Source of the DNA: Asticcacaulis biprosthecium C19
GTDB lineage: Bacteria; Pseudomonadota; Alphaproteobacteria; Caulobacterales; Caulobacteraceae
Reading direction: 5' to 3'
Assembly: GCF_000204015.1 (NCBI RefSeq)
Contig: NZ_GL883077.1
Span: 299,281 to 331,428 of the forward strand
DNA length: 32,148 nt
Shown: piece after piece, positions 1-32,148 of the stretch
Numbering within the stretch: the first letter of the stretch is position 1
How the letters are laid out: every line of letters starts with the position of its first letter
Notes under the pieces: model-generated
The model's database searches: none
The model's input: the letters and a program-made list of their open reading frames with translations, nothing else
Told to the model about the DNA's origin: nothing
Program-made: the position numbers and the translations under genes

Positions 1-67
1 GTAAAGCTTAGTACGTGAGCACCGGAAGCGCAGAAGACGGACCTTTGCAGGCCAGCATCACCCATTT

Positions 68-1114
68 TCACCCGCCACAGCTTTCGCGGATAACAAGCTG
101 AGTCGGTATGCGTGTCATCTCGACGGGCTCGCCGTCGATCAGCGCGGCCAGCGTATCGACCAGAACCTGGGCTGCCGTCTTGGTGTCCTGACGCACCGTG
201 CTCAGGGCCGGATTGATGCAGGTACAGGCCCACAGGTCGTCGAAACCCATGACAGACACGTCCTTTGGCACGTTCAGGCCGCGCTTTTGTAGGCTCTGGA
301 TCGCGCCAATGGCCAGCAGATCCGTCACAGCAAACACCGCGTCGAAGGTGATGCTGTCATCAAGCAGACGTTCGATCGCCGCTGCGCCCTCTTCGCGCGA
401 AATGAAACAGTCAATGGCCAGGCTGTCGTCCGGCCTCACGCCCGCCTCGGTATGGGCGCGCATAAAGCCCTTGTAGCGTTCGAAGAACTCGGAATGGCGC
501 TCCGACGCCTCGCCCAGAAAAACAATGCGTTTGCGGCCAAGTTTGAGCAGGTGGGCGACCGCCGTATAGGCACCGCCCTCATTGTCGGAACCGATGAAAA
601 CATTGGGTGTTTCCGGCATGACCGGCCCAAACACCACCCACGGCTCGCCGACGGTGCGCAGGGCTTCGATCTTTTGCAGGTAGGTCTCGAAATCGCGATA
701 GCCCAGGAAGATGATACCGTCGGCCCGGCGCGAAAAGCCATAGTCAGCGCCCCAGTCGGAACTCTGCTTTTGCAGCGACATCAGGACGTCGACGCCCTTT
801 TCGCCGGCATAGTTCATGATCTGGCCGATCAGCGGCAGGAAGAAGGGGTTGATCGGATTGTCACCCTGATCGATGTCTTCCGACACCAGAACGGCAATGG
901 TATTGATCTTCTTCGAGCGCAGTTTGCGGGCATTGATATCGACCGTGTAGTTCAGCTTGGCCGCCGCATCGAAGACGCGCTGGCGCACGCCTTCGCTGAC
1001 TGAGGCCGGGCGCGACAGGGCGCGCGACACGGTGGCCTGGGAGACTCCGGCAAGAGCGGCAATATCGATGGAAGTGGGGCGTCTCATCTGCATCTTTTTG
1101 TTATCTTTGACCAT
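68..1114 (-). CDS. LacI-family transcriptional regulator
   Basis: The 348-residue protein has the LacI layout. An N-terminal helix-turn-helix (about residues 13-35) contains DIAALAGVSQATVSRAL, followed by the hinge region, and a periplasmic-binding-like effector domain runs from about 65 to the end with the typical late motif SVMGFDDLWACTCINPALSTV. Such proteins repress, or less often activate, sugar-use genes in response to a small ligand. The ATG is preceded by TGAGGCGG, in which the upstream LysR stop codon forms part of the ribosome-binding site, so the two regulators are probably translationally coupled. Starts at residue 8 or 10 are also possible, because the conserved domain begins only after MRRPTS. 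No sugar catabolic gene is adjacent inside the window; its targets may lie beyond the left edge. Family is certain, ligand unknown. Confidence 0.93.
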   Translation of the reverse strand: MVKDNKKMQMRRPTSIDIAALAGVSQATVSRALSRPASVSEGVRQRVFDAAAKLNYTVDINARKLRSKKINTIAVLVSEDIDQGDNPINPFFLPLIGQIMNYAGEKGVDVLMSLQKQSSDWGADYGFSRRADGIIFLGYRDFETYLQKIEALRTVGEPWVVFGPVMPETPNVFIGSDNEGGAYTAVAHLLKLGRKRIVFLGEASERHSEFFERYKGFMRAHTEAGVRPDDSLAIDCFISREEGAAAIERLLDDSITFDAVFAVTDLLAIGAIQSLQKRGLNVPKDVSVMGFDDLWACTCINPALSTVRQDTKTAAQVLVDTLAALIDGEPVEMTRIPTQLVIRESCGG

Positions 1115-1123
1115 GACACCGCC

Positions 1124-2029
1124 TCAGGGTTTAGACAAGTAGTCGCCCATGATGGCGGCGACCCAATCCATGAAGGCGCGCACCCGGCGGGCCTGATGAC
1201 GGCGGCGCGGATAGACCAGCGCTACCGGCAGGGGCTCGGCCTCGTACTGCGGCAGGATCTCCACCAGTCGCCCCTCGCCCAGCACCGGCGCCAGCCCGGC
1301 CACAGGCGCCTGGATGATCCCGAAACCAGCCAGGGCGGCGCTTTGGAAAGATTCGGTGCTGTTGACGAACATCCGGCCGGGGACATCGCGTGTGCGGTAG
1401 CTGTCGCCGTCGCGGTATTCGAACCCCCAGGGCCGGGCGCCCAACTGGCTGACATAGTGAACCATGAAGTGGCGATCGAGATCGTCCAGGGTCTGTGGCG
1501 TGCCGTGGCGTTCGAGATAGGCCGGCGAGGCGACATTGGCCATCACCATCTCACCCAGTTGACGCGCCATCAGGCCGGAATCGGGCTGTGCGCCAACGCG
1601 GATCACACAGTCGAAACCTTCCGCCACCACATCGACACGGCGGTCGGTACAGCTCAATTCCAGTTGCAAACCTGCGTGACGGCCGAGAAACTCGGGCAGG
1701 CGCGGGACAATGAAGTTGCGCGCCATGGCCACCGGCATGTCCACCCGCAAGGTGCCGGTCAGGGCCGCGGGTGACGACTGAAACATCGCTTCGATGTCCT
1801 CGGCATCCGACAGAAGATCGCGGGCGCGTTCGTACAGAAGGTGGCCGTCATGGGTCAGTTGGACCTTGCGGGTGGTGCGGTAGAGAAGCTGGGTTTTCAG
1901 CCGCGATTCCAGCGCTGCGATGGCTGATGACACCGCCGATTTCGGCACCCCCAGCGACACCGCTGCCTGGGTGAAGCTGCTCAACTCAGCGACACGAACG
2001 AACACGGCATAAGTTTCGAGACGGGTCAT
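1124..2029 (-). CDS. LysR-family transcriptional regulator
   Basis: This 301-residue regulator begins MTRLETYAVFVRVAELSSF, the usual LysR winged-helix opening, with the recognition helix around SFTQAAVSLGVPKSAVSSAIAALE. The remainder is the LysR substrate-binding domain, of the subgroup that resembles regulators of quinone- or aldehyde-related oxidoreductases (inferred from general likeness only). The frame is open for another 26 codons upstream, but the ATG at 2029 is chosen because the conserved domain starts there and the upstream residues look like intergenic DNA. It diverges from the short-chain dehydrogenase at 2123, the classic arrangement in which a LysR protein controls the divergent oxidoreductase and itself from the 93-bp space between them. 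The LacI gene follows nine bases after its stop codon. Confidence 0.92.
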   Translation of the reverse strand: MTRLETYAVFVRVAELSSFTQAAVSLGVPKSAVSSAIAALESRLKTQLLYRTTRKVQLTHDGHLLYERARDLLSDAEDIEAMFQSSPAALTGTLRVDMPVAMARNFIVPRLPEFLGRHAGLQLELSCTDRRVDVVAEGFDCVIRVGAQPDSGLMARQLGEMVMANVASPAYLERHGTPQTLDDLDRHFMVHYVSQLGARPWGFEYRDGDSYRTRDVPGRMFVNSTESFQSAALAGFGIIQAPVAGLAPVLGEGRLVEILPQYEAEPLPVALVYPRRRHQARRVRAFMDWVAAIMGDYLSKP

Positions 2030-2122
2030 TGTTCTCGGATTTCGAACAGTCTGTGATCTTTTGCGTGATTTATCGCCGAAATGCCAAACAGTAAAGTGCT
2101 CCATCACAGAAGGAGCTATCTC
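2030..2122. promoter_or_regulatory. Divergent LysR/SDR promoter-operator region
   Basis: This 93-bp space separates divergent starts and must hold both promoters. It is visibly richer in A and T than the genes around it. The sequence GTGATCTTTT at about 2052 is followed by the related GTGATTTATC at about 2065, a possible direct repeat for regulator binding. Several T-N11-A type boxes could be drawn, so I do not name one. The dehydrogenase has a good ribosome-binding site, AGGAG at 2111-2115. Confidence 0.4.
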
Positions 2123-2875
2123 ATGAAAATTGCACTAATCACCGGCGGTTCACGCGGCCTGGGCCGCAACATGGCCCATCATCTCGCAGCGCGCGGCGTC
2201 GATATTCTGTTTACCTACCGCGCGCGCCGCGACGAGGCGGAAACCCTGATCGCCGATCTCAACCTGATGGGACGAAAGGCCGTGGCGATCCAGCTCGATA
2301 CTGGCATGACGGCTCAGTTTCCCGGTTTCGTCGCCTCCGTCCGTGCGGCCTTGAGGGATGAATGGGGACGTGACGATTTCGACTACCTGATCAACAATGC
2401 CGGCATGGGTCTGTACACACCGTTCGCAGAGACCACGGAAACCCAGTTCGACGAAGTGATGAACGTTCATTTCAAGGGCGTATTTTTCCTGACCCAAGCG
2501 TTGTTGCCATTGATCTGCGACGGCGGCCGGATTTTGAATCTTTCGTCGGGCCTCGCGCGGTTCAGCTACCCTGGCGCCTCCGCCTATGCTGCTGCAAAAG
2601 GCGCGGTCGAAGTCCTGACGCGCTATCTGGCGATGGAGATGGGGCCGCGGCGGATTACGGTCAATGTCCTGGCGCCGGGTGCGATCGAGACCGACTTCGG
2701 CGGTGGCCGGGTTCGTGACAATGCCGAGCTAAATGCGTTGATCGCATCGCGGACGCCTTTGGGGCGCGTGGGCTTGCCGGACGATATCGGCGGGGTGGTA
2801 TCGCTCTTGCTGTCGGACGAGGCTGGCTGGATCAACGGCCAGCGCATCGAAGTCGCCGGCGGGATTCACACCTGA
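2123..2875 (+). CDS. Short-chain dehydrogenase/reductase (SDR)
   Basis: The 250-residue protein is a classical SDR. It opens with the Rossmann dinucleotide-binding motif TGGSRGLG (residues 7-14), has the structural LINNAG motif, the catalytic serine in NLSSG, the YAAAK active-site pair, and the late PGAIETDF segment. These enzymes oxidise or reduce alcohols, ketones or sugars with NAD(P)(H); the basic residues after the glycine motif (YRARRDE) hint at NADP(H), though this is weak. ATG 2123 is chosen over an in-frame ATG at 2081 because AGGAG lies at the right distance and the fold starts at MKIALITGG. It diverges from a LysR regulator that probably controls it. The substrate cannot be told from sequence. 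It resembles 3-oxoacyl-ACP reductases, but no fatty-acid genes are near. Confidence 0.93.
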   Translation: MKIALITGGSRGLGRNMAHHLAARGVDILFTYRARRDEAETLIADLNLMGRKAVAIQLDTGMTAQFPGFVASVRAALRDEWGRDDFDYLINNAGMGLYTPFAETTETQFDEVMNVHFKGVFFLTQALLPLICDGGRILNLSSGLARFSYPGASAYAAAKGAVEVLTRYLAMEMGPRRITVNVLAPGAIETDFGGGRVRDNAELNALIASRTPLGRVGLPDDIGGVVSLLLSDEAGWINGQRIEVAGGIHT

Positions 2876-2890
2876 TTGCCGCGTAGCGGC

Positions 2891-3000
2891 CTTAAGAAAA
2901 GGTGGTCCACAGATTTCGCAGATTTAGAGGGATTAAGTGCTATTTTTCAGCAGCTTAATCTCTTCTAATCTGTGCAATCTGTGGACCACCTTCCTTAAAG
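2891..3000. repeat. Long intergenic palindrome between SDR and rimM
   Basis: Two arms of about 47 nt (2891-2937 and 2954-3000) are near-perfect reverse complements, separated by a 16-nt A/T-rich loop. The best-conserved block is GGTGGTCCACAGATT, and the arms contain a roughly 9-nt repeated unit ending in AGATT or GATT. The right arm contains the stop codon of rimM. The element lies between two convergent genes, so its RNA would fold into a strong hairpin on both strands and probably serves as a bidirectional terminator. Its size and internal repeats go beyond a plain terminator and suggest a dispersed repeat. Confidence 0.85.
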
Positions 3001-3495
3001 TCCAGTCAGGTCCACCACAATACGGCCTTCGGCCAGGTGCACTTGCGGGACATGGGCCAGGGTGAAGGGAACATAGAAGCTGACACCCTCCAGCGGCTTG
3101 ACGTCCAGCAGGTCGCCGGCGCCGAAATTGTCGACATTGACCACCTTGCCCACCATGTTGCCTGACGTGTCGACAACATCCATGCCGATCAGGTCGGTGA
3201 CGTAATATTCCTCTTCGTCCGTGTCCGGAAGATCGGCGCGGTCGACATACAGTTTCTGCCCCTTCAGCTTCTCCGCCGCCGTGCGGTCAGGCGCCTGTTC
3301 GGCAAAGACCAGCAGCGCGCCCTTGTGCGCTCGCGCCTTGGTCACGACCAAAGCGGGCTTGCCGGCGACGTCCAGAAGCGGCGAATGTTCCAGCAGGCTC
3401 AAGGGGTCGTCCATGAAGCTCATCAGCTTGAACTCGCCCTGGACACCATGGGGCGCGCCGACCTGAGCGACGAGAACCAGATTGGGTTTTGTCAT
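2995..3495 (-). CDS. rimM: Ribosome maturation factor RimM
   Basis: The 166-residue protein matches RimM, which binds ribosomal protein S19 and helps mature the 30S head domain. The N-terminal beta-barrel begins VLVAQVGAPHGVQGEFKLMSF, and the C-terminal PRC-barrel contains YYVTDLIGMDVVD and GAGDLLDVKP, ending near FVPF-like residues (YVPFTLAHVPQV). The frame remains open upstream through rpsP, but ATG 3495 is where RimM homology starts. It is third in a minus-strand ffh-rpsP-rimM run, with a terminator-like hairpin before it. RimM is usually followed by trmD and rplS; here the gene ends inside a palindrome and the next gene is convergent. Confidence 0.96.
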   Translation of the reverse strand: MTKPNLVLVAQVGAPHGVQGEFKLMSFMDDPLSLLEHSPLLDVAGKPALVVTKARAHKGALLVFAEQAPDRTAAEKLKGQKLYVDRADLPDTDEEEYYVTDLIGMDVVDTSGNMVGKVVNVDNFGAGDLLDVKPLEGVSFYVPFTLAHVPQVHLAEGRIVVDLTGL

Positions 3496-3513
3496 CAAAA
3501 AAATCTCAAAATA

Positions 3514-3539
3514 AAAGGGCCGGATCGCTCCGGCCCTTT
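3514..3539 (-). terminator. Intrinsic terminator/attenuator between rpsP and rimM
   Basis: The sequence forms an 11-bp stem, AAAGGGCCGGA paired with TCCGGCCCTTT around a 4-nt loop. On the minus strand it is followed by a T-rich stretch (TTTTATTTTGAGATTTTTTT). This is a textbook rho-independent terminator placed 20 nt before the rimM start, so rimM may be transcribed at a lower level than rpsP or depend on read-through. Confidence 0.8.
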
Positions 3540-3562
3540 CGCATGGGAGTCCGCAGCAAAGC

Positions 3563-4027
3563 TTATTCCGGAGCGGTTTCTTCGGCGGCAGCGACTTCGA
3601 CTTCCGGCTCAGCGGCAGCTTCTTCGACCACAGGGGCCGGAGCGGCAGCAGCGGCAGCGGCTTCTTCACGAGCAGCCGCTTCGGCGTCGAGACGGTCCTG
3701 CTCGCGCTGGGCGCGTTCAGCGGCACGTTCCTGGGCCTTCTTGCCCGGGGTGCCCTTCTTCGGGTTGTTGCTGGCGGTCCAGGTGACCAGGCCTTCTTGC
3801 GACAGGAAGCGCGCGACGCGGTCGGTCGGTTGCGCACCCTTCTTCAGCCATTCAGCGATGCGCTCCGACTTCAGGGTGACGCGGACGGCGTCCTTCGGCA
3901 GCATCGGGTTATAGGTGCCCACCTTTTCGATGAACTTTCCGTCGCGCGGCGCAGTGCTTTCGGCGACGACGATGGTGTAGTAGGGGCGCTTCTTGGAGCC
4001 ACCGCGGGAGAGACGAATCTTAAGCAT
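3563..4027 (-). CDS. rpsP: 30S ribosomal protein S16 with long C-terminal tail
   Basis: Residues 1 to about 85 are a full S16 core: [24 protein letters not shown] opens the protein and [11 protein letters not shown] and [16 protein letters not shown] follow. S16 is a primary-binding protein of the 30S body. The usual protein is about 80-90 residues; here 154 residues are encoded. The extra part has a charged stretch ([17 protein letters not shown]) and then a low-complexity Ala/Glu/Pro/Val tail. The tail may be disordered and exposed on the ribosome; similar extensions occur in alphaproteobacteria, so this is not a frame error. The gene follows ffh by 23 bp with an AAGGAA ribosome-binding site. 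Confidence 0.97.
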
Positions 4028-4050
4028 GTTCAGTTCCTTGGTTTGATCGC

Positions 4051-5616
4051 TTATTTCTTGGTCGGGTTAAAAGGTTTGGCGCCCGGAAGGCCGGGTAAGC
4101 CGGAGAAGGGTGAGCCGCCGGCAGGACCGCCGAGGCCGGGGAGCTTGATGCCGGCATTGCTGGCCATCGACTGCATTTTTTCCAGATCGGCCTCGGACGG
4201 GCCGCCCGGAGCGTTCAGGGTCTTGGCCATGTCGGCGATCTGGGAGGGGTTCGGCATGCCGCCACCACCCATGCCGAACATCTTCGCCATCTGGCCCATG
4301 GCGCCGCGGCCGTTGGAGCGCGACATCGCCTTGAAGGTATCGGCCATCTGGCGGTGCTGCTTCAGCAGGCGGTTGATTTCCATGACTTCGACACCGGCGC
4401 CGGCGGCGATGCGGCGCTTGCGCGAGGCGTTGAGCACGTCCGGCTTCTTGCGCTCCATCTTGGTCATCGAGGTGATGATGGCCACCTGGCGGTCGAAAGT
4501 CTTGTCCGAGATGTTCAGCTCATCGATCTGCTTCTTGGCCTTCTGAACGCCGGGGAGCAGGCCCATAATGCCGCTCATCCCGCCCATGCGCTTCATCTGA
4601 CGCAGTTGCTCGGCCAGGTCGTCGAGGTCGAACTGACCCTTGGCCATCTTCTTGGCCATGGCGGTCGCCTTGGCCTGGTCCAGTTCCTGAGCCGCCTTTT
4701 CGACCAGAGCGACGATATCGCCCTGACCGAGGATGCGGCCGGCAACGCGGCGGGCATCGAAGACGTCGAGCGCTTCGACCTTTTCGCCGGCGCCGAGAAA
4801 CTTGATCGGCAGGCCAGTGACGGCGCGCATCGACAGCATGGCGCCGCCGCGGGCGTCGCCGTCGGCGCGGGTCAGGATCAGGCCGGTCAGCGGCAGGCGT
4901 TCATGGAAGGCTGTGGCCGTGCGCACGGCGTCCTGGCCGGTCAGGCTGTCGGCGACCAGGAAGGTTTCGATCGGATTGGCGATGCGCGCGATCTCGGCGG
5001 CTTCGCTCATCAGCGCTTCGTCGAGCGTGGTCCGGCCGGCGGTGTCGAGGATCAGGACGTCGAAGCCCTGGATCTTGGCAGCCTGCAAGGCGCGGCGGGC
5101 AATGTCGGTGGCGCTTTGGCCAGCGACGATCGGAAGGAAGTCGACGCCGACCTGTTCGGCTAGCAGCTTGAGCTGCTCCATGGCGGCCGGACGACGGGTG
5201 TCCAGCGAGGCCATCATGACCTTCTTGCGGTCGAACTTCGAAAGGCGCAGGGCCAGCTTGGCGGAAGTTGTGGTCTTACCCGAACCCTGCAAACCGGCCA
5301 TCATTATGACAGCGGGCGGCACGGCGTTGAGGTTCAGCGGCTCAGGCTCTTCGCCGCCCAGCATGTCGATCAGGCCGTCATAGACGATCTTCACGACCTG
5401 GTCGGCCGGCTTGACCGCCTTGATGATCTCTTCGCCGGTGGCCAGTTCCTTGGCCTTGGTCATGAACTGACGCACCACCGGCAGGGCGACGTCGGCTTCC
5501 AGCAGGGCGACGCGCACTTCACGCAGGGCTTCGTCGACGTCCTTTTCCGAAAGGACGCCGCGGCCTGAGAGACGGTCGAATAGACCGGAAAGGCGCTCGT
5601 TCAAGCTGTCGAACAT
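4051..5616 (-). CDS. ffh: Signal recognition particle protein Ffh (SRP54)
   Basis: The 521-residue GTPase binds 4.5S RNA and signal sequences and delivers ribosomes to FtsY at the membrane. The N domain (residues 1-95) leads into the G domain with P-loop GLQGSGKT (108-115), [11 protein letters not shown] (139-149), DTAGR (191-195) and [10 protein letters not shown] (249-258). A methionine-rich M domain follows, and the tail from about 460 is rich in Gly, Met and Pro. ATG 5616 is chosen because Ffh homology starts at [13 protein letters not shown] and GGAGAAT stands just upstream. The frame is open for 78 more codons, but those residues are not SRP-like. It heads the ffh-rpsP-rimM run. No SRP RNA gene was seen nearby. 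Confidence 0.97.
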
Positions 5617-5662
5617 AATCTCAATTCTCCGTTCGCGCCCCGTTCGCACCCAAACAGAAAAT

Positions 5663-5689
5663 CCCCGAGGGCGCCACGCGCTGTCGGGG
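5663..5689 (-). promoter_or_regulatory. Possible leader hairpin upstream of ffh
   Basis: CCCCGA at 5663-5668 pairs with TCGGGG at 5684-5689, with a further GCGC/GCGC pairing inside. On the minus strand it is followed by ATTTTCTGTTT, so it resembles a weak terminator or attenuator about 45 nt before the ffh start. The rest of the 297-bp ffh/chemoreceptor space (5617-5913) holds no gene I can support. Confidence 0.35.
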
Positions 5690-5913
5690 AGCCTTCCCAT
5701 CCTCTGTCCGGGCGCAGTGCCGGGGGCGTGATGACGAAGGGTTCTGGTTTGGAGCGCAAGACGTAGGTGCGCGATGTGGCGGGGTCTATGCCGGAAAAGG
5801 ACGCGCGAGTCAAGTTTGAGGCAAGAGCGGGTGAAAAACACAGTTAGCAAACTCTTAAACCGTGTCCGTTACCCTGAGGGAGACAACGACAATAGACGTC
5901 CCGGGGATACTTT

Positions 5914-7767
5914 ATGGCTAAGCTCTTCGACGCAATCAACGCCCGCACCAGCATTTCGGGGCGCATGCGTATCCTGGGCGTTTTGATGGTGCTGCCCGTC
6001 GCCATGACCGGGTGGCTGCTGTACCAGTCGCATATGGTCGCTGTCGATTTCGCCAACAGCGAACTGGCCGGGGCGCGTTATCTCGACGCCGTGTGGCCGG
6101 ATCTGATGGCCGGCGCAGCGGGTAAGGACGCAGTGGCCGACCTCGGCAAGATCGCCGCTGACAACGCCAAGATGGTCGATCCGGCCAAGGCGGAGACGCT
6201 GAAAGGCCAGGCCGGCCCGGACCTGCTGAAGGCGTCGGCCGCTCTGTTCGTCGAGATCACCGACAAGTCCAAGCTGATCCTCGATCCGGAACTCGACAGC
6301 TATTACATGATGGATGCGGTGACCACCAAGATGCCGGTGGTTATCGTCGCCGGATACGACTTCAACGGCGCGCCGTCTGATCCGATCGCCGCAGTGACCT
6401 TCGACAATGCCGTCACGGCGCTGAACGATTCCTTCGTCAAGTCGGGAACCTACAGCGACGGCGGCAAACTCGCCGCCGACACCCAGGTGGCCCTGGACAG
6501 CTTCATGGTAGCCGCCAAGGCCTTCCGCGACGACCCGTCGCAATATGACGGCTTTCTCAGCGCCGCCGACGCTCTGTTCAAACCCGGCAATCGCGACCTG
6601 GCAAAGATGCAGGCGGACAGGGCCAGCGCCGAGACGGGGAAGATGTTGATGGAACTGGTCCTGGCCGCTGCGGTTCTGGCCCTGGCGCTGGGCCTGACCT
6701 GGGTGATTGCCTCGGGCTTGTCGACACGACTGGGTGTTTTGTCGGGCCTGATGCAGAAACTGGCGCGCAACGAAGCCGTCAGCAATATTCCCTTCCAAGA
6801 TGACGGGCATGAGACCGGCGTGATCGTCCGTACCCTGACGACTTTCCGCGATGCTGTCGAAGAGGCCGCCCGGATGCGGGCCTCGCAGGCGCAGGTGGAG
6901 GTCGAAACCCAGTCGGTGCGCGCCATCACCATGCGCGACATGGCGGACCGGTTCGAGTCCTCGGTGCTCAGCATCGTCGAGCGGCTGAGCGCGGCGACCT
7001 CAAACCTGGGACAGACCGCGGCGGAACTGAGCATCAATGCCGAACAGACCCGCGCCCGCAGTCAGAGCGCTGCCGTGGCCATGGATATGGCCAGCGGCAA
7101 TGTCCAGTCGGTGGCAGGCGCCACGGAAGAAATGTCGGCGTCGTCGCAAAGCATTGCCGACCAGGCCGATCGCGCCGCCCATGCGGCTCAGTCGGCAGCC
7201 GGCCTGGCCAATGACGCCACCGCCAAGGTCGCGGCGATGAATGAGGCGGCCCAAAGCATCGGCAGCAGTATTGATATGATCAGCCAGATTACCTCCCAGA
7301 CCAATCTGCTGGCGCTAAACGCGACGATCGAGGCCGCGCGGGCAGGCGAGGCCGGTCGCGGTTTCAGCGTCGTCGCCACCGAGGTCAAGGCCCTGGCGCA
7401 GCAGACCGCCAAGGTGACGGATGAGATCGGCACCCAGGTGAAGGGCGTGCAATCGGCGACGGCGGAAGCTTCCGGCGCGATGGTGGCGATCGCCGATATG
7501 GTCGTCGACCTGCGCGACCTGGCCTACGCGATTTCAGAGTCGGTACGTCAGCAGTCGGCCGCGGTGGGAGAGATTTCGAGATCGACGGCGGATGTGGCCA
7601 TGTCGACGGCCGAGGTCGGCGGCGCCATCGGCGAGGTCAATGATACGGCGGAGCGCACCGGTACCCAGGCGAACAGCGCCCTGGCCGATGTCGAGCATCT
7701 GCAGGCTCAGACCGAGGCGTTGAAAACGACAGCAACGGCCTTTCTGGCGAGCGTGAGAGCGGCGTAA
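5914..7767 (+). CDS. Methyl-accepting chemotaxis protein (periplasmic helical sensor)
   Basis: This 617-residue chemoreceptor has an N-terminal membrane helix (about 18-38), a periplasmic, mostly helical sensor region (about 40-245), a second membrane helix (about 248-272, [19 protein letters not shown]), a HAMP linker, and a long cytoplasmic coiled coil. The conserved hairpin tip is clear: [20 protein letters not shown], then [16 protein letters not shown]. The sensor includes [14 protein letters not shown], a motif I associate with a recurring helical sensor family of receptors and kinases. It should couple to CheA/CheW. The C terminus lacks a CheR-docking pentapeptide. It stands alone; no che genes are in the window. 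The RBS is weak (GGGGATACTTT before ATG). Ligand unknown. Confidence 0.94.
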
Positions 7768-7772
7768 AAATA

Positions 7773-7917
7773 CCTCTCCCCGCCCGCGGGGAGAAGACGA
7801 GAGCGGAACGAAGTGAACGCGATCGGGTGAGGTGCTCTTTCTGAGCGCGCAGTCACCACCGAACCACCAGAAAGAGCCCCTCACCCTAACCTCTCCCCGT
7901 GAAGAACGGGGAGAGGG
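7773..7917. repeat. Composite CCTCTCCCC palindrome between convergent genes
   Basis: The 155-bp space between the chemoreceptor and the convergent glycosyltransferase is filled by nested inverted repeats. CCTCTCCCCG with GCGGGGAGA (7773-7793) forms one hairpin, and CCTCTCCCCG with CGGGGAGAGG (7890-7917) a second. An 18-nt arm at 7825-7842 pairs with 7869-7886 with one mismatch (GGGTGAGG/CCTCACCC). It belongs by appearance to the GC-rich intergenic repeats common in proteobacteria and probably terminates both genes. A shorter relative lies at 11253-11282. Confidence 0.75.
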
Positions 7918-7922
7918 GTTAT

Positions 7923-9185
7923 TCAGGATTTCCTTGCACCCAGGTACAGGTTGAACGCGAGCGTTCTCAGCGCCTCGGGCTGCCAAGGCTTGTCCAACGC
8001 CCTGACATCGCTCTGTGCCGCCACGATCAGGTCACGGCGCACGACAGCATCCATAGTCACGTCGCGCAAAGCTACCGCCGCGGCTGAAATATCCGGCTCA
8101 GCCCAGATCTGGTCCGGGCGACCGCTGACCTGGCAATAGGGACCGTCCGGGTCGTGCAACGCAATCATCCGTGCCGGGATCAAGCGCGAATTCCGATCGT
8201 TCATGAAATCGATATTGCCCGACCATCCCGTCGCGATCACCGCAACGCCCGACGCCATGGCCTCGGCCAGGGTCAGGCCAAACCCTTCCGACCGGTGCAG
8301 CGATATCAGGACATCGCTGGCCGCCAGCAGCGCGTCCATGTCGGCGTCAGACAGCCGTTCGGTCAGCACCCGTATGTCCGGCCGCATCGCGAGAGCCCGT
8401 GTCAGCCGGTGTTCGCTCTCGCGGTCGCCAGACATGTCACTGACCTTCAAAGTCAGGCGGGCATGGTCCGCCGGCTCCGGGAAGGCTTCGCGCCAGGCCT
8501 CCAGCACGCTCCATGGGTTTTTGCGCATGGCGCCGGACTTGGTGTCGAACAGGCACAGAACCTCGCACAGATCCGGATCGAGGCCGAACTTTTGCTGAGC
8601 ATCGGAATAGCGGATGGCGACCGACTGCGGCGCCGGGTGCGGCATAATGCGCAAACGCGGAACCAGGTCGTCACGGCCGCCCGCGATAAACGCCTTGACC
8701 ATCGCGTCATGGACGAAGCGCGACGGCACCCAGACCTCATGCAAATAATCGGCGATCCACACCCAGTCGGCTGGCGCCTTGGGCGTCTCCCAGGCCCAAT
8801 AGCCGATGCGGTAACGGTGGGTCCAGGTTTCCGGAGAATGGGCCATGAAGGCGACCAGACACTCCGGCGCATTGGCGTGGATCAGCCACACCCCGCCCTC
8901 ACCCGGCAGTTTCGCACCCTGGAACAGCAGATGTTTGAAGGCCGGCCGCAGGTCGTGCTCAACGACGGCAAAACCCGCCGTTTTCAAGGCCTGCGCCGTC
9001 ATTCGCCCGGCACGGCCGATGCCGAGGGTCTCGGTCAGAAAGCCGGAAACCACCAGGGGGCCCGGCTTCGGCGTCACGGCGCCGGCTTTTTTCCAGCGGT
9101 TGGAACGACTGTGGGCCAGCAGATTCAGCCCGCCGTGGATCAACGGCAGGCGATAACGCAGCGGCAGGTAGCGCAGTCCAGGCAT
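7923..9185 (-). CDS. Glycosyltransferase, GT-B fold, family 4-like
   Basis: The 420-residue protein shows the C-terminal half of a GT4-type enzyme: DVLISLHRSEGFGLTLAEAMASGVAVIATGWSGNIDFM (quoted in two parts: SLHRSEGFGLTLAEAMASG and VIATGWSGNIDF), with the E-x7-E sugar-nucleotide motif as EGFGLTLAE. The N-terminal half has a glycine-rich opening (SGFLTETLGIGRAGRM) and the segment YWAWETPKAPADW, often seen in large bacterial glycan transferases. It should move a sugar from a nucleotide donor to a glycan or lipid acceptor in the cytoplasm. No signal peptide or clear membrane helix is seen. No strong ribosome-binding site precedes the ATG. Acceptor and sugar cannot be told; it may serve surface polysaccharide together with the GT61 gene. 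Confidence 0.88.
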   Translation of the reverse strand: MPGLRYLPLRYRLPLIHGGLNLLAHSRSNRWKKAGAVTPKPGPLVVSGFLTETLGIGRAGRMTAQALKTAGFAVVEHDLRPAFKHLLFQGAKLPGEGGVWLIHANAPECLVAFMAHSPETWTHRYRIGYWAWETPKAPADWVWIADYLHEVWVPSRFVHDAMVKAFIAGGRDDLVPRLRIMPHPAPQSVAIRYSDAQQKFGLDPDLCEVLCLFDTKSGAMRKNPWSVLEAWREAFPEPADHARLTLKVSDMSGDRESEHRLTRALAMRPDIRVLTERLSDADMDALLAASDVLISLHRSEGFGLTLAEAMASGVAVIATGWSGNIDFMNDRNSRLIPARMIALHDPDGPYCQVSGRPDQIWAEPDISAAAVALRDVTMDAVVRRDLIVAAQSDVRALDKPWQPEALRTLAFNLYLGARKS

Positions 9186-9229
9186 GAATTTATCAGAGGT
9201 GGCCAGAATCAGCCGTCAACTTAGCTTAC

Positions 9230-9272
9230 TACCAACCTGCACAGATACTGACACTTAAGGTGCAGGTTGGTA
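9230..9272. repeat. Perfect 13-bp inverted repeat upstream of the GT4 gene
   Basis: TACCAACCTGCAC (9230-9242) and GTGCAGGTTGGTA (9260-9272) are exact reverse complements around a 17-nt spacer. It lies 45 bp upstream of the glycosyltransferase start, where an operator could sit. A T-run follows on the plus strand (9279-9284), but no plus-strand gene precedes it, so a terminator role is doubtful. Confidence 0.5.
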
Positions 9273-9304
9273 TTCGCATTTTTTAGCTCAAACGCCGCAT
9301 GGCT

Positions 9305-9384
9305 CGCCGCATAAGCGGCGGCGGGCAAGAACCGTTCTCTGGCGCCCTTGCCAAGCGCGATGAGTCAAGGTCATCGCGGCTTGG
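9305..9384 (-). terminator. Hairpins downstream of the 75-aa gene
   Basis: Just after the stop of the small gene (minus strand) lies a hairpin of CCAAGC-CGCGATGA paired with TCATCGCG-CTTGG (9351-9384, one bulge). It is followed further on by CGCCGC-ATAA-GCGGCG (9305-9320). Neither has a good T tract directly behind it, so termination is plausible but not certain. Confidence 0.35.
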
Positions 9385-9391
9385 TATAAGG

Positions 9392-9619
9392 TCACAGTCC
9401 CAGCCAGCGGCGGCGTTGCGTCCAGTAGGTCTTGAACTGATCGGCCTGCATTTCGTCTTCGAAGGTCACCACCTTGGTCAGGTGTTCGCCTGTGGGATCG
9501 GAACGCACGGAGATTGCATCGGTGTCCGCAATGGAGGCGGCTTCGACGAACTTGAAAAAGGCACCGAAAAACGCGTCGCTTTCCGATTCCGTATTCAGAT
9601 CGAACTCAAGACTGACCAC
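9392..9619 (-). CDS. Small conserved-looking protein of unknown function (75 aa)
   Basis: I do not recognise this gene. It starts with GTG at 9619, preceded by GAGGTGAGGGC, a good ribosome-binding site, which is the main reason to believe it. The 75 residues are acidic at the start (LEFDLNTESESDAFFGAFF) and basic-aromatic at the end (TYWTQRRRWLGL). The alternation of strands and helices, with KVVTFEDEMQADQF in the middle, is compatible with a small ferredoxin-like alpha/beta fold such as antibiotic-monooxygenase-like proteins, but this is a guess. It has no signal peptide or membrane helix. It stands alone between the aminotransferase and the glycosyltransferase, with hairpins on its downstream side. 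Confidence 0.65.
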   Translation of the reverse strand: MVSLEFDLNTESESDAFFGAFFKFVEAASIADTDAISVRSDPTGEHLTKVVTFEDEMQADQFKTYWTQRRRWLGL

Positions 9620-9787
9620 GCCCTCACCTCATAAATCGACGCAAGCTATGTAAAGCCCGGAACCGCACGGCCAGTCGATGCAGTTACCTTCCCGAAAATG
9701 TCAGAAATCTGCAAAAACTGTGCACTGCACAATGAAAAACATCAAAACCCAAATCGTGGGAAGAGTCAAAAAGAATAAATGAAGATT

Positions 9788-9852
9788 TAATGACAGGCGC
9801 GACGAAGTGTGATCGCAAAGCCGCGCCCAATCACGATGACAAGGCTGTCATT
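9788..9852 (-). terminator. Nested inverted repeat downstream of the aminotransferase
   Basis: TAATGACAG (9788-9796) pairs with CTGTCATTA (9844-9852), and inside it GTGAT at about 9809 can pair with ATCAC. It begins ten bases after the aminotransferase stop codon, and on the minus strand the structure is followed by an A/T-rich stretch (TCTTCATTTATTCTTTTT). Probably a terminator, though its 47-nt interior is unusually long. Confidence 0.4.
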
Positions 9853-9862
9853 ACAATTTTCG

Positions 9863-11080
9863 TCAGGCGGCGTCGAGCGGCAGATCGTCGTCCGCGCTGT
9901 TGCGCCCCGCCGGCTGCAGCAGTTTCTTGATGTTGCGCGCCGCTTGGCGAATTCGGTGCTCGTTCTCGACAAGGCCGATACGGACATAGCCTTCGCCGTA
10001 TTCGCCGAAGCCCAGGCCCGGCGCCACGGCAACATGGGCTTCTTCGATCAGCAGCTTGGCGAATTCGATCGAGCCCAGGTGTTCGAATTTCGGCGGGATC
10101 TTGGCCCAGGCAAACATCGACGCGGGCGGGGCGGGCACGTCCCATCCGGCGCGCTTCATGGATTCGACCAGAACGTCGCGGCGCGACTTGTAGGTGGCGC
10201 GGATCTCGGCGACGTTTTCCTGGGGGCCATTAAGGGCGGCGGCAGCAGCCACCTGGATAGGCGCGAAACCACCATAGTCGAGATAGGATTTTACCCGCGA
10301 CAGGGCGGCGCAGATCTCCGAATTGCCGACCACCATGCCGATGCGCCAGCCGGCCATCGCATAGGTCTTCGACAGCGAATTGATTTCGACCGAACGCTCC
10401 TTGGCACCGTTGACCTGAAGGATGGAGGGCGGCGGGTTGTCGTCGAAATAGATTTCCGAATAGGCGATGTCACTCAGCACGATCAGGTCGTGCTTCTGGG
10501 CGATCTTGATGACCTCCTTGTAGAAGTCGAGATCGACCCATTGCGCTGTCGGGTTGGACGGATAGGAGACGATCATCACCGACGGCGTTGGCACGGAATG
10601 CTTCACGGCCTTGTCGATGCCGGACAGGTATTGCTCCGGCGACAGGGCCGGGACATGGCGGATGACCCCGCCGGCCATCAGGAATCCGAAGGCGTGGATG
10701 GGATAGGCCGGGTTCGGACAAATGACGGTATCGCCGGGCGCCGTGATGGCCATGGCCAGGTTGGCAAAGCCTTCTTTCGACCCCAGGGTGGCGACGACTT
10801 CATTGTCGGGGTTCAGTTTGACGCCATAGCGGCGGTCGTAATAGCCGGCCATGGCCTTGCGCAGGCCGTGGACGCCCTTGGAGACGGAATAGCCGTGGGT
10901 CTTGGGCTTTTTCACCGTTTCAATCAGCTTGTCGACGATGTGCGGGGCGGTCGGCATGTCGGGATTGCCCATGCCGAAGTCGATGACGTCGACGCCTTCT
11001 GCGCGCAGCCGTGCCTTCACCTTGTTGACTTCTTCGAAGACATAGGGGGGCAGACGGCGGATACGGTAGAAATCGCGCAT
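9863..11080 (-). CDS. alaC: Class I/II aminotransferase, AlaC-like
   Basis: The 405-residue fold-type I PLP enzyme begins FYRIRRLPPYVFEEV and has DFGMGNPDMPTAPHIV, closely recalling E. coli AlaC, which makes alanine from pyruvate and glutamate. Visible PLP residues are N177 (SNPT), D204 and Y207 (LSDIAYSEI), the Schiff-base lysine K238 in SLSKTYAMAGWR, and R246. Related enzymes have been labelled LL-diaminopimelate or aspartate aminotransferases, so the substrate is moderately sure only. In other alphaproteobacteria such a gene often sits before a homoserine dehydrogenase gene; none follows here. A 214-bp space separates it from the ArsR gene. Confidence 0.9.
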   Translation of the reverse strand: MRDFYRIRRLPPYVFEEVNKVKARLRAEGVDVIDFGMGNPDMPTAPHIVDKLIETVKKPKTHGYSVSKGVHGLRKAMAGYYDRRYGVKLNPDNEVVATLGSKEGFANLAMAITAPGDTVICPNPAYPIHAFGFLMAGGVIRHVPALSPEQYLSGIDKAVKHSVPTPSVMIVSYPSNPTAQWVDLDFYKEVIKIAQKHDLIVLSDIAYSEIYFDDNPPPSILQVNGAKERSVEINSLSKTYAMAGWRIGMVVGNSEICAALSRVKSYLDYGGFAPIQVAAAAALNGPQENVAEIRATYKSRRDVLVESMKRAGWDVPAPPASMFAWAKIPPKFEHLGSIEFAKLLIEEAHVAVAPGLGFGEYGEGYVRIGLVENEHRIRQAARNIKKLLQPAGRNSADDDLPLDAA

Positions 11081-11252
11081 GACGGGTTGAAGCCTGAGAA
11101 AACGGATGGATGCTGATTTTCCGTATGGCGTATCCGGGTGGGTTTGTCACGCCATGAAGTGCGAAATTTTAGCGGCGAGACGGAGATATTTCGGAAATTC
11201 TTGCGTCACGTGAAAAATATGTGCGCCTATGGTTATGAAGGGCGCTGTCCGC

Positions 11253-11282
11253 CTCCCTCTCCCCTCAAGTGGGGCGAGGGAG
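11253..11282. terminator. GC-rich hairpin downstream of the ArsR gene
   Basis: CTCCCTCTCCCC (11253-11264) pairs with GGGGCGAGGGAG (11271-11282) around TCAAGT, with one mismatch. It lies 12 bp past the ArsR stop codon on the minus strand and is a shorter relative of the CCTCTCCCC palindrome at 7773-7917. It likely ends the AHSA1-ArsR transcript. Confidence 0.55.
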
Positions 11283-11294
11283 TCCAAAGCGAAC

Positions 11295-11612
11295 TTAGGG
11301 TTTGTGGTCTTCCACATACACCCTCAATCGCTCGAGCCTGTCGTCCCAGCGTTGCGACATTACATCCAGGAAGGCCCGCGCCTCTTCCAACCTCTGGCGG
11401 CGAAGTTCCCACAGGCTCTCGCGGCCTAGGCGGGCGCAGCTCACAAGCCCGGCCCTTTCCAGCACATAGAGATGCTTGGTCACCGCCTGACGGGTCAGGT
11501 CGCCGCCGCGGGTTAGGCCGGCGATCGACGACGGCCCCTCACCCAATCGCGCCACCAGACCCAGCCGGGTATCGTCGCCCAGGGCGGCGAACAGCGCGGC
11601 TTCATCGCGCAA
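11295..11612 (-). CDS. ArsR-family winged-helix regulator
   Basis: The 105-residue protein has the compact ArsR fold: ALFAALGDDTRLGLVARLGEG, then the recognition helix region LTRQAVTKHLYVLERAGLVSC and the wing RLGRESLWELR. It lacks the ELCVCDL metal-binding helix of ArsR/SmtB metal sensors, so it is of the non-metal subgroup usually paired with AHSA1-domain proteins. It starts with TTG at 11612 and overlaps the end of the AHSA1 gene by 11 nt, so its translation is probably coupled and weak. The common order is regulator first; here it comes second. Confidence 0.88.
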   Translation of the reverse strand: MRDEAALFAALGDDTRLGLVARLGEGPSSIAGLTRGGDLTRQAVTKHLYVLERAGLVSCARLGRESLWELRRQRLEEARAFLDVMSQRWDDRLERLRVYVEDHKP

Positions 11613-12090
11613 GATAGGCCTCGATCAGACCGGCCTGAGCCGTCCAGCCGCCTTCGTTCATGGTGAAGGCCTCGCCGCGGCGATGTTGCGGCAACTGACG
11701 GAAACCGGACTCGGTGATGGTCAGGTGCACGCCGCCTTCGACTTCTATCAGGTCAAATGTCACTAGGGTCATGGGGTCGCGGCTGTAGTCGTAGTCCTTG
11801 TCGGCCGCGTAAGGGTGCCAGCGGAAAGCGAACCGCGTCCTCGGCTCTATGGTCTCGACCACAATCTCGAACGGTGTGCCTTCCCACGGTTTCTGGGCGG
11901 CGGCGATCTCGTCATTAACCTGGGTCGCGGCGATGACGCCCTTCAGCTTTTCGCCCAAGACTAACGGGCCTTCGAAGCGGACTCCGAACCAGACACCAAA
12001 TTCGTCGGCATTGGCGATGGCGTTCCAGACCCTGTCCAGCGAGGCTTTCAGGGTGGTGGTTTTGATGATGGCGTCAGGTGTTTCGGTCAT
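11602..12090 (-). CDS. SRPBCC / AHSA1-domain protein
   Basis: This 162-residue protein has the Activator-of-Hsp90-like (AHSA1) START-type fold. The signatures are the N-terminal LKASLDRVWNAIANADEFGVWFG, EPRTRFAFRWHPYA in the middle, and the C-terminal helix with EAFTMNEGGWTAQAGLIEAYL. Such proteins bind a hydrophobic ligand in a cavity; their role in bacteria is mostly unknown, and they are commonly encoded with an ArsR regulator, as here. ATG 12090 is preferred; a TTG at 12108 would add six residues. It diverges from the metallophosphoesterase gene. Confidence 0.88.
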   Translation of the reverse strand: MTETPDAIIKTTTLKASLDRVWNAIANADEFGVWFGVRFEGPLVLGEKLKGVIAATQVNDEIAAAQKPWEGTPFEIVVETIEPRTRFAFRWHPYAADKDYDYSRDPMTLVTFDLIEVEGGVHLTITESGFRQLPQHRRGEAFTMNEGGWTAQAGLIEAYLAR

Positions 12091-12173
12091 GGACGCATCT
12101 GGACGCAAGGCGGGTAAATACGCAACTCTTTGGTTGCCTTTTCGCGGATTTGTGAACGTGCTAAGGACGGATC

Positions 12174-13082
12174 ATGCGCAAATGGGGGCGGATTATCTGG
12201 GGGGTTATTGGGCTGGGCGTCATCGCCATGGCTGCCGACGCCTTCTGGTTCGAACCGCGCAGCACGGTTGTGTCCGAATTCGATGTCGAGGTCCCGGCCT
12301 GGCCGAAGGATACCGCACCGTTGCGGGTCGTTCTGCTATCCGATATCCATGTCGATGACGTCCACATGCCGCCCGAGCGCGTTCGAAAGATCGCCGAACA
12401 GGTCGCAGGCTTGAAACCTGACGTCATCCTGCTGGCCGGCGACTATATCGGTGGCGACGTCTTCAAGGGCCGCAAGGAGTTCGGCGCCCGCCCGATGCGA
12501 TCACCAGAGATGATTGCCTTGGATGAAGAGGGGTTGCGGGCGCTTGATAGTTTCAAGGCGCCGCTCGGCACCTACGCGGTGATGGGTAATCACGACTGCT
12601 GGTGGGATTGCGACCGGGTGCGCGAAATTTTCGCCGAGACACAGGTGACGTTCCTCGAGAACCGGGCCTTCCGGATTGAGCGGCCCAGCGGCGATGTCTG
12701 GATTCTGGGGGTCGAGGACGGCCAGACCCAAAACCCGGACTTTCCGGCCACGGCGGCCCAGGCGCCGGCGGGTGCCGCCACCCTGACATTGACGCACAAT
12801 CCCGGCCTGTTCGATTGGGAGTCCAACCACGCCCCGATCCAGTTGTCAGGGCACAGCCACGCCGGCCAGGTGCGGCTGCCGCTCATCGGCGCCCCCGTGC
12901 GTGTGGTGCGCCATACCGAGGATACCGCCGACGGCTATGAAGTCATCAACGGCCGCATACTGATAGTGACGCGCGGACTGGGGTCAAGCGGCATCCCTGT
13001 GAGGTTCGGTGCGCCACCGCAGATCATGTTGCTGAATATTCGTCCAGGTACGGAAGCCCACGTAAGGCCTCACCAACCTTAG
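12174..13082 (+). CDS. Membrane-anchored metallophosphoesterase (YaeI-like)
   Basis: The 302-residue calcineurin-like phosphoesterase has all metal-binding blocks: D57 and H59 in SDIHVDD, D90 in LLAGDY, N139-H140-D141 in GNHD, H208 in THNP, and H227/H229 in SGHSHAGQ. Residues 6-24 form one hydrophobic helix without a clear cleavage site, so the catalytic domain is probably anchored facing the periplasm. The family includes E. coli YaeI and enzymes acting on UDP-diacylglucosamine-like or phosphodiester substrates; the substrate here is unknown. AAGGACGG precedes the ATG. Its TAG stop overlaps the convergent GT61 stop codon by four bases. Confidence 0.93.
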   Translation: MRKWGRIIWGVIGLGVIAMAADAFWFEPRSTVVSEFDVEVPAWPKDTAPLRVVLLSDIHVDDVHMPPERVRKIAEQVAGLKPDVILLAGDYIGGDVFKGRKEFGARPMRSPEMIALDEEGLRALDSFKAPLGTYAVMGNHDCWWDCDRVREIFAETQVTFLENRAFRIERPSGDVWILGVEDGQTQNPDFPATAAQAPAGAATLTLTHNPGLFDWESNHAPIQLSGHSHAGQVRLPLIGAPVRVVRHTEDTADGYEVINGRILIVTRGLGSSGIPVRFGAPPQIMLLNIRPGTEAHVRPHQP

Positions 13083-14122
13083 AGCTCCCGGATCAGGGCG
13101 AGCAGGTCGTGTGCCGTCGCCTCGGGATCTTCGAGATAATCCGAGGTCAGAAACTTATCCTGATTTTGCATCTCACGATAGCCGCGGTCGTCATAAACAT
13201 AGCCGGCCGTCCGGTCGTTGAGACGGTCAAACAGGAGCAGATTGGAATTGACCGAATGGCTGGCCGACAGGGCGACGACCCTAGCTACCGGCGGGGCCAG
13301 GATTCCGGTATGGAGCTGCGTACCGCCCGTGCCGGCGATGACCCGGTTCTCGGCAAACAGGCGGACCTGCTCGCGAAGGCTCAACTGCTCGGGATAGACT
13401 ATGCCGATGCCATTACTGGCCAGAACGTTTTCGATCACCGATTCATTGCCAATACGGCCGACTCCGCCCAGCAATTTCGTCTTGCTGAAATAGACCGGTG
13501 GCAGCGCTGTGGTCATGTCGAGGCCGTCGAGAAACTGTTCGCCGATGCGGTGGCACAGGTCGCGGTGGGCATGGTGACCAAGCAACTGCTCAACGAAACT
13601 GGGTCGCGGGATGATCAGCCTGCGGATGCGGCGCGGTTCCTGGAAGACGACAATATCGTCCGGCTTAAGGCCCAGGCCTTCCAGTGTCATGGCAGCGTAG
13701 GGGATTCGGAACTCGTGGTCAGGCCCGTTGGGGGCGTGAAGCAGGAGCTTGCGCCCGTTCAGTCCTTCGCGCAACAGCGGCCACAGCCGAACCAAGGTCG
13801 AGCACAGATAGTGGCCGTAATGGGATATGAAACAACCCATATAGATGTATTCGATATCCTCGGCCCAGTCGAACTCGGTCGGGAAGGGATGCGCGTGGAC
13901 CCGGCTCTGGCCGCACAGGCGTGGCGGTGTACTGTTCCCCCGCCGTAAGGCGGCGGCATCGATCAGGTGACCATCCGCGCCGTAGACCCCCCAGTTCGGG
14001 TCTTTGTCATACCAAACTTGCCGCGACAGCGGAAAATAGGTGACATCATAGTGCTTCTCGATCGCCGGCGGTTCCTGCACAATAGCTGTGCCGCCCCAGA
14101 AGTTGGTGCATTCCCGTAGCAT
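13079..14122 (-). CDS. Glycosyltransferase family 61 (DUF563-like) protein
   Basis: The 347-residue protein resembles GT61 capsular/O-glycan transferases. The diagnostic part is the C-terminal half: VYFSKTKLLGGVGRIGNE, VYPEQLSLREQVRLFAENRV, then the strongly conserved IAGTGGTQLHTGILAP (the family usually shows G-x-x-G-x-x-L/H-x-N here). The middle has the GCFISHYGHYLCSTLVRLWPLL stretch (FISHYGHYL), also typical. GGGAGG stands before the ATG. It lies 56 bp downstream of the chemoreceptor on the same strand and could be part of that transcript, although function does not link them clearly. It has no signal peptide. The sugar and acceptor are unknown. Confidence 0.85.
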   Translation of the reverse strand: MLRECTNFWGGTAIVQEPPAIEKHYDVTYFPLSRQVWYDKDPNWGVYGADGHLIDAAALRRGNSTPPRLCGQSRVHAHPFPTEFDWAEDIEYIYMGCFISHYGHYLCSTLVRLWPLLREGLNGRKLLLHAPNGPDHEFRIPYAAMTLEGLGLKPDDIVVFQEPRRIRRLIIPRPSFVEQLLGHHAHRDLCHRIGEQFLDGLDMTTALPPVYFSKTKLLGGVGRIGNESVIENVLASNGIGIVYPEQLSLREQVRLFAENRVIAGTGGTQLHTGILAPPVARVVALSASHSVNSNLLLFDRLNDRTAGYVYDDRGYREMQNQDKFLTSDYLEDPEATAHDLLALIREL

Positions 14123-14178
14123 TCAGCCTCCCATCGAGCGCGCCAATCTACATAGGCGCAAGCCAAAGGCAAGGGGAA

Positions 14179-15903
14179 CTACAGGGTTGCGGCCCGTTTC
14201 AGGAAGGTTTCCACCACCGTCTTCATCTGATCGGCCTGCTGCGACAGGCTGAGCGACGCTTCCGTCACCGCGCCCGACACCGTGCCGGCCTCTTCGGCAG
14301 CGTGGTTCAGCTGCTCGATCGTCGCCGAGGCCTCGCCAGCCCCTTGCAGGGCCGTCGAGAGGCTCATCGTGATTTCGTGGGTCGCCTGGACCTGTTGACG
14401 CACGGATTCGGAGGTATTTTCCGAAATTCCCTGCATCTGGACGATAACCCCGGCAATGTTGCCGATCTCAGATGTCGTGCGGTCAGCCGCGCGGCGAACA
14501 TCGCCGATACGGCCGCGAATCTCTTCCGTGGCTTTCGAGGTCTGCTCGGCCAGGCTCTTGACCTCGTGCGCAACGACGGCGAAACCCCTGCCGGCATCCC
14601 CTGCGCGGGCGGCTTCGATGGTGGCGTTCAGCGCCAGCAGGTTGGTCTGTTTGGCGACGGACGAGATCAGGTCAACAATCTCATTGATCCGGGCAACCGC
14701 CTGGGTGAGTTCCGCTACGGCCGTCTGGGTATGCTCGGCACGGTCTGTGGCGTCGCGGGCGACTCCGGCGGACGCCGTCGCCTGGCGGTCGACTTCTGAA
14801 ATGGTCGCGCCGAGCTCTTCGGAGGCGGCGGCCACCGCACTCATAGAATCACGCACGGCGAAGATCGAATTAACCGCTGAATGGGCCCGGTTGGCATTTT
14901 CGGACGAAGTCGAGGTGAGGATCGACGCCGACTGCTCCAGGTGGCTGGAGGCTTTTTCGACGCCCCGAATCAGACCGCTGAAGTCGCGGTTGAAGCCGGC
15001 GATGAGTTGTTCCATTTCCGAAGCGCGGGCCAGACGGGCGCGTGACGCCTCTTCCTGGTCGGCGGCCATGGCGCGGCTTTGTTGGGTGACGTCCTTGAAC
15101 ACCTGCAACGCCTGGACGACCTGGCCCAGCTCGTCGCCACGCTGCAGCTTCGAGGGCTCGACCGTCATATCGGCATCAGCCAGTCGGTGTGTGGCGTCGG
15201 CAATCGCCTTGATCGAAGTCGAGGTGCTGCGGCCGATGATGACACCGAGCCCGCCGGCACCCAGGGCCGCGACGGCAGCAATAATGGCGATAACCAACAC
15301 GTCCTGCTGCGCCGACTTGACGCTTTCGGCGGCCTCCGCCTTTGCGCGGGCTTCGGTGCGCTTGAGGACCTTCTGCACGATAGCGTCGGTGTTCTGCTCG
15401 GAGGCAGCATACGGCGGCAGGAAGGAGATGGCCGCGTTCAGGTCGATCTCGAGCATGGACGATACGAACTCGATCGCCCCCTTCTGGGTTTCGATCTCGG
15501 TGATCAGCTCTTCGAAGGCCTTCTTGTCCTCGGGGTCAGTCACCTTGGCAGCGCGCGCCTTGACCTTGTCCTGCAACCCCTTGAGGCTTTCGGCGATCTT
15601 GGCGGTATTGGCCGCCGAGCCGATGACGGTGTCGCCGCCGGCCCGTGCCGCCAAGGCGTTGTACAGATCACGGGCATCGCCGCGCAGTTCGGCGCGGACC
15701 TCACCCAGGAACAGGGCATTGTCCATCACCCCGTTGACCACCGTGTCCATGCGTCGGGTCTGGTTCTGCAGCGCCAGGGTGGCGCTGGCCGCCAGGACGA
15801 TGATCAGCGCCACCGCCATAAGCGAAGGCACCAGGAATTTCCAGATAAACGGCCAGTCGGACGGACGGGCCCATCCAGGTTTCTTTGCAGATGAAGAGGT
15901 CAT
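14179..15903 (-). CDS. Methyl-accepting chemotaxis protein linked to a TonB receptor
   Basis: The 574-residue chemoreceptor has an N-terminal membrane helix (about 22-45), a periplasmic helical domain of about 155 residues (four-helix-bundle type by length and pattern), a second membrane helix (about 203-225, [19 protein letters not shown]), a HAMP domain, and a cytoplasmic coiled coil with tip [20 protein letters not shown] then [16 protein letters not shown]. It is the third gene after a YfiR-like periplasmic protein and a TonB-dependent receptor on the same strand, 66 bp behind the latter. This suggests it reads the state of that pair in the periplasm. No CheR-docking tail and no che genes nearby. 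Confidence 0.94.
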
Positions 15904-15936
15904 GGTGACGAGGACCTTATTAAACGTAAATAATGA

Positions 15937-15960
15937 CCGCCGGGACGCCTATCCCGGCGG
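15937..15960 (-). terminator. Hairpin between TonB receptor and chemoreceptor genes
   Basis: CCGCCGGGA (15937-15945) pairs exactly with TCCCGGCGG (15952-15960) around a six-base loop. On the minus strand it is followed by CATTATTTACGTTTAATAA, a moderately T-rich tail. It would act as a partial terminator, lowering chemoreceptor expression relative to the receptor, or as an mRNA stabiliser. Confidence 0.6.
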
Positions 15961-15969
15961 CCAGTGGCC

Positions 15970-17955
15970 TTACCAGCGCTTGGTCAGGCTGAGGAAGACG
16001 GTGGACGGAACCCGGTAGGCGGCGGTCTGAATCTTGGCGTTACCCAGGTTCTGGCCGCTCAGCGACACGGTCATGCTGTCCGTAAGTGTGTAATTGACGT
16101 TGGCAGCCAGTGTGAGGTGGGCCGGGATAGTTGTCACGGCATAGGTCTCCGGAGCGAAGGTGTCGAAATCGTCCGTGTGGTGGAGATAAGCGTCGATCGT
16201 CCATTTGCTGCCCGACCAGCCGACATTCAGATTGGCCCGGCTTTCCGGCGACATACGGCCAAAGGCGGCGCGCAGTTCGGTCAGGTTGCGGGTCGGATAG
16301 GCTTCGTCCTCGATGTCGGTGGCGGTATAGTCAGCGCTCCAATGGAAGGCTTCGCCCAGCTTGCCCGAAGCCGACAGTTCGAAGCCGGTCATTTCGGAAT
16401 CGGCGACATTCAGCCAGCTCAGAGCCGGATAGGTGGTCAGGGTCGGATACTGGTAGAAGGCGGTCGACGAAGGCTGGCCTTTCACATTGTCCGAGGTCTG
16501 AGTGAACAGTTTGACGCCAAGCTTTACCGACGTAAACGTCCGATCGTAGGAAATTTCGCTGTTCTTGACGATGGTCGGTTCGATGGTCGGATTGCCCATG
16601 ACGGCGATGGGACCGGAGATGAGTTGGAAGCCACCCAGTTCGATCAGGGTCGGCGCCTGGACGCCCTTGGCGGTCATGACACGCAAGGTGTCCTTGTCGC
16701 TGATCCGCCAGACGGCGCCGGCGTTGTAGCTGAGCTCGCTAATGTCACGGTCCCAGTTCGCATTGTCAGCCATAGGGAAGCCGGCGGGAAAGCTGCCGGT
16801 GCGCTTGAGCTTGACATTGTCCGAGCGGATGGCGACCGCGGTCGACAGGGTATCGGAGATGGCCCAGTTCCACATGGCCGATGGGGCCATGACGGTGTAG
16901 CTGACCTCACCGCCGGTCAGCGGCGTGGTCGGCATTTCGTTCTGGCGGAACTCGACGCCAAAGCGGAAGGTGTGCTTGCCGCGCTTGAACAGGTCCTGAA
17001 GGCTGACCACCGAGATGGTGTTGTCCAGCGGCACCGGACCGGCGACATTGGTGTTGCTTTTCAGGGTGTTGCGGTAGGCAGTCGCTGTGACCAGACCCAC
17101 CGGCGTGTCAGACGTCAGGTCCAGTTTCACCGACCCGGTCCGGTACTTCGTTTCGGACATATCGTAGTTCGACACCGCGTCGTTGGACTGGGTGTTCGAC
17201 CACGAGGTCTCGAAACGCAGTTCGGTCTTCTCGGTCAGCGAAATCACGGTGTCGAGGTTGACATTGGCCCGTGACGCCTCCGGACGATAGCTGGGGGCGC
17301 CGAAGGAATTGTCCCACTCGTCGGCCTTCGAGGCACCGGCCGACAGACGGGCGGCAATCTTCGGCGAAAGGCGGAAGGTCTGGACCAGCGAGGCTTCGGC
17401 GCGGTTGCGCGAACCGGCCGAGACCGAACCGCCGCTGACCGTGTCGTACTTCGGATTATAGGTGATGATATTGACCACGCCCGACACGGCGTTGAAGCCA
17501 AACAGAGCCGAGTTGGGACCTTTCACCACCTCGATCTGGCGGATTTCCGACAGTTGGACGGGAATGGTCTGCCAGGCGGTGTAGCCGTAGTGGTCGAGAT
17601 AGACCTGGCGGCCGTTGACCAGCACCAGCAGGCGCGGCGACATGGCCTGGTTGTAGCCGCGGACGCCGACATCGGCGCCGTAGGTCGACCAGTTCAGCAC
17701 GTCGATACCGGGCACGCGGCTGATCAGGGTTTGCAGGTCATGGGCGCCCGAGCGCTTGATGTCCTCGGCCGAGATGATGGTCATGTCGACCGGCACTTCG
17801 GTAGAACGCTGAGGCGACCCCGTGGCGGAGGTGGTGACGGGCTCACCGAACAGGTCCTGCAGCGAACCGTAGTCGATGGATTGAGCACCGGCGGCGCCGG
17901 CAATGAAAGGCAAGGCCGCGACGGCCGCCGTGAGAAGAGAGGTGAATTTACGCAT
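15970..17955 (-). CDS. TonB-dependent outer-membrane receptor
   Basis: The 661-residue protein has a clear signal peptide (MRKFTSLLTAAVAALPFIAGAAGA, cleaved before QS), a plug domain (about 40-165: VDMTIISAEDIKRSGAHDL, SRVPGIDVLNW, VRGYNQ, VLVNGRQVYLD, IEVVKGPNSALFGFNAVSG) and a beta-barrel ending in LSLTKRW, with a terminal aromatic for outer-membrane assembly. The early mature segment SLQDLFGEPVTTSATG matches the receptor subgroup opening with S-L-E/Q-E/D-L and V-T-S, which I associate with loci that carry YfiR-like and signalling genes. It follows the YfiR-like gene by 29 bp with a GGAG ribosome-binding site. The transported or sensed ligand is unknown; no FecA-type signalling domain is present. 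Confidence 0.94.
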   Translation of the reverse strand: MRKFTSLLTAAVAALPFIAGAAGAQSIDYGSLQDLFGEPVTTSATGSPQRSTEVPVDMTIISAEDIKRSGAHDLQTLISRVPGIDVLNWSTYGADVGVRGYNQAMSPRLLVLVNGRQVYLDHYGYTAWQTIPVQLSEIRQIEVVKGPNSALFGFNAVSGVVNIITYNPKYDTVSGGSVSAGSRNRAEASLVQTFRLSPKIAARLSAGASKADEWDNSFGAPSYRPEASRANVNLDTVISLTEKTELRFETSWSNTQSNDAVSNYDMSETKYRTGSVKLDLTSDTPVGLVTATAYRNTLKSNTNVAGPVPLDNTISVVSLQDLFKRGKHTFRFGVEFRQNEMPTTPLTGGEVSYTVMAPSAMWNWAISDTLSTAVAIRSDNVKLKRTGSFPAGFPMADNANWDRDISELSYNAGAVWRISDKDTLRVMTAKGVQAPTLIELGGFQLISGPIAVMGNPTIEPTIVKNSEISYDRTFTSVKLGVKLFTQTSDNVKGQPSSTAFYQYPTLTTYPALSWLNVADSEMTGFELSASGKLGEAFHWSADYTATDIEDEAYPTRNLTELRAAFGRMSPESRANLNVGWSGSKWTIDAYLHHTDDFDTFAPETYAVTTIPAHLTLAANVNYTLTDSMTVSLSGQNLGNAKIQTAAYRVPSTVFLSLTKRW

Positions 17956-17984
17956 GGGTACGAACTCCGGGGCGCTGTCTGCGC

Positions 17985-18518
17985 TTAAATTTCCTTGATC
18001 ATCATTTTGAAAGCGGCTTTGAACTTTGCGCCGACGGCGGCCGCAGCGGCCGAGTTGACGACGATTTCGACCTTGGGCGTGGCGGCCACGCCCATGACGC
18101 AGGCGCCGGATTTGACGCAGGCCATGTCGGAGCTGATGCTCAGGGTCTTCTTGCTCTTGGCCGCGGCGCCGACGGCGGCGTAGTTGACGCCGCGCGTGAT
18201 GTAAAAGGCGCCGACATCGCCGGCGGATCCGATGGCGCCGGCCTCGACCGGCTTACCGACCACTGTGGCGGAACCGGCGGCCATGCCGGAGCCCAGAGCG
18301 GCCATGACCTGGTCCTTTTCAGCGACGGAAGCCGGTTTGGAAGCGTCGTAGACGATGGCGAAAACGACCTTACCGGTCGGTCCGTTTTCGAGGAAGGTCA
18401 AGGTGCGTCCTGCAACCTGGATCTCCCGGGCGCCGTCGGCCTGAGCGGCCACGGGCATTAAAGATAGCACTCCGGCTGCGGCAAGCATGGCCCCGGAACG
18501 CAAATGACGTTTTGTCAT
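17985..18518 (-). CDS. YfiR-like (DUF4154-like) periplasmic protein
   Basis: The 177-residue protein has a signal peptide (to about residue 27, AAQADG). The body follows the order of YfiR/DUF4154 proteins: a first strand VVFAIVYD, the VVGKPVE turn, a DVGAFYITRG strand in place of the usual C-H-V-L-F-I, KTLSISSDMACVKSGACVMG, then PKVEIVVNSAAAAAVGAKFKAAF and a basic end MMIKEI. In Pseudomonas, YfiR is the periplasmic repressor of the membrane diguanylate cyclase YfiN. Two cysteines six apart (CVKSGAC) may form a disulfide, as in YfiR. First gene of the cluster with the TonB receptor and chemoreceptor. The family call rests on motif order, not on a search. Confidence 0.65.
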   Translation of the reverse strand: MTKRHLRSGAMLAAAGVLSLMPVAAQADGAREIQVAGRTLTFLENGPTGKVVFAIVYDASKPASVAEKDQVMAALGSGMAAGSATVVGKPVEAGAIGSAGDVGAFYITRGVNYAAVGAAAKSKKTLSISSDMACVKSGACVMGVAATPKVEIVVNSAAAAAVGAKFKAAFKMMIKEI

Positions 18519-18919
18519 GGTTAAGCCTCACTAACTATACTCGTAGCAAAGCATATGAATGTTATAGGTTAAGCAGACGTGAAGACTATGCAATCGTTTG
18601 TCATTGCGCATCTTTCATAATGCTCGACATGCACACACGCGCGCGCTCACGCGTGAGAGATTGGCCATGAAATCCTTATTTTGTTGGGATTGCTCGGTAT
18701 GACTTTTGGTAGGGCCGCCATTGAGATTAGAGGTCTACGAATTTTTTAATTATATAAATCAAATGGATAAATTCTCTTATTAGTAATACGTAGTATTCCT
18801 TGTCCACAACAACATCTTTTGCGACTCTCTGTACATGGCAACGGCCCATCGCACTTCAATCGGTCGCCAGGCGATTTCAGGATTGACATCGGCGCGGCTT
18901 GGGCCGATCGAAAAAAATT
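18519..18919. other. 401-bp AT-rich divergent regulatory region
   Basis: No gene is supported here. The region separates the YfiR-like cluster from the thioesterase gene and is much richer in A/T than its surroundings, particularly at 18735-18800. It holds a perfect 12-bp palindrome CTCACGCGTGAG (18646-18657) next to an alternating CACACGCGCGCG run, which could adopt unusual DNA structure or bind a dimeric regulator. For the minus-strand cluster, TATAAC and TATAGT lie 20-50 bp before the start and could be -10 elements. TTGACA at 18883-18888 could be a -35 for the thioesterase, but no convincing -10 follows. Confidence 0.45.
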
Positions 18920-19330
18920 ATGAGAACGCTCGAAGAGATCAATCAGTGGGGCCAGGGGACCCTTCCCGGCCACCTCGGCATACGCATCACGTATGTGGCG
19001 CACGGAGAACTGCACGCCGAACTGCCGATCCAGCCGCAGGTCATGGCGCCTAACGGCTACCTCCATGCCGGCTCCGTCGTCAGCCTCGCCGACACGGCGG
19101 CGGGTTATGGATGTATCCATTCCCTGCCGAAAGGGGCGGTCAATTTCACCACCGTCGAGCTGAAGTCAAATCACCTGGCGACCGCGCGCGACGGAACACT
19201 GGTGGCGGTGGGCAAGGCGGTCCATATGGGCCGCACGACCCAGGTGTGGGATGTGACCGTGACCCACAGAGACGGCGGCAAGACCATCGCCCTGTTCCGC
19301 TGCACTCAGATGCTGATCTATCCGAGGTAG
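18920..19330 (+). CDS. PaaI-like hotdog-fold thioesterase
   Basis: The protein has 136 residues from ATG 18920. The hotdog fold is shown by the helix-start motif NGYLHAGSVVSLADTAAGYG, in which the H-x-G-x6-D pattern typical of PaaI and EntH-like enzymes is seen, followed by VELKSNHLATA and GRTTQVWDVTVTH. These enzymes hydrolyse acyl- or aryl-CoA thioesters. A TTG at 18899 would add seven residues, but the conserved part starts well after MRTLEEINQW. The CYTH gene follows after four bases, so the two are co-transcribed; there is no obvious shared pathway. Confidence 0.9.
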   Translation: MRTLEEINQWGQGTLPGHLGIRITYVAHGELHAELPIQPQVMAPNGYLHAGSVVSLADTAAGYGCIHSLPKGAVNFTTVELKSNHLATARDGTLVAVGKAVHMGRTTQVWDVTVTHRDGGKTIALFRCTQMLIYPR

Positions 19331-19334
19331 GACC

Positions 19335-19805
19335 ATGGGCACCGAGATCGAACGCAAATTCCTGGTGTCCGGCGATTTCCGGTCCTCCGCGACCAGCCAG
19401 CACCGGATCGTCCAAGGTTATCTGACGACCAACGCAGACTGCACCGTCCGGGTGCGGCTGATGGACGACAAGGCCTTCCTGACCATCAAGGGATCGAGTT
19501 CGGAGGATGGGCTGGAGCGGGCGGAGTGGGAATATCCGGTTCCCGTGGCCGACGCCGAAGCCATGCTGGCGCTTCCGGGCATCCGGTCCCTGGCCAAGGT
19601 GCGCTTCAAGGTGCCGGTCGGGAAGCATGTCTGGGAGGTCGACGTCTTCGAAGGCGCCAATGCCGGTCTGATCATGGCGGAGGTCGAACTCGGCAGCCGC
19701 GATGAAGGGTTCGAGCGACCGGAGTGGATAGGGCGGGAGGTTACTGGCGATGCGCGATATTACAATTCCCAGCTTCTCACAAAACCTTACAGAAGCTGGG
19801 AATAG
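19335..19805 (+). CDS. CYTH-domain triphosphate tunnel protein
   Basis: The 156-residue protein opens with the signature E4-I-E-R-K8 (EIERKFLV), which binds metal and triphosphate in the tunnel fold. Alternating charged strands follow: RIVQGYLT, CTVRVRLMDDKAFLTIKG, WEYPVPVADAEAML, VRFKVPVGKHVWEVDVFEG and MAEVEL. Relatives are inorganic triphosphatases, thiamine triphosphatases and class IV adenylate cyclases; the short single-domain bacterial form is most often a triphosphatase, so that is the best guess. It lies four bases after the thioesterase gene. Its last codons form a perfect 12-bp hairpin, and its stop is seven bases from the convergent glmS stop. Confidence 0.93.
   Translation: MGTEIERKFLVSGDFRSSATSQHRIVQGYLTTNADCTVRVRLMDDKAFLTIKGSSSEDGLERAEWEYPVPVADAEAMLALPGIRSLAKVRFKVPVGKHVWEVDVFEGANAGLIMAEVELGSRDEGFERPEWIGREVTGDARYYNSQLLTKPYRSWE
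19766..19802. terminator. Perfect hairpin formed by the 3' end of the CYTH gene
   Basis: TTCCCAGCTTCT (19766-19777) and AGAAGCTGGGAA (19791-19802) are exact reverse complements around a 13-nt loop. The right arm runs up to the TAG stop codon. There is no T tract on either side, but the position between two convergent genes suggests a shared transcript-end structure encoded within the protein's last residues. Confidence 0.55.
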
Positions 19806-19812
19806 GGGTCGA

Positions 19813-21648
19813 CTACTCCACCGTCACCGACTTGGCCAGATTGCGGGGCTGATCGACGTCGGTGCCCTTGTGAACCGCCGTGTGGTAGGCAAGAAGCTGG
19901 ATCGGCACTGAATAGACCAGGGGCGCAATAAAGGCGTCGCACGACGGCGCCGTGATGACCTTCAACGACTTGCCGGCATCACCCGATAGTGCCGGCACTT
20001 TCTCCGGCACATTGGTGATCATGATCACCCGACCACCGCGCGCCGCGACCTCCTGAACGTTCGACGCCGTCTTTTCGAAGAGGGCATCGTCGGGGGCGAT
20101 GACCACCACCGGCGTGTTTTCATCGATCAGGGCGATGGGTCCGTGCTTCAGCTCGCCGGCAGCATAGCCTTCGGCGTGGATATAGCTGATTTCCTTCAAC
20201 TTCAGCGCGCCTTCGAGGGCCAGGGGGTACATGTCGCCGCGCCCGAGATAGATGACGTCGCGCGCCTTGGACAGGTCGTAGGTCACGCGGGTAATTTCGG
20301 CGTCCATGGCCATGGCCTCGGCGATCAAACCGGGCGCGCCCAGTAGCACCTGAACCAGGTGGGCCTCTTCGTGGGCCGTGATCCTGCTGCGTTGACGCGC
20401 AGCGCAGACGACCAGGCTGAGCAGGGCCGAAAGCTGCGCCGTAAACGCCTTGGTCGAAGCGACACCGATTTCCGGACCGGCATGGGTTGGCCACATCAGA
20501 TCGGCTTCGCGCGCCATGGTCGAAGAATGGACATTGACCACGGCCGCCGTATGCATCCCCTGCTCCTTGCACCAGCGCAGGGCGGCCAGAGTGTCAGCGG
20601 TTTCACCCGACTGTGACACGGCCACGGCCAGGGTACCCGGCGTGATGGCCGGTGTCCGATAGCGGAACTCCGACGCTACCTCGACATCGACCGGCAATCC
20701 GGCCAGCTTTTCGAAGGCGTATCGCGCGATCGAGCCGGCATAAAACGCAGTGCCGCAGGCGATAATCTGTATACGGACGATTTGGCTGAAGTCTATACCC
20801 GCCTTGATGTCGTCGCGCACGGCGCAGGCGACCGGGTCGAGATAGGCCGACAGGGTGCGCTGGCAGGATTCCGGCTGCTCATGGACTTCCTTTTCCATGA
20901 AATGACGGAAGGAGCCCTTTTCGACCAGGGCTGCCGAAGCAGAGACTACCGTCACCGGACGATTGACCAGCAGGCCGCGGGCATTGAAGATCTCGGCGCC
21001 GTGACGCGTCAGGACAACCCAGTCGCCTTCTTCGAGGTAGGTGACGCGCTGGGTAAAAGGTCCGACGGCCAGGGCATCGGAGCCGAGATACATTTCGTCA
21101 TGGCCCCAACCGACGACCAGGGGCGAGCCGCGGCGGGCGCCCAGCAGGGTTTCGGTCTCGCCGGCAATCAGAATGGCCAGGGCGTAGGCACCGTGCAACC
21201 GGTCCAGAACGGCCTTGAAGGCCTCCTTCATCGGCAGGGTCTTCAGCGCATCGTCCAGCAGATGGGCGATGACTTCGGTGTCGGTATCCGACGTAAAGAC
21301 TTGGCCCTTGGCCTGAAGTTCGGTTTTCAGTTCGGCGAAATTCTCGATGATTCCGTTGTGGACCAGGCTGACCTTACCGGCGGTGTGCGGGTGGGCGTTG
21401 CGGACTTCCGGCGCGCCGTGAGTGGCCCAGCGGGTGTGGCCGATACCGACGACACCGTCGATGGGGTGGGCCGCGATGGCGGCTTCCAGGTTGCGGATCT
21501 TGCCTTCGGCGCGACGGCGGTCAGGGCCTGCGTCGGTGTGGACCGCAATGCCGGCGGAATCGTAGCCGCGGTATTCAAGCCGGCGCAATGACTCCAGCAG
21601 GCGCGGGGCGACGGGTTCATTGCCGATGATGCCGATGATGCCGCACAT
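19813..21648 (-). CDS. glmS: Glutamine-fructose-6-phosphate aminotransferase (isomerizing)
   Basis: The 611-residue enzyme makes glucosamine-6-phosphate from fructose-6-phosphate and glutamine, the first step to UDP-GlcNAc. Cys2 is the glutaminase nucleophile (MCGIIGIIG), followed by RLEYRGYDSAG, GHTRWATHG and the amidotransferase domain to about 240. Two SIS sugar-isomerase domains follow (ACGTAFYAG, SQSGETADT, STKAFTAQ, LGRGDMYPLALEGALKLKEI), ending in KSVTVE. Full family length. AAGGAA precedes the ATG. It diverges from glmM, the next enzyme of the same pathway. I saw no glmS ribozyme fold, as expected outside Firmicutes. Confidence 0.98.
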   Translation of the reverse strand: MCGIIGIIGNEPVAPRLLESLRRLEYRGYDSAGIAVHTDAGPDRRRAEGKIRNLEAAIAAHPIDGVVGIGHTRWATHGAPEVRNAHPHTAGKVSLVHNGIIENFAELKTELQAKGQVFTSDTDTEVIAHLLDDALKTLPMKEAFKAVLDRLHGAYALAILIAGETETLLGARRGSPLVVGWGHDEMYLGSDALAVGPFTQRVTYLEEGDWVVLTRHGAEIFNARGLLVNRPVTVVSASAALVEKGSFRHFMEKEVHEQPESCQRTLSAYLDPVACAVRDDIKAGIDFSQIVRIQIIACGTAFYAGSIARYAFEKLAGLPVDVEVASEFRYRTPAITPGTLAVAVSQSGETADTLAALRWCKEQGMHTAAVVNVHSSTMAREADLMWPTHAGPEIGVASTKAFTAQLSALLSLVVCAARQRSRITAHEEAHLVQVLLGAPGLIAEAMAMDAEITRVTYDLSKARDVIYLGRGDMYPLALEGALKLKEISYIHAEGYAAGELKHGPIALIDENTPVVVIAPDDALFEKTASNVQEVAARGGRVIMITNVPEKVPALSGDAGKSLKVITAPSCDAFIAPLVYSVPIQLLAYHTAVHKGTDVDQPRNLAKSVTVE

Positions 21649-21684
21649 ATGGTGTAATTCCTTCGTCTGGGCCGCGAAAGCGCC

Positions 21685-21709
21685 TGTTTAGCAGACCGGT
21701 TTCAAACAA
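21685..21709 (-). promoter_or_regulatory. Candidate promoter of glmS
   Basis: Read on the minus strand, TTGTTTG, a 10-nt spacer and GCTAAACA resemble the Caulobacter housekeeping sigma73 pattern (GCTANAWC for the -10). It lies 37 bp before the glmS start. The -35 half is weak. Confidence 0.3.
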
Positions 21710-21812
21710 TACGTAAACTGCCATGACAGAACGTTACATTGCTGCCGAAAAAAGATAATAAAATCAGATATTAATAAATGATTGGTAACATTCGGGCACA
21801 AAGATTTTACGC

Positions 21813-21838
21813 TTGCCGGCTAAACTTGCGCCTATAAG
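21813..21838 (+). promoter_or_regulatory. Candidate sigma73-type promoter of glmM
   Basis: TTGCCGG (21813-21819), an 11-nt spacer and CCTATAAG (21831-21838) fit the Caulobacter sigma73 pattern well. Transcription would start about 35 nt before the glmM ATG, after an A/T-rich stretch that could act as an UP element. Confidence 0.45.
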
Positions 21839-21880
21839 AAGCCTCCCTTCCCTGCATTCCGACAGACCGTACCCATTCTC

Positions 21881-23224
21881 ATGAGCACTCGTAAGTATTT
21901 CGGCACCGACGGCATCCGCGGCCGCGCCAACACCTTCCCGATGACGGCCGAAGTCGCCTACCGCGTCGGCATGGCCGCCGGCAAGATGTTCATGTCCAAT
22001 GCCGACCGTCGGCACCTGGTCGTCATCGGCAAGGATACCCGTCTGTCGGGCTATATGATCGAGCCCGCTCTGGTCGCCGGATTCACCAGTGTCGGCATGG
22101 ATGTGCGCCTGTTCGGGCCGCTGCCGACTCCGGGCGTGGCGCTGATGACGCGATCGATGCGCGCCGATCTGGGCGTGATGATCTCAGCGTCGCACAATGC
22201 CTTCATGGACAATGGGATCAAGCTGTTCGGGCCGGATGGCTACAAGCTGTCGGACGAGGTCGAGCTGGAAATCGAAGCCCGCATGGACGGCGACATCCTG
22301 CAAGGCGTGGCCGAACCGCACAAGCTGGGCCGGGTGCAGCGTCTCGATGATGCCCAGGCGCGCTATATTGAAATCGTCAAGGCGTCCTTCCCGCGGCATT
22401 TGACGCTGAACGGCCTGCGCATCGTCATCGATTGCGCCCATGGCGCGGCCTACAAGGTCGCGCCCCTGGCTCTGTACGAGCTGGGCGCCGAGGTTATCTG
22501 CATTGGTGTGTCGCCGGACGGCCTGAACATCAACGAAAAGTGCGGCTCGACCCACACCGATGCCATGGCCGTCAAGGTCAAGGAGATGCGCGCCGACCTG
22601 GGCATTGCCCTGGATGGCGATGCCGACCGGGTGGTGATCTGCGACGAAAACGGCAAGGTCGTCGATGGCGACCAGATCATGGCCATCGTCGCCGGGCATC
22701 TGGCCGACAAGGGCTTGTTGAAGGGCGGCGGCGTCGTTGCAACCGTCATGTCGAACCTGGGCCTGGAGCGCTTCCTGGCTGGCAAGGGCTTGACCTTGGA
22801 GCGCACCAAGGTTGGCGATCGCTACGTCATGGAGCGTATGCGTGAGGGCGGGTTCAATCTGGGCGGCGAGCAGTCGGGCCATGTGATTCTGACCGACCAT
22901 GCCACCACCGGCGATGGCCTGATGGCGGCCTTACAGGTGCTGGCGGTGCTGGTCGAACGCGGCAAGCCGATGTCGAAGCTGGGTCATCAGTTTGATACTG
23001 TGCCGCAGATTTTGAAGAATGTCCGGTTTACGGGTGTTTCGCCTTTGAACTCGGAGGCCGTAAAGCAGGCCATCCGTGAGGGCGAGGAAATGCTGAAGGG
23101 TTCCGGCCGGGTGCTGGTGCGGCCTTCGGGCACCGAGCCGCTGATCCGGGTCATGGCCGAGGGCGATGACGAAAAGCAGGTCAAGGCGGCGGTCAATATG
23201 ATTGCCGAGGCGATTAAGGCTTAA
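21881..23224 (+). CDS. glmM: Phosphoglucosamine mutase
   Basis: The 447-residue enzyme converts glucosamine-6-phosphate to glucosamine-1-phosphate for UDP-GlcNAc synthesis. It opens [14 protein letters not shown], has the phosphorylated serine S104 in SASHN, the magnesium loop DGDADR (245-250), the sugar-specificity loop GGEQSGH and the phosphate-binding loop [15 protein letters not shown]. This is full length and standard. It diverges from glmS across 232 bp, so the first two committed steps can share one regulatory region. Its stop codon is followed at once by a large inverted repeat. Confidence 0.98.
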
Positions 23225-23235
23225 GGAAGAATTTT

Positions 23236-23382
23236 ACCACGAACTACACGAACAGGCACGAACTTCAGGTCGTTTCTGGTCCGTCGGTGAAGTGATGAGA
23301 TTGGCAAAGTCTTCCTCGCTTTGCCACGGCTGGCTTATGTAGGCACGCCCTCAAGTTAGTGTCTGTTCGTGTGGTTCGTGGT
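23236..23382. repeat. Large inverted repeat downstream of glmM
   Basis: Arms 23236-23265 and 23353-23382 match at 27 of 30 positions as reverse complements, and similarity continues outward into AGGAAGAAT/CCTTCC. Each arm carries three spaced copies of a CACGAAC-like unit (ACCACGAAC, ACACGAACA, GCACGAAC). The 87-nt centre has its own hairpin GGCAAAG/CTTTGCC (23303-23325). It fills the space between convergent glmM and the DUF1624 gene. No open frame or transposase is inside. It is similar in design to the element at 2891-3000. Confidence 0.8.
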
Positions 23383-23412
23383 CAATCCTTCCGGACGAAG
23401 ACGCGGCAACGA

Positions 23413-24567
23413 TCACAGATAGCTCGTCCACCAGTGTTTGTGCGTCGCGCGGTATTTTGCCCAGGCGCTGGAGATCGGGTACAGAATCGCCAGGACGGCA
23501 ATCCAGGCGATATAAACGCCCCACAGAGGCAAGCCGGCCTGAGTCGTGCGTGACGGGTCGCTTAGGTGGCGCAGGAAGGCCTCGGCCGGTATGCCCTGGA
23601 TCACGCCGACCAGCACAGCGAGGCCGTGGGCGACATAGATGTGCAGCAGATAGGTCAGCAACGGCGTCCGACCAAACGCAAGCAATGGCTTTTGCGCCAG
23701 GGCCGGCAGTTTCGGCAGGGCCAGCATGATCAGCAAGGCCACGCCCAGGGTGATCAGGACATAGTGCAGCGACGGCGGGTACTTCAGGACATTGAGGACG
23801 GCGAAGGGCGCTTCCGCCGGATCGGCCGGCATGGCCCATGGCACGGAATTGCCATACAGGTTGGGGAGGCGCAGGCACAGGAAGGCGACGATACATCCGA
23901 TCGCCAGCAAGGCAATGTTGCGTGCACGGTTCGGGCCGGAGTCGGTAATCACCGAGGTGAGGCCGTAGCCAAGGCACATGATCCCCAGCCACGGGATCAC
24001 AGGATAGACGTTGAAGCCGCCCAGAGGCAGGGTAAAGGCCGGCTCCATGAACAGCATCCAGAAGACCTGAGCTGCGCCGGTCAACTGCGGGGCATCGATG
24101 GGCGCAAGGAGATTGTGTCCGGCGACGATGGCGATGCCGACGCCCAGGACAGCCAGGCGCGGTAACCAGACCAGGGCGGCCATGATGACCATGCTCATGC
24201 CGATGGCCCAGATGACCTGCAGAAAGATGCCGGGCCAAAGGTCGAAGCCGAGATTGACCAGGGTTAGTTCCAAGAAGACCAGCCACAGACCGCGCGTGAG
24301 GAGGAAGCGACTCAACGGCCAGCCGGTCTTGCCCTTTTGCGCTTGCAGGAAGATGGACACGCCGGACAGGAAGACAAAGGTCGGGGCGCACAGGTGGGTG
24401 ATCCACCGCGTTATATAGAGGGCCGGGCCGCCCGTACTCAGATTGAGCGGATCGGACGTCATGGCGCCGATGTGGATGAAATCGCGCGTATGGTCCAGGA
24501 CCATCAGGCAGATGACCAACCCGCGCAGCAGGTCGATGAAGTCGAGACGTTTCTGAATGTCGGACAT
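23413..24567 (-). CDS. DUF1624-type multi-pass membrane protein (acyltransferase-like)
   Basis: The 384-residue protein has about nine to ten hydrophobic helices. It opens KRLDFIDLLRGLVICLMVLDHTRDF, where the R-x-x-x-D/H-type start (LLRGL, LDHTRDF) is typical of DUF1624 / heparan-alpha-glucosaminide N-acetyltransferase-like proteins. HLCAPTFVFLSGVSIFL and GRTPLLTYLLHIYVAHGLAV follow in the usual order. Members are thought to move acetyl groups across the inner membrane onto glycans, but few are characterised, so the reaction is inferred. GGGGAG precedes the ATG. It lies downstream of the transaldolase, separated from it by a 141-bp palindrome with a terminator core. Confidence 0.87.
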   Translation of the reverse strand: MSDIQKRLDFIDLLRGLVICLMVLDHTRDFIHIGAMTSDPLNLSTGGPALYITRWITHLCAPTFVFLSGVSIFLQAQKGKTGWPLSRFLLTRGLWLVFLELTLVNLGFDLWPGIFLQVIWAIGMSMVIMAALVWLPRLAVLGVGIAIVAGHNLLAPIDAPQLTGAAQVFWMLFMEPAFTLPLGGFNVYPVIPWLGIMCLGYGLTSVITDSGPNRARNIALLAIGCIVAFLCLRLPNLYGNSVPWAMPADPAEAPFAVLNVLKYPPSLHYVLITLGVALLIMLALPKLPALAQKPLLAFGRTPLLTYLLHIYVAHGLAVLVGVIQGIPAEAFLRHLSDPSRTTQAGLPLWGVYIAWIAVLAILYPISSAWAKYRATHKHWWTSYL

Positions 24568-24611
24568 GGCGCGCTCCCCGGTGTTTGGAGCGTAGGACGT
24601 ACAGACGTCTC

Positions 24612-24752
24612 TGTAAAGTTATGGGGTTTGGGGCCTGCGGCCCCACAAAACCTTCTTTTCAATAAAAAAGCCCTCGCCCCCTATGAGGGCGAAGGCGTTT
24701 TTATTGAAGGGAAAGACTTGGGGCCGCGGGCCCCAAACCCCATAACTTTACA
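24612..24752. terminator. 141-bp palindrome with bidirectional terminator core
   Basis: Outer arms 24612-24644 and 24720-24752 are 33 nt long with one mismatch. Inside, TTCAATAAAAA (24658-24668) pairs with TTTTTATTGAA (24698-24708), capping a GC-rich stem (GCC-TCGCCC with GGGCGA-GGC). The core is a classical terminator in both directions, with A-run and T-run flanks. The right arm contains the transaldolase stop codon. It ends 44 bp before the DUF1624 start, so it should insulate that gene from transaldolase transcription. Confidence 0.88.
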
Positions 24753-25401
24753 GGATGCTCTGGCCAGTCTTCGCCCAATCCGCCAGGAAGGTCTCCAGAC
24801 CCTTATCCGTCAGCGGGTGCTTGAACATATCCTTGAAGGTCTGCGCCGGCAGGGTCGCGCAATCCGCACCCGCCAAAGCCGCCTGTTGCACATGCGCCGG
24901 GGTCCGCAACGACGCCGCCAGGATGTCCGTATCGAAGTCGTAATTGTCGTACAGCGTCCGGATGTCATGGATCAGCTGCATGCCGTCCGCACCCTGATCA
25001 TCCAGCCGGCCGACGAACGGCGACACGAAGGTTGCACCCGCCTTGGCCGCCAGCAGCGCCTGGTTCACCGAGAAGCAGAGGGTCACATTGGTCATCAGAC
25101 CCTGCGACGACAGCTCCTTGGTCGCCTTCAACCCCTCCAGCGTCAGCGGCACCTTGATCACGACGTTCGTCGCGATCTTGGCCAACTTCTCGCCTTCCTT
25201 GATCATGGTGACAGCATCCACCGCCGCTACCTCGGCCGAAACCGGCCCGTCGATCAGGTCGCAGATCTCCTTGATGACCTCAAACATGTTGCGGCCGGAC
25301 TTGGCAATCAGGGTCGGATTGGTCGTACATCCGTCGATCAAACCGGTTTCGGCCAGCTCGGCCAGCAGGTTCGTGTCAGCAGTATCAGCAAACAACAGCA
25401 T
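24748..25401 (-). CDS. tal: Short-form transaldolase (TalC/FSA family)
   Basis: The 217-residue TIM-barrel enzyme belongs to the compact transaldolase group of the pentose phosphate pathway. Seen: [33 protein letters not shown], the Schiff-base lysine K83 in VVIKVPLT, and [14 protein letters not shown]. Fructose-6-phosphate aldolases of the same family have Tyr where this protein has F129 (SPFV), which favours true transaldolase activity. ATG 25401 is chosen because homology starts there and AAGGATAT precedes it; the frame is open 70 codons further upstream across the rimO promoter region. It diverges from rimO. Confidence 0.93.
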
Positions 25402-25440
25402 GAGAATATCCTTGATGGCGGGGCCGGGGCTTTCAACCGG

Positions 25441-25453
25441 CTCGAATTTCGAG
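25441..25453. promoter_or_regulatory. 13-bp palindrome in the tal/rimO divergent region
   Basis: CTCGAA-T-TTCGAG is a perfect palindrome with a one-base centre, in the 100-bp space between the divergent starts. It could be an operator. No clear ribosome-binding site precedes rimO. Confidence 0.3.
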
Positions 25454-25501
25454 TAGGACGGCTTAAATCGCGATCTCCCCCCCAATTCAAGTCTTTTATT
25501 C

Positions 25502-26920
25502 ATGCGTGAACCTGCAGCCCCCGCCGTGCCCCAAACGTCCGAAGCCCCCAAGGTGGGCTTCGTCTCACTGGGCTGTCCTAAGGCCCTGGTCGACTCCGAA
25601 CGGATCCTCACCCGGCTGAAAGGCGAAGGCTACGACACCTCGGCCTCCTACGCCGGCGCCGACGTCATTGTTGTCAATACCTGCGGCTTCCTGGATTCCG
25701 CCAAGGAAGAAAGCCTCAACGCCATCGGCGAAGCCCTGGCCGAAAACGGCAAGGTCATCGTCACCGGCTGCATGGGCGGCGATGAAGCCATGATCCGGGC
25801 CCGCTTCCCCAACGTCGCCGCCGTCACCGGTGCCCACCAATATGATGCCGTCATGGACGCCGTCCATAACATCGTCCCGCCGAAACCCGATCCGTTCAAG
25901 TCGCTGGTCCCCGACGAAGGCGTGCGCCTGACGCCGAAACACTATGCCTACCTGAAAATTTCCGAAGGCTGCGACCACCGCTGCTCCTTCTGCATCATTC
26001 CGACCCTGCGCGGCGACCTGGCCTCGCGCCCCGTCGCCGAAGTCCTGCGCGAAGCCGAGACCCTGGCGAAGGCCGGCGTCAAGGAACTGCTGGTCGTCAG
26101 CCAGGACACCTCCGCCTACGGCCTGGACATCCGCTATGCCCAGTCAGAATGGCGCGGCCAGAATTGGGCCGCCTCTTTCGAAGACCTGTCGCGCGGCCTT
26201 GGCGAACTCGGCATCTGGGTGCGCATGCACTATGTCTACCCCTACCCCCATGTCAGCGGCGTCCTTCCACTAATGGCCGAGGGCAAGATCCTGCCCTATC
26301 TGGATATCCCCTTCCAGCACGCCAGCCCCAAGATCCTCAAGGCGATGAAGCGCCCAGGCAACCAGGACAAGACGCTGCAGCGCATCGAATCGTGGCGCGA
26401 AATCTGTCCCGACCTGACTCTGCGCTCGACCTTCGTCGTCGGATTCCCCGGTGAAACCGAGGCTGACTTCAACCTGCTGCTGGACTGGATGGAAGCCGCC
26501 CAGATTGACCGGGTCGGCGCCTTTGCCTACGAAAACGTCGAAGGTGCGCCGGCCAAGCTGCTGCCCGACCACGTGCCGGAAGAGGTCAAGCAGGACCGCC
26601 TGGCCCGTTTCATGGCGGTGGCATCGCGCATCTCGGCCCAGAAGCTGGCGGCCAAGGTCGGCCGTATCGAGGATGTCCTGGTCGATGAAATCCGCAGTGA
26701 CGGTGTCGCCGTCGCCCGCACGCGTGGCGATGCGCCTGAAATCGACGGCCATATCTACCTGAAGGGCTTTACTGGTCTGAAGGCGGGTGACTACGCCAAG
26801 GCCCGGGTCACACGCGCCGACGCCTACGACCTGTGGGGTGAGCCGGAAGGCCTAATCAAGTTGAACCGCGTCCCCGGCGCCGCGCGTCGGCCGATGCACC
26901 GCCTGATTTCGCGCGTATAG
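25502..26920 (+). CDS. rimO: Ribosomal protein S12 methylthiotransferase RimO
   Basis: The 472-residue radical-SAM enzyme adds a methylthio group to Asp88-equivalent of ribosomal protein S12. The N-terminal domain holds the auxiliary cluster cysteines C25 (SLGCPKA), C61 (VNTCGF) and C90 (VTGCMG). The radical-SAM motif CDHRCSFC gives C157, C161 and C164. A TRAM domain (about 385-450: [30 protein letters not shown]) ends the fold. The length is slightly above usual because of an Ala/Pro-rich start and a basic tail ([11 protein letters not shown]). No clear Shine-Dalgarno sequence precedes the ATG. The next gene starts two bases after its stop codon. Confidence 0.97.
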
Positions 26921-26922
26921 CC

Positions 26923-28128
26923 ATGGCAGATGGGGGAGACATCCGCTGGGACCTGGGTGAGGGTCAGCCAGGCTTCGCGTCTGGCGCCAATCTGCCCGCG
27001 CGCCATCACTGGTATCTGAAGGGCGGACAGGTTTGCAACATCATCGGCGACCGCATCCTGTCCTATATCAGCGATCATGAAGCGCGGGACTTGGTGCTGG
27101 CCGCAGCCCGGGCACTAAAGGTCGGCGGGCGCCTGCGTATCGTCGAAACCGACGGGAACCACCCATCGCAAACGTATCGCGACTGGGCGCAACGCTTCGC
27201 CCCGCAACAAACCTTCACCATCTCCAGCCTGGTCGCACTGCTGCAGTCCGTGAACCTGGCACCGGCACTGGTCGAGTTTTGTGACGATACGCGCCGGCAA
27301 CACGCCTTCCCGCCGCATTTCGATCTGCACGGTTGGACCAAACGGTCGTCGCGGACCGACAGCCGCGCCAACGATCCGGATCTGAAGTTTTCGTCGCTGA
27401 TCGTCGACGGTGTCAAATATTCCGAAGGTACCGGGGCCGGCGGCTATACCGACAAGATCTACGCCATCGGTGACAGCCACGTGCGCTTCCTGGCAGGTCG
27501 CGATGAGGGCATTTACGAATGGCCGGCCAACAAAAACGCCATCCCATTCGAGGGCTACAGTTCCCGCTTCGTCGGCCTTCACCTGGGACCTGGCCTTGCC
27601 TACAACCTGAACACTGCGAATTCGAAGAACGCTTCCAAAGAGAAGATCGAAGGCCTTCTGCGCGATGGCGACGTTCCAAATGGCGCCGAAATCCTGTTTT
27701 CCTTCGGTGAAATCGACTGCCGCTACCATGCCTGCCGCCAGTCGGAGGCCCAAGGCCGCCCCATCTCCGACATCGTGGACGACATTACCGACCAATACGC
27801 CATGTTCCTGGATCGCATCGCCGCCGCCGGCTATCGCGTCGGGGTCTGGGGCGTACCGCTGGCGACGTGGCATGAAGTGACGATGGATACCAACAATCCC
27901 ATCCACGGTTCTTTCGAGCACCGCCAGATGGCCGTCCGCCGGTTTAACCAGCGCATGGCCGAGGCTTGCCACCAACGTCACATCCCTTTTCTATCGCTTT
28001 TCGATCAGGTCCACGACGACCAGGGTCAGCCGATACAGGACTGGTTCTGCGACGTCCTGCACCTGTCACAAAAGGCGCGCACCCTGCTTTACAAGTTGAT
28101 GCCCGACGGGCGTCTGCCGTTACCTTGA
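26923..28128 (+). CDS. Methyltransferase-remnant / SGNH-hydrolase fusion protein
   Basis: The 401-residue protein has two parts. Residues about 38-120 look like the second half of a class I methyltransferase (DRILSYISDHEARDL, ARALKVGGRLRIVETDG, in the place of E-H-V-L-E-H and V-L-K-P-G-G-x-L-R-I), but the SAM-binding motif I is missing, so it is unlikely to bind SAM alone. Residues about 175-400 form an SGNH hydrolase: S185 in AIGDSHVRFL, block FSFGEIDCR (260-267), and D377/H380 in CDVLHLS. SGNH enzymes cleave or transfer acyl esters, often on glycans. It starts two bases after rimO and precedes the FkbH-like gene by 52 bp. It has no signal peptide, so it should act in the cytoplasm. Confidence 0.75.
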   Translation: MADGGDIRWDLGEGQPGFASGANLPARHHWYLKGGQVCNIIGDRILSYISDHEARDLVLAAARALKVGGRLRIVETDGNHPSQTYRDWAQRFAPQQTFTISSLVALLQSVNLAPALVEFCDDTRRQHAFPPHFDLHGWTKRSSRTDSRANDPDLKFSSLIVDGVKYSEGTGAGGYTDKIYAIGDSHVRFLAGRDEGIYEWPANKNAIPFEGYSSRFVGLHLGPGLAYNLNTANSKNASKEKIEGLLRDGDVPNGAEILFSFGEIDCRYHACRQSEAQGRPISDIVDDITDQYAMFLDRIAAAGYRVGVWGVPLATWHEVTMDTNNPIHGSFEHRQMAVRRFNQRMAEACHQRHIPFLSLFDQVHDDQGQPIQDWFCDVLHLSQKARTLLYKLMPDGRLPLP

Positions 28129-28180
28129 TTTTGCAAGTCACGGTGTTAAGCTTGACCGACTGCGTGAAAAGGAGGGCGGC

Positions 28181-30598
28181 ATGAGCCTGGACGGCTTGAT
28201 ACGGCGCCTTGGCGGCAAATCCGCACCTCAGCCAGACGTCACGCCCGAACAGTGTATTGCCGGTATTGCCGAACGGCTGAGTGCGGGCGATGACGCGGTC
28301 CTGGCCTGGCTGGATCGCCTTGAGACCGCACATCCCGATGATATCGCCGCGACCCATGCCGCGCGGGAGCTGATCCGTCTGGACCGCAGCGATCTTGCCG
28401 AAACCTGGCTGGCCGGCTGGCGCCAGCGGCATCGCGGGCTATGGGCCGAACGCGAACTGGCGCAGTTGATCCTGCACCGCGGCGACCGCGACGCCGCGCT
28501 GACCTTGTATGAAGCCCTGTGCGAAACCTTTACCGGCAACGCCATCGTCTTCACCGACCGCATCGATATCCTGATGCATGCCGGTCGTCTGACCGAGGCG
28601 GCCATCGTGGCGGACAGCGCCCTGCCCCGCTTCCCCGCCGATACCTGGCTGTGGGACAAGGCCGCGGTCCTTGCCGAACGCATGGGCGATCCGGCCGCAG
28701 CCTATGAACGCTGGCTGACCTTGCGCCGCTTCGATCCCGGCCATCACCGCGCCCTGGCCGGTCAGGCCCGCATCCTCAGCCGGTTGCGCAAGCGCCAGGC
28801 TTTGGACCGGCTGATGGATGGCCCGGAGGTCGAGTTGGGGGTCGTACCTGTCGACGACCGGTTCTACCGTGTGCCGGCCGACCTCAGCGTCACACCGACC
28901 CCCTTGCGACGCATAGTGGTCATAGGCTCGTGCTTGATTTCGGGGCTGCCCGACGTCTTTCGCGACGAAGGCAGGGTCGCCACCGATTTTGTCCTGGTCA
29001 ACAACACGGTCGAACTCCCGGAGCCGCCACATGGGTTGGACGGTTACGATTTTCAGTTTATCCAGATCCCCCTGCGCGTCATCCTGCCCGATGGCGCCTA
29101 CCTGAACCTGTCATACGATCAACCCGATGCCTGGCAGACCCTGTTCGATGATTGCTGCCTGCGCCTGAACCGTTTGGTGGCCAATGCCCTGGCGTGGAAT
29201 GTCAGCCACGGTCTCCCGGCCTTCGTCGCCAACTTCATCCCGCCGCAGCAGAATGCTCTGGGCCGACTGATGCCGCGCTACGACCTGCGTAACTTCGTCT
29301 ATTTTATCGAACAACTGAACCGCCACCTGGTCGAGGAGATGGCGCACTATCGCAATGTCTGGCTTACCGACATCGACCAGATCGCCGCCACAGTCGGCCG
29401 ACGCTTCCTTCAGGACGATATGGTGTGGGTGACCGGTCACGGCGCCATTCTTTCCAATGCCGACTTCGCGATGGACCAGGATCGCATCACCGCCCTTGCG
29501 CCGGTTCAAGATCACTATCCTGGCCACGCCGACATCTTCTGCACCCTGTTGTGGCGCGAACTGGAAGCCGGCTTCCGCTCGCTGCAACAGATCGATACGG
29601 TCAAGTTGGTGCTGATCGATCTCGATGACACGCTTTGGCGTGGTGTTCTGGCCGAGGCCGGCACCACGGAGGTCGAGGGTTGGCCCCTTGGTCTTGCCGA
29701 AGCCCTGCTTGTCCTGAAACGCCGCGGCGTGCTGCTGGGCATTGTGTCAAAGAACAGCGAAGACCGCGTCCGCGAGTTGTGGCCCTTCGAAGGCCTGTTG
29801 CCGATAGACGCCTTCGCCGTTCGCCGCATTAACTGGCGGCCGAAGGCGGACAATATCACCGAAATTCTGACCGAGGTGAACCTGCTGCCCAAGAGCGTGG
29901 TCTTCATCGACGACAATCCCGCCGAACGCGCCGCTGTCGCGGCCGCCTTCCCCGATATGCGGATCCTGGGAGACAACCCCTACCTGCTGCGCCGGATCCT
30001 GTTGTGGTCGGCCGAAACACAAGGCGCCGGCATCAGCGACGAATCGGCGCGCCGCAGCGAGATGATCCAGGCCCAGGGCGAACGAGAACGCAGCCGCAAG
30101 ACCCTGTCGCGCGAGGACTTTCTGGCGTCGTTGCAGGTTGCGGTGGCGCTGAAGCCGATTCGTTCCACCGCCGACCCGGCCTTTGCTCGCGCCTTCGAAC
30201 TGCTCAACAAAACCAATCAGTTCAACACCACCGGGGTGCGGTGGACCGCCCAGGAGGCCGAGGCCTTCTTTGCGCGTGGCGGAGTCTTCCAGGCCCTGCA
30301 TGTCAGCGACATCTACACGCGCTATGGCCTGACGGGTGTGCTTTGCGTCGACGGCCAGGTCATCACCCAGTTCGTTATGAGCTGCCGCGTCGTCGGGCTG
30401 GAGGTCGAACTGGCTGCAGTGGCGCTGTGTGTTGGCGAACTACACGGCGAAGTCGAGGCGCTCAGCACCGAGACCGACGCTAACCGCCTGTCGCGCGATA
30501 TCTGGGCACGCTCCGGCTTCTTGCTTCGGGGCGACGGCTACATCCTGGAAACGGAAAGCCGTCCGACCCTTCCGGCGCATATCCGCATCGACGCTTAA
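28181..30598 (+). CDS. Three-part TPR / SGNH-like / FkbH HAD-GNAT protein
   Basis: The 805-residue protein has helical TPR-like repeats (about 15-220: AARELIRLDRSDLAETWLAG, RGDRDAALTLYEALCETF). A BF1531-like SGNH-related segment (about 245-450) opens VVIGSCLISGLPDVF. A HAD phosphatase IIIC domain follows with LIDLDDTLWRGVL (about 477-489), IVSKNSED (about 521) and VVFIDDNPAER (about 573). A GNAT-like tail contains LLNKTNQFNTTGVRWT and SDIYTRYGLTGV. FkbH proteins load a glyceryl unit onto a carrier protein in polyketide pathways; similar proteins occur in glycan loci. No carrier protein is nearby, so the acceptor is unknown. AAGGAGG lies at ideal distance from the ATG, predicting strong translation. 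Confidence 0.88.
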   Translation: MSLDGLIRRLGGKSAPQPDVTPEQCIAGIAERLSAGDDAVLAWLDRLETAHPDDIAATHAARELIRLDRSDLAETWLAGWRQRHRGLWAERELAQLILHRGDRDAALTLYEALCETFTGNAIVFTDRIDILMHAGRLTEAAIVADSALPRFPADTWLWDKAAVLAERMGDPAAAYERWLTLRRFDPGHHRALAGQARILSRLRKRQALDRLMDGPEVELGVVPVDDRFYRVPADLSVTPTPLRRIVVIGSCLISGLPDVFRDEGRVATDFVLVNNTVELPEPPHGLDGYDFQFIQIPLRVILPDGAYLNLSYDQPDAWQTLFDDCCLRLNRLVANALAWNVSHGLPAFVANFIPPQQNALGRLMPRYDLRNFVYFIEQLNRHLVEEMAHYRNVWLTDIDQIAATVGRRFLQDDMVWVTGHGAILSNADFAMDQDRITALAPVQDHYPGHADIFCTLLWRELEAGFRSLQQIDTVKLVLIDLDDTLWRGVLAEAGTTEVEGWPLGLAEALLVLKRRGVLLGIVSKNSEDRVRELWPFEGLLPIDAFAVRRINWRPKADNITEILTEVNLLPKSVVFIDDNPAERAAVAAAFPDMRILGDNPYLLRRILLWSAETQGAGISDESARRSEMIQAQGERERSRKTLSREDFLASLQVAVALKPIRSTADPAFARAFELLNKTNQFNTTGVRWTAQEAEAFFARGGVFQALHVSDIYTRYGLTGVLCVDGQVITQFVMSCRVVGLEVELAAVALCVGELHGEVEALSTETDANRLSRDIWARSGFLLRGDGYILETESRPTLPAHIRIDA

Positions 30599-30745
30599 GG
30601 GCCGTTGGTCGCGCATCCGCCTTCGCACGTGCACTTTTTTATTCCAAACCGGCATATTTGTTGTAGAGGAATCAGCGAACAGGGTTAATTTCCTGATTTC
30701 GCGCCACGTTTTCAAGGCACTCGCTTGATACGTCTCAGGGATACC

Positions 30746-31696
30746 ATGCAGCAGCCGGTCAGCTTCAGCCACGACGCCGTGGATACCGATCAGACCGATC
30801 GCGCCGCCATGACGCGCAAAGCGCCCGCCTATGCCGACCGCTGGTGGTTTACCGAGGATGGCCTGCGCCTGTACGCGCGCGACTACGCCGCCTCGGCTGG
30901 CCGTGTGCGTTTGCCCGTCATCTGCCTGCACGGCCTGACCCGCAACTCCGCCGATTTCGAAGAGGTCGCTCCGTATATTTCGCGCCTCGATCGCCGAGTG
31001 ATCGTGCCCGACCTGCGCGGCCGCGGCCTGTCCGAGTATGACGCCGATCCCGCCAACTATCACCTGTGGACCTATGCCAAGGACGTGCTGAGCCTGTGCG
31101 ATGCGCTGGGCATCGGCCGGGCCATCTTTGTCGGCTCGTCCATGGGCGGCCTGGTCACCATGGTGCTGTCAACCCTGCGGCCAAACCTGGTCGTGTCGGC
31201 GGTGCTCAACGACGTCGGGCCGGTCTTGTCGCCCAAGGGCCTGGCGCGGCTGAACGCCTACGCCGCCATGAAGCCCGTCGCCTTCCGTAACTGGCACGAC
31301 GCCTCCGTCTTCGTTGCCGAACAGAACAAGCTCACCTTCCCCAACTACACCCAGGCGGAATGGCTGAAACTGGCCCGCCGCGCCTTTATCAAAAGCAAGG
31401 ACGGATTGCTGCGCCTGGCCTGCGATCCGCGTATCACCGAAACCTTCCGCAGCCTGATGACGGCCTCGGCCAATCACGACCTCGATCCATGCTATGCCAG
31501 CCTGGCCCAGGGCCGCAGCCTCCTGCTGGTCCGCGGCGCTTTGTCGGATGTGCTCGATGCCCACGAAGCCAAGGCCATGTCCGGACGCGCACGCGACTTT
31601 ACCCGGGTCGATATCGACTATGTCGGCCACGCCCCGCAACTGACCGAGCCGCAGGCCTTCGCCGCCGTCTGCGATTTTCTTGAAGGTCAGGCCTAG
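30746..31696 (+). CDS. Alpha/beta-hydrolase
   Basis: The 316-residue protein has the classical fold: the oxyanion region CLHGLTRNSADF, then VPDLRGRGLSEYD, the nucleophile elbow GSSMGG, and the late VDIDYVGHAPQLTEP with the catalytic His. The order resembles epoxide-hydrolase or enol-lactonase-like enzymes, but the substrate cannot be told. ATG 30746 has CAGGGA close upstream; a TTG at 30725 is possible, and a third start at 30809 would still keep the fold. It has no signal peptide. It follows the FkbH-like gene by 147 bp and may have its own promoter. Confidence 0.9.
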   Translation: MQQPVSFSHDAVDTDQTDRAAMTRKAPAYADRWWFTEDGLRLYARDYAASAGRVRLPVICLHGLTRNSADFEEVAPYISRLDRRVIVPDLRGRGLSEYDADPANYHLWTYAKDVLSLCDALGIGRAIFVGSSMGGLVTMVLSTLRPNLVVSAVLNDVGPVLSPKGLARLNAYAAMKPVAFRNWHDASVFVAEQNKLTFPNYTQAEWLKLARRAFIKSKDGLLRLACDPRITETFRSLMTASANHDLDPCYASLAQGRSLLLVRGALSDVLDAHEAKAMSGRARDFTRVDIDYVGHAPQLTEPQAFAAVCDFLEGQA

Positions 31697-31710
31697 ACGA
31701 CCGGTCGTCT
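31695..31710. promoter_or_regulatory. Perfect 16-bp palindrome before the Hsp20 gene
   Basis: AGACGACCGGTCGTCT is its own reverse complement. It overlaps the last two bases of the hydrolase stop codon and ends 18 bp before the Hsp20 start. It could be an operator or, in RNA, a small hairpin near the ribosome entry site. It is not a CIRCE element. Confidence 0.45.
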
Positions 31711-31728
31711 GCCGCCCATATCTCAGCT

Positions 31729-32142
31729 ATGACGCGCACCATAGTTTTCGACAGCCCCTATCTGCTTGGCTTCGACGATATGCGCGCCTTGATCGAAAGA
31801 GTCGGCCGCGGTCACGACAACTACCCGCCCTATAATGTCGAAGCCCTGGGTCCTGCTGAAATTCGTATCTCGATCGCCGTCGCCGGCTTTACCGCCGACC
31901 AATTGGCGGTCGAGGTCAAGGGCGCGCATCTGATGGTCATGGCCAGCAAGGATCGCGGCGATGAAACTCAACGCGAATTCCTGCATCGCGGGATAGGTCT
32001 GCGTAACTTCAACCGCGCCTTTGTGATGGGTGAAGGCTGGGAAGTCGCCAAGGCGACCCTTGCCTATGGACTGTTGCATATCGACCTGATCCGGCCGCCG
32101 GCCAGTGAGGACGTGCGGCGGATACCGATTCAGGTCGCTTAG
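31729..32142 (+). CDS. Small heat-shock protein, Hsp20/IbpA type
   Basis: The 137-residue protein follows IbpA layout: an N-terminal FDSPYLLGFDDMRALIERV, the start of the alpha-crystallin domain at YPPYNVEALGPAEIRISIAVAGF, a REFLHRGIGLRNFNRAF stretch, the signature LAYGLLHIDLIRP in place of the usual A-x-x-x-n-G-v-L, and a C-terminal I-x-I motif (RRIPIQVA) for oligomer assembly. It holds denatured protein for refolding by DnaK and ClpB. It ends six bases before the window edge. Only 32 bp separate it from the hydrolase stop, so it is either co-transcribed or has a promoter within that gene. Confidence 0.92.
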   Translation: MTRTIVFDSPYLLGFDDMRALIERVGRGHDNYPPYNVEALGPAEIRISIAVAGFTADQLAVEVKGAHLMVMASKDRGDETQREFLHRGIGLRNFNRAFVMGEGWEVAKATLAYGLLHIDLIRPPASEDVRRIPIQVA

Positions 32143-32148
32143 AGCGCG

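Follow-up and report, generated by a model that had tools for sequence, protein, structure and literature searches.

Trans-envelope signalling with a TonB receptor as its input is known from FecA-FecR-FecI. Binding-protein chemotaxis is known from maltose-binding protein, which docks on Tar, and likewise from Tsr and LsrB, and chemoreceptors are usually thought to sense compounds that are already past the outer membrane. In YfiBNR of Pseudomonas aeruginosa, YfiN carries a CHASE8 domain. The passages of Malone et al. (2012; PMC3375315) that we drew on describe divergent YfiR-YfiN systems with histidine kinase, GGDEF-EAL or MCP outputs, the MCP outputs in a single sentence of the Discussion. HmrABCX (PMC11481889), considered as a related system, was found to be unrelated from the excerpts used.

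Here we describe a run of three genes in a window (the whole stretch of DNA analysed, 32,148 nucleotides) from Asticcacaulis biprosthecium C19. A first-pass annotation had read this run as a possible sensing path from an outer-membrane TonB receptor through a periplasmic YfiR-like protein into chemotaxis, and had called such a path not described in this form. The second statement was partly wrong, because Malone et al. mention MCP outputs. 'TonB' is absent from the text of PMC3375315, supplementary tables aside, and no link of a TonB receptor to YfiR-MCP systems was found in the papers searched. The conserved run of receptor, YfiR-fold protein and chemoreceptor suggests that surface signals may cross the periplasm into chemotaxis.

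The gene run and its predicted proteins

The genes for the YfiR-like protein, the receptor and the chemoreceptor share the minus strand, and the coordinates in the ORF list reproduce the annotated gaps of 29 and 66 bp (Table 1). The 66-bp gap holds a 30-nt terminator-like hairpin (15934-15963), so complete read-through from receptor to chemoreceptor is uncertain. Relatives also carry hairpins at this junction, with sequences unrelated to that of the window, and a glycosyltransferase-61 gene comes next on the same strand, 56 bp past the run. The window gave no Rfam matches at gathering thresholds and thus no riboswitch hint at a ligand, and the seven window genes scanned with Pfam included no OmpA-type (YfiB-like) gene, inner-membrane transporter, FecR gene or sigma-factor gene.

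Table 1. Features of the three-gene run, in window positions.
Feature	Position	Strand	Basis
YfiR-like periplasmic protein, 177 aa	17985..18518	-	ORF; sub-threshold DUF4154; predicted fold
Signal-peptide-like N-terminus, residues 1-27	18438..18518	-	sequence, judged by eye; residues 1-26 pLDDT <50
Cysteine pair C134/C140	18099..18119	-	alignment A1, invariant 23/23
TonB-dependent receptor, 661 aa, Plug + barrel, without STN	15970..17955	-	ORF + Pfam
Receptor mature N-terminus, residues 25-52, TonB-box-like VTTSATG	17800..17883	-	sequence
13-bp hairpin between receptor and chemoreceptor genes	15934..15963	-	sequence; relatives compared
Methyl-accepting chemotaxis protein, 574 aa	14179..15903	-	ORF + Pfam
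Predicted periplasmic four-helix bundle of the chemoreceptor, residues ~47-202	15298..15765	-	alignments A2/A5, model, Foldseek
Conserved 17-residue motif, residues 149-165, helix 3-4 turn	15409..15459	-	alignment + model
HAMP domain of chemoreceptor	15091..15237	-	Pfam
MCP signalling domain of chemoreceptor	14281..14781	-	Pfam

The annotated YfiR-like identity of the 177-aa protein is borne out by its fold, though its Pfam match is sub-threshold: DUF4154 (PF13689) scored 14.1 bits (E 0.051), under the cut-off of 24.9, and an NCBIfam scan gave no match. DUF4154 matched 14 of 22 chosen family members at E<=1, the best at 1.9e-6. When an AlphaFold2 model of the protein (middling mean pLDDT of 77.6; 50-62 for the remaining four models) was compared with the PDB using Foldseek, P. 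aeruginosa YfiR structures took ranks 1-8 (E 4e-4 to 1.7e-3, probability 1.00, TMq 0.53-0.57), ahead of periplasmic substrate-binding proteins (5z6v, rank 9; 6hnj, rank 18; 3lft, rank 21). Entries 4zhu and 4zhy carry other titles in the structure listing and were assigned to YfiR and YfiR-YfiB through the accession note of PMC4655355. The annotation had allowed that the protein might fit no YfiR-like fold; the predicted fold does match YfiR, and on this model it is a very divergent YfiR-like protein. Three designed repeat proteins returned by the family profile in a search of PDB sequences (best E 0.0039) were dismissed as chance, and the viral contigs searched held no relatives. A DUF4154 search of the protein's own genome gave, besides the window gene, one weak match (E 0.073, C3:660434; L069), with no genes resembling the window's three in its surroundings.

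The N-terminus, judged by eye, has a signal-peptide-like stretch ending AQA-D. C134 and C140 are the sole cysteines of the protein; both are invariant in the 23 sequences of alignment A1, and C140 alone in a wider set of 22. Counted from the C-terminus, they lie near the YfiR disulfide C145-C152 reported in the portion of PMC4655355 used here, at a spacing of 6 rather than 7. With two cysteines, the window protein has no counterpart of the YfiR redox-switching pair C71-C110.

As annotated, the second gene encodes a TonB receptor without a FecA-type signalling domain: Pfam matched Plug (E 2.9e-19), starting at residue 53, and barrel (E 8.6e-25), and found no STN domain. The nearest NCBIfam model, TOL_0244, gave 138.5 bits where its cut-off is 645, and membership was rejected. 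The N-terminus contains VTTSATG, which we take to be TonB-box-like. This periplasmic N-terminus was also considered as a contact for the YfiR-like protein. We dropped the idea because the N-terminus, compared with the plug, is conserved to a degree that is ordinary for this genome: 70.2 to 59.9% over 22 chosen receptors, and, at a similar ratio, 28.7 to 24.3% over 28 other receptors of the genome, which were drawn from the best 30 of its 70 Plug matches, excluding the window's and one partial match.

Pfam and the structural model agree with the annotation of the third protein as a membrane chemoreceptor with a HAMP domain and a helical periplasmic domain. HAMP scored 27.2 bits (cut-off 25) and MCPsignal E 2.3e-32; CHASE8 and GGDEF were absent by Pfam. 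The genome has five CheW-domain matches, at two places. The modelled periplasmic domain has helices at 2-43, 48-75, 79-106 and 117-161, and its nearest solved folds in Foldseek are the Vc1313, PcaY_PP and Tar domains (TMq 0.6-0.76, best E 0.011), making it, as modelled, a Tar-like four-helix bundle. Pfam had no match to the window's bundle; a new domain was ruled out because relatives pass the Pfam cut-offs for TarH and 4HB_MCP_1 (L127 for both, L189 for 4HB_MCP_1). In the model, a motif at residues 149-165 sits at the turn between helices 3 and 4, by topology the membrane-distal tip, and M150, D154 and P164 are invariant in all 14 aligned bundle domains.

Conservation of the run and exchange of partners

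The YfiR-like gene was found in 35 of 199 Caulobacteraceae genomes, in 40 copies, after nine of 44 matching genomes were dropped with a best match of 7.5e-4 or weaker. A receptor gene adjoins it in every copy (40/40, the window's and 39 others). Downstream of this pair lies a chemoreceptor in 19 of the 35 copies with a continuing contig, leaving 16 pairs with no neighbouring chemoreceptor; this count omits L046, L050, L053, L054 and L068, where the contig stops within ~650 bp past the receptor. The trio is accordingly adjacent in other genomes, and not only in this one as the annotation had allowed. In a further genome, G061, one contig stops 7 bp past the receptor and another starts 75 bp before a chemoreceptor of the same type, and in two genomes (L041, L045) two receptor/YfiR pairs, 1.6-2.5 kb apart, precede a single chemoreceptor.

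We built trees from hand-chosen sets: 30 of the 55 copies for the YfiR-like protein, and 38 of the 55 plus three canonical rows for the receptor (L039, with three stops at the coordinates used, was omitted). Seven Asticcacaulis YfiR-like proteins form one group (100/98), six with a type-1 chemoreceptor and one without; the 31%-identical G099 copy was excluded. In the receptor tree, the L036 receptor (42% identity to that of the window) and the L038 receptor (46%) branch apart from the group that contains the window's own. In Asticcacaulis the receptor has apparently been exchanged while the YfiR-like protein and the chemoreceptor stayed together, as expected, judging from these sequences, for an adaptor with swappable inputs.

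The survey of third partners proposed by the annotation returned chemoreceptors, GGDEF-EAL proteins and histidine kinases. In other Alphaproteobacteria a receptor adjoins 12 of 14 copies (G251 and G441, short matches at E about 8e-4, were dropped), and the partner is a chemoreceptor in six copies, a GGDEF-EAL protein in two and a histidine kinase in two (one in line, one divergent); of the remainder, one has no partner, one meets a contig end and two are YfiR alone. The partner chemoreceptor of L135 lacks the shared bundle. At 40 canonical DUF4154 loci, hand-picked among 78 matches with seven from one genome, we found a same-strand receptor within 600 bp at 27, a kinase or GGDEF/EAL protein at 35, both at 22 and a chemoreceptor at none; without the seven-locus genome, the receptor is present at 22 of 33 and both at 20 of 33. 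CHASE8 occurs in seven of eight scanned neighbours of canonical DUF4154 genes. The interchange of chemoreceptor, kinase and GGDEF-EAL protein beside the same pair points to a signalling output.

The bundle itself is present in 34 of the 35 Caulobacteraceae genomes with a strong YfiR-like match and in 65 of the 164 without one, three of these being weak or partial matches. In 39 of these 65 genomes, family profile A4, in a search run without a positive control, matched none and PF13689 matched 10, so that no YfiR-like gene was detected in 29 of the 39. Chemoreceptors of genomes without a strong YfiR-like match mostly retain the tip motif, and two histidine kinases also carry the bundle with no YfiR-like gene adjoining. 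L208 had been taken for a weak bundle match, which a second search did not reproduce. The idea that the bundle is a dedicated YfiR reader is weakened by its frequency where no YfiR-like gene was found.

A proposed relay and its alternatives

We consider the trio to be, with somewhat better than even probability, an envelope-spanning sensory module in which the YfiR-like adaptor couples the outer-membrane receptor to the inner-membrane chemoreceptor. Depending on its ligand or its energisation, the receptor would alter the amount of free YfiR-like protein, by sequestration as with YfiB, or would load it with ligand; the C-terminal face of the adaptor would bind the inner-membrane partner, here the membrane-distal tip of the bundle; and binding would bias CheA via HAMP and the signalling domain. 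The interpretation first given to the run is supported in part. The analysis showed a conserved order of the genes, a predicted YfiR fold and partners that change from genome to genome; the interaction and the flow of signal are what we infer. Counting against the relay are the commonness of the bundle without YfiR, the 16 of 35 pairs without a chemoreceptor, the hairpin, the missing CHASE8 domain, L135, and a receptor N-terminus no more conserved than those of other receptors.

Sequestration, itself possible at about one chance in three, is slightly preferred within the relay to a ligand hand-off, a sub-case separated for its different mechanism, in which a compound taken up by the receptor is bound by the YfiR-like protein, acting as a small binding protein of the periplasm, and the complex then docks at the tip of the chemoreceptor. 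The Tar-like bundle and the resemblance of the 177-aa model to substrate-binding proteins, behind YfiR, speak for this somewhat doubtful alternative, but the seven scanned genes include no inner-membrane transporter, and the YfiR-like protein stays with the chemoreceptor while receptors change, a better fit for an adaptor than for a ligand-specific binder. It is rather unlikely, at about one in four, that the genes are merely clustered for common regulation, with the receptor and YfiR-like protein devoted to uptake or to some other function, and the chemoreceptor using its bundle for direct sensing, be it of the same compound or of a different one. Such an arrangement would suit the hairpin between the two genes, the bundles in chemoreceptors and two kinases without a neighbouring YfiR-like gene, and the titles of the closest solved structures, which include amino acid-, aromatic acid-, malate- and citrate-bound domains; it sits poorly with the interchange of outputs beside the same pair and with the parts of PMC3375315, PMC4655355 and PMC4887326 used here, in which YfiR is treated as regulating a signal protein of the inner membrane. 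We think it improbable that the YfiR-like protein senses redox state or envelope stress on behalf of the chemoreceptor, the receptor being a passenger. The cysteine pair is kept in 23 of 23 sequences and YfiR is reported to respond to periplasmic redox state (PMC4887326, in the part used), but no neighbour is as constant as the receptor (40/40 vs 19/35 for the chemoreceptor) and the C71-C110 switching pair is missing.

If the relay is true, cells could navigate by large or scarce compounds such as siderophores, cobalamins and glycans at the point of capture, TonB receptors (70 Plug matches here) would gain a signalling route not of the FecA type, and the frequent loci with a YfiR-fold protein, a TonB receptor and a kinase or cyclase (22 of 40 chosen) would be explained. 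A broader and more tentative reading, which we hold at little over one in three, is that YfiR-fold proteins are general periplasmic adaptors joining exchangeable TonB inputs to exchangeable inner-membrane outputs, whether kinase, cyclase or chemoreceptor, with an alphaproteobacterial branch that has switched its docking domain and uses the distal tip of a Tar-like four-helix bundle. Swimming cells could then follow compounds whose capture at the surface requires a TonB receptor, and several receptors would feed one chemoreceptor.

Comparison with known systems

Like FecA-FecR-FecI, the proposed relay has a TonB receptor as its signalling input; unlike it, the window receptor has no STN domain, and none of the seven scanned genes encodes FecR or a sigma factor. 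Should the docking occur as proposed, a periplasmic protein would dock on a four-helix-bundle chemoreceptor as in Tar/MBP and Tsr/LsrB, with the differences that the adaptor is YfiR-like, an outer-membrane receptor gene adjoins and no inner-membrane transporter is found in those seven genes. The likeness to YfiBNR lies in a YfiR-fold protein encoded with outer-membrane and inner-membrane HAMP proteins, and in a cysteine pair near the C-terminus. The window has a TonB receptor where YfiBNR has the lipoprotein YfiB, a chemoreceptor where it has a GGDEF protein, and a four-helix bundle in place of a PAS-type domain, and its protein lacks the C71-C110 pair. The 'same logic' claimed by the first-pass annotation is thus looser than stated, with CHASE8 absent and the bundle present also where no YfiR-like gene was found. 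The systems of Malone et al. are described, in the passages used, as retaining a PAS/HAMP core, unlike the window; like it, they have exchangeable outputs that include MCP domains (PMC3375315).

The YfiR-like protein and its neighbours

The first-pass annotation read three open reading frames on one strand, separated by gaps of 29 and 66 bp, and our ORF reading of this part of the 5.41 Mb genome confirmed them. Pfam searches bore out its description of the TonB receptor, which has Plug and barrel domains and no STN, the FecA-type signalling domain, and of the chemoreceptor, in which HAMP and MCPsignal were both matched. The genome is rich in TonB receptors, with 70 Plug-domain matches at E<=1e-6.

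The sequence of the 177-aa protein on its own makes a weak case for a YfiR-like identity: its match to DUF4154 (PF13689; E 0.051) is under the Pfam cut-off, and an NCBIfam search returned no match. The putative identity firms up once relatives are added, with 14 of the 22 family members that we chose for comparison matching DUF4154 at E<=1 (best 1.9e-6). One AlphaFold2 model, built from 20 sequences, reached a pLDDT of 77.6 and a pTM of 0.74 (the remaining four, 50–62), and its top eight PDB matches were all P. aeruginosa YfiR structures (E 4e-4 to 1.7e-3; seven of the eight <=0.001), with substrate-binding proteins appearing from rank 9 downward. The YfiR-like nature proposed earlier is thus supported by the predicted fold and by the relatives' reach to DUF4154. 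C134 and C140, invariant in 23/23 sequences, lie near the position of the structural disulfide C145–C152 of YfiR, as given in the sections of PMC4655355 covered here. The same sections place the conserved partner-binding face of YfiR on its C-terminal helices; in our family the C-terminal third is the best conserved (mean column entropy 1.7 vs 1.9–2.1 elsewhere).

Coordinates of the window genes and of features at loci fetched from other genomes or contigs
Feature	Location	Coordinates	Strand	Observation
YfiR-like gene	window	17985–18518	(-)	177 aa
TonB receptor gene	window	15970–17955	(-)	661 aa
Chemoreceptor gene	window	14179–15903	(-)	574 aa
Glycosyltransferase-61 gene	window	13079–14122	(-)	56 bp past chemoreceptor
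Receptor adjoining YfiR-like gene	L063	8536–10598		two frames (471 + 204 aa): broken gene or sequencing error
Two YfiR-like copies	L067 (genome G172)	8395–14323		one with internally duplicated stretch; unread bases interrupt the second
Two receptor/YfiR pairs	L041	8045–17700		1.6–2.5 kb apart (range for L041 and L045), upstream of single chemoreceptor gene
Two receptor/YfiR pairs	L045	7965–16702		as L041
Chemoreceptor-like gene, second-type locus	L057	9597–11501	opposite	upstream; different N-terminal type
Chemoreceptor-like gene, second-type locus	L060	10054–11958	opposite	as L057
Chemoreceptor-like gene, second-type locus	L062	10097–12013	opposite	as L057
Chemoreceptor-like gene, second-type locus	L064	10028–11947	opposite	as L057
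Hybrid histidine kinase (Pfam)	L201	9331–12177		same bundle; no YfiR-like gene adjoining
GAF histidine kinase (Pfam)	L204	9508–11607		same bundle; no YfiR-like gene adjoining
Second chemoreceptor	L189 (own genome, contig C3)	9063–10784		same kind of bundle; no YfiR-like gene adjoining

A conserved and modular gene group

Strong matches to the YfiR-like protein occurred in 35 of 199 Caulobacteraceae genomes; 44 matched at E<=0.01, and the nine of these that we excluded held none better than 7.5e-4. A same-strand TonB receptor gene adjoins the YfiR-like gene in all 40 copies from the 35 genomes, including that of the window. Downstream, a chemoreceptor gene is present in 19 of the 35 copies whose contig continues and absent from 16; the 19 divide into six Asticcacaulis chemoreceptors of the window's type (type 1) and 13 that belong to another, second type. 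A family profile matched 14 of 385 Alphaproteobacteria genomes, the window's own included. Among 14 copies examined outside Caulobacteraceae, the receptor adjoins in 12. As signalling partner, six copies have a chemoreceptor (at one, L133, with a divergent hybrid kinase also upstream), two a GGDEF-EAL protein, one an in-line hybrid kinase and one a divergent kinase; one has no partner, one meets the contig end and two consist of the YfiR-like gene alone. The three-gene adjacency is therefore not confined to the window's genome, and the idea of an exchangeable third partner held up, with chemoreceptor, kinase and GGDEF-EAL all found beside the pair of YfiR-like and receptor genes. The group is real, conserved and modular. 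Since 398 genomes sampled phylum-wide gave just one match outside Alphaproteobacteria, short and with three stops, this YfiR-like branch looks alphaproteobacterial in the genomes sampled.

We built two trees, one for the receptors, with 41 rows, and one for the YfiR-like proteins, with 30 rows and without a distant Asticcacaulis copy from genome G099. All seven Asticcacaulis YfiR-like proteins entered fall into a single group (100/98), and six are accompanied by a type-1 chemoreceptor. At loci L036 and L038, the receptors fall outside the window's receptor group and share 42% and 46% identity with the window's receptor; the corresponding values are 74% and 67% for the YfiR-like protein and 67% and 68% for the chemoreceptor. 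The L036 receptor lies outside a 26-row Caulobacteraceae group (100/100), its exact placement being weakly supported, and the L038 receptor groups with those of second-type loci (100/100). Because the two trees disagree here, the simplest reading is that in Asticcacaulis relay and output were retained and a different receptor took over as input; with some long branches and a YfiR tree of 177 columns, this is support, not proof.

The 66-bp receptor/chemoreceptor gap contains a 13-bp hairpin, whose stem is the longest among seven terminator-like sites in the region; shuffled sequence gives 4.3 such sites on average, only slightly fewer. Hairpins of unrelated sequence were seen by eye in 18 of 20 relatives' gaps (absent in L128, unclear in L038), and seven picked gaps fold better than shuffles (z -3.3 to -5.0). 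In the window, 30 nt separate the hairpin from the chemoreceptor start codon, too short for an ordinary promoter; expression of the chemoreceptor therefore probably depends on read-through and lies below that of receptor and YfiR. In the ORF listing, different genes from the window's glycosyltransferase-61 stand after the chemoreceptor in L034, L035 and L036.

The periplasmic domain of the chemoreceptor

No Pfam family fits the periplasmic domain of the window's chemoreceptor; its relatives in L127 (TarH and 4HB_MCP_1) and L189 (4HB_MCP_1) pass the Pfam cut-off. The domain is modelled as a four-helix bundle (pLDDT 84.8), and the nearest structures are Vc1313, PcaY_PP and Tar domains (TMq up to 0.76, best E just 0.011), in a listing that also contains unrelated helical proteins. 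M150, D154 and P164 are invariant in 14/14 aligned bundle domains, all from chemoreceptors beside the pair. This motif is at the helix 3–4 turn, by topology the membrane-distal tip, where a periplasmic protein could dock.

The bundle occurs in 99 of 199 Caulobacteraceae genomes, 34/35 with the pair and 65/164 without it. Among 20 bundle loci fetched, the pair adjoins one (L202), one reaches a contig edge (L207), one is unconfirmed (L208) and 17 have no pair, the histidine kinases L201 and L204 being among these 17; much of the tip motif is also found in bundles away from the pair. The family profile matched none of 39 genomes drawn from the 65, and PF13689 matched in 10 of the 39. Since the bundle and much of the motif occur without the pair, the domain alone cannot serve as proof of YfiR binding.

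A possible signalling path and its relation to YfiBNR

As described in the sections covered of three papers on YfiBNR (PMC4655355, PMC4887326, PMC3375315), outer-membrane YfiB pulls YfiR off YfiN. By analogy, the TonB receptor would be the input that sets the amount of YfiR-like protein free to act on the chemoreceptor. Nearly as likely is a hand-off, in which the YfiR-like protein, through putative contacts, would pass imported ligand to the chemoreceptor. A signalling path from receptor through YfiR-like protein to chemoreceptor is plausible but unproved.

The PF13689 profile gave 78 matches in 59 of 249 phylum genomes. Of the 40 loci that we chose to inspect, 27 have a same-strand TonB receptor no more than 600 bp away, 35 have a kinase or GGDEF/EAL gene, 22 have both and none has a chemoreceptor; CHASE8 is present in 7/8 scanned kinase/GGDEF/EAL neighbours. 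Receptor, YfiR and kinase or cyclase is thus a common arrangement, and by these counts the loci with a chemoreceptor look like one of its branches, in which the periplasmic domain is a different one. One genome (G665) holds seven DUF4154 matches (L248–L254), several adjoining TonB receptors; a single 864-aa frame in L254 encodes DUF4154 and a hybrid histidine kinase as a fusion.

Among the titles and abstract openings listed, from a literature with most subscription papers and all preprints outside its scope, we found no receptor–YfiR–chemoreceptor or receptor–YfiR–kinase path. In the sections covered, Malone et al. 2012 (PMC3375315) treat YfiR–YfiN as modular and name MCP domains among its outputs; 'TonB' is absent from the main text. 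The earlier suggestion that the path is undescribed in this form therefore stands in these sources for the TonB-receptor link and falls for the MCP output. Within them, what appears new is a gene group of the YfiR kind that would combine a chemoreceptor output with a TonB-receptor input.
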